Shown here: piece by piece, positions 1-64,000 of the stretch
How positions within the stretch are numbered: position 1 is the first letter of the stretch
How the letters are laid out: each line of letters starts with the position of its first letter
Origin: Solirubrobacteraceae bacterium
GTDB lineage: Bacteria > Actinomycetota > Thermoleophilia > Solirubrobacterales > Solirubrobacteraceae
DNA: 64,000 nt
Reading direction: 5' to 3'
NCBI GenBank assembly: GCA_029263125.1
Contig: JAJCYD010000048.1
Coordinates: 1 to 64,000 of the forward strand
Notes under the pieces: generated by a model
What the model saw: only the letters and a program-made list of their open reading frames with translations
What the model was told of the DNA's origin: nothing
Databases searched by the model: none
Position numbers and translations under genes: made by a program

Positions 1-24
1 CAGCGGTCGCGGACGACCACGGCA

Positions 25-381
25 TCAACTCCGAACGGACTCCAATCCCCGCGACGGGACCTCGCCCCAGAGCTGCTCGAGGCGGTAGAAGTCCCTCGCC
101 TCCGGGGTGAAGATGTGCACGACGACGTCGAGGTAGTCCATCAGGATCCACGTCGCCTCTCCGAGGCCCTCGACGCGCCGCGGCAGCAGGCCGTGGTCAT
201 CCTTGAGGCTCTGGTGGATGCCGTCGTGGATGCCCTTGGTCTGGCGCGCCGTGTTGCCCGAGCAGACGACGAAGAAGTCGGTGTAGCCGAGCAGCTCACC
301 GACGTCCAGCGCGACGATGTCGGCGGCCTTCTTGTCGGCCGCGAGGGATCCGATCGTCTCGGCAAGCTGTTCGGGGGTCAT
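25..381 (-). CDS. rsfS: Ribosomal silencing factor RsfS (Iojap family)
   Basis: 118 aa, the normal length for RsfS. The family is known to bind ribosomal protein uL14 on the 50S subunit and block subunit joining when nutrients are short. The Iojap fold is visible: an N-terminal helix, then the strand DIVALDVGELLGYTDFF, the CSGNTARQTKGI segment and, near residues 78-98, WILMDYLDVVVHIF followed by FYRLEQLW. The ATG overlaps the stop of nadD by 4 bp (ATGA), so the two are translationally coupled; nadD-rsfS is a very common bacterial pair. It is the last gene of the obgE-to-rsfS run seen here. Family assignment is secure. Confidence 0.95.
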   Translation of the reverse strand: MTPEQLAETIGSLAADKKAADIVALDVGELLGYTDFFVVCSGNTARQTKGIHDGIHQSLKDDHGLLPRRVEGLGEATWILMDYLDVVVHIFTPEARDFYRLEQLWGEVPSRGLESVRS

Positions 382-980
382 GGTCGGTAGAGCCCTTCCT
401 GGTTGATGCGGTCGGCCACGGCGTCGGGTACGAGGTAGCGGATCGGGCGCCCTGCGGCGAGGCGCCCGCGGATCATCGACGACGAGATGTCGATTCGCGG
501 CATGTCGAAGAACCGCGGTGCCGCCATGGTCCCGAACGCCTGCTCCAAGCGCTCCTGGATGTCGCGGCGAGCCGCCCCCGAGCGCTCGGCGACGGCCAGC
601 GTCGCCAGCCCGAGCACCGTTTCGGGCTCGTGCCAGGCCGGCAGTCCGAGGGCGATGTCGCCCCCGAGGACGAAGGTCAGGTGATCATCGGGATCGCGGG
701 CATGCAGCTCACGCAGCGTATCGACCGTGTACGACGGTCCGCCCCGAACGATCTCCAGGTCGCACACCCCGAGGCGCTCGTCGCCGGCGACCGCCAGCCG
801 GCAGAGCGCCAGTCGCTCGGTGGGGCCAGGATCCATCGGGCTGTCCTTGTGGGGCGGGACGGCGACCGGCGTGAGCAGCACGCGATCGAGATCCAGTTGC
901 GCGGCGGCCTCCGACGCGCAGACGACGTGAGCCATGTGGGGCGGGTTGAAGGTCCCGCCGAGGATCCCGACTCGAGCCAC
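378..980 (-). CDS. nadD: Nicotinate-nucleotide adenylyltransferase
   Basis: 200 aa. Transfers AMP from ATP to nicotinate mononucleotide, giving deamido-NAD in NAD synthesis. The nucleotidyltransferase signature GGTFNPPHMAH sits at residues 8-18, and the C-terminal ISSSMIRGRL motif matches the ISSTxIR motif of the family. I chose the GTG at 980 because it places the first strand (VARVGILGG) at the usual N-terminus; the frame is open further upstream but that part overlaps proA and does not look like NadD. It starts 13 bp after proA and overlaps rsfS by 4 bp. Confidence 0.93.
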   Translation of the reverse strand: MARVGILGGTFNPPHMAHVVCASEAAAQLDLDRVLLTPVAVPPHKDSPMDPGPTERLALCRLAVAGDERLGVCDLEIVRGGPSYTVDTLRELHARDPDDHLTFVLGGDIALGLPAWHEPETVLGLATLAVAERSGAARRDIQERLEQAFGTMAAPRFFDMPRIDISSSMIRGRLAAGRPIRYLVPDAVADRINQEGLYRP

Positions 981-993
981 GCGAGGGAGGCCG

Positions 994-2265
994 CTAGGGC
1001 CGCACGTGGCCGTCGCCCGCGACGACGTACTTGAACGTGCACAGCTCCCGCACCCCGATCGGGCCGCGGGCATGCAGCTTCTGGGTGGAGTTCCCGATCT
1101 CGGCGCCCATCCCGAACTCGCCGCCGTCGGTGAAGCGCGTCGAGGCGTTGACGTAGATGCAGGCGGCGTCCACGCCACGCTCGAACGCGCGTGCCGCGGC
1201 GGTGTCGCGCGTGACGATCGCCTCGGAGTGCCCGGAGCCGTGGGCGTTGACGTGCTCGATCGCCTCCTCGACGCAGTCCACGACGCCGACCGCGAGCACG
1301 AGCGCGAGGAACTCGGTGTCCCAGTCCTCGTCGGTGGCGGTGCTCAGCGCGGGCGCGAGATCGCCCGCGAGTGCCCGCGCGCGACCGTCCACGCGCAGCT
1401 GCACCCCCGCCTCGTGCAGCGCGCGCAGCGCGCGAGGCAGGAACGCGGGTGCCACCGCGGAGTGCACGAGCAGGGTCTCGGCGGCGTTGCAGACGCTCGG
1501 CTTCTGGACCTTCGCGTTGACGATGATCGCCACGGCGGCGTCGAGGTCGGCGCTCGCGTCGACGTAGACATGGCAGTTGCCCGAGGCCGCATAGATCACG
1601 GGCACGGTGGCGACGGCCTTCAGCGCGGCCTTCAGCCCCTCCCCACCGCGCGGGAAGATCAGGTCCACGACGCCGTCCTGCGTGGCGAGCTCGGCGAGCT
1701 CCTCGCGACCGCCGCCGGCGACGAGGCCGATCGCGCCGTCGGGCACGCCCGCGCCGGCCGCCGCCTCGGAGGCGATCTGAGCCAGGACGGCGTTTGAGTG
1801 CGCGGCCGACGACGATCCCCGCAGCACGACCGCGTTGGCGGACTTCAGGCACAGCGACGCGGCGTCGATCGTGACGTTCGGCCGCGCTTCGTAGACGACC
1901 GCGACGACGCCGAACGGCACGCGCAGCATCCGCACATCCAGGCCGTTTGCCAGCCGCCGGCCCTCGATCACCTCGCCGACGGGATCGGGCAATCCGGCGA
2001 TCGCCCGCGTGCCGTCGGCGATCGCGGCGACGCGCTGCGGATCGAGCGCGAGGCGGTCAAGCAGCGCGGCGTCGAGTCCGTTCTCGCGGCCGGCGTCCAT
2101 GTCGCGCTCGTTGGCCTGCACGATCTCGTCGGTGCGCGCGACCAGCGCGTCGGCGATGGCGTGCAGGGCCGCGTTGCGCGTGTCGCTGTCCAGCGTGGCG
2201 AGCACGCGCGACGCGTCGCGCGCCGCCAGGCAGATCTCCGAGACGCTGCGAACGGCGACGGCCAT
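994..2265 (-). CDS. proA: Gamma-glutamyl phosphate reductase
   Basis: 423 aa, the usual ProA length. Reduces gamma-glutamyl phosphate to glutamate semialdehyde with NADPH, the second step of proline synthesis. Aldehyde-dehydrogenase fold: the cofactor-side motif YEARPNVTIDAASLCLKSA at about 125-143, LRGSSSAAHSN at about 149, and the catalytic cysteine C259 in QKPSVCNAAETLL. The ATG at 2265 begins the family-typical N-terminal helix (SVSEICLAARDAS); the open frame extends much further upstream but only as an overlap of proB in another frame. It lies 65 bp downstream of proB, which makes its substrate. Confidence 0.95.
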   Translation of the reverse strand: MAVAVRSVSEICLAARDASRVLATLDSDTRNAALHAIADALVARTDEIVQANERDMDAGRENGLDAALLDRLALDPQRVAAIADGTRAIAGLPDPVGEVIEGRRLANGLDVRMLRVPFGVVAVVYEARPNVTIDAASLCLKSANAVVLRGSSSAAHSNAVLAQIASEAAAGAGVPDGAIGLVAGGGREELAELATQDGVVDLIFPRGGEGLKAALKAVATVPVIYAASGNCHVYVDASADLDAAVAIIVNAKVQKPSVCNAAETLLVHSAVAPAFLPRALRALHEAGVQLRVDGRARALAGDLAPALSTATDEDWDTEFLALVLAVGVVDCVEEAIEHVNAHGSGHSEAIVTRDTAAARAFERGVDAACIYVNASTRFTDGGEFGMGAEIGNSTQKLHARGPIGVRELCTFKYVVAGDGHVRP

Positions 2266-2330
2266 CGTGCAAGGGTAGATCAGTCGTCCAGATCCTCCGA
2301 AGCCGCGCAACCCTCGCTGCACATCCAAGA

Positions 2331-3422
2331 TCAGGTGAGCACGAAGTAGTCCCGGTGGATCGCCTCCTCGGTCGCGCGCTGCAGGCGCTCGCGCACGGCA
2401 CCGGACTTCAGGCCCTTGACCTGCGTCAGCTCGCTCGCGGAGTAGTTGCAGATCCCCTTGCCGATCACGATTGCGCCGTGGGCGACGTGTACGGCGTCTC
2501 CCGCGTCGAAGTCCCCGCGCACGTCGGTGATGCCGACCGGCAGCAACGACGTGCCCCCGTCGCGCAGCGCGCGCGACGCGCCCGAATCGACCTCGATGGT
2601 CCCGCGCGACGGCTTGGCGTACTTCAGCCACAGCTTGAAGGACGAGTAGCGAGCGACGCGAGCCGGAAAGCGCGTGCCCTCCGCGTCGCCGGCCAGCGCC
2701 GCGCCGAGCGCTCCATCGCTCAGGCCTGAGCAGATCACGGCCTCGATGCCGCCGGCGGTCGCCATCTCCGCGGCGACGACCTTGGAACGCATCCCGCCGG
2801 ACCCCAGCGGGGATGTCGCATGGCCGATCTGCAGATCGCCGAGGGCGTCGAAGTTCGTCACCTCCGGCACGAGGCGCGCGCCGGGGTCGGTCTGTGGGCT
2901 GGAGGTGAACAGCCCCTGGACGTCGGTGAGCAGCACGAGCCGGTCGGCGCCGATCAGGATCGCCACCTGCGCGGCGAGGAAGTCGTTGTCGCCGAAGGAG
3001 ATCTCGTCCGTCGTCGTGGTGTCGTTCTCGTTGATGACCGGCAGCACGCGCCACTCCAGCAGCTTGCCGAGCGTCTGGCGCGCGTTGAGGTAATGCGTGC
3101 GCGCGCTCATGTCGAAGAACGTCAGCAGCACCTGCGCCGTCGTGATGCCCTGCTCACGCAGGAGCTCGTCGTAGACGCGGTACAGCTTGCCCTGACCGAC
3201 GGCGCTTGCCGCCTGGAGCTCCTCGATCGCGCGCGGGCGCACCGGGAGATCCATCACGCGCATCCCGCGGGCGATCGCGCCGCTGGTCACGATCACGACG
3301 TCGTCGCCCGCGGCGTGGCGTGCCGCCGCCTCGGCGCAGATGCGCTGGATGACGTCGGCACGCAGCTCGCCGGAGTCGTGGGCGACGATGCTCGATCCAA
3401 GCTTGATCACATAGCGGGCCAC
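2331..3422 (-). CDS. proB: Glutamate 5-kinase
   Basis: 363 aa. Phosphorylates glutamate to gamma-glutamyl phosphate, the first and normally proline-inhibited step of proline synthesis. Two domains are visible: an amino acid kinase domain (about residues 1-255, with KLGSSIV near the N-terminus, VTSGAIARGM, INENDTTTTDEISFGDND and LGSGGMRSKV) and a C-terminal PUA domain (about 275-350, from RGTIEVDSGA to the KGLKSGAVRERL region). It lies directly before proA. Next upstream is the secreted glycosidase-like gene, an unusual neighbour, since proB is commonly adjacent to obgE in actinobacteria. Confidence 0.95.
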   Translation of the reverse strand: MARYVIKLGSSIVAHDSGELRADVIQRICAEAAARHAAGDDVVIVTSGAIARGMRVMDLPVRPRAIEELQAASAVGQGKLYRVYDELLREQGITTAQVLLTFFDMSARTHYLNARQTLGKLLEWRVLPVINENDTTTTDEISFGDNDFLAAQVAILIGADRLVLLTDVQGLFTSSPQTDPGARLVPEVTNFDALGDLQIGHATSPLGSGGMRSKVVAAEMATAGGIEAVICSGLSDGALGAALAGDAEGTRFPARVARYSSFKLWLKYAKPSRGTIEVDSGASRALRDGGTSLLPVGITDVRGDFDAGDAVHVAHGAIVIGKGICNYSASELTQVKGLKSGAVRERLQRATEEAIHRDYFVLT

Positions 3423-3456
3423 GGCCCGCTTGAGAGTAGCCGGGGGTCCGTCGGCG

Positions 3457-5094
3457 CTACGGCTTCACAGACAGCGACTGGTGCGTGACGCGCCCCTTGG
3501 AATCCAGGAACGCGGCGCAGTACTCGCCACCGGGACCGGGCGTCGGGATCTGCGTGATGAAGTAGCCGCGCACGGACGTCGCGACCGGCGGGCCCTGCTG
3601 CACCCAGCCGGACTTGGGATTCCCGCAGCTGGTCTGCTTCTTGTCGACCGTCGGATGCCAGAAGATGCTCACGGCCTCCTTGGGTCCGTTGGGCCGGAAG
3701 CGCACCTGGCCCCAGACCCCCGCCGTCCCTGCGCCCGCCGGATAGATGACGAGCGGGAACGCGTAGGCGAACGCCGCCGGCTTGGCGCGGCCACCGGCCG
3801 TGAACAGGCCCGACTGGTAGGTGAACCAGTAGTTGCGCGAGCCCTTCTTGAACCGCTTGAGCGGGCGGGCATCGGAGATCAGGAACTGTGTCGTGGCCAG
3901 CACCCGCGGCTCGAGGTAGGACAAAAACTCCGCGAGCTGCGTGAACTGCGCCTGGCGCTTGAAGGAGATGCCGTTGCGCGGGTCGGGCTTGGTCTCATAG
4001 CCGAACTCGGTCAGCAGGATCGGCAGGCTCGCCGGGATCTTGCCGGCCGACTGAGCGGACAGCGTGTCGAGCACGCCACCGAGCAGGCCGATGTTGCCCA
4101 TCGTGATCTCGTCGGGCGACTTCGGCTCCTGCGTCGGCGCGGCCTTCTTGGTGTACGGGTGATGGGCGAACGCCGTGGCCTTCAACGGGCCGTAGCGGTT
4201 GAACTCGTCGCACTTGCGGCGCTCGGCGTCCTTGCCGGTGTACGTGACGCCCTTGAAGTCCAGGCACAGCACCTCGCGCAGGAAGGGGACGGGACGGATC
4301 GAGTTGCGCGCCCCGCGAGAGGTGCCGCCCATCGGCGCCGTCTCGCCGAACAGGATCGAGTCGCCGCCATGGCCGCTGTCCACCAGGCCCTTGTAGCCGG
4401 AGTAGTAGAGCCTGCGGAACTGTGCCGGCGCCGACGGCACGACCTCGCCATCGATCTTCTCCCACTGCGGCGACAGCCAGCCCGCCTGGTTGGGCTCGTT
4501 CCAGATCGACCACGTCGACACGCGTGGCAGCTTCTGGCGATCGCCGTTCTCGTCGCGGGTGCGGCCGTTGTAGCGCTTGCCGACCGCTTCGACGAACTGG
4601 CCGAAGCGCGAGGCGTATGGCTTGTAGGTGAGGGCGTTCTTGCGCTGGCTCTTGGGCGCCTTCTTGTGCCCGTAGGTCAGCGGCCCCGGACCCGTCACGT
4701 TGAAGTACACGCGCATGCCGAGCTTCGTGGCTTCCTTGACGAGGTTGTCGTACTTGTCCCAGTTGCGCGTGGGGTACTTGCGATGGTTGTCGGCATCGAA
4801 GCGCCTGCGCTGCTTGAGCGCCTTGCTGCGCAGCTTCTTGCTCTTGATCTGCCGGATCTCCTTCATCGACAGGTAGGCGCCCTGGGCGGCGACACGCCAC
4901 AGCACCGTCGCGCGGACGACGTCGGCGCCCAGCGAGCGCGCCGTGGTGAGCGTGCGCACCGACGTGCGGTCGCCACGGTAGAGCAGCTGGTCGTCGTCCA
5001 TGATGATCGAGACCTGATCGGGAGCCGCGTGCGCGGCTGAGACGTTCAGGCAGCTCAGGACGAGCACGGCGAGCACGAGCTTGCGGGCGGTCAT
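3457..5094 (-). CDS. Secreted clan GH-A-like glycoside hydrolase
   Basis: 545 aa. A signal peptide occupies residues 1-23 (MTARK, a hydrophobic core, then AHA-A), which is why I chose the ATG at 5094; the frame is open upstream without similar quality. The rest looks like a (beta/alpha)8 glycosidase of clan GH-A: an acid/base glutamate E200 in TWSIWNEPNQ and a probable nucleophile E363 in LLTEFGYETK, with HHPYTK between them. Such enzymes cleave beta-linked polysaccharides outside the cell; the substrate cannot be inferred. A basic linker (residues 78-110, many K/R) and a C-terminal region (about 480-545, two Cys) are less typical. It sits between proB and obgE in the same direction. Confidence 0.7.
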   Translation of the reverse strand: MTARKLVLAVLVLSCLNVSAAHAAPDQVSIIMDDDQLLYRGDRTSVRTLTTARSLGADVVRATVLWRVAAQGAYLSMKEIRQIKSKKLRSKALKQRRRFDADNHRKYPTRNWDKYDNLVKEATKLGMRVYFNVTGPGPLTYGHKKAPKSQRKNALTYKPYASRFGQFVEAVGKRYNGRTRDENGDRQKLPRVSTWSIWNEPNQAGWLSPQWEKIDGEVVPSAPAQFRRLYYSGYKGLVDSGHGGDSILFGETAPMGGTSRGARNSIRPVPFLREVLCLDFKGVTYTGKDAERRKCDEFNRYGPLKATAFAHHPYTKKAAPTQEPKSPDEITMGNIGLLGGVLDTLSAQSAGKIPASLPILLTEFGYETKPDPRNGISFKRQAQFTQLAEFLSYLEPRVLATTQFLISDARPLKRFKKGSRNYWFTYQSGLFTAGGRAKPAAFAYAFPLVIYPAGAGTAGVWGQVRFRPNGPKEAVSIFWHPTVDKKQTSCGNPKSGWVQQGPPVATSVRGYFITQIPTPGPGGEYCAAFLDSKGRVTHQSLSVKP

Positions 5095-5258
5095 CGGCGC
5101 GGAACGGTAACCGCTCCCACCGAATTTCGTCGTGGCTCGCGCGCGCCAACTCGTGTTCGGGCTGCCGATCATCTGTGGCACGTCATTCCCCTTGGTTGCC
5201 TTCACCCCTGTCCCTGGGGACAACACGGCGGCCCGGTGCAAGGTTGCGCTCCGAGCCG

Positions 5259-6551
5259 CTAACCGGGATGCAGCTCGAAGACGACCCCGCCGATCTCGAC
5301 GTCGTCGCCCGGCTGAAAGCCCGCCGTCTCGAGCGCGCGGATGACGCCCATCCGGCGCAGCCGTCCCTCGATGTGGGCCAGCGCCTCGTCGTTCTCGAGG
5401 TCGTGGCGGCGCAGCAGCCGCAGCACGCGCTCGCCCTCGACGAGGAACGCTCCGTGGTCGGTCCGGCTGACGCTGAAGCCCGCGTCGGCGGCCGGACGGA
5501 ACACCTTGTGCTCGGGGAGGGTCTCGTCGCCTGCCGAGACCGTCCCGGCCGGGGCGGGCGACAGCGGCACGCGCCGCAGGAGCTCGGTGGCCAGCGTGTC
5601 GAGCCCTTCGCCCGTGGCGCTGGACGTCACGATCACCGCGACCGCGCCGCCGACGTGCTCGGCCCACAGTTCGGCGGCCGCCTGCGCGTCATGCGCCGGC
5701 ACGAGATCGGCCTTCGAAAGCGCCAGCAGCCGCGGCAGCGCGGCCAGGCGCGGGTCATGCGCGCGCAGCTCGGCCTCGATCGTCGCGTGGTTCTCCAGCG
5801 GATCGCTGCCATCCGCGGGATCGAGGTCGAGCACGTGGACGAGCAGCCGTGTGCGCTCGACATGGGCGAGGAAGTCGTGGCCAAGGCCGGCGCCGTCGCT
5901 GGCGCCCTCGATCAGTCCGGGGATGTCGGCGATCACGAGCTGGCGCTCGGCGCCCTGCAGCGTGCCGAGCACCGGCTCCAGCGTCGTGAACGGGTAGGCG
6001 GCGACCTTCGGAGCGGCGCGCGTCATGCGCGCCAGCAGCGAGGACTTGCCGGCGTTGGGAACGCCGACGAGGCCGACGTCGGCCAGCAGCTTCAGGCGCA
6101 GGTCGATCCAGCCCTCCTCGCCCGGCAGGCCGCGCTCGGCCAGTCGCGGCGCCTGCCGCGTGGACGTGGCGAAGCGCTTGTTGCCGCGCCCGCCGGCACC
6201 GCCGCGCGCCACGACGACGCGCTGGCCGGGTACGAGCAGGTCGTGCGTGCTGGCATCCCACGACGTCACCTGGGTGCCGGGCGGCAGCGGGATCTGGAGC
6301 GCCGGCCCGCTGGCGCCGTGGCGCAGGTCGCCCTCGCCGTGGCCGGCTCGTGTCGCCTTGTAGTGCGCGCGGCGCTTGTAGGTCTGCAGGTCGCGAAACG
6401 AGTCGTCGCAGACGAGCACGACGTCGCCGCCGTGGCCACCGTCGCCCCCGTCGGGGCCGCCGTGGGGCACGTGCGCCTCGCGGCGGAAGCTCAAACAGCC
6501 GTTGCCGCCGCCACCGGCGGCGACGAAGATGCGGGCCTTGTCGTAGAGCAT
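5259..6551 (-). CDS. obgE: GTPase ObgE/CgtA
   Basis: 430 aa. Essential 50S-assembly and stringent-response GTPase. Three domains are in the standard order: glycine-rich Obg domain (about 1-158, FVAAGGGGNGCLSFRRE, with repeated GGDGG-type runs), Ras-like G domain (G1 GVPNAGKSS, G3 DIPGLIEGA, G4-like LSKADL, G5 TSSATGEG) and C-terminal OCT domain (about 350-430, FSVSRTDHGAFLVEGERV). The ATG at 6551 starts MLYDKARIF, the conserved beginning. It is divergent from the SDR gene at 6678; its neighbours rplU-rpmA are found at 8.6-9.2 kb rather than directly upstream as in many bacteria. Confidence 0.96.
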   Translation of the reverse strand: MLYDKARIFVAAGGGGNGCLSFRREAHVPHGGPDGGDGGHGGDVVLVCDDSFRDLQTYKRRAHYKATRAGHGEGDLRHGASGPALQIPLPPGTQVTSWDASTHDLLVPGQRVVVARGGAGGRGNKRFATSTRQAPRLAERGLPGEEGWIDLRLKLLADVGLVGVPNAGKSSLLARMTRAAPKVAAYPFTTLEPVLGTLQGAERQLVIADIPGLIEGASDGAGLGHDFLAHVERTRLLVHVLDLDPADGSDPLENHATIEAELRAHDPRLAALPRLLALSKADLVPAHDAQAAAELWAEHVGGAVAVIVTSSATGEGLDTLATELLRRVPLSPAPAGTVSAGDETLPEHKVFRPAADAGFSVSRTDHGAFLVEGERVLRLLRRHDLENDEALAHIEGRLRRMGVIRALETAGFQPGDDVEIGGVVFELHPG

Positions 6552-6677
6552 GCGCCCATCAACGTAGCGGCCCGGCCGCGACAGGCCGCCCCGGTGTCAC
6601 GTCAGTCGCCGGGGCAGCCCTCACGTGTGGTTGCGTCATCCTGCTCAGATGTCCGTGACGTCTGATCAGGAGGCCGC

Positions 6678-7373
6678 ATGCCCGACTCCACCGCACCCGT
6701 GTTCCTCATCACCGGCGCCTCGAGCGGCATCGGCGCCGCCACCGCCCGCCGCGCCGCACAGGAGGGTTATCGCCTCGTGCTCGCCGCCCGCTCGACGGAC
6801 AAGCTGCAGGCCCTCGCCGACGAGCTGGGAGGACCCGAGCAGGCGATCGCGGTCACCTGCGACGTGACGGACTTCGCCCAGCAGGAGGCGATGGTCCGGG
6901 CGGCGCTGGATGCCTTCGGTCGCATCGACGTCGTCTTCGCCAACGCCGGCTTCGGCGCCAAGCGCGGCTTTCTGGAGGAGTCGCCGGAGCTGTGGCGCGA
7001 CATGGTCCTGACGAACGTCCTCGGCTGCGCCTACACGATCCGCGCGACGATCCCAGCACTGAAGGACTCCACCGGGCACCTGCTGCTGACGAGCTCCGTT
7101 GCCGGGCGGCGGATGCTCAGCGGCTCGCTCTACAGCGCCACCAAGCACGCCGTCACGGCGATGGCGGAGGCAGCGCGCCAGGATCTCGGCGACACGGGCG
7201 TGCGCACGACCTCGATCGAGCCCGGCATGGTCGACACGCCGTTCTTCGACAACCCCGTCAGAGACGCGCTGGAGCCCGATGACATCGCCCGCGCCGTGCT
7301 CTACGCGGTGACACAGCCGGCGCACGTCGACGTCAACGAGATCCTGATCCGGCCCGTGAGCCAGGGCACCTGA
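6678..7373 (+). CDS. Short-chain dehydrogenase/reductase
   Basis: 231 aa, a classical SDR. It shows the NAD(P)-binding TGASSGIG near residues 12-19, NAGFG, the catalytic serine in LLTSSVAG and the YSATKHA (YxxxK) pair. The substrate cannot be told. The ATG at 6678 has a strong AGGAGG ribosome-binding site just upstream (in tgatcaggaggccgc). It is a single plus-strand gene between minus-strand obgE and the hydrolase, divergently transcribed from obgE with about 125 bp between them for both promoters. Confidence 0.85.
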   Translation: MPDSTAPVFLITGASSGIGAATARRAAQEGYRLVLAARSTDKLQALADELGGPEQAIAVTCDVTDFAQQEAMVRAALDAFGRIDVVFANAGFGAKRGFLEESPELWRDMVLTNVLGCAYTIRATIPALKDSTGHLLLTSSVAGRRMLSGSLYSATKHAVTAMAEAARQDLGDTGVRTTSIEPGMVDTPFFDNPVRDALEPDDIARAVLYAVTQPAHVDVNEILIRPVSQGT

Positions 7374-7587
7374 GGACGCCGCGCTCGATGCGGCAGGCGG
7401 CGCTGCATGCGCGTAGCCGGGCGGCGGCCAGGGCGAGGCGCTGCGAAGGCGACCATGCTGAGGCGTGCCACGACGGGGAACAGGACACCCGGCCCTCGGT
7501 GCGCGCGCCACCGGTGGCCGTCGGCGTCACCAGCACGATCGTTCGGCGGGCACCGGCGCCTGCCACGCACGCGGCGGGCGCTGAACC

Positions 7588-8517
7588 TCAGGCGACGGCG
7601 CGGGGCGGCTGCAGCACGTGCGGTCGCGTGGTCGCCATCGGGGCCAGCTCGACTGCCGCCACGAGCTCGCCCATGATCTCGCGTAGGCGCCGGCGGTAGA
7701 AGAAGTGCGCCTCGTCGGGATCAAGCTCGGTCTGCACGTGTGGCAGCGCCGCCGCCATCTCCAGTGCAAGGTCGACGGGCACGAACGCGTCCTGCATGCC
7801 ATGCCAGAGGTGCACGTGGCCACGCACGTCGCGCGGCTCGAAGCCCCAACCGCGGGTGCACAGCAGGTAGTCACCGATCATGCGGCTGACGCCACCCGCG
7901 GCGGCCGCCAGGAAGCTCGCGACCGCCAGCTGGCTCGCCTCGGGATCGCGCAGGAGCTTGCGGTCGGCGGGCGAGGCGAACAGCATCATCGTGCGGGCGA
8001 CCAGCCGCGGGTTGCGCCGAGCGATCATCAGCAGCCCGTCGCCCGCCCAGCCGCAGGCGCGCGGCAGCCGGCGCAGCGCTCGCAACCCGACCCGCAGCAG
8101 CGGCGAGATGCCGGGTGCCAGGTCCGGCGGGCAGCCCGGGGACATCGAGCTGACGACCGCGGCGGCGGCGACGCGGTCGGGCAGCGCATGCGCGCAGGCC
8201 AGCGCGTACGGACCGCCCGCGGAGACCCCGGCGACGGCGAAGCGCTCGCGACCGAGGTGGTCGGCGAGCGCGGCGACGTCGTCGGCGAAGCCCAGCAGCG
8301 TGCGCCCCGGATGTGGATCGGACGCGCCGAAGCCCGGCCTGCTGACCATGACGTAGCGCATGCCGAGGTCGTCGATCGCGGCCTGCAGCTCCGAGCACAC
8401 GCCCTGCGGGGTCCCGACGGCGCCGTGCAGGTAGATGACGAGCGGCCCGCGCTCGGGGCCGGTCTCGACGTATGCGAGGCGCCTGCCGTCAGGCAGGCGA
8501 GCGAAGCGCGGATGCAA
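7588..8517 (-). CDS. Alpha/beta hydrolase
   Basis: 309 aa alpha/beta-hydrolase fold protein. Visible features: the oxyanion region YLHGAVGTPQG, the nucleophile elbow GVSAGGPYA (serine near residue 100), the acid in HGMQDAFVPVD and the catalytic histidine in DEAHFFY near the C-terminus. N-terminal LPDGRRLAYVETG is the usual first strand. The substrate is unknown; esterase, lipase or haloperoxidase-like activity are all possible. It is 111 bp downstream of rpmA on the same strand, so it may be read through from the large operon, but it is not functionally linked. Confidence 0.8.
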   Translation of the reverse strand: MHPRFARLPDGRRLAYVETGPERGPLVIYLHGAVGTPQGVCSELQAAIDDLGMRYVMVSRPGFGASDPHPGRTLLGFADDVAALADHLGRERFAVAGVSAGGPYALACAHALPDRVAAAAVVSSMSPGCPPDLAPGISPLLRVGLRALRRLPRACGWAGDGLLMIARRNPRLVARTMMLFASPADRKLLRDPEASQLAVASFLAAAAGGVSRMIGDYLLCTRGWGFEPRDVRGHVHLWHGMQDAFVPVDLALEMAAALPHVQTELDPDEAHFFYRRRLREIMGELVAAVELAPMATTRPHVLQPPRAVA

Positions 8518-8628
8518 CGCGTGAGCGATGGGACGGCCTCCGAGAAAGGCGACGGGACTCCGGCACGCTACACCCGTCGCAGGCGGACGGGAGCGCTACG
8601 TGCCTCGCAAGCCATCGCCTGATCGAGC

Positions 8629-8892
8629 TCAGGCGGCGTCGCCGTGGGGCGCGACCGAGACGACGCGTTTGCCGCGCTTGGTCTCGAACACCAGCGTCCC
8701 GGGCGAGCGCACGTACAGCGTGTCGTCCTTGCCGATGCCGACCCCGGCGCCGGGATTGAAGACCGTCCCGCGCTGGCGAACGATGATCTCGCCGCCGGTG
8801 ACCGTCTGGCCCGCAAAGGTCTTGACGCCCAGGCGCTGGGCGTTTGAGTCGCGGCCGTTGCGCGAGGAGCCCAGACCTTTCTTATGTGCCAT
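8629..8892 (-). CDS. rpmA: 50S ribosomal protein L27
   Basis: 87 aa, standard for bL27. The N-terminus [16 protein letters not shown] is the diagnostic segment that reaches toward the peptidyl-transferase centre; unlike Firmicutes L27 there is no cleaved N-terminal extension. [20 protein letters not shown] is the conserved core. The ATG lies inside the 3' end of rplU (11-bp overlap), so the two ribosomal proteins are translationally coupled. It is the last gene of the mreB-to-rpmA operon. Confidence 0.97.
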
Positions 8893-9199
8893 GAGCTGTG
8901 ACCTCCGTGATCTCGAGTCGCGTGAGCTCCTGCCGGTGCCCGGCAGTGCGCTTGTAGCCGCGCTTGGGCTTGAACTTGAAGACGCGCAGCTTCTCGCCGC
9001 GCTCGTGGGCGAGGATCTTCGCCGTGACGGAGACGGTCGCGAGCCCCTTGGCGTCGAAGACCGTGTCGGTCGAGCGAAACAGCAGCGGCTGAAGCGCGAC
9101 GGTCGAGCCGGCCTCCTCGGGCAGGCGCTCGACGAGCAGGGTCTGTCCCTGCTCGACGCGGTACTGCTTGCCGCCGGTCTTGACGATTGCATAGGCCAT
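8882..9199 (-). CDS. rplU: 50S ribosomal protein L21
   Basis: 105 aa, standard for bL21, a 23S rRNA-binding protein. [19 protein letters not shown] at the N-terminus and [17 protein letters not shown] near the C-terminus are the family signatures. It follows rng after 9 bp and overlaps rpmA by 11 bp. The rng-rplU-rpmA order is common in bacteria, but here the group is fused to the 3' end of the cell-shape operon. Confidence 0.97.
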
Positions 9200-9208
9200 G
9201 GTTGGTGC

Positions 9209-11134
9209 TCAGCTCTCGGAGGGTGGTGCGGAGGAGGTCGAGTCGCCGGTCGCCCCGGACTCGGCGGCGACCTTCGTGCGGCGTCCGCCTCTGCGGCCGC
9301 GGCGACGGGGCGCGGATTCTACGCCATCGCCGGGTGATGGGTCCGCAGGCGCGTCCTCGGGCTCGGGCTGGTCGAGCATGACCGCCGTCGCCGACGTGCG
9401 TCCCGCGTGCTCGACGCGCACGAGGCGCTTGTTGCCCACGTAGCGCCCGCCGCCCGCCACGGAGATGATGTAGCCGTCGATCTTGGCGACCGCGTCGTCG
9501 ACGTCGTACATGTGCGGCTCGACGATGTGGACGAGGATCTCGTCGCCCTCGCGAAACGGCACGGCGCGCTCCTGCACCTCGTCGCGCGAGCCCTCCATGA
9601 CGACGTCGAAGTGATCCAGCGGCAGCCCCTCGGAGCCGGTGAAGTGAAAACGCCGGCCGGTCGTCTCCTCCAGCGCGTGCAGCACGCGCTGGCCGTTGCC
9701 GGTGAACTGGGCGCTGACTCGCGGGTTCATCTGCACGAGGAAGGCCTCGTGCTTCTTCAGCGCCTTCTTGGCGAGGACGCGCAAGCGGCGCTCGAACTCG
9801 ATCGCGATCGTCTCCTCGGACTTGATCACGCCGTCGCCGTCGCAGGTCGGGCAGGGCCGCGAGATGATCTCGCGCACGCCCTCGGTGACGTTCTGGCGGG
9901 TCATCTCGACGAGGCCGAGCTTGGAGATCTCCGCGGTGAACGTCTTGGTGCGGTCCTCGTCGAGCGTCTTGCGTAAGGTCTTGAGGACGGCGTCGCGGTT
10001 GCGCGCGCGGGCCATGTCGATGAAGTCGATGACGATGATCCCGCCGATGTCACGCAGGCGCAGCTGGTTGACAACCTCCTCGGCGGCCTCGAGGTTCGTC
10101 GTCGTGATCGTGTCCTCCAGGCGCGCGCCCTTGCCACGCCCGATGAACGAGCCCGAGTTGACGTCGATGACCGTCAGCGCCTCGGCGTAGTCGATGATCA
10201 GGTAGCCGCCGGAGGGCAGGTCGACGCGCCGGCCCATCAGCCCGTCGATGACTTTGTCGATGCCGTAGGCGTCAAACAGCGGCTGCTTGTCCTCGTAGAG
10301 CTCGACGCGATCCACGAGCTCGGGTGCCGTGCGCGTGAAGAACGAGACCAGGCGCTGGTGCTGGTGGCGGTCGTCGACGATCGCGCGCTCGAAGTGCTCG
10401 GAGAAGATGTCGCGCACGACGCGGACCGAGAGGTCGGCCTCCTGGAAGACCAAGCCCGGCGCGGCGGTCTCGGCGACCCGCTTGTCGAGCACCTCGTGCA
10501 GCTTGAAGAGGTACTGCAACTCGCGCTCGAAGTCCTGGCGCGTTGCCCCGTGGGCGGCGGTGCGAACGATCGCGCCGCCCCCGCGCAGGTCCAGGCCCTT
10601 GGTCTCGCGGCGCAGGCGCTCGCGCTCCTTGTCCTCCAGGCGCCGCGACACGCCGACGCCCTCGCCCGTCGGGGCGTAGACCATGTAGCGCCCGGCGATC
10701 GTGACCTCCATGGAGAGGCGCGCGCCCTTGCTCTTCAAGGGGTCCTTGACGACCTGCACGACGATCTCCTGGCCGGGCTTGATCAGCTCGGTGATCTTCG
10801 AGCCGCCCTCCTTGCCGCGGCCGCGGCGACCGACGTCGACGCCCGGCACGACGATCTCGTCGACGTGCAGGAAGCCGTTCTTGTCCAGGCCGATGTCGAC
10901 GAACGCCGCCTCCAGGCCGGCGAGGACGTTGTCGATCTTGCCCTTGTAGATGTTGCCGACGATCGAGCGGTTGCCGCGGCGCTCGAAGTACAGCTCGGCT
11001 ACCCGATAGCCCGGAGCGAGATCCTTCTTGGCCCGCGGGGCGGGCTTCTTGGCGGCGCCGGGTGTCCCCGTCGCTTCCAGCAGCGCGACGCGGGTTTCAC
11101 CGCGATCGACGCTGACCAGCAGTTGCTTCTTCAT
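9209..11134 (-). CDS. rng: Ribonuclease E/G family endoribonuclease
   Basis: 641 aa. Single-strand-specific endoribonuclease for rRNA/tRNA processing and mRNA decay. In order: N-terminal RNase H-like strand ([19 protein letters not shown]), an S1 domain (about 45-130, [20 protein letters not shown]), a DNase I-like catalytic part with the metal-binding aspartates in [15 protein letters not shown] and [13 protein letters not shown], and the zinc-link motif CPTCDGDG. The C-terminus (after about 600) is an acidic/Pro then Arg-Gly-rich tail ([10 protein letters not shown]), probably disordered and RNA-binding. It is much shorter than mycobacterial RNase E and closer to RNase G. It sits 18 bp after rodA. 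Confidence 0.92.
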
Positions 11135-11152
11135 GAAGGACGATTCCTTTGT

Positions 11153-12313
11153 CTAGAGCGTGCGGCCCCGGCCTTTGGAGACAGCCGCGACGCGCCCTTG
11201 CGCGTGGATCGACTGCAGGAGGCCGATGGCCAAGAGCGTGGAGATCACCGAGCTGCCGCCGTAGGACAGAAGCGGGAGCGGGATACCGGTGATGGGCATG
11301 ATTCCCACGTTCATGCCGACGTTGATGAAGACCTGAAACAGGAGCATGGCCACGATGCCCCCGGCGATCAGCGCGCCGTAGAGGTTCTTGGCCACGGTGA
11401 GAATCCTCAGACCGCGCCAGATGAGCAGCGCGTAGAGCGAAAGCACGAGACCGGCTCCGGCGAACCCCCAGCGCTCCGCGATGGCCGCGAAGGGGAAGTC
11501 GGTGCGCTGCTCGGGAAGGAACTTCAGCGGCCCCTGCGTCGCACGATCGCCACGGCCGGTCTTCTGGCCGGCGCCGATCGCGATCCGGGACTGATTCTGT
11601 TGATAGCCGGCGTCGCCGGCTTTGTCGGACGGGTTCAAGAAGGAGGTCAGGCGCTCGGATTGCTCGGACGTCAGCACCGTCACGCCCATCGCGGGAGCGG
11701 CCGTCAGCACGAGCGCGATCGAGATTGCCCCGAGCGCCACGAGGCCGGCGAAGTGCCGCCAGCTCACGCCGGCGACGAACAGCACGGCGAACATGATCAC
11801 GATGTAGACGAGGCCGGTGCCCAGGTCGGAGGCCATGATGAAGATCGCCGGCACCATCGCGACGAGCACGAGTCGCGCCGTCGTATCGCGCTCGCCCAGT
11901 CCGCGGGCTCGGTCGACGGCGAACGCGGCCAGCGCGAGGATCAGCAGGACCTTGCTCAGCTCCGACGCCTGGACCTCGAAGAACGGCAGCTGGAGCGCCC
12001 GGCGCTGGCCCTTGGTGACGCCGCCGAAGACCGCCACGAGCGCGATGCCGGCGAAGATCAGGCCATAGAGGCCGTACTTCAGCTCGCGCAGGCGCGAGTA
12101 GTCCACGCGGCTGACGATGATCGCCAGGACGCTGCCGACCGCGAAGAACACGGCCTGGCGGACGGCGGTCTGATGAGCGTCGCCGCTGGCGCCCGTCGAG
12201 GCGTTGAGCGAGACGACCGAGGCGATCATCAGGCCGAGCGCGGCCAGCGCGAGGAGCGGATCGAACGGCATGCGCAGGCCGGCGGGCACGCGCGAGGCGG
12301 CGGGCTCGTTCAT
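11153..12313 (-). CDS. rodA: Rod-shape SEDS peptidoglycan polymerase RodA
   Basis: 386 aa polytopic membrane protein of the SEDS family (about 10 hydrophobic segments). SEDS proteins polymerise lipid II glycan strands in partnership with a class B penicillin-binding protein. Conserved stretches: SELSKVLLILALA, SDLGTGLVYI (with the catalytic-type aspartate) and PLPLLSYGGSSVIS near the C-terminus. The ATG at 12313 overlaps the stop of mrdA by 4 bp, the expected partner; the adjacent mreBCD genes support RodA rather than FtsW. Confidence 0.93.
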   Translation of the reverse strand: MNEPAASRVPAGLRMPFDPLLALAALGLMIASVVSLNASTGASGDAHQTAVRQAVFFAVGSVLAIIVSRVDYSRLRELKYGLYGLIFAGIALVAVFGGVTKGQRRALQLPFFEVQASELSKVLLILALAAFAVDRARGLGERDTTARLVLVAMVPAIFIMASDLGTGLVYIVIMFAVLFVAGVSWRHFAGLVALGAISIALVLTAAPAMGVTVLTSEQSERLTSFLNPSDKAGDAGYQQNQSRIAIGAGQKTGRGDRATQGPLKFLPEQRTDFPFAAIAERWGFAGAGLVLSLYALLIWRGLRILTVAKNLYGALIAGGIVAMLLFQVFINVGMNVGIMPITGIPLPLLSYGGSSVISTLLAIGLLQSIHAQGRVAAVSKGRGRTL

Positions 12314-14382
12314 TGCGGGGCCGTCCCGGCAGTGCAGCTGCTCGTGTCCTGGCGGTAGTACTTGGCGAGGATCCGGCAAGCGATCGGCGCGGCGACGGCG
12401 GCGCCGAAGCCGCCCTCCTCGACGGTCACCGCGACGACGATCGGCCGCTTGGGGTCGGGCACGTAGGCGACGTACCAGGACTGGTCGCGCGTGGGCGGGG
12501 GATGCTCGGCGGTGCCGGTCTTGCCGTAGATCGGATAGCGGGCATGGTCCCATCCGGCGAAGACGGCGCCCGACGTGCCCTCGGGCGTCGACGCCGCGAG
12601 GCGCAGACCCTCCCGCACGGCCCTGAGGTGGCCCTCGTCGATGTCGACCGTGCGTGCCGGATCGCGCTCGATGCGCTGGACGAGCTCGCCGCTGGGACTC
12701 TCGATCTCCAGACCGAGATGCGGCGTGACGACCTTGCCGCCGTTGGCGATCGCGCCGTAGGCGACCGCCATCTGCAGCGGCGTCGCCTGCACGTCGCCCT
12801 GCCCGGTCGCGAGGCTCGCGTTGTCGCCCTCGCTGAAGGCGCGCAGGTCCGACAGGCCGCAGCCCTGCGAGGCGGCCCGGAAGACGTCGGTGGTGGTCGA
12901 GATCTTCTTCTTCTTGCGGCAGTCCCTCTCGGCGGCGTTGATGTCCGTTCGCCACTTCTTGCCGGGGATCACGCCGCCGAACTCGCCGGGCAGGTCGATG
13001 CCGGTCCGGTGGTCGAGGCCGAGCTTGCGCGCCCAGCTCTGGATCGCCTCGCCGCTGCGCAGGAACGTGCTGAGGCCCAGGCGGTAGAAGTAGATGTCCG
13101 ACGAGACCTGAATCGCGCGGGTCAGGTCGACCGGGCCGTAGGCCTCCTCCTTGGCGTTGCAGCGCTCCTTGTCGGCGATCATCGCGCAGCCGGTGTCGTT
13201 GACGATCGTCTGCGGCGTGACGATGCCCTTGTCCAGGCCCGCCAGCGCGCTGATCGGCTTGAACGTCGAGGCGCTCGGATAGGCGCCGCTGATGGCCCGA
13301 TTGGTCAGCGGGGCGGGGCCGCCGTCGGCGCCGACCAGTGCCTTGTAGCGCGCGTCGGTGAGGACCTTGGTGAAGATCGCCGGGTCGAATGTCGGGTGCG
13401 AGCCGATCGCCAGCACCTCGCCGTTGCGCGGGTCCAGCGCCACGAACGCACCGGGGTTGGATCCGGGGTTCAGGGGGCCGGCGATCGCGGCCTGCGCCGA
13501 TCGCTCCAGGCCGCGGTCCAGCGACAGGCGCAGGCGCTGGCCGGAGACCGGCCGCGTGTCCTTGAGCAGCTTGTTGACGACGGGACGCCCGTTGGCGTCG
13601 ACCTGCACGCGCCTGGCGCCATCCTGGCCGCGCAGGTACTTGTCGTAGGTCCGCTCCAGCCCGTCCTTGCCGACGATCGTTCCCCGCCCGACTCCGCGGA
13701 AGCGCTTCTCCTTGAGCTCGGCGGGGCTGACCTCCCGCGCGTAGCCGAGGATCTGGGCGGCGAGCCGGCCGCCGGGGTAGTCGCGCAGGAAGGTCTGGTC
13801 GACGTCGACGCCGGGAAACCGCTCGGGGCGCTCGCGGATGTAGGACAGCACCGCCGCCGGCACATCGGTCTTCACGCGCGCCGACGCGTAGGGCAAGAGC
13901 ACGAGCGAGCGCACCACCCGGCGGTGGATGGTGTTGGGCTGCAGGTCGAGCACCCGCCCCAGCCCCGCATAGCGCTCGCGCAGCGCCGCGGTCGGGATCG
14001 GCGGGATCGGCACCGGCTCGCCCTTGTGGCCCTCGGGCCGAGCTTCGCGCTTGCCCGCTCGCTGACCCCATGCGGCCGCGAGGTCACGCTCGGCCTGGGG
14101 CAGCTTGGAGGGATCGATCTCGATGACCGCCGCGCGCTTGTTGACGACGATCAGCTTGCCGTTGCGATCGACGATCTTGCCGCGCGGGGCCTGGATCGGG
14201 ATCGTGCGCACGCGGTTGGAGTTCGCCTCTGCGAGGTACTGGTCGCCCGACAGCACCTGCAGGTACCACAACCGGAAGAACACGATCGCGAACAGCCCCA
14301 ACGCGACGGCGCCGAGGATCGCGACGCGCAGCGCGAGTTGCGGCGTGATCGGCGGCCGGCGATCTGAGACGGGTTCCATCAT
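12310..14382 (-). CDS. mrdA: Penicillin-binding protein 2 (elongasome transpeptidase)
   Basis: 690 aa class B PBP that crosslinks peptidoglycan in the rod complex. One N-terminal transmembrane segment (about residues 18-40), a PBP dimerisation domain (about 60-250, APRGKIVDRNG) and the transpeptidase domain with active-site S372-T-F-K375 in YPSASTFKPI, the SSD motif in VSSDIYFYRLG and the YGKTGTAE motif. I chose the ATG at 14382 because it overlaps the mreD stop as ATGA; the frame is open beyond it inside mreD. The insert at residues 103-135 (charged, Pro-rich) may be lineage-specific. Confidence 0.94.
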   Translation of the reverse strand: MMEPVSDRRPPITPQLALRVAILGAVALGLFAIVFFRLWYLQVLSGDQYLAEANSNRVRTIPIQAPRGKIVDRNGKLIVVNKRAAVIEIDPSKLPQAERDLAAAWGQRAGKREARPEGHKGEPVPIPPIPTAALRERYAGLGRVLDLQPNTIHRRVVRSLVLLPYASARVKTDVPAAVLSYIRERPERFPGVDVDQTFLRDYPGGRLAAQILGYAREVSPAELKEKRFRGVGRGTIVGKDGLERTYDKYLRGQDGARRVQVDANGRPVVNKLLKDTRPVSGQRLRLSLDRGLERSAQAAIAGPLNPGSNPGAFVALDPRNGEVLAIGSHPTFDPAIFTKVLTDARYKALVGADGGPAPLTNRAISGAYPSASTFKPISALAGLDKGIVTPQTIVNDTGCAMIADKERCNAKEEAYGPVDLTRAIQVSSDIYFYRLGLSTFLRSGEAIQSWARKLGLDHRTGIDLPGEFGGVIPGKKWRTDINAAERDCRKKKKISTTTDVFRAASQGCGLSDLRAFSEGDNASLATGQGDVQATPLQMAVAYGAIANGGKVVTPHLGLEIESPSGELVQRIERDPARTVDIDEGHLRAVREGLRLAASTPEGTSGAVFAGWDHARYPIYGKTGTAEHPPPTRDQSWYVAYVPDPKRPIVVAVTVEEGGFGAAVAAPIACRILAKYYRQDTSSCTAGTAPQ

Positions 14383-14945
14383 GAGCGCGAGAGCGGCGAC
14401 AGCCCGCCGGTCGTGTAGGTGCGCCGCCGGCGGCGGCGACGGTCCTCGGGCAGCGCCGCCAGTAGCCAGCGGCGCACGAGCGCGTAGACCGGCAGCGCGA
14501 TGAGGGCGTTGACGACGAGCGTGGCCAGCGTCTGGCGCACGAGCGCCCAGCCGACCGGCGATGCGGCGCCCAGCAGGAACTGCATCAAGGCGAAGCCGAC
14601 GCTGAACAGCAGCGTGGCGAGCGCGCCGGCCGCGAGCGGGACGAGCGTGCCCTCGGGGTCGCGGGCCTCGCGCAGGCGCCCGGCGGCGTACCCGACGCCG
14701 AGCAGCACCAGCGAGCTGACGCCGAGCGTCTGGATCGACACGATGTCCACGAGCAGGCCCACGCCGAAGCCGAAGCATCCACCCGCCAGCGACCCGCACA
14801 GCAGGCCGACGGCCATCACCAGCAGCGGCGAGAGGTCGGCGCTGGCACCGGCGATCGGCAGCTGCGCCACCGCCGCGGTCTGCACGATGACGCCCACGAT
14901 CGAGAGCGCGAGCAGGCGCGGGACGAGCTGGTGGGACGCGGTCAC
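14379..14945 (-). CDS. mreD: Rod-shape determining protein MreD
   Basis: 188 aa, predicted integral membrane protein with five or six hydrophobic segments. MreD links the MreB cytoskeleton and MreC to the wall-synthesis enzymes; its sequence is poorly conserved, so the call rests on size, hydrophobicity (for example LSPLLVMAVGLLCGSLAGG and FGVGLLVDIVSI) and its position between mreC and mrdA with 4-bp overlaps on both sides. The C-terminal tail is Arg-rich (EDRRRRRRRT). Confidence 0.88.
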   Translation of the reverse strand: MTASHQLVPRLLALSIVGVIVQTAAVAQLPIAGASADLSPLLVMAVGLLCGSLAGGCFGFGVGLLVDIVSIQTLGVSSLVLLGVGYAAGRLREARDPEGTLVPLAAGALATLLFSVGFALMQFLLGAASPVGWALVRQTLATLVVNALIALPVYALVRRWLLAALPEDRRRRRRRTYTTGGLSPLSRS

Positions 14946-15823
14946 GCGCCGCCCGCCCGCGGCCGGGTGAGGATCGAGACGAAGTCCAGATCCTTCATGT
15001 TCGCGTACGGGCGCACATGGATCTCTTCGGTGTCGGTGCCCTCGCGATCGATACGCGTGATGACGCCGATCGGCAGCCCGGGCGGATACAGGGACGGGTG
15101 CGACGGATCGGAGACCGTCCCGCGCGTGACCACGCGATCGCCGGGCTTGAGCTTGGACCCGGGCGCGACGTTCTCGAGCACGAGGTCGTTGGGGTTGCCG
15201 GCGCCCAGCGGCTCGAGCACCCCGAACACGTTGCGCTTGCCTGCGCGCGACGACACCCCCGCGCTCGGGCGGCTCGCGCTCGTGTCTGTCAGCAGCGTCA
15301 CCTGCGCGGCGCCGTTGAAGACCGCCGTGACGCGGCCGATGAGCGCCTGCTCGTTGATCACCGGCATCCCCACGCGCACCCCGTCACTGGACCCCTTGTT
15401 GACGCGTATCGTCGCGTACCAGACGGTCGGAGAGGCGAGGATGACGCGCCCGGTCTTCGGGCCGTAGCGATCGAGGCCCAGCGCGCCGGTCGTCTTGAGC
15501 AGCTTGGCCATGCGCGCGTTCTCGTAGGTGGCGTTGTCCTGGCGTGCCAGCTCGGCGCGCAGGCGATCGCGCTCGGCGCTGAGCTCCTCGACCTTGCCCT
15601 TGGCGTCCAGCGTGTCGCCGAACCACCCGAAGAGGTCGCGCACGGGCTTGAGCGCGACGCTCGCCCCCTCCTGAATCGGATTGAGCACCTCGCTCGTGCC
15701 GCGCTGCACACCGTGCAGCGCGCCGCCGCCCGACTCGCCGAAGTAGGCGGTGAGGAGGATCAGGGAGCCGGCGACGAGCAGTCCGAGGACTGCCCGGCGG
15801 CGCCGGACGGTCTTGTCGTACAC
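14942..15823 (-). CDS. mreC: Rod-shape determining protein MreC
   Basis: 293 aa. Single transmembrane helix at about residues 10-27 (VLGLLVAGSLILLTAYF), a periplasmic-side coiled coil (about 60-105, VEELSAERDRLRAELAR) and two beta-barrel domains with the family motif KGSSDGVRVGMPVINEQALIGRV. MreC is the scaffold that activates PBP2/RodA. It follows mreB after 48 bp and overlaps mreD by 4 bp. Confidence 0.93.
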   Translation of the reverse strand: MYDKTVRRRRAVLGLLVAGSLILLTAYFGESGGGALHGVQRGTSEVLNPIQEGASVALKPVRDLFGWFGDTLDAKGKVEELSAERDRLRAELARQDNATYENARMAKLLKTTGALGLDRYGPKTGRVILASPTVWYATIRVNKGSSDGVRVGMPVINEQALIGRVTAVFNGAAQVTLLTDTSASRPSAGVSSRAGKRNVFGVLEPLGAGNPNDLVLENVAPGSKLKPGDRVVTRGTVSDPSHPSLYPPGLPIGVITRIDREGTDTEEIHVRPYANMKDLDFVSILTRPRAGGA

Positions 15824-15871
15824 GTGGTTGACAGCTCCAAGGCGTGGTGGGTGTTCGCGGGGCGCACGGTG

Positions 15872-16939
<1,068 letters not shown>

Positions 16940-16950
16940 CTACCAAGTGT

Positions 16951-16975
16951 CCTCGTGAGAGACCGTCTCACGGGG
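16951..16975. repeat. Inverted repeat upstream of mreB
   Basis: CCTCGTGAGA and TCTCACGGGG form a 10-bp stem (one G-T type mismatch) around a GACCG spacer, 30 bp upstream of the mreB start and 53 bp beyond the maf stop. Neither side has a T-run, so it is not a clear intrinsic terminator. It could be a terminator-like end for maf or an operator for the mreB operon promoter. The symmetry is seen; the function is inferred. Confidence 0.4.
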
Positions 16976-17027
16976 TCTGCGCTGCGCTGGAGTCTAGCGG
17001 CGACGAAGGCGACGCAAGGCCATCCCT

Positions 17028-17609
17028 CTAGTTCTGCATGAGCATGAGGCTCAAGTCGAGGTCGAGCAAGGCGGCGAGGGGCAGCCCGACGACGTTCAGA
17101 TAGTCCCCGCAGATGCGGCGCACGAGCGCCGCACCCTGCCCCTGTATGGCGTAACCGCCCGCTCTTCCAGACCATTCGCCGGTCTGGACATACCGGCGGA
17201 CGAGCACGTCGTCGAGCGCTCGGAACGTGACTTCCGTTACCTCATGCACAACGTGAGTGTTGCCGGATCGCAGCAGCGCGAGTCCGCTGACGACCTCGTG
17301 TGTGCGTCCGACGAGGCGTTTGAGCGTCCGCTCGGCGACGCTCGCCGAGGCCGGCTTGCCGAGGATGTCACCGTCGCATGTCACGATCGTGTCGACGCCG
17401 AGGACGGTGGCCTGCGGTCGCGTCCGCGCGACCGCCTGCGCCTTGGCCAGCGCGTTGGCGCGCGCCACCTCGCGGGGATCGCCGCGGTCGGCCTCCTCGA
17501 CGTCGGCCGGGACGACCTCGAACGGGATGCGAAGCTGCTCGAGGATCGCGCGCCGCTGCGGCGAGCGCGACGCGAGCACGAGCACCGTCGAGCCCGGGCT
17601 CTCAGTCAC
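17028..17609 (-). CDS. maf: Maf-like nucleotide pyrophosphatase
   Basis: 193 aa. Maf/YhdE family, which hydrolyses non-canonical or pyrimidine nucleoside triphosphates (dTTP/UTP) to the monophosphates. Motifs: the N-terminal [12 protein letters not shown], the [16 protein letters not shown] segment, [12 protein letters not shown] and [19 protein letters not shown]. The GTG at 17609 overlaps the ndk stop by 8 bp and begins a few residues before the first strand; the frame is open upstream only inside ndk. Pairing with ndk fits a nucleotide pool-cleaning role. Lies upstream of the mreB operon on the same strand, a frequent maf-mreB arrangement. Confidence 0.9.
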
Positions 17610-18003
17610 CGAAGAAGATGGCGATCTCGCGCGCGGCAGACGCCGACGAGTCCGATCCGTGAACGAGGTTGCGTTGCATCTCAAGCGCGTAGTCGGCCCG
17701 GATCGAGCCGGGTTCGGCGGCGATCGGGTCCGTCGCTCCGATCAGCTGCCGGGCCGCCGCGACGGCGTTGGGGCCCTCGAGGACCATCGCGACGACCGGG
17801 GCCGAGGTGATGAACTCGATCAGCGATGCATAGAACGGCTGGCCGTCGTGCTCGGCGTAATGCTGACGCGCGGTGCCCTCGTCAACGGTCATCATCTTCA
17901 GGGCGGCCAGTCGCAGGCCCTTGCGCTCGAATCGAGCGATGATCTCTCCGGTCAACTGACGTGAGAATGCATCGGGCTTGACCAGGATCAGCGTCCGGTC
18001 CAT
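17602..18003 (-). CDS. ndk: Nucleoside diphosphate kinase
   Basis: 133 aa, standard length. Transfers the gamma-phosphate from ATP to nucleoside diphosphates through a phosphohistidine. [17 protein letters not shown] is the conserved N-terminus. The active-site region is atypical: the usual NxxHGSDS is present as [16 protein letters not shown], with the HGSDS element intact, while the catalytic histidine near residue 115 lies in that stretch. Good start: the ATG at 18003 has AGGAG just upstream. Co-directional with folC upstream and maf downstream. Confidence 0.93.
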
Positions 18004-18044
18004 CGTAAAGGCTCTCCTAACGGGGTGGGTTCAGGCGACGACGG

Positions 18045-18530
18045 TCACGGCTCGCCGGCTGTGGCGCGGCGACGTACCCTACCTTCCGAGCCCGAGAGCT
18101 CGGACTCGCAGTACGGGCAGATCTTCCACGTCGGATCCAGCGGACGGCGACACGTTCCACAGGGAGCACGCAGCCTGCGCAGGCAGTTCGGACAGCGCAG
18201 GAAGTCCTTCTCGACCTCGTACTCGCAATGCGGGCACAGCATGTAGTTCAGATCGGCCAGCCGCGCCTCGGACGCCTGCATCTCGAGCTCTCGCTCGCGG
18301 ATGTCATCGAGATACTCGGGCGGGCGCACGATCACGTAGAGCACGGCTCCGACGAACGGGATCAGCGACACCGCCGTCGCGCACATGACGAGCATCGGAT
18401 CGGAGATCCGGCGCAGCGCGTCGGTGTACGTCCAGTAGATGAGCGCCACGTAGATGACGACCACGAACAGGATCAGCAGGTTCACGGCGAGGTTCAGCCC
18501 GTCGCTGTTGATGCCGAAGACGGAGAGCAC
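18045..18530 (-). CDS. Membrane-anchored double zinc-ribbon protein
   Basis: 161 aa, function unknown. Two hydrophobic segments (about residues 12-34 and 45-68, containing MCATAVSLIPFVGAVLYVIV) are followed by two CxxC...CxxC zinc ribbons: CPHCEYEVEKDFLRCPNC (about 99-116) and CGTCRRPLDPTWKICPYC (about 124-141). This matches the double zinc-ribbon (DZR) style. Proteins of this layout are common hypothetical genes in actinobacteria and may act as membrane adaptors. It lies between a 38-aa membrane ORF and ndk on the same strand with gaps of about 40 bp. Confidence 0.75.
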   Translation of the reverse strand: MLSVFGINSDGLNLAVNLLILFVVVIYVALIYWTYTDALRRISDPMLVMCATAVSLIPFVGAVLYVIVRPPEYLDDIRERELEMQASEARLADLNYMLCPHCEYEVEKDFLRCPNCLRRLRAPCGTCRRPLDPTWKICPYCESELSGSEGRVRRRATAGEP

Positions 18531-18566
18531 GATCGCGTGAGTTTAGTTCGCCGGGCCGACGGATCG

Positions 18567-18683
18567 TCAGAGAAAGACACGACCGAGGCCGTAGCCCAGT
18601 GCGAAGAACACGAGGATCACGATCGCGACGATCACCGCGACCGCCCCGATCAGCAGCAGCGTCGGCGGCCGGTCGTGGCTCAC
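18567..18683 (-). CDS. 38-aa single-pass membrane peptide
   Basis: A GTG-started frame of 38 codons whose start overlaps the folC stop as GTGA. The peptide has a short polar N-terminus (MSHDRPP), one long hydrophobic helix (about residues 8-32) and a GYGLGRVFL end. The 4-bp overlap, the same type of junction seen elsewhere in this genome, and the continuous hydrophobic frame suggest a real gene. No family recognised. The sequence composition follows its neighbours. Confidence 0.5.
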   Translation of the reverse strand: MSHDRPPTLLLIGAVAVIVAIVILVFFALGYGLGRVFL

Positions 18684-19978
18684 AGCGTCGACCCCCTGTG
18701 CGCACCCACCGGTCGCGTGAGGTCCGCGACGAGGTAGATCGAGCCCGTCGCCAGCACGACGCCGTCGCGTCCCGCGAGCTCGCGCGCGACGACCAGCGCG
18801 CAGCGAGGATCCTCTTCACAGCGCGAGGTGACGCCGGGCGGCAGCTCCCCGGCCAGCCGCTCCAGCGCGCCGGGCCGCAGCGCACGCGGGTGGGCGCTGG
18901 CCGTGAACACGATCCCAGTGCACAGCCCCAGCAGGCGCTCGAGCATCGAGCCGGCGTCCTTGTCCTCGAGCACCGACACGACGGCGACCAGCGGCCTCCC
19001 CGACAGAAACGCCGGCAGGGACTCTGCCAACGCGCTGATCCCGGCCGCGTTGTGCGCTCCGTCGAGCACGAGCACGCCGCTCCCATCGCCGTCGGCGAGC
19101 ACCTCGAAGCGCCCGGGCACGTCGGTACGCAGCGCCGCCGCCCGCACCCGGGCGCCGTCCAGCGAGCCCAGATAGGCGCGCGCCGCCGCGCACGCGACGG
19201 CGAAGTTGCGCCGCTGAAACGCGCCGCGCGCCAGCAGCTGCAGTCCGGGCTCCAGGGCGTCGGGCTGTCGCGGCGCGCGGATGATCGTCGCGCCCTCGCG
19301 GTCGGCCGCGATGGCAGCCTCGGCGCCGGCATCGGGATGCAGATCGGCGCCGAGGATCAGCGTGGCGCCCCGAGACAGCACGGCGAGCTTCTCGCGCGCG
19401 ATCTCGGCAATCGTCGTGCCAAGCCAGCGCGTGTGCTCCAGGCCGATGTTCGTCAGCACGACGATCTCGGCGTCGATGACGTTCGTCGCATCCCAGCGCC
19501 CGCCCAAGCCGGCCTCGACGACGGCCACCTGCACCCCGGCCTCGGCGAGATGCAGGTAGGCGGCGGCCGTCAGCGCCTCGAACTGCGTGACGCCGTCCTC
19601 GCCGGCCAGGCCGCGGTCCACCGCCTCGGCGGCCACGCGCGCCCGGCCGACGGTCGCCGCGAACTCGGGTGCGGTCGCGTCGACGCCGCCGACGCGGATG
19701 CGCTCGGCGAAGGACACGAGGTGCGGCGACAGGTAGGCGCCGGCCCGCACGTCGTGGTGCGCCAGCAGCGCGTCGATCATCCGCACCGTCGAGGACTTGC
19801 CGTTGGTGCCGACGACGTGGATCGCTCCGAACGCGTCGTTGGGCCGCCCCAGCGCGGTCATCAGGCTGCGCATCCGATCCAGTCCGAAGCGCATGCCGAA
19901 CAGCTCCAGCGACAGCAGCCAGCGCTCGGCATCGCCGGCGCTCCACGTGACCGGCGCGGTCTGCGAGGGACCGGCCAT
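18680..19978 (-). CDS. folC: Bifunctional folylpolyglutamate/dihydrofolate synthase
   Basis: 432 aa Mur-ligase family enzyme that adds glutamate to dihydropteroate and to reduced folates. ATP-binding P-loop HVVGTNGKSSTVRM at about 55-68, AYLSPHLVSFAERI (folate and ATP site), and the C-terminal LDGAHNAAGI motif of the Mur C domain. Its ATG overlaps the last base of the valS stop (TGATG) and its own stop overlaps a small membrane ORF. The valS-folC pair is a common bacterial arrangement. Confidence 0.94.
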   Translation of the reverse strand: MAGPSQTAPVTWSAGDAERWLLSLELFGMRFGLDRMRSLMTALGRPNDAFGAIHVVGTNGKSSTVRMIDALLAHHDVRAGAYLSPHLVSFAERIRVGGVDATAPEFAATVGRARVAAEAVDRGLAGEDGVTQFEALTAAAYLHLAEAGVQVAVVEAGLGGRWDATNVIDAEIVVLTNIGLEHTRWLGTTIAEIAREKLAVLSRGATLILGADLHPDAGAEAAIAADREGATIIRAPRQPDALEPGLQLLARGAFQRRNFAVACAAARAYLGSLDGARVRAAALRTDVPGRFEVLADGDGSGVLVLDGAHNAAGISALAESLPAFLSGRPLVAVVSVLEDKDAGSMLERLLGLCTGIVFTASAHPRALRPGALERLAGELPPGVTSRCEEDPRCALVVARELAGRDGVVLATGSIYLVADLTRPVGAHRGSTL

Positions 19979-22635
19979 CAGGCCTGGGCCTGCGCTTGGG
20001 TGCTCAGCGCGGCGTGCTCCTCGCGCAGGCGCCCGAGCTTGGAGCGCTCGGCCGCGACCACCTCGGCGGGGGCCTTGGCGACGAAGCCCGCGTTGGCGAG
20101 CTTGCCCTCCGCGCGCGTGATCTCGCTCGCGAGCTTCTCGCGAGCCTCGTCGAGGCGACGGCCCGCGGCCCCGAGGTCGACGGCGTCGGAGGCGAGCACG
20201 CCGACCACCCCGCCGGCGATGGCGATCGTCGCGACCGGCTCGCCGTCCCCGGCCTCGAAGTCAAAGCGCGCCAGCCCGCCCACGCGCTCGGCGGTCTGTT
20301 CGTAGCCGGCGGCGCGCAGCACGGCCGGGACGATCGCGCCGGCCTGCACGCCTACCTGCTCGCGCCACGCGCGCAGCGCCGTGATCGCCTCGATCGCCCG
20401 ATCCATCTGTGCTTCGGCGGCCGTGTCGACCAGCGCGTCGTCGAGCTCGGGCAGGCTGGCCGAGGCAAGCAGGCCTTCGGCCTCCGCGTAGCCCAGCAGG
20501 CCCCACAGCTCCTCGGTGACGAACGGCACGATCGGGTGAGCGGTGGCGATCGTCTCGCGCAGGACGTGCAGCAGCGTCGCGCCGAGTGCCGCGCGATCGG
20601 CGCGATCGGCGTCCTCGCCCAGGCGCGGCTTGACGAGCTCCAGGTACCAGTCGCAGAGGTCGCCGTAGACGAAGTCGTAGAGCCCGAGCGCCGCCTTCGC
20701 GAAATCGAAGCCGTCGACGCGCGCGACGGTGTCGGCCTTGATCGCCTGCAGGCGCGACAGGATCCAGCGGTCCTCGACCGTGCGCGGCAGCGGCGCGGGC
20801 GCGGGGTGGGCGGGATCGGTGTTGACGCGCAGGGCGACGAAGCGCGTCGCGTTGTAGAGCTTGTTGGCCAGCGCCTGGCCCTGGGCGACCTTCTCCTCGC
20901 TGAAGCGCACGTCCTGGGTGGAGGACATCGCCAGCAGCCCGAAGCGCAGGGCGTCGGCGCCGTAGGCCGGGAAGTCGCCGGCGTGGGCTGACGACGCGCC
21001 GTAGGCCGGCGGGCGCGGACCGCCGTCGATGAGATCCAGCGGGTCGATCCCCGTGCCGAGCGACTTGCTCATGCGCCGGCCGTCGGGCGCCTGGATGATC
21101 GAGTGCACGTAGACGTCGGTGAAGGGGATGTCGCCGGCGAAGCGCAGGCCCATCATCACCATCCGCGCGACCCACAAAAAGAGGATGTCGCGCGCCGTCG
21201 ACAGCACGTCGGTCGGGTAGAACGCTCGCAGCTCGGGGGTCTCGTCGGGCCAGCCGAGCGTCGCGAACGGCCACAGCGCCGAGGAGAACCACGTGTCCAG
21301 TACGTCGGGATCCTGCTCCCACCCCTCGCCCTCGGGGGGCGTCAGCCCGCAGTAGGTCTCAGCGCCGCGGTACCAGACGGGGATCTGATGTCCCCACCAC
21401 AGCTGGCGCGAGATGCACCACGGGCGGATCTCAGACAGCCAGTCGACGTAGCGCTTGGATTGCGAGGGCGGGTGGATGCGCACGCGCCCGTCGCGCACGA
21501 CGTCGATCGCCGGGGCGGCGAGCTCGTCCATGCGCATGAACCACTGCAGCGAGATCAGCGGCTCGACGCGCTCGCCCGAGCGGTGGCTGAAGGGGACGGT
21601 GTGAACGTACTCGTCGCGCGCGCGGATGAGACCGGCCGCGTCGAGATCCGCAACGACGCGCACGCGCGCCTGCGCCACGGTGAGCCCCTCGTAGGCCTCG
21701 CCCGCCTGCGCGGTCATCAGCCCGTCCTCGCCGATGACGCTAATGCGCTCCAGGCCGTGCTTGTTGCCGATCTCGAAGTCGTTGGAATCATGGCCGGGCG
21801 TGATCTTCAGCGCGCCCGTGCCGAAGTCGGTCTTGACGTAGGGGTCGGCGATGATCTCAAGGCGCCGGCCGACGAGCGGCAGGATGAGCTCCTGGCCGAC
21901 GAGCCCCGCGTAGCGGTCGTCGTCGGGATGCACGGCGACGGCGGTGTCGGCGAGCAGCGTCTCGGGGCGAACCGTCGAGATGACGACCTCGCCCTCGCCT
22001 GACGCCAGCGGGTAAGCGATGGCGTACATCGTGTCGACGATCCCCTCGCGCTCCTCGACCTCCAGGTCCGAGATCGCCGAGCGCAGGCCGGGATCCCAGT
22101 TGACGAGGTAGTTGTCGCGGTAGATGAGGCCCTGCTCGTAGAGCTCGACGAAGACCTTCAGCACCGCCTGCGCGTAGCGCTTGTCCATCGTGAAGCGCTC
22201 GTCGGCGTAGTCCAGCGTGGCGCCGAGGCGCTTGAACTGGTCGATGATCTGCCCGCCGTGCTCCTCGCGCCACTCCCAGACGCGCCGCACGAAGGCGTCG
22301 CGGCCGAGCGCCTCGCGCGCCGTGCCCTCGGCGATCAGCCGCTTCTCGACCTGGCGCTGGGTGGCGATCCCGGCGTGGTCGGTGCCGAGGATCCACTTCG
22401 TGCGCTGGCCGCGCATCCGGTGTGAGCGTGCGAGGACGTCCTGGATGGCGCCGTTGAGCGCGTGGCCCATGTGCAGCACGCCGGTGACGTTCGGCGGCGG
22501 CACCGCGATCGAGTAGTTCTCGGCGGCGGCTCCGGCAGGCTCGGGATGCACGAGGCCGGACTGCAGCCAGCGCGCGACGATCCGCGGCTCCACCTCGGCC
22601 GGTTCGAAACGCGTGCGGTCCTCGAGATCGCCCAT
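19978..22635 (-). CDS. valS: Valyl-tRNA synthetase
   Basis: 885 aa class Ia aminoacyl-tRNA synthetase. HIGH-type motif in PPNVTGVLHMGHAL (about 49-62), an editing domain (about 190-340), KMSKS motif as RRMSKSLGTG (about 520), the anticodon-binding domain, and a C-terminal coiled-coil arm (from about 820, LDEARELASEITRAEGKL-like). Charges tRNA-Val and edits misactivated threonine. First gene of the valS-folC-(38 aa)-zinc ribbon-ndk-maf run. Confidence 0.96.
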   Translation of the reverse strand: MGDLEDRTRFEPAEVEPRIVARWLQSGLVHPEPAGAAAENYSIAVPPPNVTGVLHMGHALNGAIQDVLARSHRMRGQRTKWILGTDHAGIATQRQVEKRLIAEGTAREALGRDAFVRRVWEWREEHGGQIIDQFKRLGATLDYADERFTMDKRYAQAVLKVFVELYEQGLIYRDNYLVNWDPGLRSAISDLEVEEREGIVDTMYAIAYPLASGEGEVVISTVRPETLLADTAVAVHPDDDRYAGLVGQELILPLVGRRLEIIADPYVKTDFGTGALKITPGHDSNDFEIGNKHGLERISVIGEDGLMTAQAGEAYEGLTVAQARVRVVADLDAAGLIRARDEYVHTVPFSHRSGERVEPLISLQWFMRMDELAAPAIDVVRDGRVRIHPPSQSKRYVDWLSEIRPWCISRQLWWGHQIPVWYRGAETYCGLTPPEGEGWEQDPDVLDTWFSSALWPFATLGWPDETPELRAFYPTDVLSTARDILFLWVARMVMMGLRFAGDIPFTDVYVHSIIQAPDGRRMSKSLGTGIDPLDLIDGGPRPPAYGASSAHAGDFPAYGADALRFGLLAMSSTQDVRFSEEKVAQGQALANKLYNATRFVALRVNTDPAHPAPAPLPRTVEDRWILSRLQAIKADTVARVDGFDFAKAALGLYDFVYGDLCDWYLELVKPRLGEDADRADRAALGATLLHVLRETIATAHPIVPFVTEELWGLLGYAEAEGLLASASLPELDDALVDTAAEAQMDRAIEAITALRAWREQVGVQAGAIVPAVLRAAGYEQTAERVGGLARFDFEAGDGEPVATIAIAGGVVGVLASDAVDLGAAGRRLDEAREKLASEITRAEGKLANAGFVAKAPAEVVAAERSKLGRLREEHAALSTQAQAQA

Positions 22636-22685
22636 AGACCGGTCAGTCTATGGAGCGTCCGGGCAGCTGAGCGCCGCGCTCGACG

Positions 22686-22952
22686 CTAGCGTCGGCCGCT
22701 GACGGCCTTGCGCCCGATCGGCACGACGGAGCGGGCGATCGCGATCGGCTCGAGCTTGCGCACCAGGCGCCTGACGTCGGCGCGCTCGCGTGGCGTGAGC
22801 TTGGTCGGCGAGCCCTGGGACTTCTTGATGAGCGTCGAAAGCTGCGCGCGCTCGGCTGGGGTCAGGTACTTCCAGTGGCGTCGCAGCGTCATCGCGAGCT
22901 GAAGCACCATGACCCACGGCATCGCGCGGACACGGGAGATCGGGAGGGCCAT
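22686..22952 (-). CDS. Conserved hypothetical basic protein
   Basis: 88 aa (91 aa if the ATG at 22961 is used). Pattern: a hydrophobic N-terminal helix (ISRVRAMPWVMVLQLAMTL) followed by a basic helical region with TPAERAQLSTLIKKSQG and LTPRERADVRRLVRKLEP. I do not recognise a named family. It lies between clpX and valS on the same strand, 35 bp after clpX, and its two TPxER elements look like a degenerate helical repeat. A function in membrane or ribosome association would be guesswork. Confidence 0.6.
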   Translation of the reverse strand: MALPISRVRAMPWVMVLQLAMTLRRHWKYLTPAERAQLSTLIKKSQGSPTKLTPRERADVRRLVRKLEPIAIARSVVPIGRKAVSGRR

Positions 22953-22987
22953 GCGCGGCATGCTATCCAGGCGGTGCGCCGGCCCGG

Positions 22988-24262
<1,275 letters not shown>

Positions 24263-24267
24263 GAGAC

Positions 24268-24852
24268 TCAGTGCTGCGAGATCACCCTGTCGATGATGCC
24301 GTAGTCCTTGGCTTCTTCGCTGGAGAGGAAGTAGTCGCGCTCGGTATCGGTCCGAACCTTGTCGTAATCCTGCCCCGTGTGCTTGGAGATGATCTGATCG
24401 AGGCGCTGGCGGATGTCGATGATCTCCTTCGCGTGGATCTCGATGTCCGTTGCCTGACCCTGGAAGCCGCTTGAGACCTGGTGGATGAGGATCTTCGCGT
24501 TGGGCAGCGCCATCCGCTTCTCCGCGGCTCCGCCGGCGAGCAGCAGCGCCCCCATCGACATCGCGATCCCGACGCAGATCGTCGACACGTCGGGCTTGAT
24601 GAACTGCATCGTGTCGTAGATCGCCAGGCCCGCGTAGACCGAGCCGCCGGGCGAGTTGATGTACAGCGAGATGTCCTTGTCGGGATCCTCGGACTCCAGG
24701 TGCAGGAGCTGCGCGACGATGAGGTTTGCGATCTGGTCATCCACGGGCGTCCCCAAGAAGACGATCCGCTCGTTCAGCAGTCGGCTGTAGATGTCGTAGG
24801 CCCGTTCGCCTCGCGACGTCTGCTCGACCACCATGGGGACAAGTGGGCTCAT
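24268..24852 (-). CDS. clpP: ATP-dependent Clp protease proteolytic subunit
   Basis: 194 aa serine protease subunit forming the tetradecameric barrel. Catalytic serine in [13 protein letters not shown] (about residue 91), catalytic histidine in [13 protein letters not shown] (about 116) and aspartate further on. [20 protein letters not shown] is the substrate-binding strand. Actinobacteria often carry clpP1-clpP2; only one copy is present at this locus. The C-terminal YGIIDRVI is conserved. Directly upstream of clpX. Confidence 0.95.
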
Positions 24853-24938
24853 GGTCCTCGCTTCAGTTAGGCATCGTCACGTGAAGTCCTGCCGGGCCAG
24901 CCTAGCAATCGCCTGACGGCCGTCCTCCGGGTGCTCGA

Positions 24939-26444
24939 TCAGGCGTCCGGAGTCCAGAGCTTCTTGTCGCCGCCGGGCGCGGGCGCATCGTCATCGGGCG
25001 TCCACAGCTTGTCCTTCGGCTTGGCCTTCCTGGCTGCCGGCTTCTTGGCGGCCGGCTTGCGCTTGGGCGCGGGCTTGGCGGCCTTCGCGGCCTTCGCGGC
25101 CTTCGCCTCCGCCTTCTTGGTGAGCTCCTGCGCCTCCTCGATCGAGACCTCCTCGGCCTCCTCGACGACGAGGTCGATCGCCTGCTCGGCCGCGATCTCC
25201 TTGGCCAGCGCGTCGACGCGGCCGGCATGGCGCAGGCGATCCAGAAGCTTCTCGCGCGACATCTGCTCACGCTCGGCGGCGCCCTCCAGCGCGTCAAGCA
25301 GCTGCTGCTCGGTCGGCTCGATCTTCTCGGCCTCGATGACGGCCGCGAGGACGGCCTCGCGCCGCAGCGCCAGCGCGGCCTCGGGCATCGCTTCCTCGAC
25401 GAGCTCGCGCTCGGTCTTGCCGGAGATCTTCAGATAGGCGGCCTTGTCGATGCCCTGGTGGCCAAGCGCGTGGATCGTGCGGGTGAGCAGCTCGCTGGCG
25501 CGCGACTCGATCAACGCCTCGGGAACGTCGACCGTCGCGTCGGCGACGATCGCATCGAGCGCGCCGGCGCGGAACTCCGACACGACGCGCTCCTCGTCGA
25601 GCTCGAGCATGCGCTCGCGGATGTTGTCGCGCAGCTCCTGCAGGGTCTCGAAGCCGGCGGAATCCGAGGCGAACTCGTCGTCGAGGTCGGGCAGGTGCTT
25701 GTGCTTGACCTCCTTGACCCAGATCTCGAACTCCGCGTCCTTGCCGGCGACGTGCTTTGCGCCGTAGTCCTCGGGGAACGTCGCGGTCACCGAACGCTGC
25801 TCGCCCGCGGCCGCGCCGATCAGGCCATCTTCGAAGCCCGGGATGAGGTTGCCCGATCCCAGCTCGACGAGCTGGTCGCGGCCCTCGCCGCCCGGGAAGG
25901 GCTCGCCACCGACGGTGCCCTCGAAGTCGATCGTCAGGAAGTCGCCGTCCTTGGCCTCGCGCTTGACGGTGTGCAGGTGCGCCGCGCGCTCGCGCAGGCC
26001 CTCGACCTCCTCGTCGATCTCCTCCTCGGAGACGGCGGCCTCGCGGCGGCCGACCTTGACCCCGCGGTAGGTGCCCAGCTCGGCGGTCGGGCGGACACCG
26101 ACCTCAAAGGAGAACGTCAGTGGCTTGCCCTCGTCGGGCAGGTCGCCGAGGTCGACCTGCGGATCGCCGACCGGCGCGATGCCGGAGTCGTCGACCGCCT
26201 TCATGTACCACCCCGTCAGCTCGCCGCGCACGGCCTCGTCGAGGATCGGATCGCGCCCGAGGCGCTGGATCACGATCGCGGGCGGGATCTTGCCCTGGCG
26301 AAACCCTGGGAGCTTCATCTCGCGGCCGAGCTTGCGAGCCTGGCTCTCCAGCGAGCGCTGCACCAGGTCGGCGTCGATCTCGGCCTCCACGCGCACGCGG
26401 GAATGGGGAAGTTCTGTGACGGTGGTCTTGACTGCTGTGGCCAT
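24939..26444 (-). CDS. tig: Trigger factor with lysine/alanine-rich tail
   Basis: 501 aa, about 50-60 residues longer than usual. Ribosome-bound chaperone and peptidyl-prolyl isomerase. N-terminal ribosome-binding domain (GFRQGKIPPAIVIQRLG; signature loop at about 45), FKBP-type PPIase domain (about 150-240, DFLTIDFEGTVGG, LIPGFEDGLIGAAAGE), then the helical arms (about 245-430). The extra tail (about 440-501) is rich in Lys, Ala and Pro and contains two copies of KLWTPD, the second at the very C-terminus. The tail is probably disordered. Upstream of clpP-clpX and divergent from a small plus-strand ORF. Confidence 0.94.
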   Translation of the reverse strand: MATAVKTTVTELPHSRVRVEAEIDADLVQRSLESQARKLGREMKLPGFRQGKIPPAIVIQRLGRDPILDEAVRGELTGWYMKAVDDSGIAPVGDPQVDLGDLPDEGKPLTFSFEVGVRPTAELGTYRGVKVGRREAAVSEEEIDEEVEGLRERAAHLHTVKREAKDGDFLTIDFEGTVGGEPFPGGEGRDQLVELGSGNLIPGFEDGLIGAAAGEQRSVTATFPEDYGAKHVAGKDAEFEIWVKEVKHKHLPDLDDEFASDSAGFETLQELRDNIRERMLELDEERVVSEFRAGALDAIVADATVDVPEALIESRASELLTRTIHALGHQGIDKAAYLKISGKTERELVEEAMPEAALALRREAVLAAVIEAEKIEPTEQQLLDALEGAAEREQMSREKLLDRLRHAGRVDALAKEIAAEQAIDLVVEEAEEVSIEEAQELTKKAEAKAAKAAKAAKPAPKRKPAAKKPAARKAKPKDKLWTPDDDAPAPGGDKKLWTPDA

Positions 26445-26466
26445 GCTGGGACCTTATCGTCACTGG

Positions 26467-26610
26467 ATGCGCCGACCTCGCCCGCCCCACGTCGTGCTTG
26501 GCGCCTGGATCGTCACGGGCCCGGTCGGCCACCTGTACGCCGGGGTGGTCGACTGGATATCGGTGCTCGCTCGCTGCGCACGCGCTCGCCTGCGCCGCGA
26601 GCGCCGGTGA
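26467..26610 (+). CDS. Small hypothetical protein
   Basis: 47-aa frame starting 22 bp from the divergent tig start. One moderately hydrophobic segment (VVLGAWIVTGPVGHLYAGVV) and an Arg-rich C-terminus (RARLRRERR) would give a short membrane-associated peptide with a cytoplasmic basic tail. The segment GPVGHLYAGVVDW reads like a conserved protein rather than random high-GC translation, but I do not recognise a family and the ribosome-binding site is weak. Confidence 0.42.
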   Translation: MRRPRPPHVVLGAWIVTGPVGHLYAGVVDWISVLARCARARLRRERR

Positions 26611-26729
26611 ACGTCAGTCGCTGAAGCGGTTCAGCGGCGACCCACGATGGCGAGGCAGTAGCCGCTCGTCAGCAAGCCCAGCGCCACAACCGGGTGTCTG
26701 CAACTCGCACCGAAGGTAGGGTGGGCGGC

Positions 26730-27605
26730 GTGCGATTGCAGCTCATGGCGATCGCGGCGCTCAGCGCCTGCTCGCTGGCCACCGCGGCCGTCGCGCAGGC
26801 GCCGGTGACGCCGCGCGGGAACTTTGGCGGCGGCGTGCTGGCGGCTCCCCCGAAGGACATCTTCGGGCCCGGCAACGCGGTCGTCGGCCTGCGCGCCCTG
26901 CCCAAGCGCAGGCTGGAGATCGAAGCCACGGTGCGCGCGAGCTGCTCGGGCGGCGACATCGCCGCGACGGCGAAGATCGCGTCCAACGGCCGCTTCAAGG
27001 CCAAGGGGACCGCGACCCAGGAGCCCCATCCCGCGCTGCGCATCCAGACCACGTACACGCTGAGCGGCCGCTTCACCGACAAGGGCTCGGCGTCCGGAAC
27101 GATCTCCGCGACGATCCAACGCTCCGTCGAAGGGCGCAAGGAACGCTGCAAGACCGGCACGTTGAAGTTCGCCGTCCGGCGCCCCATGTCGGGCATCGGC
27201 AAGGCCGGAGCGCCGAAGGGCGCGCGCTTCTACGGCATCACGACGCAGCGCAGCACCGGCCCGAGGCGGCCGATCGTCATCCGGATCTCCGGCGACGGGC
27301 GCCGCCTGACGCGCGGGCTGTTCAGTGAATCGGTGAAATGCAGCGACGGCAAGCTGTCGATCGGCGTGGAGGCCCCGCGGACGGATGTGCGGATCGACTC
27401 GCGCGGGCGCGTGCGCGACCGCGAGAGGTTCACCCTCAAGGAGGGTGAGACCGTCGTCCGCGTCGATGACCGCTTCACCGCCGACATCGGCTCCAAGGGC
27501 GCCCGTGGCACGTTCTCGCTCAGCGACAGGACGACCGACCGAGCGAGCGGCCGCACGATCCAGACGTGCAAGTCCGGCACCGTACGCTGGCGCGCCGTGC
27601 GCTGA
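26730..27605 (+). CDS. Secreted protein with duplicated cysteine-containing domain
   Basis: 291 aa from the GTG at 26730, chosen because it begins a clean signal peptide (VRLQLMAIAALSACSLATAA then VAQA) after a GAAGGTAGGG Shine-Dalgarno-like stretch. The mature part contains two halves of about 110-120 residues that resemble each other: each begins with a beta-rich stretch and a Cys (RASCSGGDIAAT; SVKCSDGKLSIG), has a GxAxGTxS element (DKGSASGTISAT; SKGARGTFSLSD) and ends with Cys-x-(T/S)-G-T-x-(K/R)-(F/W) (CKTGTLKFAVRR; CKSGTVRWRAVR). Two Cys per half could form one disulfide each. No known family recognised; such beta-rich secreted proteins are frequent in Solirubrobacterales-type genomes. 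Confidence 0.68.
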   Translation: MRLQLMAIAALSACSLATAAVAQAPVTPRGNFGGGVLAAPPKDIFGPGNAVVGLRALPKRRLEIEATVRASCSGGDIAATAKIASNGRFKAKGTATQEPHPALRIQTTYTLSGRFTDKGSASGTISATIQRSVEGRKERCKTGTLKFAVRRPMSGIGKAGAPKGARFYGITTQRSTGPRRPIVIRISGDGRRLTRGLFSESVKCSDGKLSIGVEAPRTDVRIDSRGRVRDRERFTLKEGETVVRVDDRFTADIGSKGARGTFSLSDRTTDRASGRTIQTCKSGTVRWRAVR

Positions 27606-27751
27606 GCTCGGCGGGGCGTCCGACGGTGAGCGGTGGACCACCAAAAGTTTCTCACAGCCATCGCCAGATCAGTTACATTGCGCCAGGTCGTACAGGATTG
27701 ATCCCGTGTCAACGGGACGCCTCCTGTGCGCTCTCCAAGGGGGTCGCATTG

Positions 27752-27790
27752 ATGATGCCAGCTTGTTGTCGACGATCGCTGTCGCCATGA
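27752..27790 (+). CDS. Candidate 12-aa leader peptide
   Basis: A 12-codon frame (MMPACCRRSLSP) with an AAGGGGG Shine-Dalgarno-like sequence about 8 nt upstream. Its TGA overlaps the ATG of the next gene (27787) as ATGA. The first membrane-protein gene has no ribosome-binding site of its own, so this short frame may deliver ribosomes to it. Tandem Cys and Arg codons are notable. Seen: the frame, the Shine-Dalgarno-like run and the overlap. The leader role is inference. Confidence 0.25.
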   Translation: MMPACCRRSLSP

Positions 27791-28074
27791 CCGCGCTATC
27801 GATGTGGTGGACGGTCGGCTGGGCAGTTGGAGCCGTCGTGATCCTGCTTGTCGCGATTCTCCTGCTGACGATCACCGGCTTGGCGCGCAAGGTCGACGGG
27901 GTGGCGCAGGATCTGGTCACCGACCTGGACTCGATCGCACGCAAGACGGCGCCGCTGCAGAACGTCGCCGCGACCAACAACGCCGTGCAGACGATCACGC
28001 GATGCCTGCGAATCGCTCGCGGCGGCGCACCCGTGGTCGATCGGTACTCGACGTCTCCGGGGTGGCGGGAATGA
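27787..28074 (+). CDS. Small membrane protein, operon gene 1
   Basis: 95 aa. One N-terminal transmembrane helix (about residues 6-30, VGWAVGAVVILLVAILLLTI) followed by an amphipathic, probably helical cytoplasmic part (LARKVDGVAQDLVTDLDSIARK) resembling the DUF948-like layout of a membrane anchor with an extended helix. No named family. It overlaps gene 2 by 4 bp (ATGA) and starts within the stop of a 12-aa leader-like frame. Alternative TTG starts exist upstream (27763), but the ATG gives a sensible N-terminus. Confidence 0.6.
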   Translation: MTALSMWWTVGWAVGAVVILLVAILLLTITGLARKVDGVAQDLVTDLDSIARKTAPLQNVAATNNAVQTITRCLRIARGGAPVVDRYSTSPGWRE

Positions 28075-28496
28075 TCATCGGCGTCTCAACCACCGTCAGC
28101 GTGCTCGCGATCATCGGGCTCGTCGTCGGGCTGGTCGTCCTCGTGGCCGTGATCGGGTTGCTCAACGGCACGCTCGCTCCGCTGCGCGCGGTGCTCGCAG
28201 ACGTCAAGGACGCGCAGACCGCGCCAATGCTCGAGCGGGGCATTCCCGGCACCGACCAGCTTGCCCAGACACGCAGGCTGGCCGACTCCGTGCCCGATCT
28301 GGCGTTGCGATATCTCGGCAAGATCTCCGCCGGCGGCATACCCGCTCCGTACTCCCCGCCTCCGGCCGCCTACTCGCCGACAGCGGCAGCGCCGCCGCCA
28401 CCGCCGCCGCCACCACCACCACCCGGCGCCGCGGTCGGCGGTCGCGAGATTCCGGCACCGTCCGTCGAGCCCGCGTGGAAGAGGTACCGCACATGA
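28071..28496 (+). CDS. Small membrane protein with polyproline tail, operon gene 2
   Basis: 141 aa. N-terminal transmembrane helix (about residues 8-32, VLAIIGLVVGLVVLVAVIGL), a central helical region (about 36-88, with QTRRLADSVPDLALRYLGKI) and a proline-rich tail with an uninterrupted run of about a dozen prolines (codons near 28390-28425) ending in EPAWKRYRT. The polyproline run would normally need EF-P for translation and would project as a stiff arm. Overlaps genes 1 and 3 by 4 bp each. No family recognised. Confidence 0.65.
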   Translation: MIIGVSTTVSVLAIIGLVVGLVVLVAVIGLLNGTLAPLRAVLADVKDAQTAPMLERGIPGTDQLAQTRRLADSVPDLALRYLGKISAGGIPAPYSPPPAAYSPTAAAPPPPPPPPPPPGAAVGGREIPAPSVEPAWKRYRT

Positions 28497-28756
28497 GCAC
28501 CGTCACCACGGTCCTCGCGCTGTCTGAGAACCAGTCAGCGTGGCAGTACACGCTCATCGCCGGTGTCGTCGTCCTGCTGGTGGTCATCCTTTTGCTCGAG
28601 ATGCTGCGGCGCACGGTTCGCGCGCTGGAGCGCGATCTGTGGCAGACGTGGGTCAACGGCAAGGCGGTCGTCAAGAACACTGCGACGACCTTTCAACTGA
28701 AGAACACCCGCGTCTCCGGCGACGAGCTCGTCGAGGAGCTGCAAAACCATGCATAG
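28493..28756 (+). CDS. Small membrane protein, operon gene 3
   Basis: 87 aa. A short N-terminus (MSTVTTVLALSENQS), one transmembrane helix (about 19-41, LIAGVVVLLVVILLLEML) and a C-terminal polar domain (RRTVRALERDLWQTWVNGKAVVKNT ... to VSGDELVEELQNHA; residues 43-87). Function unknown. ATGA overlap with gene 2; gene 4 follows after 15 bp. Confidence 0.62.
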   Translation: MSTVTTVLALSENQSAWQYTLIAGVVVLLVVILLLEMLRRTVRALERDLWQTWVNGKAVVKNTATTFQLKNTRVSGDELVEELQNHA

Positions 28757-28771
28757 GGGAAGGAGCGACCG

Positions 28772-29008
28772 ATGAACGAGTTCCTGATCGTCGCAACGCT
28801 TGTCGAGGTGCTGCTGCTGGTCCTCGTGCTCGCCGGCTACCTGCTGGCCATCACCGGGACGTTGGCGAAGATCCAGTCGACCGCGAGGCTGATCCAGATC
28901 GGCGTGCATGCGATCGACGACCAGACACGGCCGATCGAGTCCGAGGTGCGCGGCATCAACGGCGCGCTCGGCAGGGTCGCCGACGCGCTCAAGCGGGCAA
29001 CCGGCTAG
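28772..29008 (+). CDS. Small membrane protein, operon gene 4
   Basis: 78 aa. Starts with a transmembrane helix almost at once (residues 4-28, FLIVATLVEVLLLVLVLAGYLL) followed by a helix (KIQSTARLIQIGVHAIDDQTRP) and a Gly/Arg end. Same overall plan as gene 1: one membrane helix plus a short coiled or amphipathic region. The start has the best ribosome-binding site of the set (GGGGAAGGAG about 8 nt upstream). The next gene, an ABC1 kinase, is convergent, so the operon ends here. Confidence 0.65.
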   Translation: MNEFLIVATLVEVLLLVLVLAGYLLAITGTLAKIQSTARLIQIGVHAIDDQTRPIESEVRGINGALGRVADALKRATG

Positions 29009-29056
29009 CGGCTTCGCGGCCGTCTCGACGCGGCTGGCATCGGGGGGTCGGCGTCG

Positions 29057-30442
29057 TCAGGACGCCGTCTGCAGCCCCTCGATGATCAGCTCCGAGAAGA
29101 ACCGCTCGTGCACCGCCTGCAGGTCCAGCGACGGCGCGAGCTCGGAGGTGACGGCGTCCATCGCGAGCACGACCTTCATGTAGAGCACGATCAGCGGGTC
29201 GGCCGACAGCCGGTGCCTGCGCGCCGCGGAGAGCAGGTCGACCTGAAAGCGGGCGAGCAGCTCACGGCGACGCACGGCGGCGCGTTCGAGATCGTCGACG
29301 AAGCGCTCGGTGAGGCGCAGCATGTCCGCTCGCGCCCGCTTGGCGTCCGTCCCCGCCGACGGGCGCAGCCAGCGTAGGAGCTGAACGACGGCATCGTCGC
29401 TGTCGCCGCCGAACAGCGAGCGGGCGTAGTCGCCCAGCGACTGCTGGACCTCCGGCGAGAGACGGCCGACGATGCCGAAGTCGACGTAGCCGAGCCTGTT
29501 GCCGTCCAGCAGCAGCACGTTGGCCGGGTGCAGGTCGCCGTGGAAGACGCCGGTCGCGTAGACCTGGCCGAGGAAGTTCCAGACGACGTTCGCCGCAGCC
29601 TCCTCGAGATCGTGTCCTGCGTCGAGCAGTCGCCGCCGGCAGGCGTCGCGGTCGGCACGCAGCTCGCGGATGATGTCGACGAGCGGCACGCCGTGCAGAC
29701 GCTCGGCGGTGAGCACCCGGCGGGCCGAGTGGTCGAGGTGCGTCTCAGGGGCGTACTCGGTGCTCTCGTCACGGATCTTCGACCGGATCTCGATCGCGTT
29801 GGCGGCCTCGATGGTGTAGTCGAGCTCCTCCTTCGTCCAGCGCGCGAGCTCGTCGACGACCTCGCGGGTCCGCGTCGCGCCCAGCAGGCGGGTGGCGTCG
29901 ACGATCGTGGCCACCCGGCGCATCAACGCGATGTCGCACATCAGCAGCGCGCCGATGCCGGGGCGCTGCACCTTCACCGCGACGCGGCGGCCGTCGTGCA
30001 GGACCGCGTCATGCACCTGCCCGATGGATGCGCTCCCGAATGGCTCGGGGTCAAAGGATGCGAACAGCTCACAGATCGGCTTACCCAGCTCCTCGTGGAT
30101 CACCCGCTCCACGTCGCTGGAGGGAAACGGCGCCGCGCGGTTGAGCAGGTGAAAGAGCTCCAGGCAGTAGGACTCCGGCAGCAGGTCGAAGCGCAGCGCG
30201 AGCAGCTGGCCAAGCTTTGCCCACCCTCCGCCGAGCGTCTCCAGCGCGCGCCGCAGCCGTACCTGTCCGCTGGCGCGGCGCCGGCGCGGCGGCACGAGCT
30301 GTGCGAGCGCGCCGCGGACCACCAGCACCCGCAGCACCTCCAGGGACCGTCGCGCCGTCATCGGGCGCGTGGCCGTCGGGTGCGTGGCGGCCGTGCCTGC
30401 CGCGGGCGCGGACGCAGCGGTTGTCGGCTGGGACGGTGTCAT
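29057..30442 (-). CDS. ABC1/AarF/UbiB family atypical kinase
   Basis: 461 aa. ADCK/UbiB kinase-like protein, a family with ATPase or kinase-like activity tied to quinone or lipid metabolism. Visible: the KxGQ motif (WAKLGQLLALRFDLLP), the A-rich loop GSASIGQVH, the ATP-binding lysine in RVAVKVQRPG, the catalytic HGDLHPANV and the metal-binding DFG in YVDFGIVGRL. The N-terminus is Ala/Thr-rich and probably disordered (about 1-28). It is convergent with the small membrane protein operon, 48 bp away, so it may share a terminator region but not a promoter. Substrate unknown. Confidence 0.88.
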   Translation of the reverse strand: MTPSQPTTAASAPAAGTAATHPTATRPMTARRSLEVLRVLVVRGALAQLVPPRRRRASGQVRLRRALETLGGGWAKLGQLLALRFDLLPESYCLELFHLLNRAAPFPSSDVERVIHEELGKPICELFASFDPEPFGSASIGQVHDAVLHDGRRVAVKVQRPGIGALLMCDIALMRRVATIVDATRLLGATRTREVVDELARWTKEELDYTIEAANAIEIRSKIRDESTEYAPETHLDHSARRVLTAERLHGVPLVDIIRELRADRDACRRRLLDAGHDLEEAAANVVWNFLGQVYATGVFHGDLHPANVLLLDGNRLGYVDFGIVGRLSPEVQQSLGDYARSLFGGDSDDAVVQLLRWLRPSAGTDAKRARADMLRLTERFVDDLERAAVRRRELLARFQVDLLSAARRHRLSADPLIVLYMKVVLAMDAVTSELAPSLDLQAVHERFFSELIIEGLQTAS

Positions 30443-30453
30443 CGGGTTTGCGG

Positions 30454-31404
30454 TCAGGCGTGTCGCGCGACGAGCACGAGCTTGCCGGTGACGTGACCGG
30501 ACTGGCCCTCGCGGTGCGCCGCGGCCACGTCGTCGAGTGAGAACGCGCGGGCGTCCACGACGAGCTGCCCCGCTTCGACGAGCGCGGTGAGCTGCAGGCG
30601 CGCGGCGGCGCGCAGCTCGGTGCCCGGATCGGCGCCCGGGCCTCCTCCCAGCAGCTTGATGCCGGCTTCCGGTCCGCGCTGAAAGGCGGCGATCGACGCG
30701 ATCCGGTCGCGATCTTCGACGAGCTCGAGCGACACATCCAGCGCCTCGTCGCTGCCCACGCAGTCGATGGCCGTGTCCACGCCCTCTGGGGCTCGCGAGC
30801 GCACGCGCTCAGCCAGACCGTTGCCGTAGGTCGTCGGCTCAGCGCCGAGCTCGCGCAGCCGCGCGTGGTTGCGCTCGCTCGCGGTACCGATCACCCGGGC
30901 TCCGCGGGTGACCGCGATCTGGATGACCATCAGACCGACGCCGCCGGCCGCACCGTGGACGAGCACCGTGTCGCCCGCGTCCACCGCAGCCGCCGTCAGT
31001 GCGTGCATCGCGGTGGCACCGGCCAGCATGAGGCCGCCGGCGGCCTCCCAGCTCATCGCGACCGGCTTGGGTACGACGGACGACGCGGGCACGACGAGCT
31101 CGTCGGCATAGCCACCGTCGACGCGATACGCGATCACCTGATCGCCCACCGTCAGCGGCCCGCAGGGTCCGACCGCGTCGTCGCCGAGCTGGGTCACCAC
31201 GCCCGCCACCTCGAAGCCGAGTCGCATCGGCAGCGCCGCGCCGGAACCCATCGCACCGCTGTAGCGCTTCCAGTCGATGGGATTGATGCCAGCTGCGCGA
31301 ACCTCGAGACGAACCTCTCCGGTGCCCGGCACTCCGGCATCTTCTTCGACGACCGACAGCACCTCCGGTCCACCGAGCGCGGTCGCGACGACAACGTGAG
31401 CCAT
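30454..31404 (-). CDS. Quinone oxidoreductase-like MDR protein
   Basis: 316 aa zinc-independent medium-chain dehydrogenase/reductase (NADPH:quinone reductase type). Visible: N-terminal GroES-like part (AGINPIDWKRYSG), the Rossmann nucleotide-binding VHGAAGGVGLMVIQIA and the ASERNHARLRELGAEPT stretch. No structural-zinc Cys cluster is present. I chose the ATG at 31404 (MAHVVVATALGGPEV) because the extra 28 residues upstream do not look like MDR. 11 bp upstream of the ABC1 kinase on the same strand, so possibly one transcript. Confidence 0.83.
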   Translation of the reverse strand: MAHVVVATALGGPEVLSVVEEDAGVPGTGEVRLEVRAAGINPIDWKRYSGAMGSGAALPMRLGFEVAGVVTQLGDDAVGPCGPLTVGDQVIAYRVDGGYADELVVPASSVVPKPVAMSWEAAGGLMLAGATAMHALTAAAVDAGDTVLVHGAAGGVGLMVIQIAVTRGARVIGTASERNHARLRELGAEPTTYGNGLAERVRSRAPEGVDTAIDCVGSDEALDVSLELVEDRDRIASIAAFQRGPEAGIKLLGGGPGADPGTELRAAARLQLTALVEAGQLVVDARAFSLDDVAAAHREGQSGHVTGKLVLVARHA

Positions 31405-31556
31405 CCGCCTGACGTTACCCGGGACGCCGTGATCACGGCTTGGGCATGCCTCCAGCGTGACCGCCGCACCCGACGGTCGTGTCGCCAAACTGGCGGCGCA
31501 ATGCGCCAGCCAAACGCCACGATCGCGGACGGCTGGGAGGCCGGCCGGTTGCCTTC

Positions 31557-31570
31557 CTCACGATCGTGAG
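31557..31570. promoter_or_regulatory. 14-bp perfect palindrome before the HNH gene
   Basis: CTCACGATCGTGAG is a perfect 14-bp palindrome ending 14 bp before the GTG of the HNH endonuclease gene; a second CGATCG follows at 31571. Its position would let a repressor block transcription or translation initiation. Restriction genes are often controlled by such operators. No regulator gene is seen nearby. Palindrome seen, function inferred. Confidence 0.4.
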
Positions 31571-31584
31571 CGATCGTTGTCGCG

Positions 31585-32496
31585 GTGGCTGCTGTCGACC
31601 CGGATCTCGCGTTGCGTCAGGCGGCAGTCGCTCGGGCACGGGAGCTGACGCAGATCTACGACGACCTCGTGCCCCTCAGCCGCTTGCGCGAGGGGTTCTC
31701 GCTCGATGGTGACAGCGTGAGCTTCGGGTCCTTCCAGAAGGGGATTCACCGTTCGCGATTGCAGCGTGGCGCTGCGGCGCTGACCGTGACAACGTCGTTC
31801 AACGACCCCTACGCCGACGCGTTCGACGAGCAGGGTCGCCTCTTCACCTATGCCTACCGCAGCGGAGCGATCGATCAGGCTGACAACCGCGCGCTGCGGG
31901 CAGCCTTCGAGCTCCAGACGCCGCTGGTCTACTTCCGAGCGCTCGCGCCGAGCCAGTACCTCGTCGTCGCGCCGATGTTCGTGACCGCCGACGACCCCGC
32001 CGCGCGAACCGTCGTGCTCGAGCCCGGTCTGCCGGTGCAGGACATGCAGCCCGGCGGGCTCATCTCGGGACCCGACGTGCGCGCATACGCGACCCGAGAG
32101 GCGCGTCATCGCCTGCATCAGCAGCGCTTCAAGCTCGATGTGATGCGCGCGTATCGCCACCGCTGCGCGATCTGCACGCTGCGCGAGCGGGAGCTGATCC
32201 AGGCTGCCCACATCGTTGCCGACGCAGAGCCGGAAGGCATCGCTGCGGTCGTCAACGGCCTAGCGCTGTGCGCGATCCACCACCTCGCGTTCGATCGCAA
32301 TCTGCTCGGGATCGATCCCGAAGGCGTCGTTCACATCGCCTCACGGCTCTTGCGCGAGATCGACGGGCCGATGCTGCGGACCGGGCTCCAGGGCTTTCAC
32401 GGCACGCGGATCGCCCGGCCTCGCCGTCAGGAGGATCGACCCGACGCGGCCCGCCTGCAGACGCGGTTTGACCGCTTCGTGATCGCCGCGGCGTAG
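31585..32496 (+). CDS. HNH endonuclease, COG3440-like predicted restriction enzyme
   Basis: 303 aa from a GTG. The C-terminal half carries an HNH_2-type nuclease domain: CAICTLRERELIQAAHIV (Cys pair and the first His), ... GLALCAIHHLAFDRNLLGID (second His pair and the metal-site residues), at about 194-250. The N-terminal half (residues 10-150) is a beta-rich domain with SLDGDSVSFGSFQKGIHR and TTSFNDPYADAF, possibly DNA- or modified-base-reading. The whole resembles stand-alone modification-dependent endonucleases, which cut foreign methylated DNA; that activity is inferred. It is the first gene of the accessory region, next to a perfect palindrome. Confidence 0.78.
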   Translation: MAAVDPDLALRQAAVARARELTQIYDDLVPLSRLREGFSLDGDSVSFGSFQKGIHRSRLQRGAAALTVTTSFNDPYADAFDEQGRLFTYAYRSGAIDQADNRALRAAFELQTPLVYFRALAPSQYLVVAPMFVTADDPAARTVVLEPGLPVQDMQPGGLISGPDVRAYATREARHRLHQQRFKLDVMRAYRHRCAICTLRERELIQAAHIVADAEPEGIAAVVNGLALCAIHHLAFDRNLLGIDPEGVVHIASRLLREIDGPMLRTGLQGFHGTRIARPRRQEDRPDAARLQTRFDRFVIAAA

Positions 32497-32499
32497 CGG

Positions 32500-32975
32500 G
32501 CCAGTTCGCCACGAACCGCTTCGACCAGCGCTACCGCGCCTGGCTGCGCCAGGTGTGGTAGGCGGTACCGCTGGTTTCACTTCCGGTAGCGGCGGCGCCG
32601 GCCGGGATCGCGGCGCTGCTCGGTAGCCCGCACATGCCGTTCTTCTGGGGTTTGGGAATGGGTGCCGGGCTCTCGATGGCCATAGGCCTCGCGATGTCGC
32701 CCCCGGCGCACATCGAGCACTGGAGACAAGGTGCCAAGGAGAACGGGCAACCGCCCGTGCGCTGCTACCGCTCACCAAGGCCGCCCCGGCTGGCTGCAGG
32801 CGGTGGTGGTCATCTGGGCCGACTTCGACCAGCGCCGCGTCGACGACGACCGCACGCTGTGGATCCACGGCAAGCAACCTCGCGTCCCACCTCCAAGCTC
32901 GACCACGCCGACTGGAGGCCGGCGACATCGATGCCATCGTGGAGTACCTTCGGCGGGGCAGCCCATCGACGAATA
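32500..32975 (+). pseudogene. Decayed NERD-domain-like protein gene
   Basis: Broken reading frames that join into one protein. After an in-frame TAG at 32559 the frame reads a hydrophobic segment (GLGMGAGLSMAIGLAMS) and PPAHIEHWRQGAK; a frame shift then gives GERATARALLPLTKAA; another gives LQAVVVIWADFDQRRV and LWIHGK; a third ends LEAGDIDAIVEYLRRG. The order (membrane helix, HIEHWRQGAxGERxTAR, then VVVIWADF and IHG near the C-terminus) is that of actinobacterial NERD (nuclease-related domain) proteins, with the central catalytic part deleted. Family assignment is from memory and moderately sure; the decay is clear. Confidence 0.42.
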
Positions 32976-32984
32976 ACGGCCTGC

Positions 32985-33440
32985 CCAACATGCGTTCTCC
33001 CAGAAGGCCCCTGTGCCAGGTCCGCCGACCGTAGCCGCCGGCCCGGACGCGGCCTCCGAGGAGCAGTTTCATGCCCCGAGAAGCAGAACCCTTCCTCACC
33101 TCCAGGGCGTAGCCGCCTGACGCACCGCGACACCTCGGCGTCGTGACTGCCCTTCGGACCAACGACGTCCTCGACCTCCTCGGCCATCAGCTCTGTCAGG
33201 ACGTCGAGCCCGACGGCGACGCTCAGCGCCAGCAGCCCTTCCGTCGCTGCGTCGGCCAGCTCACACAGCGCGACCTGCACGCGTTCGGGCAGCGCATCGA
33301 ACTTCCGATCGCCGATGTCGTCGGCCTGAGCCCGGATCCACCGATGATCGTGGATGAATCCCTGCTGCCGGCGCGGTCCAGGGTCGATCGGCGGCGCACC
33401 CGCAGAATGGACCCTTCGAAAGCCGCCGATCGGCGCTGGG
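32985..33440 (-). pseudogene. IS256-family transposase N-terminal remnant
   Basis: On the minus strand the stretch FDALPERVQVALCELADAA ... EGLLALSVAVGLDVLTELM then EEVEDVVGPKGSHD resembles the N-terminal region of actinobacterial IS256/Mutator transposases (where AVGTGLQVMxALMEAD..GPRGRHD is typical). Frame shifts follow, with a possible continuation through RTWHRGLLGERML. No full catalytic domain and no terminal inverted repeats are found. It is a relic supporting past mobile-element activity between the HNH and Fic genes. Homology is from recall, not a search. Confidence 0.4.
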
Positions 33441-33508
33441 CCGTGATCGGCGGCCGGGATTCGCCGCGAGGATCGGTGGATCCGGGCTGAGGCTCGACCC
33501 AGTCGTCA

Positions 33509-34567
33509 TTATCGGGTCGTTGCATCGACGCGCCGCCAGCGAGCACTCGGTCCGGCCCCCTCGGGGACGATGTCGCCGTCGTCACGGAGTGCGTTGATGA
33601 CAAGCCGGATTGTTGCGGGACTCACTTCGGGCAGCGAACGCTCGATCTCACGACGCCGGAACACGGCTGGGGCCTGTTCGAGGATGTGGCGGCGAACGCG
33701 GTCTTGCTTGCTGCCTTCCGGCTCACCAGCAGCGGCCACGCGCGTTTCGAAGTCCTCGTAGGCGTCGGCGATCACCCGGGCCAGGTAGGTCGTCCAGGGC
33801 CAGATGGTGTGCTTGCCCTGGTGCCAATCGCGTTGGGATTGGTAGAGCCGCTCGTAGTACGTGTTCTTGGACTGAAAGATCCGCTGCTCGATGCTGACGT
33901 AGCGGGCGACGCCATACCCCTGCGACAGCAGTTCGTAGGTCGTGAGCAGACGCGCGAGCCGACCGTTTCCGTCAGCCACCGGATGGATCGCGAGGACGTC
34001 CACGATGAGCGCGCCGATGAGCACAAGCGGATGAGCTTCCTCGTCCGCCTTCAGCCGCTCATACCGAGCCAGCAACTCGGTAAGCAGAAACTCCGTCTCG
34101 TTCGGCGGCGGGGGCACAAAGACGATCTCCCGTTCACCGCTCTCGTAGGACACGATGAGGTTCTCGTCGGTCTTCAAGTACCCGCCTCTGCCGCCGGAGT
34201 GGGCGAATATCTGGCGATGAAGATGAAGGACGAACGGCACGCTGAGCGCCTCGAACTCCTCGACGCGCATCAAGCCATCGACCGCGTCGCGATAGCCGGC
34301 GAACTCCTGCTCGCTGCGATTGCGAAAGCGGGGAGCGCCTTCGACGATCTTCTCCGCTCGTTGGCCATCCACGACCACACCTTCAATCGCGTTCGACGCC
34401 GTGATCGACGCGATGCGCGCATGCTCCGCAAGTCGCTTCAACAGCTCCGGGCGCTGGTCCATGAACAGTTGCTCCTGGCCGCGACCGATGTCGGCCTGCG
34501 CGAGGATCGCTCCGAGCTCGCGGGGTTGGCCATCGAAGGTGCGGTCGATGTCTACGAAGCTACGCAT
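33509..34567 (-). CDS. Fic-family protein AMPylase with winged-helix tail
   Basis: 352 aa (358 if the ATG at 34585 is used). Fic enzymes usually transfer AMP from ATP to target proteins. Fic_N domain at the N-terminus, the class II inhibitory helix motif S58-N-A-I-E62-G (of [S/T]xxxE[G/N]) and the catalytic HPVADGNGR (195-203; canonical HxFxxGNGR with V for F). The C-terminus (about 300-345, EVSPATIRLVINALRDDGDI) looks like a winged helix, so the protein could bind DNA and autoregulate. The upstream region has a four-box symmetric operator that overlaps the start codon. No adjacent antitoxin gene is evident; the inhibitory helix is in cis. Confidence 0.88.
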   Translation of the reverse strand: MRSFVDIDRTFDGQPRELGAILAQADIGRGQEQLFMDQRPELLKRLAEHARIASITASNAIEGVVVDGQRAEKIVEGAPRFRNRSEQEFAGYRDAVDGLMRVEEFEALSVPFVLHLHRQIFAHSGGRGGYLKTDENLIVSYESGEREIVFVPPPPNETEFLLTELLARYERLKADEEAHPLVLIGALIVDVLAIHPVADGNGRLARLLTTYELLSQGYGVARYVSIEQRIFQSKNTYYERLYQSQRDWHQGKHTIWPWTTYLARVIADAYEDFETRVAAAGEPEGSKQDRVRRHILEQAPAVFRRREIERSLPEVSPATIRLVINALRDDGDIVPEGAGPSARWRRVDATTR

Positions 34568-34638
34568 CGTGCTATTGACACACATTATCGTGCTAATTGC
34601 GCCGCCATTATCACGATCTTGGTCCGGATTAGCACGAT
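34566..34638. promoter_or_regulatory. Four-box symmetric operator at the fic promoter
   Basis: Four 11-bp boxes of consensus ATCGTGCTAAT: direct copies at 34566-34576 (ATCGTGCTATT) and 34587-34597 (ATCGTGCTAAT), inverted copies at 34607-34617 (ATTATCACGAT) and 34628-34638 (ATTAGCACGAT). Starts are 21, 20 and 21 bp apart and both pairs are symmetric about position 34602. Two-turn spacing puts all boxes on one face of the helix. The right half lies upstream of the start codon and the leftmost box overlaps the ATG at 34567, so bound protein should block initiation. The arrangement is seen; repressor identity (perhaps the Fic winged helix) is inferred. Confidence 0.6.
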
Positions 34639-34759
34639 GCGCCCCGCGAGGCGACGCGCTTCGCCAGTCGTGGTGCGCGCGGCTGAGCCGTCGTCCGCCC
34701 CGCTTGGGGGCCTGCCGCTTCCCATGCATCGTGCGCAGCGTTTTCGCAGCGTGTGATAG

Positions 34760-35035
34760 CGGCGCTCCGCCACGGCACGTACATCGGGCCGCGTTGCGCG
34801 CATCCGCTACCTCGAGCCCGAGGACATCGAGGCGCTGCTGCGCGCGCGAGCGCTCGAGCGCGGCCTCGCGCTGGACCAGCTCGCCGAGCTGGTCCTGAAC
34901 CATCACGATCGACGACGGCGCAACGCGGGCGAAGCAGACTGGATCATCCGCGCTTCCGGCATCACGATCGTCTAGGACTGGCCGGACGGCGACGACTCCA
35001 CCACCGCCCTCGTCATCAGCGCATGGCGGGAGTAG
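34760..35035 (+). pseudogene. Decayed DUF4258-like (toxin-type) gene
   Basis: One frame reads RIRYLEPEDIEALLRARALE ... LDQLAELVLNHHDRR ... EADWIIRASGITIV, then a TAG stop (34973-34975), then DWPDGDDSTTALVISAWRE and a natural stop (35033-35035). No ATG, GTG or TTG opens the frame after the upstream TGA-TAG, so it lacks both a start and an intact body. The C-terminal pattern (ITIV.DWPDGDD..TALVISAW) is like DUF4258/BrnT-type small proteins, commonly paired with DUF2283. Such a DUF2283 gene follows immediately. Family call is tentative; the in-frame stop is clear. Confidence 0.42.
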
Positions 35036-35047
35036 CCTGAGAAGCCG

Positions 35048-35287
35048 ATGGCATCCGAGAGCTACTACACGACCGAGGGTGACATCGCGTACATCCGCGT
35101 CCGGTCCCCGCACGGACCGGTGCGGTCGGAGGAGCAGCCGTGGGGCTTGCGCGACTACGACGAGCAGACGGGCGACCTGGTCGGGCTTGAGGTCTGGTCG
35201 GCGTCGAAGGTGCTTCCCGAGGAGCTCGTCGCCGCGCTCCCGCGCCTGGATGGTCGCGGCACGAGCATCGAGCGCCAGCCGGCGTAA
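35048..35287 (+). CDS. DUF2283 family protein
   Basis: 79 aa. The layout (YYTTEGDIAYIRVRS ... GLRDYDEQTGDLVGLEVWSA ... LPEELVAALP) is that of DUF2283, small proteins often found next to DUF4258 toxin-like genes and suspected to be their antitoxins. GAGAAG lies 6-7 nt before the ATG, a good ribosome-binding site. The upstream partner is broken, so this may be an orphan antitoxin-like gene. Function is inferred from gene pairing only. Confidence 0.75.
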   Translation: MASESYYTTEGDIAYIRVRSPHGPVRSEEQPWGLRDYDEQTGDLVGLEVWSASKVLPEELVAALPRLDGRGTSIERQPA

Positions 35288-35297
35288 CGGCACAGCG

Positions 35298-35570
35298 ATG
35301 CTGCCGCCTCTGATTGACGTCAAGGAGGTCGAGGTCATCGGGGACCACCGCCTGCGCCTGACCTTCGAGGACGGCACCGTCGGCGACGTCACTTTCGGCG
35401 AGCACGAATGGCGCGGCGTCTTCGAACCGCTCGCCGACCCCGAAGTGTTCGCCCGGGTCCGCGTCGAGATGGGGACGATCACGTGGCCGAACGGCCTCGA
35501 CATGGCACCGGAGCCGCTGTACGAGGAGGCGCGCAGCAACCCGGCCGCGGCGTCGCCAGTCGAACCCTGA
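35298..35570 (+). CDS. DUF2442 family protein
   Basis: 90 aa. Family features: LPPLIDVKEVEVIGDHRLRL as the first strands, LTFEDGTVGDVTFGEHEWRG, then FEPLADPEVFARVRVEMGTI and the ending WPNGLDMAPEPLYEEA. DUF2442 proteins are typically antitoxin-like partners of DUF4160 genes, but no DUF4160 is seen here. It follows the DUF2283 gene after 10 bp, so the two are likely co-transcribed. Confidence 0.78.
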   Translation: MLPPLIDVKEVEVIGDHRLRLTFEDGTVGDVTFGEHEWRGVFEPLADPEVFARVRVEMGTITWPNGLDMAPEPLYEEARSNPAAASPVEP

Positions 35571-35591
35571 AGCCCGTCGGCCCCGCGCCAC

Positions 35592-35795
35592 TCAGCGCCG
35601 AGGCGGCACGTTCTGCGTCGAGATCCACTCGGTGATGAGCTGCGGATCGAACAGCGTGCGCCGGAGCCACCTTCAGGAACGGAATGCGGCGGCTGCGAGC
35701 GAGCTCGTAGACGTCGAGCGCGGGACGCGAAGGATCTCGGACACCTCGGCGGCGGTCAGCAGCCGGGTACCGAGCGAGGGTGTGGCGGTAGTCAT
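35592..35795 (-). pseudogene. Frameshifted excisionase (MerR/Xis-type HTH)
   Basis: Starts MTTATPSLGTRLLTAAEVSE and ILRVPRST, an excisionase-type helix-turn-helix, then a missing base moves the sense to another frame (YELARSRRIPFLKV), and a compensating change returns it to the first frame (WLRRTLFDPQLITEWISTQN, stop at 35592). The first frame itself stops early (about codon 42). Reassembled, it is a short Xis/AlpA-type DNA-binding protein. It lies just outside the left 45-bp attachment repeat, so it may belong to a different, older element. Confidence 0.5.
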
Positions 35796-36158
35796 GCGGA
35801 CATGCTCCTGATGCGAGGGTTCAGTGGCCAATGCCGATGTCGGCGCCGGTGTCGCGACCAAGCTCGAGCTCAGGCCGCGGCGGGCGTTCACGGGCGGGGT
35901 CGATCTGTCGCGGGCCCAGCGCCGCGAGCGGGTCAATCGCGCGGCGAAGGTGCAGCTCCACGCCGTCGAGCGCAAGCCGCTGCGCTCGGCTCGTCGCGAG
36001 CATCCGCACGGCTGCGCGGGCCGCACCCTGGTCGCCATGCAGCGGCGAGGCGGACGGTTGAGCGTGTCCGGCGTCGCGCTGACGTAGAAGTGCACGTCCT
36101 CGCGGTGGCGCGGCGACAGCGCGGTGTATCCCCGCCCCGCCAAAGCAGGGCTTTCGTG
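35796..36158. other. No recognisable gene
   Basis: About 360 bp between the excisionase remnant and the left attachment repeat. Open frames exist on both strands (for example an Arg/Leu-rich plus-strand frame at 35824-36087) but none has a recognisable motif, a good ribosome-binding site or a typical composition. Probably decayed DNA of an earlier insertion. Confidence 0.4.
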
Positions 36159-36203
36159 AGGGTGAGCGAGGGGACTCGAACCCCCGACCGCCTGGACCAC
36201 AAC
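36159..36203. repeat. Left attachment repeat (tRNA-His 3' half duplicate)
   Basis: 45 bp identical to 43677-43721, in the same orientation. It contains the 3' half of tRNA-His (anticodon loop to the acceptor end, read on the minus strand) plus the 2 bp beyond it. It cannot form a tRNA because the 5' half is absent. This is the pattern left by site-specific integration into the tRNA 3' end: the intact tRNA stays at the right end and the partial copy marks the left end of the element. Confidence 0.85.
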
Positions 36204-36249
36204 TCGAACCATGCGGTGTCACCGGATTCGTAAAGAGCCGCACGCCCGG

Positions 36250-36702
36250 TCACCGCGGGGCTGGAAGGTGCACCACCGCGAGCGCCGCATCGTCGATGCG
36301 CGCTTGGTCGGCGTCGCACGTCACGAGCGCGTGGCCCCGCGCGCTCGCCGTCGCGGCGATCCAGAGGTCGTTGTCGGCGACGTTCCAGCCGTTCTGCCTG
36401 CTCAGCACCTTGAGACGGGCCCATTCGTCGACGATCGTGAGGTCGAGCGGGATCTGAAGGAAGCCGGCGAGCCGGCGCTCCTCGCGTTCGACCCGGGCGG
36501 CACCCCAGCCGGCGTTCAGGTACCCGTAGCGGGCCTCGGCCAAGGTGATGACGCTGATCGCAAGGATCGCGGCGTCGATCCGGTCGAGCGTTTGCTTCGG
36601 CCAATGCGAGAAGCGACCAGGCTGCGCCGAGCGCTTTGCGCTCGCCCCGACGAAGCTCGTATCGCACAGAAGCCGCTCTGGCGGCGACGCTGAGACACTC
36701 AC
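36250..36702 (-). CDS. PIN-domain toxin, VapC type
   Basis: 150 aa. The PIN-domain acidic residues are all present: D14 (LLCDTSFVG), E56 (ITLAEARYG), D112 (VADNDLWIAATA) and D130 (TCDADQAR). VapC toxins are Mg-dependent RNases that cleave tRNA or rRNA and are neutralised by a VapB partner. No normal VapB is present; instead a 296-aa protein lies immediately upstream with a 4-bp overlap. Rather basic near residues 20-40. This is the 3'-most gene of the integrated element, near the left attachment repeat. Confidence 0.85.
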   Translation of the reverse strand: MSVSASPPERLLCDTSFVGASAKRSAQPGRFSHWPKQTLDRIDAAILAISVITLAEARYGYLNAGWGAARVEREERRLAGFLQIPLDLTIVDEWARLKVLSRQNGWNVADNDLWIAATASARGHALVTCDADQARIDDAALAVVHLPAPR

Positions 36703-37589
36703 TTGCTCAGGAGTGCGGCGAGGTAGGCGTCGTCGGTCTCGTCATCCCACTGGGGGTCCGAGAGGGCGTCGAGCCCCTGCGGCGCGTCGATCCCCTGACG
36801 GGCGAGCAGTTCGTCCTCATCGACGGGCGCGGAGGTGAAGAGCGAGGACTGCTCGACGTCCACGGGCTCGATGCGCTCGATCGCCATCGAGCCGCGGAGT
36901 GGACTCGTCAGCTTGCCGCTCCCCTCGACCCAGACGATGCGGTCAAGCAGGCACTTGACGTGCTCTTCGAGGGCTTCGGGGTACTTGCACGACCACTCGA
37001 CGCCGCTCGCGGTCCGAATCCCGAGACGGTCCGGTTCGAGGTCCAGGAGGTGAAGCCTGCCCGAGACGGACCGGACTTCCTCGTCCGCGACGGCATTTCG
37101 CGCCAGGGCGACACGATCGAGCAGACCAAGATCGACGACGATCGGCGCTGCGGCCGCGGCTCCTATCTCGATCGCCACCGAGCCATCCGCCCCGACCGAG
37201 CGGCACGCCTTGCTGAGCGCATCGAGGACGGGCTCGGGCACCGACAGTTCGGCCGCAAGATCGTCGGTGAGCGCGCGGAGCGTGGCGAGCGACAGCGGCA
37301 CGTCATCCATCGGGAGCTGATCATCGTCGGCGCTGACCAGCTCGGGCTCGATGGTCGCGACGCCGCTTCCGGTGTGAAATGCGACGAGCCGGAACGCCGT
37401 TACGGCTTCTGCACGTCGATCGGGATGGCCGGACTTCCGGGTGGGCTCGCCGCGGCCGGCCCGGTCGTAGTCACGGAGCGCGGCGAGGAAGTTGTCGATG
37501 AACGACTCGAAGTCGGACAGGCTGACGCCGCGCTCGGCGCGAGCGCCCTTGATCGTGAGCGTGATCTGCTTGTCGTTGACCTCGGTCAT
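36699..37589 (-). CDS. 296-aa protein coupled to VapC, function unknown
   Basis: Starts MTEVNDKQITLTIKGARAER. N-terminal part (1-60) has a strand then SLSDFESFIDNFLAALRDYD, a helix; a central part (about 60-175) is mixed; residues about 185-255 are beta-rich (GRLHLLDLEPDRLGI ... EWSCKYPEALEEHVKCLLDR ... VWVEGSG) and resemble a small OB-like barrel; the tail (260-296) is acidic with DDAYLAALLSK. It overlaps the recombinase stop and the VapC start by 4 bp each. It occupies the antitoxin slot of the VapC gene and its acidic tail could bind the PIN active site, but it is four times longer than VapB. No named family recognised. Confidence 0.7.
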   Translation of the reverse strand: MTEVNDKQITLTIKGARAERGVSLSDFESFIDNFLAALRDYDRAGRGEPTRKSGHPDRRAEAVTAFRLVAFHTGSGVATIEPELVSADDDQLPMDDVPLSLATLRALTDDLAAELSVPEPVLDALSKACRSVGADGSVAIEIGAAAAAPIVVDLGLLDRVALARNAVADEEVRSVSGRLHLLDLEPDRLGIRTASGVEWSCKYPEALEEHVKCLLDRIVWVEGSGKLTSPLRGSMAIERIEPVDVEQSSLFTSAPVDEDELLARQGIDAPQGLDALSDPQWDDETDDAYLAALLSK

Positions 37590-38407
37590 CTCCTTGATCC
37601 GGTGTTCGCGTTGTCGATCGCGTCTCCTATCGTCGCACCGCCGCCGAACGCTCGCTCGACGAGCTCGCGCTCGTGGGCGATCGGCGGGTAGTCGGCGTAG
37701 ATCGGCGTCGTCCTGTAGTCGCGGTGGCCCATCCATTCCTGAAGGGTCCTCATCGGTACGCCAGCCGCGGCCATCCGCGTGCCGAACGTGTGGCGGAGGT
37801 CGTGGAAGCGAACGTCGCGGATGCCGGCGGCCTTCGCAATCGCCTTGTAGCGCTTCAGCAGCCGCGAGCGCTCAAGCGGCGTGCCGAGCTGCGGGTGGCC
37901 CAAAACGAGATCGTCGTCGGCGCCGTACGTCGTGCTCTGATGGTGGGCGTCAAGCTCAATGGCGACTCGATCCGCAAGCGGGACGGACCGTGACGAGCGA
38001 TGCGACTTGGGCGTCCCAAACTCGCCGCGGACGAAGCTGCGGCGCACGCGCAGACGGCCAGCGAGCCAGTCGACGTCGCGCCAGCGCAGCGCCAGCAGCT
38101 CGCCCTGGCGCAGCCCGGTCATCGCCGCGGTGAGCCACATCAGACGATCGACGCGACCGAGGTCCGTACCGGGCGCGCCGCGTAGCAGCGCCTCGAGCTC
38201 GGCCTGGTCGAGGAGGCGGATGTCGGCATCGGTCGCGCCCATCCGCGGCTTGTCGACGAGCTTGCACGGGTTCGCCGACGTCCAGCCTCGCCGCTGACCG
38301 AACTCGAAGATGGAGTCCAGCAGCCCGAGGTAGTTGAGGATGCTCTTCGGCACCCGCCCTTTCCGGCGCCCCGGAAATGTCCTCGCGGGAAACGGCCTCT
38401 CACCCAT
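37586..38407 (-). CDS. Tyrosine recombinase, N-terminally truncated
   Basis: 273 aa, with only the end of the core-binding domain (KSILNYLGLLDSIFEFGQRR) and the whole catalytic domain. Catalytic residues: R100 (TGLRQGELLALRW), K134 region (GTPKSHRS), H202 and R205 (FHDLRHTFGTR), H228 (MGHRDYRTT) and Y237 (IYADY). Full actinobacterial integrases are usually 350-400 aa, so about 100 N-terminal residues (arm and part of the SAM-like domain) are missing; a better match (EAVSREDISG) lies in another frame upstream, showing decay. Probably the integrase of the tRNA-His element; it may be inactive. Overlaps the 296-aa gene by 4 bp. Confidence 0.75.
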   Translation of the reverse strand: MGERPFPARTFPGRRKGRVPKSILNYLGLLDSIFEFGQRRGWTSANPCKLVDKPRMGATDADIRLLDQAELEALLRGAPGTDLGRVDRLMWLTAAMTGLRQGELLALRWRDVDWLAGRLRVRRSFVRGEFGTPKSHRSSRSVPLADRVAIELDAHHQSTTYGADDDLVLGHPQLGTPLERSRLLKRYKAIAKAAGIRDVRFHDLRHTFGTRMAAAGVPMRTLQEWMGHRDYRTTPIYADYPPIAHERELVERAFGGGATIGDAIDNANTGSRR

Positions 38408-38686
38408 ACAGAGGCCTGAGCCCGAGATCTGGCCCCCTCGAATGCACGCGCCCCGACACCCCGCCCCGCCCGCTTACGACCACCACGCCTGCCGCGACGT
38501 CGCCCGTCTACCGCCTCCCTTCTAATCGCTCCGCTCCCCGGACGTCCCGCTACTCACGGCCGGCGGGCCAGAAGCCATCGGCAATCTCCGTAGCCGCGGC
38601 GGCGTGGCCGGCGCTCATTGCGGCATGCCGCGTCGCGAAGGCCGCTCGCTAACCCGGCTCGCAGCGCATCCGCGGCGCCCAGCCGA
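38408..38686. other. No recognisable gene; likely decayed integrase 5' part
   Basis: 279 bp between res and the truncated recombinase. Frames are short and interrupted on both strands. On the minus strand the last part includes EAVSREDISG in the frame next to the recombinase start, which suits an integrase core-binding domain and suggests a deletion plus frame shift. Nothing else supported. Confidence 0.4.
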
Positions 38687-41311
38687 TCAGAGGTAGTTGC
38701 TGGCGATGTCGCTGTGGTATAGCGCCTCGGCGTCGCTCGCGTCGCGGATTGCCTCGCGGACCGCGGCAACGTTGAGGTCGAGGACGCGCGCCGTGCCGCC
38801 CGTGATCTCGGCGACGGATTCGATCCTGTGGAACTCGGCTCCGTATTGCTCGGCGTAGTCGGCCAGGCCGCGGAGCTTCGAGAGCGAGTCGCCGAGGTGG
38901 AAGCCGTGTGGGTCCACGATTGACACCCGCACGTCGTGCTCGTCGCCGTGGACGAAGATGAAGTCGGGGCACATGCGCCGCCAGTTGCCCTTGCCGTCCT
39001 TGTAGGCGATCGCCAGCGAGTCGTCCGACGCGCGGCCGGGGTTGCGGTACCACGCCAGGGAGTCGGGGCGCGCCATCTCGGCTTCGAGCACGCGCTCCTC
39101 CCAGGTGTTGAGCGCGCCGATCGGGAACTCGCCGTCTTCGGCCGACATGAGGTGCCGTGGCTTTGTCGGCAGCAGCTTGCCGTCGCCGTCCTCGGTCTCC
39201 TCGGCGCGGACGCGCGGGCGCAGGACGTCGATGCGCTGCGGGTCGCGGGACATCGCGATGATCTCGTCGTAGACGGCGCGTCGCTCGTCGGCGAGGCCCT
39301 TGATGGCGACGCGGTAGTCGCCGATCCACTTCTTTGCCAGCGCTTCGGCAGCGCGGTCGAGCTCGCCTTGGACATCGTCGACCTTCGCGAGTGCGGCGAC
39401 CTTGACGTGCGCGTCGAATAGGCCGTCGTCGTCGTCGCTCGCTACGGCGATGTGATCGGCGTAACTACGCGCCAGGTCGGGTGAGAGCACGCGACCGGCC
39501 GCCTTGAAGTCCGCCTCGACCGAGCGGTCGTCGGCGAGCTCGGTGAACTGCTCGGAGGTCGGCGTGGTGTCGGAGCCGACGGTCGCAACGAGCGTCTCGC
39601 CTTCTACCCCGAGGATCCCGTAGGCCGCGGCCTCGATCTTGTCCTGGTAGCGAGCGCTGAGGCCGTCGAGCACGCCGAACAGCTCGGCGTAGGCGTCCTT
39701 GCGCGCGTTGGGCCGCAACGCGTCGCGCGAGAGGGCTTGCGCGAGCGCGCTGAGCCGCTTGACGGGCTTGGCCGCCTTGCGCGGCAGCGTCTGCGACGGG
39801 AGCCGGTCGAACGCCTCCCAGACGGACGTCGGGATCGCCTCGTTGACCTGCATGTCGACCGGCGCGACGAGGACGCGACGCCCGCCGCCGCCCCCGGTCC
39901 CGCCGGTGCCGTCGTCCGCGTCGGCCTTCTTGCCGAGCAGAACTTCCGCGACCGCCGTGGCGGTCTTACGGTTGAAATGCGGCAGCACGCACTCCACCGA
40001 GTTCAGCCGGTCATCTCCTGGAATGCGGCGAGCGAGCGGTGCGCGGACCATCCGCCCGAGCAGCTGCGTGATGTGTGTCTGATCGGTCGCCGGGCGGAAC
40101 GAGACGAGCACCTCCGCGCGAGGGCAGTCCCATCCGGTCGAGATCGCGTCCTTGGCGAGTAGCACTCGGATGTGCGGACGGTCCTGGACGGTCTCCGGGC
40201 TCACGTGAGGGATCACCTCGCCGCCGAGCTCCAGCGCACTGTGCTCGCCGAACACGTGCGCGATCGCGTCGTAGGGCAGGTCAGGCCACGCTTCGCGAAT
40301 CGTGGCCACGGCCGCGAGCAGCAGCTCGTCCGATGGCGTGTTAGGCACCTGAACGACCAGTAGCGGTGCGACCGGGTCAGCCGGCGGATCCTGTGCTTCG
40401 GCGTACGCGCGCCATAGCGCCGTCGATTCGACGACCTTCTTGGTGCCGCGCTTGAGCAGCACCGTGTCGAACTGCCCGGTCTCGGACGGAAAGTCCAGGC
40501 GGATGTCGTCCTTGAGCAGGCCCGACTCCTGCACCCGGGTCGGGTCGACGACAACCGGCGCGTAGCGTGTGCGGCCCTCGGCCTGCGCCATCGCGTCGTC
40601 GAAGCGCTGGACCGTGGCCGAGATGCCCCACACGACGGAGACCGCCGGCATCCCGTTGGCGCCGTTGATCAGGCGCTTGACGGTCGTCTGCTTCTCGGCA
40701 CGGTCCTGCGTCGTCTTCGTCTTCATGCCACGGTGGGCCTCGTCGAGGATGACGTAGAGCGTGAGTTGCTCGTCCTCGATCGTGTTGCGGAGCGTGTCCC
40801 AGAACGAGAACTGCCGCAGATCCGGCGAGACGGTGTGATCCAACAGCGGGATCTGGGTCCCTGGCGTATCGAACAACTGATCGCTGGGCTCGGGCGCGCC
40901 CTTCACGAGCAGCGAGTTCTTCGACAGCTTCTGCGCGTTGAGGAAGTACACGCGGCCCGGCTCGAGCTTCTCCTGGTTGAACGTGTTCTCGATCACCACG
41001 AGGCGCGAACCCGCGATCCGGTCGCTCGCGTCGATGAGTTTGAACCGGGTCTGCTCGTTCAGCGACGGGTCGTCGGTGAACCACAGCACAATCGCACTGG
41101 GGTCTGCCTCGAAGTCGTAGTCGGCGTCGCCGTCGAACAGCGCCTCGATGACGGCCGCCGCCATCACCGTCTTGCCCGCACCGGTCGTCGCCGTCAGCGA
41201 GAACGCGACCGGGCGCTGCTTGCGATGCCAGTCGTCGCGCGCGTCGGCGAGGTTTCGCAGCACGTCGCCGACGGCATCGACTTGGTAGTCCTTGAGCGCG
41301 AACCGCACCAC
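38687..41311 (-). CDS. res: Type III restriction enzyme Res subunit
   Basis: 874 aa from GTG. SF2 helicase with Walker A TTGAGKTV (about 41), DEAH box VILDEAHRG (about 200), motif III GISATVQ and motif VI-type QLLGRMVRAP. A nuclease domain is at the C-terminus, with PD782-783 (MCPDFIFVHG) and an element IVDPHG (D800, H802) where a normal PD-(D/E)xK would have E/D-x-K; the lysine is replaced. It cleaves DNA with Mod when two unmodified sites meet head-to-head. It starts 1 bp after mod and forms one unit with it. The DNA upstream is intact. Confidence 0.88.
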   Translation of the reverse strand: MVRFALKDYQVDAVGDVLRNLADARDDWHRKQRPVAFSLTATTGAGKTVMAAAVIEALFDGDADYDFEADPSAIVLWFTDDPSLNEQTRFKLIDASDRIAGSRLVVIENTFNQEKLEPGRVYFLNAQKLSKNSLLVKGAPEPSDQLFDTPGTQIPLLDHTVSPDLRQFSFWDTLRNTIEDEQLTLYVILDEAHRGMKTKTTQDRAEKQTTVKRLINGANGMPAVSVVWGISATVQRFDDAMAQAEGRTRYAPVVVDPTRVQESGLLKDDIRLDFPSETGQFDTVLLKRGTKKVVESTALWRAYAEAQDPPADPVAPLLVVQVPNTPSDELLLAAVATIREAWPDLPYDAIAHVFGEHSALELGGEVIPHVSPETVQDRPHIRVLLAKDAISTGWDCPRAEVLVSFRPATDQTHITQLLGRMVRAPLARRIPGDDRLNSVECVLPHFNRKTATAVAEVLLGKKADADDGTGGTGGGGGRRVLVAPVDMQVNEAIPTSVWEAFDRLPSQTLPRKAAKPVKRLSALAQALSRDALRPNARKDAYAELFGVLDGLSARYQDKIEAAAYGILGVEGETLVATVGSDTTPTSEQFTELADDRSVEADFKAAGRVLSPDLARSYADHIAVASDDDDGLFDAHVKVAALAKVDDVQGELDRAAEALAKKWIGDYRVAIKGLADERRAVYDEIIAMSRDPQRIDVLRPRVRAEETEDGDGKLLPTKPRHLMSAEDGEFPIGALNTWEERVLEAEMARPDSLAWYRNPGRASDDSLAIAYKDGKGNWRRMCPDFIFVHGDEHDVRVSIVDPHGFHLGDSLSKLRGLADYAEQYGAEFHRIESVAEITGGTARVLDLNVAAVREAIRDASDAEALYHSDIASNYL

Positions 41312-41312
41312 G

Positions 41313-43433
41313 TCACTCCCGGCCGGTGTTGATCGTGAAGTTCGTCAGATAGGACGAGTACAGGCGCACCGTCTCGATGCCGGCCGGCAGCTCGGCGCAC
41401 ACCATCTGAAACGCGCGGTCGTCGTCGGTGACGACGAACGCCATCCGCACGCCGCTGGCATCGGGCAGTGCTGCGAGAAATGCGCCCGAGTAGTCCGGGT
41501 CGAAAAGGACCCCGTAGGCGTCGGCAACCGCGAAGTCGTCCGCCGCCGCCTCGATACGGTGTCCTTGCCCGCCGGCCTTCAGCCAGAGCAGCGGAGCGAT
41601 CGCCTCGAACGAGCGATGGTGCGCGACGGCGCGGGGGGCCTCGTAGCTCATCTTGAAGAACTCGACGTTTTCTTCGAACCCGTCGGCCATCGGGAACTCG
41701 TCGACGAACTTGTAATCGCCGTCGATCGGGTCACCGTCCGGTGTGCGGCCGACCACGGCGGCGGTGATACGCGGCTGCGTGATGTGCTCGCAGATTCCGA
41801 GCGTTTCCCATTCGCGATCGCCCGGACGCAGCCCGCGGTCGCGGAGACCTTTCTGCTCATCGGACGACACCTCGTTGTTCGTCACCGAGACGGACCGGCG
41901 CCTACCCTCGTCCTGCCTGTTCAGGCGCATCACCGCATGTGCCGTCGTAGCTGAGCCCGCGAAGAAGTCGACGACGAGGGCATCCGGCTTGTCTTGGACG
42001 AACGGTCGCAGCGCATCTTCGACGGCGTACAAGCTCTTGGGAAAGGGGAACCTTCGCCCCGGCAACAGCGCGTTCAACAGCTTTGTGCCGTAGTCACCAG
42101 CGCTGTGGCTCGTCTCCTGCCAGACCGTCCTGAGTCTTGTCGGCTTTCCCCGTGGGGCGACGACGACCTTCGAGCCGTCCGGTCTCGTATCCGCGACGGA
42201 GAACTCCCCCGCCGTCACCTTCTTGATACTTGGGGCGGTGAGATAAGAGATGACGAACGGTTGGAAGGAGCCCTCGCGCGTCGCACGAGCCGGCGTCGCA
42301 CGAACGAATCCGGACCCGGCGGCCTTCATGAGACTTGGGCCGGTAAGTCCCCACTCCATCTCGACTCCATCGTCCCTGATCGGCCACACAGCAACGAGAC
42401 CATCAGGAGCGTTGATCGACTCGATTGCTACGTGAGGTTCGATCGGCTCGCCGACTCCGACAACCTTCGGTGTCCCCGGATCAACGAAGACGGGGTAGAA
42501 CTGACGGGGCCGAGTGCCACGGAACGAGCCGCTGTCCGACCGCCGAAGGTACGGCCATCTGACCGGCTTCCCGACGGTGCCGAGATCCCTGATCTCTGGG
42601 ACCTGCGCATTACCGATCATGGCGAAGTAGATGAACTCATCGACCCGAGCGAACGATCTCGGTCGAGACGCGCCCTTGGGATTCACGGTTGCGCTGACCA
42701 TCTGGATGGATGCCTCAGGCAGTGTCTGCTCCAGCAGCATCCCTAGCCGTAGGTATTCCTTCTCGTCGATCGTCACGATCAGGACGGAGTCCGCCGGATT
42801 CAGGAGCCTCTCCGCCAGCTTCAGCCGGCGCTCCATGAACGCCAGCCACTTGGAGTGGCGGTATGCGTCGTCGGCGTCGACGTAGTCGTTGTTGTACTTC
42901 CAGTCCTTGGCGCCGGTGTTGTATGGCGGGTCGATGTAGATCGCGTCGACCTTGCCCTCGTGGGTGTAGAGCAGCGCTTGGAGAGCGTGGAAGTTCTCGG
43001 CGTTGAGGACCGTGTGGAACGGCTTGTTGCGGCCGCGCTCGACCTTCCCCATCGAGACGAGGCCCGGGTAGATCGGATCCCGGAACTCGGCGACGACGAC
43101 GAGATCCTCGACGGCGCGTTCAACTGACTCGGCTGCGTGCTCTGGGGGCACGAGCCTCGCGACACGCTCGCCGCCCCTGCGCGTGGTGCTGACGACCTTC
43201 CAGAGGCGCTCGTCGAGCCCCTTGGACGACTCGCCACGTACAGCGAGGAAGCGGACCTTGTCGCCCTTGCGAATCGGGCGGCCGTAGAGCTCGACCGTCT
43301 CCGGGGTGTGGCGCTCGAAGTTCAGCCCGAACTGGCGGCGCTGACTCAGAGCCTCAACCTCGCGCGCCAGGTCGACGGCCAGCTGAGAGTCCTTCTTTTC
43401 GACCTGGCGCAGGAGGCTGCTCAGCCGGGACAT
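41313..43433 (-). CDS. mod: Type III DNA methyltransferase Mod subunit
   Basis: 706 aa. Beta-class N6-adenine methyltransferase order: catalytic DPPY (168-171, YIDPPYNTG) before the AdoMet-binding VVDFFAGSATTAHAV (about 475). The central part (about 250-440) is the variable target-recognition region. Adds methyl groups to protect host sites and gives Res its specificity. I chose the ATG at 43433 because GGGAGGA lies just upstream; the alternative at 43457 adds eight residues. It lies between the tRNA-His attachment site and res. Target sequence cannot be inferred. Confidence 0.9.
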   Translation of the reverse strand: MSRLSSLLRQVEKKDSQLAVDLAREVEALSQRRQFGLNFERHTPETVELYGRPIRKGDKVRFLAVRGESSKGLDERLWKVVSTTRRGGERVARLVPPEHAAESVERAVEDLVVVAEFRDPIYPGLVSMGKVERGRNKPFHTVLNAENFHALQALLYTHEGKVDAIYIDPPYNTGAKDWKYNNDYVDADDAYRHSKWLAFMERRLKLAERLLNPADSVLIVTIDEKEYLRLGMLLEQTLPEASIQMVSATVNPKGASRPRSFARVDEFIYFAMIGNAQVPEIRDLGTVGKPVRWPYLRRSDSGSFRGTRPRQFYPVFVDPGTPKVVGVGEPIEPHVAIESINAPDGLVAVWPIRDDGVEMEWGLTGPSLMKAAGSGFVRATPARATREGSFQPFVISYLTAPSIKKVTAGEFSVADTRPDGSKVVVAPRGKPTRLRTVWQETSHSAGDYGTKLLNALLPGRRFPFPKSLYAVEDALRPFVQDKPDALVVDFFAGSATTAHAVMRLNRQDEGRRRSVSVTNNEVSSDEQKGLRDRGLRPGDREWETLGICEHITQPRITAAVVGRTPDGDPIDGDYKFVDEFPMADGFEENVEFFKMSYEAPRAVAHHRSFEAIAPLLWLKAGGQGHRIEAAADDFAVADAYGVLFDPDYSGAFLAALPDASGVRMAFVVTDDDRAFQMVCAELPAGIETVRLYSSYLTNFTINTGRE

Positions 43434-43676
43434 GCAGGTCCTCCCGCTGCAACCCACGGCTCGGGTAGTGCCCGGACCGTTCCGCCGCGAGAGCGCGAGC
43501 CTGTTGCTCCGGTCGTCGGCACGGTCCCGATCCTATGAGTGCCCGCGGATGGCAGCGCTCAACGGCACCCCTCCGCCGCACAAGTTGATGCCTCATGGAT
43601 GCCTCAGGGGTACGCCGCGAGGCGCTGTGTCCGCCTCCACCAACGCAGAAACCCCACCGTAGCGGGGCCTCCGTCA

Positions 43677-43721
43677 AGGGTGAGCGAGGGGACTCGAACC
43701 CCCGACCGCCTGGACCACAAC
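43677..43721. repeat. Right attachment repeat (within tRNA-His)
   Basis: Perfect 45-bp direct repeat of 36159-36203. Begins 2 bp beyond the 3' end of tRNA-His and runs to its anticodon stem. The enclosed segment, about 7.5 kb, holds VapC, the 296-aa gene, the recombinase, res and mod. The insertion lies on the 3' side of the tRNA, as expected from integrases that use tRNA 3' ends. Confidence 0.85.
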
Positions 43722-43752
43722 CAGGAGCTCTACCAGCTGAGCTACGCCCACC
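43679..43752 (-). tRNA. tRNA-His(GTG)
   Basis: Read on the minus strand: GTGGGCG acceptor, GCTC-AGCTGGTAGA-GCTC D arm, TGGTT-GTG-GTCCA anticodon arm, GGGGTTCGAGTCCCC T arm region, CGCTCAC acceptor 3' side and C73. The extra G(-1) opposite C73 (43752), required for histidine identity, is present. CCA is not encoded. This tRNA is the integration site of the element to its left, and its 3' half is duplicated at 36159-36203. Confidence 0.95.
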
Positions 43753-43826
43753 GCGAGGCCTGTGAATCTAGCAGCGCGGGCGCGCCCACCAGCGCCCAGA
43801 CGGCTCGTTCGCTAGACATTAGGACC

Positions 43827-44363
43827 ATGAGCTTTGAAATCGGCGATGCCGTTACCCCCTTCACGCTGCCGGACACCAACGGCATCGAGCACTCGGTGCC
43901 GATCGACGACGCACCAGACGCGACGGTCCTCGTCCTGATGTGCAACCACTGTCCCTTCGTGCAGTCGTGGAACCCGCGCATCGCCAAGGTCGCCGAGGAC
44001 TACGTCCCGCGCGGCGTCAGATTCTTGGCGATCAACTCCAACGATGCCGACCGCTTCCCCGGCGATTCCTTCGACCGCATGGCGCAGTTCGCCCGCGACT
44101 CGGAATGGCCGATGCCCTACCTGCACGACGAGAGCCAGGCCGTCGCCCGCGCGCTGGACGCCCAGGTCACGCCGCACCTCTTCATCCTCGACAAGGACCA
44201 CACGCTCGTCTGGACGGGCGCGCCGGACGGCGATCCCGGCAACGAGGACGAGGATCAGACCGCCGAATGGCTGCGCGAAGCGCTCGAGTCGATCACCGCC
44301 GGCTGCAAGCCCGCCGTCGAGCAGCGCCCGCTGCGCGGCTGCTCGGTCAAGTGGAAGCAGTGA
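43827..44363 (+). CDS. Thioredoxin-fold redoxin family protein
   Basis: 178 aa, cytoplasmic (no signal peptide). AhpC/TSA-redoxin-like with a C39-N-H-C42 active site (LVLMCNHCPFVQSWNP), the thioredoxin cis-proline region QVTPHLFILDKD and a C-terminal CKPAVEQRPLRGCSVKWK. Closest to the thioredoxin-like proteins whose active site is CNHCP, seen with peroxiredoxin or in stand-alone form. It probably reduces protein disulfides or peroxides. The start has AGGAC before the ATG. It lies 75 bp from tRNA-His. Confidence 0.82.
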   Translation: MSFEIGDAVTPFTLPDTNGIEHSVPIDDAPDATVLVLMCNHCPFVQSWNPRIAKVAEDYVPRGVRFLAINSNDADRFPGDSFDRMAQFARDSEWPMPYLHDESQAVARALDAQVTPHLFILDKDHTLVWTGAPDGDPGNEDEDQTAEWLREALESITAGCKPAVEQRPLRGCSVKWKQ

Positions 44364-44480
44364 CCTGAGCCACTCCCACTCCGAGCGGGAGGCTATGGCC
44401 CGCCGGTGAATCCTCGCCGCACCACACTCGCCCCGAGGGCGAAGGTCAGCCGCCGCCCGCGCGGCTAGCGTTGCCAGGCA

Positions 44481-44783
44481 GTGCGCCTCTCCCCCGCCGA
44501 CAAGGACAAGCTGCTGCTCTCGATGGCGGGCCTGATCGCGCGCGAGCGCCGCGCGCGCGGGGTCAAGCTCAACCATCCCGAGACCGTCGCGCTGCTGTCC
44601 TGCTGGGTCATCGAGGGCGCGCGCGACGGCCACTCGGTCGCAGAGCTCATGGAGGACGGCCGCCACGTCCTCGGCCGCGACGACGTCATGGAGGGCATCC
44701 CCGAGATGGTCAGCGAGGTCCAGGTCGAGGCGACGTTCCCCGACGGGCGCAAGCTCGTCACCTTGCACGAGCCGGTCACATGA
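44481..44783 (+). CDS. ureA: Urease subunit gamma
   Basis: 100 aa, standard UreA length, starting at a [23 protein letters not shown] and the [20 protein letters not shown] segment are diagnostic, as is [20 protein letters not shown]. Urease hydrolyses urea to ammonia and carbamate; the gamma subunit is structural. It starts the ureABCFGD operon and overlaps ureB by 4 bp. Confidence 0.96.
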
Positions 44784-45073
44784 TCCCCGGCGAACTGCGC
44801 ACGGTGCCGGGCACGATCGAGCTCAACGCGAACCGCGAGACGATCGAGCTGACGGTCCTGAACACCGGCGACCGTCCGATCCAGGTCGGCTCGCACTTCC
44901 ACTTCGCCGACGTCAACGCGGCGCTGCGATTCGACCGCGATGCGGCCACGCACTTCAGGCTCGACGTCCCCGCCGGCACGTCGCTGCGCTTCGAGCCCGG
45001 CGCCTCGCGCAGCGTCACGCTCGTCGCGCTCGCGGGCTCAAGCCACGTTCCCGGCCTGCAGGTCAAGTCATGA
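44780..45073 (+). CDS. ureB: Urease subunit beta
   Basis: 97 aa. [19 protein letters not shown] and [20 protein letters not shown] are the conserved segments of urease beta. ATGA overlaps with both ureA and ureC. Subunits are separate as in most bacteria, not fused as in Helicobacter. Confidence 0.96.
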
Positions 45074-46773
45074 CGAGCATCGACCGCGACCGCTACGGCG
45101 CGCTCTACGGCCCAACCGTCGGCGACCGCCTGCGCCTCGCCGACACCGACCTCTGGCTGGAGGTCGAGGAGGACCGCTGCATCGGCGGCGACGAGGCGGT
45201 CTTCGGCGGCGGCAAGACGATCCGCGAATCGATGCTCCAGGGCAGCCGAACGTCCGCCCAGGGCGCGCCCGACACGGTCATCACGAACGTCGTCGTGCTC
45301 GACCACTGGGGCGTCATCCGCTGCGACGTCGGCATCCGCGCGGGGCGCATCGTCGCGCTCGGCAAGGCCGGCAACCCCGATATCGCCGACGGCGTTCATC
45401 CGGATCTCGAGATCGGCCCGACGACGGACATCATCGCCGGCGAGGGTCGCATCCTCACCGCCGGCGGGATCGACTGCCATGTGCACTTCATCTGCCCGCA
45501 GCTCGTCGACACGGCCGTCGCGTCGGGCATCACGACGATGATCGGCGGCGGCACCGGCCCGTCCGAAGGCACACGCGCGACGACCTGCACGCCAAGCCCG
45601 CGCGCCCTCGGCGAGATGTTGCTCGCGCTCGACGCGACGCCCGTCAACGTCCTGCTGCTGGGCAAGGGCAACACGATCTGCACCGACGGCCTGATCGAGC
45701 AGCTGCGCGCCGGCGCCGGCGGCTTGAAGCTCCACGAGGACTGGGGCACCACGCCGGCCGCGATCGACTGCTGCCTGCGCATCGCCGACGAGACCGGCGT
45801 CCAGGTCGCAATCCACACCGACACGCTCAACGAGGCCGGCTACCTGGAGTCGACGCTCGCCGCGATCGGCGGGCGCACGATCCACGCCTACCACACCGAG
45901 GGCGCCGGCGGCGGCCACGCGCCGGACATCATCGAGCTCGCCGCGCACCCCAACGTCCTGCCGTCCTCGACGAACCCGACGCGCCCGCACACGATCAACA
46001 CGATCGACGAGCACCTCGACATGCTCATCGTCTGCCACCACCTCAACCCGCGCATCCCCGAGGACCTCGCGTTCGCCGAATCGCGGATCCGGGCGAGCAC
46101 AATCGCCGCCGAGGACGTGTTGCACGACCTCGGCGCGATCTCGATGATCGGCTCCGACGCCCAGGCGATGGGCCGCGTCGGCGAGACGATCATCCGCACC
46201 TGGCAGACAGCGCACGCGATGAAGCATCGCCTGGGCGACACCGCAGGTCGCGCAGACAACGCGCGCCTTCGCCGTTACGTCGCGAAGTACACGATCTGCC
46301 CCGCCGTCGCGCACGGCATCGACGCGCACGTCGGCTCCGTCGAGGTCGGCAAGCTCGCCGATCTCGTCCTGTGGGACCCGGCGTTCTTCGGCGTGCGCCC
46401 GCGGCTGGTCGTCAAGGCCGGCGCCATCGCGTGGGCGCCGATCGGCGATCCGAATGCGTCGATCCCCACCCCCCAGCCGGTGCTCGGCGCGCCGATGTTC
46501 GCGGGTACCGGCCGCCTAGCCGCCCGCCGGTCGATGACGTTCGTCTCGCCGCTCGCCGCGAGCTCCGGCGAGCTGACCTCGCTGGGCCTGGAGTCCGAGC
46601 TCGTCGCCATCGGCGACACGCGCCACCTCGGCAAGGCGGACATGCCCGAGAACGGCGCGTGCCCGGACATCGTCGTGCAGCCCGACACCTTCAAGGTCAC
46701 GGTCGACGGCATCCAGATCGAGCCGCGACCCGTCGCCGAGCTTCCGCTCGCCCAGCGCTACGAGCTCTTCTGA
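45070..46773 (+). CDS. ureC: Urease subunit alpha (catalytic)
   Basis: 567 aa, standard length. Nickel-binding histidines in [12 protein letters not shown] (about 134-140), the carbamylated lysine in GLKLHEDWG (about 218), the substrate-side [12 protein letters not shown] and the flap histidine segment [19 protein letters not shown] (about 320-338). It overlaps ureB by 4 bp and is followed by ureF after 1 bp. All catalytic parts look intact. Confidence 0.97.
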
Positions 46774-46774
46774 C

Positions 46775-47452
46775 ATGAGCACGGCCGCGGTCGCAAGCCT
46801 GCTGCTGGCCGACTCGCGCTTTCCGGCGGGCAGCTACGCGCATTCGCTGGGGCTCGAGCAGGCGGTCGCCGAGGGCCTGGACGTCGACGGCGTCCCGGCG
46901 TTCCTCGGGGCGCGGCTGCGACTCATCGCGACGGCGGATGCCACGATCAGCGTCGCCGCACGGCGCGCCGCGCGCGATGGATCGGAGGACGAGCTCGCCG
47001 CCCTGGACGACGAGCACGCCGCTCGCTGCCCGAGCCCGGTCCTGCGAGACATCTCCCGGCGCCTGGGGTCACAGCTGCTGCGCAGCGCGGCCACCGCCTG
47101 GCCGGCAGCACCGTCGATCGATCGCTACCGCGCGGCGTCGACGTCCACGCCGCGCCCGGTCGCGCTCGGCGTCGTCGGCGCGGCGGCCGGATGCAGCGAC
47201 GTGGACGTCGCGACCGTCGCCATCTACGACGACGCCGCAACCGTCGCCAGCGCGGCGCTGAAGCTGCTCGGCATGGACCCGGCGCTCACGGCGCGCTGGC
47301 TCGCCGACCTCGTCCCCGAGATCGCCGAAGCCGCCCGCGAGGTCGCCGCCGACCCGCGCCCGGTCGCCGAGCAGCCGCCGCCGGCGGCGATCGGCGTCGA
47401 GCTGGCCGCCGGTCGCCACGCCGTTGCTGAGGAGCGCCTCTTTGTCAGCTGA
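46775..47452 (+). CDS. ureF: Urease accessory protein UreF
   Basis: 225 aa. UreF forms the UreDFG activation complex that loads nickel into urease. Conserved N-terminus [20 protein letters not shown] (from about residue 7), which is the UreF signature (DxxxPxGxxxHSxGLE). The rest is poorly conserved helical sequence. It follows ureC after 1 bp; its 3' end overlaps the ureG start. Confidence 0.93.
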
Positions 47453-48137
47453 GCGAGCGCTGCGAATCGGGATCGGCGGGCCGGTCGGATCGGGCAAGAG
47501 CAGCCTGATCGCCGCGTTGTGCCGCGAGCTGGCGGCCGAGGTCGCGCTCGGCGTCGTGACGAACGACATCTACACGACCGAGGATGCCGAGTTCCTGCGC
47601 TCCGAGGGCGTGCTCGCATCGCGGCGGATCGCGGCGGTGCGGACGGGCTGCTGCCCGCACACCGCGATCCGCGACGACATCACGATCAACCTCGAGGCCG
47701 TGGAGGAGCTCGAGCGCGATCAGGGTCCGCTCGAGCTCGTGCTCGTCGAGAGCGGGGGCGACAACCTGACCGCGATCTTCAGCCCGGCGCTCGCCGACGT
47801 GCAGATCTTCGTCATCGACGTCGCGGGCGGCGACGACATCCCGCGCAAGGGCGGGCCTGGGGTCGCCCGCGCGGACCTGCTGGTCATCAACAAGACCGAC
47901 CTCGCGCCGTACGTCGGCTCCGACGTGCAACGGATGATCGCCGACGCGACCGAGCGCCGAGGCTCGCTGCCGGTGCATGCGCTGTCGCTGACGTCCGCTC
48001 CCTACGCCCAACCCGTCGCCGCCTGGATCCGCACGCAGCTCGGCGCCTTCGTCCGGGCCGGCGGCCATCTGCATTCCAGCGCGACCGGAGCCCCCGTCCC
48101 CCATCACAGCCATCCTCACGCCCACGCGCACGGCTGA
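47442..48137 (+). CDS. ureG: Urease accessory GTPase UreG with C-terminal His tail
   Basis: 231 aa from the TTG at 47442, chosen for the GAGGAG 7 nt upstream (alternative TTG at 47424). SIMIBI-class GTPase that powers nickel insertion: P-loop [14 protein letters not shown], the metal-binding Cys-Pro-His in [23 protein letters not shown] and [11 protein letters not shown]. Unusual: the C-terminus (about 209-231) carries eight histidines (HLHSS ... [11 protein letters not shown]), while His-rich runs in UreG are normally N-terminal. ureE, the usual nickel-delivering His-rich protein, is missing, so this tail may bind or store nickel. Confidence 0.93.
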
Positions 48138-48255
48138 GAAATCCGCGACCGCTGTCGCGGCGCTGGAGGTCCGCCGCACCTCGGCCGGTCACGAGATCGT
48201 CGAGCTGCGGCGCGGCGAACGCCTCGCGCCTCGGATCCTCTCCCGCGGCGGCGTC

Positions 48256-48885
48256 GTGCGAGCCGCGCTCGTGCCGACGCAGGCCGGCCCGCTGGCCGGT
48301 GATCGCGACGTCGCGCGGATCGTCGTCGGCGCCGGTGCGACGCTCGTCATCGAACCGGTCGCCGCCACGCTCGCGCTGCCCGGCGCGCCGCGCACCGTGC
48401 TGCGCCTGGACGCGACGGTGCTCGCCGGCGGGCGGCTCGTGCTCGACGAGGGGCCGCTGATCGTCGCCGCGGGCGCCGACGTGCGGCGTCACTGCACGAT
48501 CGAGCTCGAGGCGGGCGCCGTGGCGGCGCTGCGCGAGACCGTGATCCTCGGCCGTGACGGCGAGGTGCCGGGCACGCTGAACAGCACCCTGCGCGTGACG
48601 CTCGCGGGACGAGCGCTGCTGCACGATGGGATGCGCTTCGGCGCGGCGACCGCCCAAGCGGATGCGCACGTCGCGCTGGCCCCGGAACATCGTGTCGTGG
48701 TGGCGGTAACGATGCTCGGTCAGCGGCCCGCGCGCGACGGCGACGTGCTCGAGCTACAGGGACCGGGTGGGATGCTGCGCGTCAGCGGGTCGTCACTCGC
48801 CGCGGTTGAGGCGGCGGTCGACGAGCGCTGGCAGACGTGGTCGGCGTCGTGTCAGCTGCCCGGCTCGGTGAGCCCGAACGTGTAG
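48256..48885 (+). CDS. ureD: Urease accessory protein UreD (start uncertain)
   Basis: 209 aa from the GTG at 48256, the only standard start in this frame after an upstream stop near 47990. UreD-type sequence continues about 31 residues further upstream in the same frame (LEVRRTSAGHEIVELRRGER from 48163, CTG) with no ATG, GTG or TTG. UreD is normally about 250-280 aa and needs that N-terminal strand, so translation may start at a CTG (48163) or be coupled unusually to ureG, or a start was lost. Further features: GPLAGDRDVARIVVGAGATL and the RETVILGRDGEV region. Last gene of the operon. Confidence 0.82.
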   Translation: MRAALVPTQAGPLAGDRDVARIVVGAGATLVIEPVAATLALPGAPRTVLRLDATVLAGGRLVLDEGPLIVAAGADVRRHCTIELEAGAVAALRETVILGRDGEVPGTLNSTLRVTLAGRALLHDGMRFGAATAQADAHVALAPEHRVVVAVTMLGQRPARDGDVLELQGPGGMLRVSGSSLAAVEAAVDERWQTWSASCQLPGSVSPNV

Positions 48886-48952
48886 GACCCATCGCTGCTC
48901 GACACGATGCGCAGGCGATAGATCCCGGTGAGGTCGCCGCCTGCGTCTGGGC
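48852..48952 (-). pseudogene. Possible beta-strand C-terminal remnant
   Basis: A minus-strand frame reads DLTGIYRLRIVSSSDGSYTF ending GLTEPGS with a stop near 48854, close to the pre-peptidase C-terminal or jelly-roll type pattern. It overlaps the last 34 bp of ureD on the opposite strand and has no upstream domain. It may be the end of a lost gene or a coincidence; listed because the composition looks coding. Confidence 0.22.
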
Positions 48953-48972
48953 GCCGGCGCCGGCGCCGGCGC
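48951..48972. repeat. GCGCCG hexamer repeat
   Basis: About 3.7 copies of GCGCCG, fully self-complementary, in the 309-bp gap between ureD and the RTX-like gene. It could fold into a strong hairpin and stop transcription from either side, but no T-run is present. Apart from this and the possible remnant at 48852-48952, nothing else is recognisable in the gap. Confidence 0.4.
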
Positions 48973-49194
48973 AGCGCACATCGTGGTCGGGCGGGATGTC
49001 GCGGCGAGTCCCAGAGAGCGCATCTGACCGCGAGGCGACCGAACGAGTCATGCCCGGGGGAACATTCGTCCGAGGATTCGAGAACAGGTTCTGAGTTGCG
49101 AGGAACCTGGCGATCCCACGGTCGACTGCCTGTGCGCCCGAGCTGCGTGTGTCGCGGGTTCATCGGTCCCTGCACTCCACCGGATGGTGCTCCA

Positions 49195-50961
49195 ATGACA
49201 CCTCATCGACTGACTGTGCCTCTTCTCGGGCTCATGGCAGTGCTCGTCATCGCCTCCACCGCAACCGCGGTGACCAAGCGCGGGACCTCCAAGGCCAACG
49301 TGATCACCGGAACGTCGAAGTCCGACGTGCTATCGGGCCGCGGTGGAAGGGACCGCCTGCGTGGGCTTGGCGGCAACGACCGCCTGTTCGGCGGATCGGG
49401 CAAGGACCGCCTGTCGGGCGGCAGGGGCCGCGACCGCCTCTCCGGAGGCAGCGGCGGTGACCGCCTGTACGGCGGCTCGGGTCGAGATCGCCTGCTCGGA
49501 GGCGCGGGCAACGACCGTCTGTCGGGCAACTCGGGCAACGACATCGCCGACGGTGGCAAGGGAGCTGACCGGCTCATCGGCGGCAGCGGTAAGGACGAGC
49601 TGTTCGGCGGCGCGCAGAACGACAGCATCAGCGGCGGTTCCGGAAGCGACACGCTTGAGGGCGGGACCGGCGACGACACGCTTTCCGGCGCCGCCGGCGA
49701 CGACATCATGCGCGGCGGGCGCGGGGCCGACAAGATCACGGGTGGCCCCGGCAACGACATCGCGCGAGGCGGCTTCGGCAGCGACAGGATCGACGGCGGC
49801 GATGGTGACGACGGGCTCATGGGCAGCTCGGCGAACGACACGATCAACGGCGGGGCGGGCAACGACACCATCAACGGCGGCACCGGAGACGATCGCGTCG
49901 ATGGCGGCGACGGCGACGACCGTCTGGACGGCGGCGACGGCAACGACGTCTTGCTGGGCGGCAACGGCAACGACTTCATCGTCGAGTCGCGCTTCGGCAA
50001 CGACCAGCTCGTCGACGGCGGCCCGGGCGACGACTACATCCACACCAACCGCGGGCGCGACAAGATCATCCTCGGCGGCGAGGGCGACGACGTCATTCAG
50101 GGAGGCTCGGCGCCCGACGGGACCTTGAACTCCGACGGATCGCCCGCGGCCGACGCCGTCATCGACGGCGGCCCCGGAAACGACATCCTGCTCGGGGGCG
50201 GTTCTCAGGACCGCCTGCGCGGCGGCGAGGGCAACGACATCCTCTTCGGCGGCGCGAGCCACAACACGATCGACCTCTACGACTGCGGCCCCGGCCAGGA
50301 CGTCGTCTTCATCGACCCGGCTGAGTTGCTCGCGCTCGCGACGCTGATACAGGTCGTGACGGGTTCAGGCGGCTGTGAGCGCGCGATCCTGGCGGATCCG
50401 TCGGTTGACGACCCCCGCTTCGACGGCCTCAACGGCGCACCGCACGCCGGCAAGCAGACCGGCGGTGCCGACGGCGCCAAGGTGCTCGAGCAGATCGCCG
50501 TGCAATCGGAGATCGAGAACATCAACGGGACGGCGGGCAACGACACGATCAACGGAACCCCGCTCGCCGACTCGGTCAACGGCCAGGACGGCGACGACGT
50601 CGTGCGAGGGGGCGACGGTGACGACGAGATCCGCGGCGACGACGGCAACGATCAGCTCTTCGGCGACAACGGCGACGATGCGTTGTTCGGCGAGTCGGGC
50701 GACGACCTGATCGACGGCGGTCCCGGCGAGGACGAGATCGAAGGCGGCCGCGGCAACGACACGCTGCGGGGCGGCGACGGCAACGACTCGATCAACGGCG
50801 GCCTTGACTCCGACAAGATCTTCGGCGGCGCCGGCGACGACGAGATCGTCAGCCTCGATGGCGCTGCCGACGAGATCACCTGCGGCCCGGGATTTGATCG
50901 CGTGACGAAGGACCGGCTCGACAAGATCCTCGACCCGCGAGCGTGCGAGGTCGTGGAATAG
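49195..50961 (+). CDS. Secreted RTX-like calcium-binding repeat protein
   Basis: 588 aa. Signal peptide at residues 1-25 (hydrophobic core LLGLMAVLVIASTATA). Then about 30 glycine/aspartate-rich nonapeptide repeats of the GGxGxDxLx type: the first block (about 45-330) has many Arg variants (GGSGRDRLLGG), the second (about 445-565) is richer in Asp (GGDGDDEIRGDDG). Between them (about 345-445) a non-repeat region holds two cysteines, DLYDCGPGQD and GSGGCERAI. Such beta-rolls bind Ca2+ outside the cell; no protease, lipase or adhesin domain accompanies them, so the role is unknown. Homologues with only repeats are frequent in soil actinobacteria. Confidence 0.8.
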   Translation: MTPHRLTVPLLGLMAVLVIASTATAVTKRGTSKANVITGTSKSDVLSGRGGRDRLRGLGGNDRLFGGSGKDRLSGGRGRDRLSGGSGGDRLYGGSGRDRLLGGAGNDRLSGNSGNDIADGGKGADRLIGGSGKDELFGGAQNDSISGGSGSDTLEGGTGDDTLSGAAGDDIMRGGRGADKITGGPGNDIARGGFGSDRIDGGDGDDGLMGSSANDTINGGAGNDTINGGTGDDRVDGGDGDDRLDGGDGNDVLLGGNGNDFIVESRFGNDQLVDGGPGDDYIHTNRGRDKIILGGEGDDVIQGGSAPDGTLNSDGSPAADAVIDGGPGNDILLGGGSQDRLRGGEGNDILFGGASHNTIDLYDCGPGQDVVFIDPAELLALATLIQVVTGSGGCERAILADPSVDDPRFDGLNGAPHAGKQTGGADGAKVLEQIAVQSEIENINGTAGNDTINGTPLADSVNGQDGDDVVRGGDGDDEIRGDDGNDQLFGDNGDDALFGESGDDLIDGGPGEDEIEGGRGNDTLRGGDGNDSINGGLDSDKIFGGAGDDEIVSLDGAADEITCGPGFDRVTKDRLDKILDPRACEVVE

Positions 50962-51082
50962 ACCCAGCGCAGATCGTCGCGCCTCGGGCAGCCGCCGCGC
51001 GGACGTGCCGGCCACGTCTCGCTTGCGTGCGCCGCGCGCCCGCGACAGTCGAGATCCTCGACCTGCGCAGCTGATCGGGAGG

Positions 51083-51350
51083 TCAGCGACGCGCGAGGCG
51101 CTGGATGCGGTCGTTGATCTGGTGCGCGGCGTCGTTGTCGTGCGGGAACGCCCGAATCAGCGCCGCGGCTTCGGTCGCGGCACGTGCCCGCAGGTCATCG
51201 ACGGTTCTTGTCACGAACGCCGGCCGGAGGTCAGCGTCGCCTGCAAGCCCGGCCTACGATCGGTCATCGCCAGGCGCGACGTCAGCTCGGGGTAGACGAC
51301 GGTGCTGACGATGTCGTAGAGCGGCGCGAGCGTCGCGCCCACTGGTAGAG
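51083..51350 (-). pseudogene. HipA-like kinase C-terminal remnant
   Basis: Minus-strand frames join: ATLAPLYDIVSTVVYPELTS followed by RLAMTD, then after a frame change GDADLRPAFVTRTVDDLRAR ... AAALIRAFPHDND to a stop at 51083. APLYDIVSTVVYPELTxRLAM is the well-known C-terminal segment of HipA-type serine/threonine kinase toxins. The N-terminal two-thirds and any HipB are absent. It is 80 bp from tRNA-Arg and may mark another decayed insertion. Confidence 0.5.
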
Positions 51351-51432
51351 CAGCGAGTAGTTTTTGCCGCCTGTTTGGATCTGGCCGACATTCTGCTACT
51401 CAGTCTTTCGACGAGTTGCAGCTACGTCGTCA

Positions 51433-51505
51433 CACCCCGGGCTGGATTCGAACCAGCGACCTGCGGATTAGAAGTCCGCTGCTCTATCCACTGAGCTACC
51501 GGGGC
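51433..51505 (-). tRNA. tRNA-Arg(TCT)
   Basis: Minus strand: acceptor GCCCCGG, D arm with AGCTCAGTGGATAGAGC, anticodon stem-loop CGGACTTCTAATCCG with anticodon TCT, T arm GCTGGTTCGAATCCAGC and 3' side CCGGGGT followed by G73. 73 nt, no CCA encoded. All four arms pair well. Confidence 0.94.
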
Positions 51506-51645
51506 ACGCGCCGGCCACGAGCGACCGGCAGCGGGGATGATCCCATCATCCGGCGAGTCCGCCGAGACGCCAGCCGATGCCGTAGACAGCGCGCTTGTCG
51601 CGTGGCAGGATCATCTGGGCCAACGGTGAGCACAAGGGAGCAAGA

Positions 51646-53031
51646 ATGACCGCGATTGGGGACGATTTCGGCGTGGCTTTCGGCGGCACGGTGGTGCGCC
51701 CGGGCGCTGCGAACTATGACGACCTTCGCCGGGTGTTCAACGGCATGATCGACCGGCGCCCAGCGCTGATCGCGCGTTGTGCGAGCACCGCCGACGTCGT
51801 CGCTGCCGTGACCCATGCCCGCGACAGCGGCCTCCCGCTCGCCGTCTATGGCGGCGGTCATGCCGTCACCGGCCATGCCGTCTGCGACGACGGGGTCGTC
51901 GTGGACCTGCGTCAGATGGCCTCGGTCGCGGTCGACCCCAGCACGCAGGTCGCGACCGTCGGCGGCGGCGCGCTCTGGGGCGACGTCGATGCCGCCACGA
52001 CCGAGCACGGGCTGGCCGTCACCGGGGGGCGCGTGCCCGACACCGGCGTCGCGGGCTTGACGCTCGGCTCTGGCAGCGGCTGGCTGGAGCGCAAGTTCGG
52101 CTTGACCTGCGACAGCCTCCTGTCCTGCGAGGTCGTCACCACCTCGGGCGATGTCCTGACGGCGTCCGCGGAGGAGAACTCCGAGCTCTTCTGGGGCCTG
52201 CGCGGCGGTGGCGGGAACTTCGGGATCGTCACGCAGTTCCGCTTCCAGCTGCATTCGATCCCGCCGCTGCTGTACGCCGGCATGATCATGCACCCCGCCG
52301 AGCGCGGGGCCGAGCTGCTGCGCTTCTTTCGCGACTTCATGGCAGATGCACCGGACGAGGCCGGGGGCGCCGTGGCATTCATCTCGGCGCCACCCGCGGA
52401 CTTCGTCCCCGAGCCCGTGCGCGGCAAGCCCGTCGTGGGGGTGATCGTCTGTTACGCGGGCGACCCCGACGAGGGTGAGGAGGTCATGCGCCCGCTCGTC
52501 GAGTTCGGCCCTCCTGCCATCACGATGGTCGATCGGATGCCGTACATGGCCGTGCAGAGCCTGATCGCCGAGAGCGCACCGTCCGGCATGCAGAACTACT
52601 GGTGCGCAGACTTCTGCGAGCTGCCCGACGAAGCCACCGAGGTCTTCGCCGAGCACGGCAACGCACACCTCTCGCCGCTGGCGCAGGCGCTCGTCGTGCC
52701 GGGCGGCGGGGCGATCGCACGCGTGCCCGACGACGCGATGGCCTTCGGCCAGCGTTCGGCGCCCTTCAACATCCACCTCCTGACGATGTGGCCCGATCCC
52801 GCTGACAGCGAGGCGAACATCGCATGGACGCGCTCGTTCGCCGCGGCGATGAAGCCCTACGCGCACGGGGGCGCGTATCTGAACTTCATCGGCGACGAAG
52901 GCGGCGATCGCGTGCGCGAGGCGTTCGGCCCCGAGAAGTACGAGCGCCTGCAGGCGCTGAAGGACCGCTACGACCCGTCCAACCTGCTGCGCCTCAACCA
53001 GAACATCGCGCCGTCGGCGACGCCGGCCTGA
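51646..53031 (+). CDS. FAD-linked oxidase (berberine-bridge type)
   Basis: 461 aa. PCMH-type FAD-binding domain (about 45-215): AVYGGGHAVTGHAVCDDGVV, where the His after GGG is the usual 8-alpha-histidyl FAD attachment, then VGGGALWGDVDAATTEHGLA and GGGNFGIVTQF. C-terminal BBE motif RYDPSNLLRLNQNI. Oxidises carbohydrate or alkaloid-type substrates with oxygen; substrate unknown. No signal peptide, so cytoplasmic. AAGGGAGCAAG precedes the ATG at 51646; an upstream GTG frame (51595) adds 17 residues without support. Confidence 0.85.
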   Translation: MTAIGDDFGVAFGGTVVRPGAANYDDLRRVFNGMIDRRPALIARCASTADVVAAVTHARDSGLPLAVYGGGHAVTGHAVCDDGVVVDLRQMASVAVDPSTQVATVGGGALWGDVDAATTEHGLAVTGGRVPDTGVAGLTLGSGSGWLERKFGLTCDSLLSCEVVTTSGDVLTASAEENSELFWGLRGGGGNFGIVTQFRFQLHSIPPLLYAGMIMHPAERGAELLRFFRDFMADAPDEAGGAVAFISAPPADFVPEPVRGKPVVGVIVCYAGDPDEGEEVMRPLVEFGPPAITMVDRMPYMAVQSLIAESAPSGMQNYWCADFCELPDEATEVFAEHGNAHLSPLAQALVVPGGGAIARVPDDAMAFGQRSAPFNIHLLTMWPDPADSEANIAWTRSFAAAMKPYAHGGAYLNFIGDEGGDRVREAFGPEKYERLQALKDRYDPSNLLRLNQNIAPSATPA

Positions 53032-53117
53032 GCTCGAGCGGCGCTCGCGTCGCATCGCATCGCCGACGAAGCCTCCACGACGCCGGGCATCGCCCGGCGC
53101 AGCTCGCCGCTGCCCGA

Positions 53118-53191
53118 TCGGGATGGCCGGATTCGAACCGACGACCCCCGCGTCCCAAACGCGGTGCTCTACCAAGCTGAGCTACATCCCG
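53118..53191 (-). tRNA. tRNA-Pro(TGG)
   Basis: Minus strand: acceptor CGGGATG, D arm TAGCTCAGCTTGGTAGAGCA, anticodon stem-loop CGCGTTTGGGACGCG with anticodon TGG, T arm with GGTTCGAATCC, and 3' side CATCCCG followed by A73. 74 nt, no encoded CCA. Proline-type C1-G72 start. Confidence 0.94.
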
Positions 53192-53309
53192 AGAGCGTGA
53201 ACGGTACGGACTGCGGCGTCCATGCGCCGGTAGCGGCCCAGCATCCACCATCCGTCCGCGCGACGAGCCGCGCGTCGTGGACGGTCCGGCCACGACCGAT
53301 CCAGTCCAT

Positions 53310-53870
53310 ATGGACACTCGGACTCTCAGGCTCAGCCTTCTGCCGGCGCTCCTGGTCATCGCGGCACTCGGAGCCCCCTCCGTCGCGTCCGCCTCCACGC
53401 GCTGTGCGAACGCCAATCTCGTGCCGACCAGCAAGAACCTCAAGAAGGTCAGCAGAGCGACGGTCTGTCTCGTCAACGTCGAGCGCAAGCGGCGCGGCCG
53501 CAAGGCCCTGCGCGCCCACAAGCAGCTCGAACGGGCAGCTCGGATGTTCAGCACGGAGATGGTCAGCGACAGCTTCTTCGGCCACGTCAGCCCCAGGGGT
53601 ACGACGCTCAAGTCCCGCGTGCGTCGCAACACGTCATACCTACGCGGCGTGCGCACCTGGGCGCTGGGCGAGAACCTCGGCTGGGGCAGCGGCAAGCTGG
53701 CGACCCCGCGCCGCACGGTGCGCAATTGGATGAAGTCCCGCGGCCATCGCGCCAACATGCTCAACCGCCGCTACCGCCACATCGGCGTCGGGGTCGCGGC
53801 CGGCGCACCGTTGAGCACGAGCGGACGCGCGGCGGCGACCTACACGGCCGAGTTCGGACGGCGCGGATAG
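53310..53870 (+). CDS. Secreted CAP/SCP domain protein
   Basis: 186 aa. Signal peptide 1-27 (LSLLPALLVIAALGAPSVA). CAP superfamily (SCP/YkwD) fold: CLVNVERKRRGRKALRAHKQ, the histidine in SFFGHVSPRGT, ALGENLGWGSG, and WMKSRGHRANMLNRRYRHIG with the second conserved His. YkwD-like proteins are extracellular and often linked to the envelope or spores; function unknown. The Cys pair C29/C50 may form a disulfide. Start ATG at 53310 has a weak ribosome-binding site. Confidence 0.85.
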   Translation: MDTRTLRLSLLPALLVIAALGAPSVASASTRCANANLVPTSKNLKKVSRATVCLVNVERKRRGRKALRAHKQLERAARMFSTEMVSDSFFGHVSPRGTTLKSRVRRNTSYLRGVRTWALGENLGWGSGKLATPRRTVRNWMKSRGHRANMLNRRYRHIGVGVAAGAPLSTSGRAAATYTAEFGRRG

Positions 53871-53953
53871 CTTCAAGCGCGTCGGCCCCGGCCCACCGCA
53901 CAAGGGGTCCGGCGACGTCGGCCGACGGACCATAAACCACTAGGCTCAGGCCG

Positions 53954-55231
53954 ATGTCGCGAGTTCAGCCGCTCCGAGCCCTGCACTACGACCCCGCCAT
54001 CGCCGGCCCCCTGCAGGCATTGGCGGCTCCTCCGTACGACGTCATCGATCCCGTGCAGCGTGCCGAACTGCATTCGCGCTCACCGCACAACGTCGTCGCG
54101 ATCGACCTGCCCGAGGATCCCGACGGCGGTGATCGCTACGCGCATGCCGCCGCGCTGCTGCACGCCTGGCGCGCCGAGGGCGCCATCGTCCACGACGACG
54201 AGCCGGCGATCTGGGCGCTTGTCCAGGAGTACACGGCGCCCGACGGACGCCGCCTGACGCGCAACGGCTTCTTCGCGCGCGTGCGCGTCGAGGATTACGG
54301 CCCCGGCGCGATCCGCCCGCACGAACGCACGCACCCCGGCCCGAAAGCCGACCGTCTCAGCCTCACGCGCGCGACGCGGGCCAACCTCTCGCCGATCTTC
54401 TCGCTGTACTCCGACCCCGACCTACACGCCTGGCGCGCGCTCGAGCCGACCACGCAGACCGAGAAGCCCTTCGGTGAGGTGACCGATGCCGACGGCACCC
54501 TCAACCGGTTGTGGCGCATCGCCGACCCCGACGTCATCGCGACGGTCTGCGACAGCGTCTCGAACGCCGAGCTGCTGATCGCCGACGGCCACCACCGCTA
54601 TGAGACGGCACGCGTCTACGCCGAGGAGATCGGCGGCGAGGGCGCGCACCGGTACGTGCTCATGTGCCTCGTCGCCCTCCAGGACGAGGGGCTGACCGTC
54701 TTCCCCACCCACCGCCTCGTCGACGGCCTCAAGGACACCGACAAGCCCGAGCTTCTGGCCGCGACGCTGCGCGAGTGCTTCGACATCGACGAGATCGCCG
54801 TCGAGGATCTCGTCCCCGACGACAACGGCGGCGCCATCCAGATGGGCTACATGGACAGCCACCTCAGGCGCGCCTTCCGGCTGACGCTCAAGGACCAGCT
54901 GATCGCCGACCGGGCGCTGCCCGACATGCCCGAGCCCTACCGCTTGCTGGACACGGCCGTCCTGGAGGCACTCGTGCTCACCGGCCCGTTGGGCCTGACC
55001 GAGGACGACATCTCCCATCTCAACGGGCTGGGCTACGCGCGCACCTTCGAGGAGGCCCGCGAGCTGGTCGAGTCGGGGACCTTCGACGCGGGCTTCTTCC
55101 TGCGCGCAATCCCCGTGCAGCAGATCCAGGACATCGCCGCGGCGGGCGTGAACATGCCTCCGAAGTCGACGTTCTTCTTTCCGAAGGTCCCAACCGGACT
55201 GCTGTTCAATCCGCTCACCGATGCTCAGTAG
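53954..55231 (+). CDS. DUF1015 family protein
   Basis: 425 aa, about the family length. Family marks: LAAPPYDVIDPVQRAEL near residue 25, NGFFARVRVEDYG with RPHERTHPGPKADRL, IADGHHRYETARVY (about 205-220, the strongest signature) and VLTGPLGL near the C-terminus. DUF1015 proteins are cytoplasmic with unknown role in most bacteria, sometimes found near serine or D-lactate metabolism genes. No such neighbours here; the next gene is OsmC. Confidence 0.85.
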   Translation: MSRVQPLRALHYDPAIAGPLQALAAPPYDVIDPVQRAELHSRSPHNVVAIDLPEDPDGGDRYAHAAALLHAWRAEGAIVHDDEPAIWALVQEYTAPDGRRLTRNGFFARVRVEDYGPGAIRPHERTHPGPKADRLSLTRATRANLSPIFSLYSDPDLHAWRALEPTTQTEKPFGEVTDADGTLNRLWRIADPDVIATVCDSVSNAELLIADGHHRYETARVYAEEIGGEGAHRYVLMCLVALQDEGLTVFPTHRLVDGLKDTDKPELLAATLRECFDIDEIAVEDLVPDDNGGAIQMGYMDSHLRRAFRLTLKDQLIADRALPDMPEPYRLLDTAVLEALVLTGPLGLTEDDISHLNGLGYARTFEEARELVESGTFDAGFFLRAIPVQQIQDIAAAGVNMPPKSTFFFPKVPTGLLFNPLTDAQ

Positions 55232-55241
55232 CATCTGATCC

Positions 55242-55646
55242 ATGCACGCATCGGCGCAGCGAATCAGCGGATTTCGTCACATCGTCAAGGTGCGACAGCA
55301 CCGTCTGAACAGCGACGAGCCGATCGGTGCCGGGGGCGATGACACCGCGCCCTCCCCCCAGGAGCTGTTGGCCGCGAGCCTCGCGACGTGCACCGCGGTG
55401 ACGATGGAGATGTACGCCCAGCGCAAGGGCTGGGAGCTGCGCGACGTCGAGGTGGAATGCGAGTTCGTCCCCGGCGAGCGTGGTTGCCCGGCGAAGTTCG
55501 CGCTCATCCTGCGCCTGCCGTCCGACCTCACCGACGAGCAGGTCGCCCGGCTGCAGGTCATCGCCACGAAGTGCTCGGTGCACCGCACGCTCGACGGCGA
55601 GGTCATGTTCTCAGAGCGTGTCGAGCGCACCGCACTCGCTTACTGA
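55242..55646 (+). CDS. OsmC/Ohr family peroxiredoxin-like protein
   Basis: 134 aa. OsmC-type thiol peroxidase fold with the two catalytic cysteines: LLAASLATCTAVTMEMYA (about residue 50) and VIATKCSVHRTLDG (about residue 109). It reduces organic hydroperoxides using dithiols. SNLE-like N-terminus RHIVKVRQHRLNSDEPIG. It lies 10 bp after the DUF1015 gene and overlaps the NUDIX gene. Confidence 0.87.
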   Translation: MHASAQRISGFRHIVKVRQHRLNSDEPIGAGGDDTAPSPQELLAASLATCTAVTMEMYAQRKGWELRDVEVECEFVPGERGCPAKFALILRLPSDLTDEQVARLQVIATKCSVHRTLDGEVMFSERVERTALAY

Positions 55647-56208
55647 CACGCTGCGGGGTGTCCTGCTGGACCCCGCCGCGGCGCTGGCCCTGCCGGTTCA
55701 CGGGCGCATCGAGGCCGCGGTCCTCGTCGCGCTGTATCGCGACCACATGGGCCTCAACGCGATCTTCACCCGCCGCCGCCACGACCTGCGCAGCCACCCG
55801 GGCGAGATCTCCTTCCCGGGCGGCCGGCGCGACGACGGCGACGGCGACCTCAGCCTGACCGCGCTCCGCGAGGCCGAGGAGGAGATCGGGCTGCTGCGCG
55901 GCGACGTCGAGCTCGTCGGCGCTCTGCGGCCCGTTCCCACGGTCGCGACGAGCTTCGCCGTCTATCCGTTCGTCGGGCTGATCGAGCCGGGGGGCACATG
56001 GACGCCCTGCGCTCACGAGGTCGACGAGGTGCTCGAGCTGTCGGTGTCCACGCTGCGCGCGACGCGCACCCGCCGCCGGCTGACGCACCGCGGCATCCCG
56101 TTTCGGACCGACGCCTACGACGTCGGCGAAGAGCTCGTCATCTGGGGCGCGACCGCGCGGATCGTCAGCGACCTGCTCGCGCGCCTGAGTCCCGAGCTCG
56201 ACAGCTGA
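55618..56208 (+). CDS. NUDIX hydrolase, CoA pyrophosphatase-like
   Basis: 196 aa from the GTG at 55618, which overlaps osmC by 29 bp. NUDIX box FPGGRRDDGDGDLSLTALRE plus AEEEIGL, G(x5)E(x7)REUxEExGU with a slightly long insertion. The PVPTVATSFAVYPFVG and GHPGEISFPGG-type surrounding (SHPGEISFPGGRR) match CoA-pyrophosphatase NudL/PCD1-like proteins. Hydrolyses nucleoside-diphosphate-linked compounds, likely CoA or ADP-ribose derivatives. Start not certain; no clean ribosome-binding site. Confidence 0.8.
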   Translation: MSSAPHSLTDTLRGVLLDPAAALALPVHGRIEAAVLVALYRDHMGLNAIFTRRRHDLRSHPGEISFPGGRRDDGDGDLSLTALREAEEEIGLLRGDVELVGALRPVPTVATSFAVYPFVGLIEPGGTWTPCAHEVDEVLELSVSTLRATRTRRRLTHRGIPFRTDAYDVGEELVIWGATARIVSDLLARLSPELDS

Positions 56209-56215
56209 CGGACCG

Positions 56216-56821
56216 ATGGACCGCGAAGGCCTCCTGCGCAGCCTCGCGGCCCGAGTCTCCGATCAGCGGGTGCTGGAGGCGTTCGCCACCGTGCCACGGG
56301 AGCTGTTCGTGCTGCCGTCGATGGCGGCCGCGGCGTACGAGGACGCGCCGTTGCGCATCGGCCCTGGCCAGACGATCTCCCAGCCCGCGGTCGTCGCACG
56401 CATGTGCGAGCTGCTGGAGCTCAAGCCCACCGATCGCGTCCTGGACGTCGGCACGGGCTCCGGCTATCACGCGGCGATCCTGTCGCGGCTGGCCGGACGG
56501 GTCTGGGGCATCGAGCTCGACGAGCAGCTCGCGCTGCGCGCCGCGCGAACGTTGTTGCGCGCGGGCATCGAGAACGTCAGCGTCGTCAGCGGCGACGGCG
56601 CCGCGGGCCTGCCCGAGCTGGCGCCCTTCGACGCGATCAACGTCGCCGCAACGGCCACGGGGCAGGTCCCGCCTGCGCTCGAGGAGCAGCTGGCGCCCGG
56701 TGGTCGCCTGGTTGCGCCCGTCGCCACGGCGGATGGGGAGTCGCTGGTGCTCGTGCGCAGGCTCGTCGACGGCCTGCGGCGCGAGGCGCTGGAGGCGGTG
56801 CGCTTCGTCGCATTGCGCTGA
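56216..56821 (+). CDS. pcm: Protein-L-isoaspartate O-methyltransferase
   Basis: 201 aa. Repairs isoaspartyl residues in aged proteins using AdoMet. Diagnostic: PRELFVLPSMAAAAYEDAPL, GQTISQPAVVARMCELLEL, AdoMet motif VLDVGTGSGYHAAIL and the LAPGGRLVAPVA segment. 7 bp downstream of the NUDIX gene, so a stress and repair cluster (osmC-nudix-pcm). Confidence 0.9.
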   Translation: MDREGLLRSLAARVSDQRVLEAFATVPRELFVLPSMAAAAYEDAPLRIGPGQTISQPAVVARMCELLELKPTDRVLDVGTGSGYHAAILSRLAGRVWGIELDEQLALRAARTLLRAGIENVSVVSGDGAAGLPELAPFDAINVAATATGQVPPALEEQLAPGGRLVAPVATADGESLVLVRRLVDGLRREALEAVRFVALR

Positions 56822-56876
56822 GCAGGGATTTTTCGGCCGGTCCGGATCCGTCCGCCGTCAGATCCAAGATTCGCGT

Positions 56877-57368
56877 ATGAATCCGGTCAACGTGAGCCCG
56901 AGGTCAATACCTTCGACGCAGGATTCGGGGCCGATCCGCACGCTGGTCATGAGCGCCGACGCCGGCTACCACGATCGCGCGTGTGCCGTGCTCGGCGAGC
57001 TCGGACCGGTCGCGTTCGCGCTGTCGGCGCCGACAGACGCAGACGTCATCGCATCGCTCGCCGACCACGAGCAGGCCGCCGTCGTGGTACTCGACGCGAC
57101 GGGCTGCGAGCCCGAGGTGCGCGCCGTCGTGGGCGAGCTCGCCGCCGGCCGACCACGCCTTGGGGTCGTGGTGGTGTGCGAGCACCTGACCGGCAACGAC
57201 CGCGCGCTCGACGCGCTGCCGAAGTGGGGATGGACGCGCGACCTGCGCGTCGCGGTGCAGCGCGCGCACGATGACCGCGTCGCGCTCACGTCGCCCGAGG
57301 CCTTCACCGCGGCGACGGCACGCCGCGAGCGCCATCAGGACGCTCGCGTGCGTACCAGCCGGCGGTAG
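56877..57368 (+). CDS. Hypothetical protein, receiver-like fold
   Basis: 163 aa. Resembles a degenerate response-regulator receiver: TLVMSADAGYHDRACAVLGE, an aspartate-containing VVVLDATGCEPEVRAV (equivalent to the phospho-acceptor strand), VVVVCEHL and a WTRDLRVAVQRA helix. C-terminus basic (ARRERHQDARVRTSRR). No output domain and no paired kinase. ATG at 56877 is preceded by a weak ribosome-binding site; an internal ATG at 56949 would give a shorter form starting at MSADAG. Convergent with the peroxiredoxin gene. Confidence 0.55.
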   Translation: MNPVNVSPRSIPSTQDSGPIRTLVMSADAGYHDRACAVLGELGPVAFALSAPTDADVIASLADHEQAAVVVLDATGCEPEVRAVVGELAAGRPRLGVVVVCEHLTGNDRALDALPKWGWTRDLRVAVQRAHDDRVALTSPEAFTAATARRERHQDARVRTSRR

Positions 57369-57380
57369 CCTGCCCGGTCC

Positions 57381-58040
57381 TCAGCTGGGCTGGGGAACGA
57401 TGCGCATGTAGGGCAGCGGCTGCTCCCAGCCGCCGGGGAACTTCTCCTTGGCGTCCTCGTCTGAGACCGAGCCGAGGATGATCACATCGTCGCCGTTCTT
57501 CCACTGCGCGGGGGTGGCGACCTTGTGGTTGACGCCGAGCTGCAAGGAGTCGATGACGCGCAGGACCTCGTCGAAGTTGCGTCCCGTCGTCATCGGATAG
57601 ACCAGCAGCAGCTTGATCTTCTTGTCCGGGCCGATGACGAACACGTTGCGCACCGTCTGGTTGTCGGCCGGCGTGCGCTTGGTCGGGTCGCCCTCGACGT
57701 CGGCGGGCAGCATCCCGTAGAGCTTGGCGACATTGAAGTCCGAATCGCCGATCAGCGGGTAGTTGGGCGCGGTTCCCTGCGTGTCGCCGATCTGCTTGGA
57801 CCACTCCTCGTGGTTGTCGACGGGGTCGACCGACAGCCCGATGATCTTGACGCCGCGGCGGTCGAACTCGTCCTTGATCGAGGCCATGTAGCCGAGCTCG
57901 GTCGTGCAGACGGGCGTGAAGTTGCGCGGGTGGGAGAACAGCACTGCCCACGAATCGCCGAGCCAGTCGTGGAAGGAGATGGTTCCCTCGGTCGTCTCGG
58001 CCTGGAAATCCGGAGCTTCACTGCCAATCGTCAACGCCAT
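57381..58040 (-). CDS. 1-Cys peroxiredoxin (Prx6/AhpC-TSA family)
   Basis: 219 aa, the Prx6 length. Peroxidatic Cys45 in SHPRNFTPVCTTELGYM; no second cysteine exists in the whole protein, so it is 1-Cys type. The C-terminal domain GWEQPLPYMRIVPQPS is family-typical. Reduces hydrogen and organic peroxides. The ATG at 58040 has a strong AGGAGG site. The 50-bp upstream region is unusually A+T-rich for this genome. Confidence 0.92.
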   Translation of the reverse strand: MALTIGSEAPDFQAETTEGTISFHDWLGDSWAVLFSHPRNFTPVCTTELGYMASIKDEFDRRGVKIIGLSVDPVDNHEEWSKQIGDTQGTAPNYPLIGDSDFNVAKLYGMLPADVEGDPTKRTPADNQTVRNVFVIGPDKKIKLLLVYPMTTGRNFDEVLRVIDSLQLGVNHKVATPAQWKNGDDVIILGSVSDEDAKEKFPGGWEQPLPYMRIVPQPS

Positions 58041-58046
58041 GCCGAC

Positions 58047-58098
58047 CTCCTATATATGGGTAATCTCTATCCGATTTAGGTAGTTTAGCCTACCCGAT
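58047..58098. promoter_or_regulatory. A/T-rich leader and promoter region of the peroxiredoxin gene
   Basis: The 58051-58090 stretch is far more A+T-rich than the rest of the window. It includes AGGAGG (58047-58052, minus strand) for translation, TATATA-type sequence next to it and an inverted repeat GGTAG-N6-CTACC at 58079-58094. A promoter with a stress-responsive operator is plausible; the repeat could equally be the end of the preceding minus-strand gene. Elements seen, role inferred. Confidence 0.4.
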
Positions 58099-58575
58099 CA
58101 ATTCGCCGATCGCCGCCCGAGCCTCCGCCACCCAACCGGACCGATCCGCAGGATCGCACTCGAGCGTCGCACAGGGGATCTGGTGCAGGCCCGCGGTGCG
58201 CCGCAGCATCGCCGCGCCCGCAGCGAGCACCTCCGCCGGCACCGATCCGGCCGCCTCGTAGAGGATCGCGCGAACCGTCGTGTCGACCGCCCTGCCGAGC
58301 ATCATCTCCAGCCGCGGACCATGCAGCGCGGCCACGGCGGCAGGCGTTCCGCTGGCAGTTCCGAGCGCCCAGACGAGAATCGTCACGCTCTCCAGCGCAT
58401 AGCGCAGGGTGCCCACGACGTCCGGATCGCCGATCCAGCATTCGGCGCCGGTCTGCTCGATCGCCGCGCGGCGCGATTCCTCGCGCGTCACGACCCGCAC
58501 CGCGTGCCCGGCAAGGACGAGCTCCCCGGCGAGCTCAAGGCCGCGGCAGCCGCCGCCGATCAGCAGCACCCGCAC
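58090..58575 (-). CDS. NAD(P)-binding Rossmann-fold protein
   Basis: 161 aa. Begins MRVLLIGGGCRGLELAGELV, a Rossmann dinucleotide-binding start (GGGxRG) and continues with a short epimerase-like fold (TRYALESVTILVWALGTASG-like segment, then ILYEAAGSVPAEVLAAG). Too short for a full SDR; a NAD-dependent epimerase or NmrA-like fragment-type protein. Substrate unknown. Upstream of, and co-directional with, the peroxiredoxin gene (about 50 bp). Confidence 0.65.
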   Translation of the reverse strand: MRVLLIGGGCRGLELAGELVLAGHAVRVVTREESRRAAIEQTGAECWIGDPDVVGTLRYALESVTILVWALGTASGTPAAVAALHGPRLEMMLGRAVDTTVRAILYEAAGSVPAEVLAAGAAMLRRTAGLHQIPCATLECDPADRSGWVAEARAAIGELIG

Positions 58576-58683
58576 GGTCAGTCGCTTCGATGGATGGGCG
58601 TGCGTGCCGCGATCGGCCCTACGCTATCGGCGCCGCGCGGGGCGCCCCCCTCACCAATCGCGCTCCCGGCGCGTTGTATCCGC

Positions 58684-59187
58684 GTGCGCACCCTGCCCCC
58701 CTTCCAGCGCTTCCTCGACGAGCACCGCGAGGACGTGCTGCGCTTCCTCGTCGCTTCGGTCGGTCGCCCCGACGCCGACGACGCCTTCCAGGAGACCTTC
58801 CTGTCGGCGCTGCGAGCCTACGATCGCCTCGCGCCGGACTCCAACCTGCGCGCCTGGGTGCTGACGATCGCCCACCGCAAGGCGCTGGACGTCCACCGCG
58901 CGCGCGAGCGCCGGCCGCTGCCCGTCGCCGATCTGCACGAGCGCGCCGAACCGGTCGCCGGAGCGCGTGCTCGCGATGGCGGCGGCACCGGCGGCGAGCA
59001 CTGGGAGGGCGTGCGTGCGCTGCCATCGCGCCAGCGAGCGGTCCTGACCCTGCGATATGCCGCCGGCCTGACCCACGCGGAGATCGCGGCGGCGCTGGGA
59101 TGCAGCACCGAGGCGGCTCGCCGGGCGGCCTCCGACGGATTGAAGACCCTCAGAGAGGAGACCACCGATGTCGTTGAACCCACCTGA
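58684..59187 (+). CDS. ECF-type RNA polymerase sigma factor
   Basis: 167 aa from the GTG at 58684. Region 2 (LPPFQRFLDEHREDVLRFLV, DADDAFQETFLSALRAYDR, LRAWVLTIAHRKALDVHRAR), a short Gly/Asp-rich linker, and region 4 (LPSRQRAVLTLRYAAGLTHA then EIAAALGCSTEAARRA) with its HTH. ECF sigmas are normally controlled by an anti-sigma factor; none is adjacent. Its stop lies 19 bp inside the ogt gene (20-bp overlap), so sigma and methyltransferase are translationally coupled. Confidence 0.86.
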   Translation: MRTLPPFQRFLDEHREDVLRFLVASVGRPDADDAFQETFLSALRAYDRLAPDSNLRAWVLTIAHRKALDVHRARERRPLPVADLHERAEPVAGARARDGGGTGGEHWEGVRALPSRQRAVLTLRYAAGLTHAEIAAALGCSTEAARRAASDGLKTLREETTDVVEPT

Positions 59188-59770
59188 GATCGCCCCCGGC
59201 GAAGCCGCCGCGATCGCCGCCCGCACGGCGGCCCGTGCCGCTGACGAGGGCATTGCCGAGGTGTCCTATGCGCTGCTCGACGCCCCTGTCGGCCGGCTCG
59301 TGCTCGCCGCCACGTCCCGCGGCCTCGTGCGCATCGCCTACGAGCTGGAGAACGGCGGTCTCGATGCCGTGCTGGAACGGATCGCGCGTCGGCTGTCGCC
59401 GAGGATCGTGGAGGCGCCGGCGCGGCTGGACGGCGCGCGGCGCGAGCTGCAGGAGTACTTCGACGGCGAGCGCCGCGAGTTCGGGGTCGCACTGGACTTC
59501 GCGCTCGCCGGCGGCGGCTTCGCTCGCCGCGTCCTGCACGCCGCGATCGAGATCCCGTTCGGCGCCACGAGCAGCTATCGCGAGATCGCCGGCGCTGCGG
59601 GATCGCCGAACGCCTACCGGGCTGCCGGCAACGCCTTGGGGGCCAACCCGCTGCCGATCGTCGTGCCATGCCATCGCGTGCTCGCCAGCGGCGGCGGCCT
59701 CGGCGGCTACACCGGCGGCCTGGAGCGCAAGCGCCTGCTGCTGGGCGTCGAAGGCCGGGACGCCGGATAG
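59168..59770 (+). CDS. ogt: Methylated-DNA--protein-cysteine methyltransferase
   Basis: 200 aa. Removes alkyl groups from O6-guanine onto its active-site Cys168 in IVVPCHRVLASGG (the P-C-H-R motif). HTH-like region FGATSSYREIAGAAGSP with the arginine finger, then NALGANPLP. Single-domain Ogt type with an N-terminal extension. The ATG overlaps the ECF sigma gene by 20 bp, so it is likely induced together with that regulon. Confidence 0.9.
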   Translation: MSLNPPEIAPGEAAAIAARTAARAADEGIAEVSYALLDAPVGRLVLAATSRGLVRIAYELENGGLDAVLERIARRLSPRIVEAPARLDGARRELQEYFDGERREFGVALDFALAGGGFARRVLHAAIEIPFGATSSYREIAGAAGSPNAYRAAGNALGANPLPIVVPCHRVLASGGGLGGYTGGLERKRLLLGVEGRDAG

Positions 59771-59780
59771 GGTGGCGGGC

Positions 59781-60404
59781 ATGAGCGCCCTGATCAATCC
59801 GAACGACCATGACCGCTTCCTGCTGCGCCAGCGCATCAAGCTCGTCATCAACCAGTACGAGTTCTTCCTCCCTTCCGAGGACGGCAACCTCGGCGAGCGG
59901 CTGTGCTTCGTCGAGCAGAAGCGCTTCAAGTTCAAGGAGGACATCCGCTTTTACACCGACGAGAGCAAGACGCAGGAGCTGCTGCGGATCAAGGCCCGCC
60001 AGCGCTTCGACCCGCGCGCGACCTACGACGTCACCGACGATCTCGGGATGAAGATCGGCGAGATCCAGAAGGTCTTCGGCGCAAGCCTGCTGCGCTCGAC
60101 CTACCGCATGTGCAACGCCAACGGCGAGGAGATCGCGATCACGACCGAGAAGAGCCTCGGCGTCGCGCTCGCCCGCCGGATCGTCGGCTTCATCCCCTAC
60201 GTCGAGAACGTCGCCGACTGGCTGCCGATCCCCTACCACTTCGTCTTCAAGCGCGGCGAGCAGATCATCGGCCAGAACACGCGCCAGCTGTGGAAGATCC
60301 GCGACAACTACGACATCGACATGAGCGCCGACACCGACCGCGTGCTCGACCGGCGCCTCGTGCTCGCGATCGCCGTCGGGATGGACGCCTTGCAGGCTCG
60401 CTGA
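59781..60404 (+). CDS. LURP-one-related/scramblase-like protein
   Basis: 207 aa. LOR/tubby-like beta-barrel: MSALINPNDHDRFLLRQRIK, RIKARQRFDPRATYDVTDDL, GEIQKVFGASLLRSTYRM. These proteins are cytoplasmic and of unknown function in bacteria, related to phospholipid scramblase-type folds. ATG at 59781 fits a GGTGGCGGGC ribosome-binding region and lies 10 bp after ogt. Confidence 0.7.
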   Translation: MSALINPNDHDRFLLRQRIKLVINQYEFFLPSEDGNLGERLCFVEQKRFKFKEDIRFYTDESKTQELLRIKARQRFDPRATYDVTDDLGMKIGEIQKVFGASLLRSTYRMCNANGEEIAITTEKSLGVALARRIVGFIPYVENVADWLPIPYHFVFKRGEQIIGQNTRQLWKIRDNYDIDMSADTDRVLDRRLVLAIAVGMDALQAR

Positions 60405-60429
60405 TATGCCGTTGCACTAGCCTTGACGC

Positions 60430-60693
60430 ATGAACAACGACCGTTCCCAGGCCTACGGCCGCGTCATGAAGACGCTTGCAGACGAGGGCCCCGCGAAGCT
60501 CTTCCCGGCCGAGGCGGCGATCATCCGCACGGCTGCCGACGCCCTGCTGTTCGACGGCGACGCCTATGACGAGCTCGCCGCGGTGGAGGACCTCGCCCAG
60601 CAGCTCGTCGACGCCGACCGCTGGCTGGCCGACCACGCTCGGCGCCTCGTCGACGATGTCGCCGCCTGCGGTCCCTCAGCCGGCGTTCGCTGA
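60430..60693 (+). CDS. Small hypothetical protein
   Basis: 87 aa, helical and acidic: MNNDRSQAYGRVMKTLADEG, a middle segment AAIIRTAADALLFDGDAYDE and LVDADRWLADHARRLVDDVA. Looks like a soluble helical bundle protein. No family name is clear. It is 25 bp from the LOR-family gene on the same strand and convergent with trxB. Confidence 0.6.
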   Translation: MNNDRSQAYGRVMKTLADEGPAKLFPAEAAIIRTAADALLFDGDAYDELAAVEDLAQQLVDADRWLADHARRLVDDVAACGPSAGVR

Positions 60694-60788
60694 CGACCAT
60701 CCGGACCGGCGGTGCAGCGCGCCGTCGATCGCGATCACGACCGGGCCGTCATCGGCGAGGTTGGACAGCAGCCGGCTGCGCTGCAGGC

Positions 60789-61802
60789 TCAGGCAGGCTC
60801 GGCCCACTGCGCTTCGGCGAGATCGCCGTCGGGCATGCCCGGCGGCGTCGCGACCTCCGGCGTGTCGCGCAGGTACCACTCGGCGTCCAGCGCGGCCTGC
60901 GTGCCGGAGCCCGCGGCGGTCACCGCCTGGCGGTAGGTGTGATCGACGAGATCGCCGGCCGCGAAGACGCCCGGGCGCCTGGTGCGCGTGGAGCGACCCT
61001 CGGTGATCACGTACCCCTCGTCGTCGACGTCGACGAGCCCGGTCACCAACTGTGACTGGGGCTCGTGCCCGATCGCAATGAAGACGCCGGCGACCGGCAC
61101 GTCGAGCTGCTCGTCGCTGGAGGCGTGGCGCAGGCGGGCATGGTCCAGCGAGCCGCCGTCGCCCGCGACGAACTCCTCGGGCACGTACGGCGTCAGCCAC
61201 TCGATGTTGTCGATCGACCGCGCGCGGTCGAGCATGATCCTCGACGCGCGGAACTCCTCGCGACGGTGCACGATGACGACCTTCGACGCGAACTTCGACA
61301 GGAAGATCGCCTCCTCCATCGCACTGTCCCCGCCGCCGACGATCATCGTCGGCTTCTCCTTGAAGAACGCCGCGTCGCACGTCGCGCAGTAGCTCACCCC
61401 ACGACCGCCGAGCTCGTCCTCGCCGGGAACCGCGAGCTTCTTGTGCTCGGCGCCCATCGCGAGGATGACGGTGCGCGTCTTGTGCTCCTCGTCATCGACC
61501 CAGACGCTGTGCACGCCGCCGGGCTCGTCGGCGAGGTCGATCTTCGTCGCCTGATCGGTGATGAACCGCGTGCCGAAGCGCTCGGCCTGGTCGCGGAAGC
61601 GCTGCATCAGCGGCGGCCCCTCGATCCCGTCGGGAAAGCCGGGGTAGTTCTCCACGTCGGTGGTCTGCTGGAGCAGGCCGCCCCACATGAATCCCTCGAT
61701 GACGAGCGGGTTGAGGTTTGCGCGCGAGGTGTACAGCGCGGCGGTGTATCCGGCCGGCCCGGAGCCGACGATCACGACGTTCTCGATGTCTGGACTGGTC
61801 AC
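60789..61802 (-). CDS. trxB: Thioredoxin reductase
   Basis: 337 aa flavoprotein. Reduces thioredoxin with NADPH. FAD motif VVIVGSGPAGYTAALYTSRA near the N-terminus, redox-active C139-A-T-C142 in SYCATCDAAFF, NADPH motif VGGGDSAMEEAIFL and a C-terminal FAD motif RPGVFAAGDLVD. No thioredoxin gene is adjacent. A longer C-terminal end than usual (about 15 residues). Supplies electrons for the peroxiredoxin and OsmC-type systems in the cell (inference). Confidence 0.94.
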   Translation of the reverse strand: MTSPDIENVVIVGSGPAGYTAALYTSRANLNPLVIEGFMWGGLLQQTTDVENYPGFPDGIEGPPLMQRFRDQAERFGTRFITDQATKIDLADEPGGVHSVWVDDEEHKTRTVILAMGAEHKKLAVPGEDELGGRGVSYCATCDAAFFKEKPTMIVGGGDSAMEEAIFLSKFASKVVIVHRREEFRASRIMLDRARSIDNIEWLTPYVPEEFVAGDGGSLDHARLRHASSDEQLDVPVAGVFIAIGHEPQSQLVTGLVDVDDEGYVITEGRSTRTRRPGVFAAGDLVDHTYRQAVTAAGSGTQAALDAEWYLRDTPEVATPPGMPDGDLAEAQWAEPA

Positions 61803-61841
61803 TTCACAAAGGATAGTGAAGCTGCCGCGGCCCGGTCCGCG

Positions 61842-62972
61842 CTACGCGCCGGCGGGAGCCGCGAGCTCGCCCGGAGCCCCACGCTCCTCGCGCCAGCGCG
61901 CGACCGTGCGGCGAAGTTGGAAGTACGCGATCGCGCCGGGGATCGTCGGCAGCCAGAAGGCGAACAGGCGATAGCTGAGGACCGCCAGCACCGTCAGGCC
62001 ACCGTCGACCCCGAACGCGAGGAACGCCCCGATCATCCCGCCGTCCACGCCGCCGATCCCGCCGGGCAGCGGCAGCAGGTTGCCGAGGAAGCCGACGAAG
62101 TAGGCCATGATGATGACCGGCCAGGTCGGCGGGTCGCCGAAGGCGTGAAAGCACGCCCACAGAATCGCGATGTTGAAGCCCCAGTAGGCGATCGCGCCGA
62201 GCAGCGCCGGATCACGCCTGCGCGCGTGGACGACCGCCTCGCGCATGCCCGCCGAGAACGCGGCCGGCGCGTTGGCCAGACGCTGCCCCAGGCGGGCCAG
62301 GCGCCCGCCGCTTCGAGCGACGCCCTCCAGGCGGCGCTGCAGATCCGGCGGCACCCACGACACCGCCAGGGCCAGCACGATCACGGCGAGCCCGAACATC
62401 GCGGGGATGACCGTGATCCCGAACGGCGACGGCCCACTGAACACGTTGAAGTACAGGCCGAGTCCGACCACGACGAGCGCCGCCATGTAGACCGCGTAGG
62501 TCAGGATCAGGAACGCCAGCGTCTTGTCTGCGACATCGCGGCGCTTCATGCCCGAGCGGCGGAGCGCCCAGGCGGTCAGCGCGATCCCGCCGGCGCCGCC
62601 GGCGGCGAACAGCCGGGTCGCGGCCAGTCCCGCCATGGTGATCTGGTAGCTGGCGGCCAGGTCGATGCGCGACCCGTGGCCGATGAAGATCCCGCGGAAC
62701 ATCGCGACGTATCCACCGAAGGACAGCACCGTGAACATCAGCGCCCCGGCAAGCCACCAAGGGTCGCCCTGACCGATGTCCTTGCCCTTCTCCTCGAAGT
62801 CCGAGAGCTGCGGCGCGATGACGTACAACAAGGCGATCAGCGAGATACCCAGCACGCAGAAGACGAGGACGGTCTTTCGCGTCACGTGGACGCGGGGCAT
62901 CGCCTCGTCGTCGTCCTCTTCCTCTTCGGGGTCCGGCGGATCGACCTCGGGCGGCTTGACCATCGTGTCCAT
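61842..62972 (-). CDS. Lysylphosphatidylglycerol synthase/flippase-like membrane protein
   Basis: 376 aa. UPF0104/LPG_synthase_TM type integral membrane protein, about eight transmembrane helices (for example VLVFCVLGISLIALLYVI at 36-53 and the two late helices with LLPLPGGIGGVDGGMIGAFL). No C-terminal aminoacyl-transferase domain, so a flippase or transporter-type role rather than LPG synthesis. N-terminus is very acidic (EEEEDDDEAMP). Family is also called YbhN/AglD-like. Start ATG at 62972. Confidence 0.78.
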   Translation of the reverse strand: MDTMVKPPEVDPPDPEEEEDDDEAMPRVHVTRKTVLVFCVLGISLIALLYVIAPQLSDFEEKGKDIGQGDPWWLAGALMFTVLSFGGYVAMFRGIFIGHGSRIDLAASYQITMAGLAATRLFAAGGAGGIALTAWALRRSGMKRRDVADKTLAFLILTYAVYMAALVVVGLGLYFNVFSGPSPFGITVIPAMFGLAVIVLALAVSWVPPDLQRRLEGVARSGGRLARLGQRLANAPAAFSAGMREAVVHARRRDPALLGAIAYWGFNIAILWACFHAFGDPPTWPVIIMAYFVGFLGNLLPLPGGIGGVDGGMIGAFLAFGVDGGLTVLAVLSYRLFAFWLPTIPGAIAYFQLRRTVARWREERGAPGELAAPAGA

Positions 62973-63045
62973 GACTCTGGGTCGTGCGGGTGCTGCGAGT
63001 ATAGGTCCGGCCCTGGACCCTGTCCGAGCGCGCGCCCGCAGTTTC

Positions 63046-63780
63046 TCAGTGCCGCGCCAGGCTCGTCGCCGCGGCCTCGCCGACCAGCGCCGCGATCAGG
63101 CGGGCCCGCTCGTCGGCCTCGGTGTGCCACTGGATCCCCAGCGCGAAGCGGTTGCGCGGATCCTCAAGCGCCTCGGGAAAGTCGTCCATCTCGGCCCACC
63201 CGGTCACGAGCAGCCCGTCGCCGATGCGGTCGACTCCCTGGTGATGGTGGGACTTCGTCGGATGACGCTCCTCGCCGGCCGCGCGCGCCGCCAGCGAGCC
63301 GGGCTCCAAGCGCACGTCGTGGTCGGCGCCGTCGAACGTGCCGACGACGCGCCGGTGGTCCTCGTGGCCGAGCAGCTCGGGCAGATGCTGGTGCAACGTG
63401 CCGCCGCGGGCGACGTTGATGATCTGCATCCCACGGCAGATGCCCAGCAGCGGCACATCGCGCTCCAGCGCGCGACGCACGAGCGCGAGCTCGAACGCGT
63501 CGCGCTCGGGCACGATGTCGACGGTCTCGGGGTGGGGCACGGCGCCATAGGTGGACGGATCGAGGTCCGCGCCGCCCGCAAGGATGAGCCCGTCGAGTCG
63601 GTCCAGCAGCTCGTCGGGATGCTCGACGACCGCGGGATCGGGCGCCAGCAGCAGCGCCAACGCCCCGGCCCGGTGAACGGCGTCGACGTAGCTGCGTGCG
63701 AGCACGAACGCCGGGACGTCCCAGACGCTGAAGCGCGCCTGCTCCAGCGGAGTGCAGATGCCGATCGCCGGGCGCGCCAT
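63046..63780 (-). CDS. Class I glutamine amidotransferase-like gamma-glutamyl hydrolase
   Basis: 244 aa peptidase C26/PuuD-type. Catalytic cysteine C115 in LLGICRGMQIINV, conserved glycine-rich ILAGGADLDPSTYG near 67, and the catalytic histidine in ALGIQWHTEAD (about 218). Hydrolyses gamma-glutamyl bonds such as gamma-glutamyl-GABA or folate polyglutamate. No puu genes are near. ATG at 63780. Confidence 0.87.
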   Translation of the reverse strand: MARPAIGICTPLEQARFSVWDVPAFVLARSYVDAVHRAGALALLLAPDPAVVEHPDELLDRLDGLILAGGADLDPSTYGAVPHPETVDIVPERDAFELALVRRALERDVPLLGICRGMQIINVARGGTLHQHLPELLGHEDHRRVVGTFDGADHDVRLEPGSLAARAAGEERHPTKSHHHQGVDRIGDGLLVTGWAEMDDFPEALEDPRNRFALGIQWHTEADERARLIAALVGEAAATSLARH

Positions 63781-63845
63781 CGGATGGACACTAGCCGCGC
63801 CGCGTTCCGCGCCATCGCGTGCACGGGGCCGATAGCGTCACGGCC

Positions 63846-64000
63846 GTGTTCGAGGCCATCGAGGTGCAGCGCCGCGGTGCGGCGACGATCATCCGCCTGA
63901 ACCGGCCCGACGCGCTGAACGCCTGGGACACCACCCTGGCGACCGAGCTCCTGGCGGCCGTGCGAGCCGTCGCCGACGACGACGCCGTACGCGCAGTGTG
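63846..64000 (+). CDS. Enoyl-CoA hydratase/isomerase, partial
   Basis: Starts at a GTG and runs off the right end after 51 complete codons. VFEAIEVQRRGAATIIRLNR followed by PDALNAWDTTLATELLAAV is the typical crotonase-family N-terminus. The oxyanion-hole glycines and the active-site acid lie outside the window, so hydratase and isomerase cannot be separated. Divergent from the C26 hydrolase. Confidence 0.75.
   Translation, partial: MFEAIEVQRRGAATIIRLNRPDALNAWDTTLATELLAAVRAVADDDAVRAV

What the first reader, a model, noticed from the sequence alone, without database searches (positions are those of the whole stretch)
27752..29008. Four-gene operon of small membrane-anchored proteins with a possible leader peptide
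Four consecutive plus-strand genes (95, 141, 87 and 78 aa) each have one N-terminal transmembrane helix and a short helical cytoplasmic part; overlaps are ATGA, ATGA and then 15 bp. Gene 2 has a long polyproline arm. A 12-codon frame with its own Shine-Dalgarno-like run overlaps the first ATG. I know of no described system with this layout; the set could form a hetero-oligomeric membrane scaffold. The gene order and features are seen; the system idea is inference.
Basis: partly seen in the sequence, partly recalled or inferred. Interest (0 to 1): 0.68.

Follow-up and report, generated by a model that had tools for sequence, protein, structure and literature searches.

The report
Membrane platform for hydrogen/CO-oxidising enzymes
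Four tiny membrane proteins in this soil actinobacterium belong to an unnamed gene set, conserved across Actinomycetota, that sits beside (and in some genomes inside) the genes for enzymes that burn hydrogen or carbon monoxide; they probably hold those soluble enzymes at the membrane so that electrons can enter respiration.

Summary
The four genes are real (27787-29008, 95/141/87/78 aa, one N-terminal membrane helix each). They are not strain-specific: they are a divergent member of an unnamed module of paralogous one-helix proteins (here called A, B, C, D, E) that occurs across Actinomycetota in the orders A-B-C-D-E, A-B-C, D-E-A-B-C, A-B-C-D-C or, as here, A-D-B-C. No Pfam or NCBIfam family covers them.

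Nearly all other copies lie beside the structural genes of one clade of [NiFe]-hydrogenase or of form I CO dehydrogenase; in some genomes A-B-C-D lie between the hydrogenase small- and large-subunit genes. All 15 surveyed class genomes with that hydrogenase have the module. Its hydrogenase small subunits have neither Tat signal nor membrane helix, and CoxG near the linked CO dehydrogenases lacks its usual C-terminal tail. The best reading is a hetero-oligomeric membrane platform that tethers soluble H2/CO oxidases.

The window copy is an orphan: no hydrogenase gene nearby, long branch, unique polyproline arm; the genome carries two linked modules elsewhere. The 'leader peptide' is better read as an ATGA translational coupler, a role a DUF1059 gene has in several relatives. 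The linkage is shown; tethering is inferred.

The parts
27787..28074 (+). Gene 1, family A, 95 aa, one N-terminal membrane helix, cytosolic helical tail
   Evidence: Matches the A profile (own-genome search E 2.1e-27); the start at 27787 fits the W-W-x-V-G-W alignment of relatives
28071..28496 (+). Gene 2, family D, 141 aa, with a C-terminal proline-rich arm of its own
   Evidence: Matches the D profile (E 3.5e-24); the arm is absent from all 20 aligned relatives
28493..28756 (+). Gene 3, family B, 87 aa
   Evidence: Matches the B profile (E 4.4e-32); predicted as one long helix 2-86, mean pLDDT 76.5
28772..29008 (+). Gene 4, family C, 78 aa
   Evidence: 53% identical to the C protein of L070 but lacking its TFGVRAIEKQTEPIGP motif; a relative's C protein is predicted as two helices, mean pLDDT 88
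27752..27790 (+). 12-codon frame whose TGA overlaps the ATG of gene 1; probable translational coupler
   Evidence: in several relatives gene A starts at or next to the stop of a DUF1059 gene, four with a 4-base overlap
27737..27743 (+). Shine-Dalgarno-like AAGGGGG in front of the 12-codon frame
   Evidence: Sequence

Best explanation
The four proteins are one copy of an actinobacterial module of paralogous single-span proteins (N-terminus outside, helical tail in the cytosol) that assemble into a hetero-oligomeric membrane platform. The cytosolic helices form a coiled-coil or helical bundle that docks soluble cytosolic [NiFe]-hydrogenase (or, in other copies, form I CO dehydrogenase), enzymes without a membrane anchor of their own, and keeps them close enough to the membrane to reduce menaquinone. 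SHOWN: conservation, paralogy, gene order, tight linkage and co-occurrence with these enzymes, absence of Tat signal and anchor in the linked small subunits, missing tail on CoxG near the linked CO dehydrogenases. INFERRED: topology, assembly, docking, quinone access. The window copy is a divergent orphan of the hydrogenase-linked A-D-B-C type; it probably acts in trans on one of the genome's hydrogenases, or is an alternative platform. That last step is the weakest.
For: Conserved modules in 30 of 299 class genomes and 37 of 396 phylum genomes. 94 of 109 module loci (about ten are duplicates between collections) have a hydrogenase or CODH structural gene within 10 kb. In L120-L122 and L136 the module lies between the hydrogenase small- and large-subunit genes, with gaps of a few bases. 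All 15 class genomes with a large subunit at least 50% identical to the linked one have the module, p = 2e-17; operons of the other hydrogenase type lack it. None of 55 linked small subunits has a Tat signal or membrane helix. CoxG near linked CO dehydrogenases has no C-terminal tail in 11 of 11, against 1 of 13 in the comparison operons, p = 1e-5. Positive-inside bias, helical models, coiled-coil character of C. The window copy falls in the hydrogenase-linked A-D-B-C group.
Against: No experiment and no complex prediction was possible. The window copy itself has no linked enzyme gene. Ten module loci, the window's included, have neither structural nor hyp genes in the stretch fetched. The CoxG comparison is not independent of phylogeny, one locus counted as linked (L210) is module-positive by genome rather than by operon, and the L126-L130 type keeps a basic CoxG tail despite having the module. 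No homology to HucM or to any solved anchor was seen.
Confidence: 0.6

Rival explanations
1. The module is a membrane-bound maturation or metal-insertion device for these enzymes, working with the MoxR/CoxD ATPase and the CoxE VWA protein, and not a permanent anchor.
For: MoxR and CoxE genes accompany the module in both hydrogenase and CODH settings, and hyp genes are often adjacent.
Against: CODH operons without the module keep CoxD and CoxE (L200, L201), so these do not need it; the missing CoxG tail fits anchoring better. No nucleotide- or metal-binding motif in A-E.
Confidence: 0.17
2. The linkage only reflects co-regulation in a starvation regulon; the proteins have an unrelated envelope function.
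For: Some copies are unlinked, the window copy among them.
Against: Placement between the hydrogenase subunit genes and strict co-occurrence with one hydrogenase clade and one CoxL clade go beyond co-regulation.
Confidence: 0.1
3. The window copy, unlike its linked relatives, is a decaying or repurposed remnant with no role in gas oxidation.
For: No linked enzyme; long branch; altered C motif; unique polyproline arm; the stretches examined next to tig in genus relatives lack the module.
Against: All four frames are open, and ATGA overlaps, gene order and membrane helices are kept; the profiles still match at 1e-21 to 1e-33.
Confidence: 0.25

Closest known systems
HucM, scaffold of the Mycobacterium smegmatis Huc hydrogenase (PMC10017518)
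   Same: Small helical protein encoded with a cytosolic uptake hydrogenase; holds it at the membrane and gives access to menaquinone through a coiled-coil tube
   Different: HucM is one protein, peripherally membrane-associated, serving a group 2a enzyme; here there are 3-5 paralogous proteins with a true membrane helix, linked to another hydrogenase clade and also to CODH. No sequence match to solved HucM chains.
CoxG, quinone-binding membrane protein of Mo-CO dehydrogenase (PMC13240472, citing Kropp et al. 2025)
   Same: Membrane-side partner of form I CODH
   Different: CoxG is a soluble-fold domain with a C-terminal membrane tail; A-E are single helices without that domain. Near linked operons CoxG is present but without its tail.
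Isp1/Isp2 of Isp-type hydrogenases (group 1e/1g; PMC11018855)
   Different: Isp1 is a b-type cytochrome and Isp2 an iron-sulfur protein; A-E are single-span, without conserved heme or FeS ligands

Membership tests
A-E module defined here (A-D-B-C form) | Four adjacent genes of families A, D, B, C in this order, tightly spaced | tested here: met
   Profile matches and order
A-E module defined here (A-D-B-C form) | Linked to hydrogenase or CODH structural genes | tested here: not met
   No such gene in the window stretch; they lie on contig C33 of the same genome
HucM scaffold | Sequence similarity to HucM | tested here: not met
   Profiles of A, B and C do not match any Huc chain in the PDB set at E up to 1; D was not searched
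HucM scaffold | Oligomerises with the hydrogenase and forms a menaquinone-accessible tube | not testable with these tools
   No multimer prediction or experiment available
CoxG (PF06240) | COXG domain | tested here: not met
   No PF06240 match in any of the four proteins
Cytochrome b subunit of membrane-bound hydrogenases | Several membrane spans with conserved heme-ligating His | tested here: not met
   One span per protein; no invariant His or Cys in the A-E alignments

The most novel reading that the evidence does not exclude
A common, previously undescribed membrane adaptor made of 4-5 paralogous single-span proteins serves two unrelated gas-oxidising enzymes ([NiFe]-hydrogenase and Mo-CO dehydrogenase) across Actinomycetota, forming a heteromeric helical barrel that gives soluble enzymes access to menaquinone; the window copy would be a free-standing, possibly exchangeable version.
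Probability: 0.35. Interest if true: 0.85.

Novelty: new variant of a known kind. Interest (0 to 1): 0.66.

Why it matters
Soil actinobacteria are a major sink for atmospheric H2 and CO. How their soluble hydrogenases and CO dehydrogenases reach the membrane quinone pool is known in detail only for Huc (HucM) and partly for CODH (CoxG). A conserved but unannotated set of small membrane proteins, linked to both enzymes, gives a concrete and testable candidate. Small single-helix proteins like these are easily missed by annotation.

Tried and rejected
Pfam, NCBIfam and PDB sequence searches of the proteins: only weak chance-level membrane-helix or coiled-coil matches. Holin, MCE, sporulation IIIAC or secretion-system identity: only sub-threshold matches or none, rejected. 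Plasmid or phage origin: one related DNA stretch against plasmids and one B protein against phages, no match. Sigma-70 promoter and intrinsic terminator scan: none found, uninformative for this phylum. Hairpin upstream of the leader (27690-27729): z = -2.4 in a window chosen after the fact, near 0 in the wider one; not relied on. Exact HydDB group of the linked hydrogenase: not assignable here. It is distinct from the genome's second, 593-aa enzyme, which has the RICGICGDNH and DPCLPCGVHMY motifs and which I take from memory to be group 1h; groups 1l or 1m (PMC9561532) are possible. No paper describing the module was found in the open library; subscription literature was not searchable, and the CoxG paper of Kropp et al. 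is not held.

Full report
OBSERVATION. The four genes, their lengths, two ATGA overlaps, the 15-base gap, the run of 11 prolines and the 12-codon frame are as described. None of the proteins matches a Pfam or NCBIfam model above its cut-off.

CONSERVATION. A search with gene 3 found relatives in 13 of 61 related genomes (the window's own counted), including a paralogue in the window's own genome. Their surroundings show a recurrent run of five small one-helix genes, which I label A (gene 1 type), B (gene 3 type), C (gene 4 type), D (gene 2 type) and E (absent here). A profile of B finds 30 of 299 genomes of the class and 37 of 396 of the phylum. The common orders are A-B-C-D-E, A-B-C and A-D-B-C; the window has A-D-B-C, shared with at least ten other genomes of several families. 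Named relatives include Solirubrobacterales, Thermoleophilaceae, Gaiellasilicea and Acidimicrobiia MAGs and the cultured Pseudonocardia nigra. A, B and D are paralogous to each other, and C to E (hhalign A/B 3e-8, A/D 3e-6, C/E 1.5e-11; B and C not related by this test).

CONTEXT. With a simple gene caller and clustering of my own, the neighbours of the module are [NiFe]-hydrogenase small and large subunits, maturation proteases, NifU-Rieske, hypC/D/E/F, or form I CO dehydrogenase coxMSL (CoxL motif AYxCSFR), with MoxR/CoxD and CoxE in both settings. Of 109 module loci, about ten of them duplicates between collections, 94 have a hydrogenase or CODH structural gene within 10 kb. [quoted passage not shown] in L126-L130 the module follows coxMSL-xdhC-coxG. 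All 15 class genomes with a large subunit at least 50% identical to the module-linked one have B (p = 2e-17); hydrogenases about 40% identical, the window genome's second one among them, have operons without any A-E gene. For CODH, 20 of 38 genomes have the module, concentrated in one CoxL clade. Genomes are related, so these p values overstate independence.

FUNCTION. Positive charges follow the membrane helix in all five families, predicting a cytosolic tail. AlphaFold gives long helices: B of the window as one helix 2-86 (mean pLDDT 76.5), and C of a relative as helices 2-52 and 55-77 (mean pLDDT 88; that alignment is led by the L070-type C protein, not by the window's own). The C profile is similar to designed antiparallel coiled-coil barrels, which speaks for coiled-coil character rather than homology. 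None of 55 linked hydrogenase small subunits has a Tat signal or membrane helix. CoxG near the linked CO dehydrogenases ends with its domain (0-3 extra residues in 11 of 11), whereas the comparison operons carry a 41-116 residue tail in 12 of 13, in four cases with a clear membrane helix. I read this as the module taking over membrane attachment. Caveats: the operons compared fall into few clades, one of the eleven (L210) is module-positive by genome only, and the L126-L130 type keeps a basic amphipathic CoxG tail despite having the module.

WINDOW COPY. In a concatenated tree it falls inside the A-D-B-C group, next to a hydrogenase-linked copy of the same family (L071), on a long branch. It lies between a conserved tig-clpP-clpX block and a variable stretch; in the five genus relatives examined the module is not found next to tig (one of these contigs is short). 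The genome's hydrogenases and CODH lie on contig C33, where two other modules (A-B-C-D-E) sit. The polyproline arm is not found in other D proteins. In several relatives gene A starts at or next to the stop of a DUF1059 gene, four of them with a 4-base overlap; here a 12-codon frame with its own Shine-Dalgarno-like run provides the same ATGA junction, so coupling is the simplest role for it.

CONCLUSION. A conserved, unnamed membrane module of H2/CO oxidation is well supported by comparative evidence; its role as a tethering platform is a strong inference, and the role of this orphan copy is open.

Noticed in passing
L052:7073-9500 and similar sites in L053, L055, L057, L058, L075, L076, L088: Three consecutive ~250-aa proteins with one N-terminal membrane helix and long heptad-like I-N-x-T-A repeats, often next to the five-gene module; their N-terminal parts match the A, C and D profiles, so they look like extended paralogues.
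   Followed up: partly
L060:17538-17999, L063:928-1383, L066:19183-19644 and others: A separate ~150-aa gene resembling a fragment of CoxL recurs at the end of module-linked CO dehydrogenase operons.
   Followed up: no
L203-L213 versus L214-L226: CoxG occurs without any C-terminal tail near module-linked CO dehydrogenases, but with a transmembrane or amphipathic tail in most of the comparison operons.
   Followed up: yes
window 29057-30442 (-): UbiB-like ABC1-family kinase gene, tail-to-tail with the module; a 75% identical relative in G006 lies beside a homologue of the 26694-27605 gene, without the module.
   Followed up: partly
window 27690-27729 (+): Strong inverted repeat upstream of the 12-codon frame; a second predicted stem pairs the Shine-Dalgarno-like run. 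Significance was judged on a window chosen after the fact.
   Followed up: partly
window 31585-32496 (+), 33509-34564 (-), 36250-36702 (-): HNH endonuclease-like, Fic-domain and PIN-domain genes in the variable stretch to the right of the module.
   Followed up: no
L051:3379-5295 (own genome C33:69878-71791): Module-linked hydrogenase large subunit with the motif DPCMPCTTHMH followed by a C-terminal stretch; closest solved structure is 5aa5 (HofG). Its HydDB group was not determined.
   Followed up: partly
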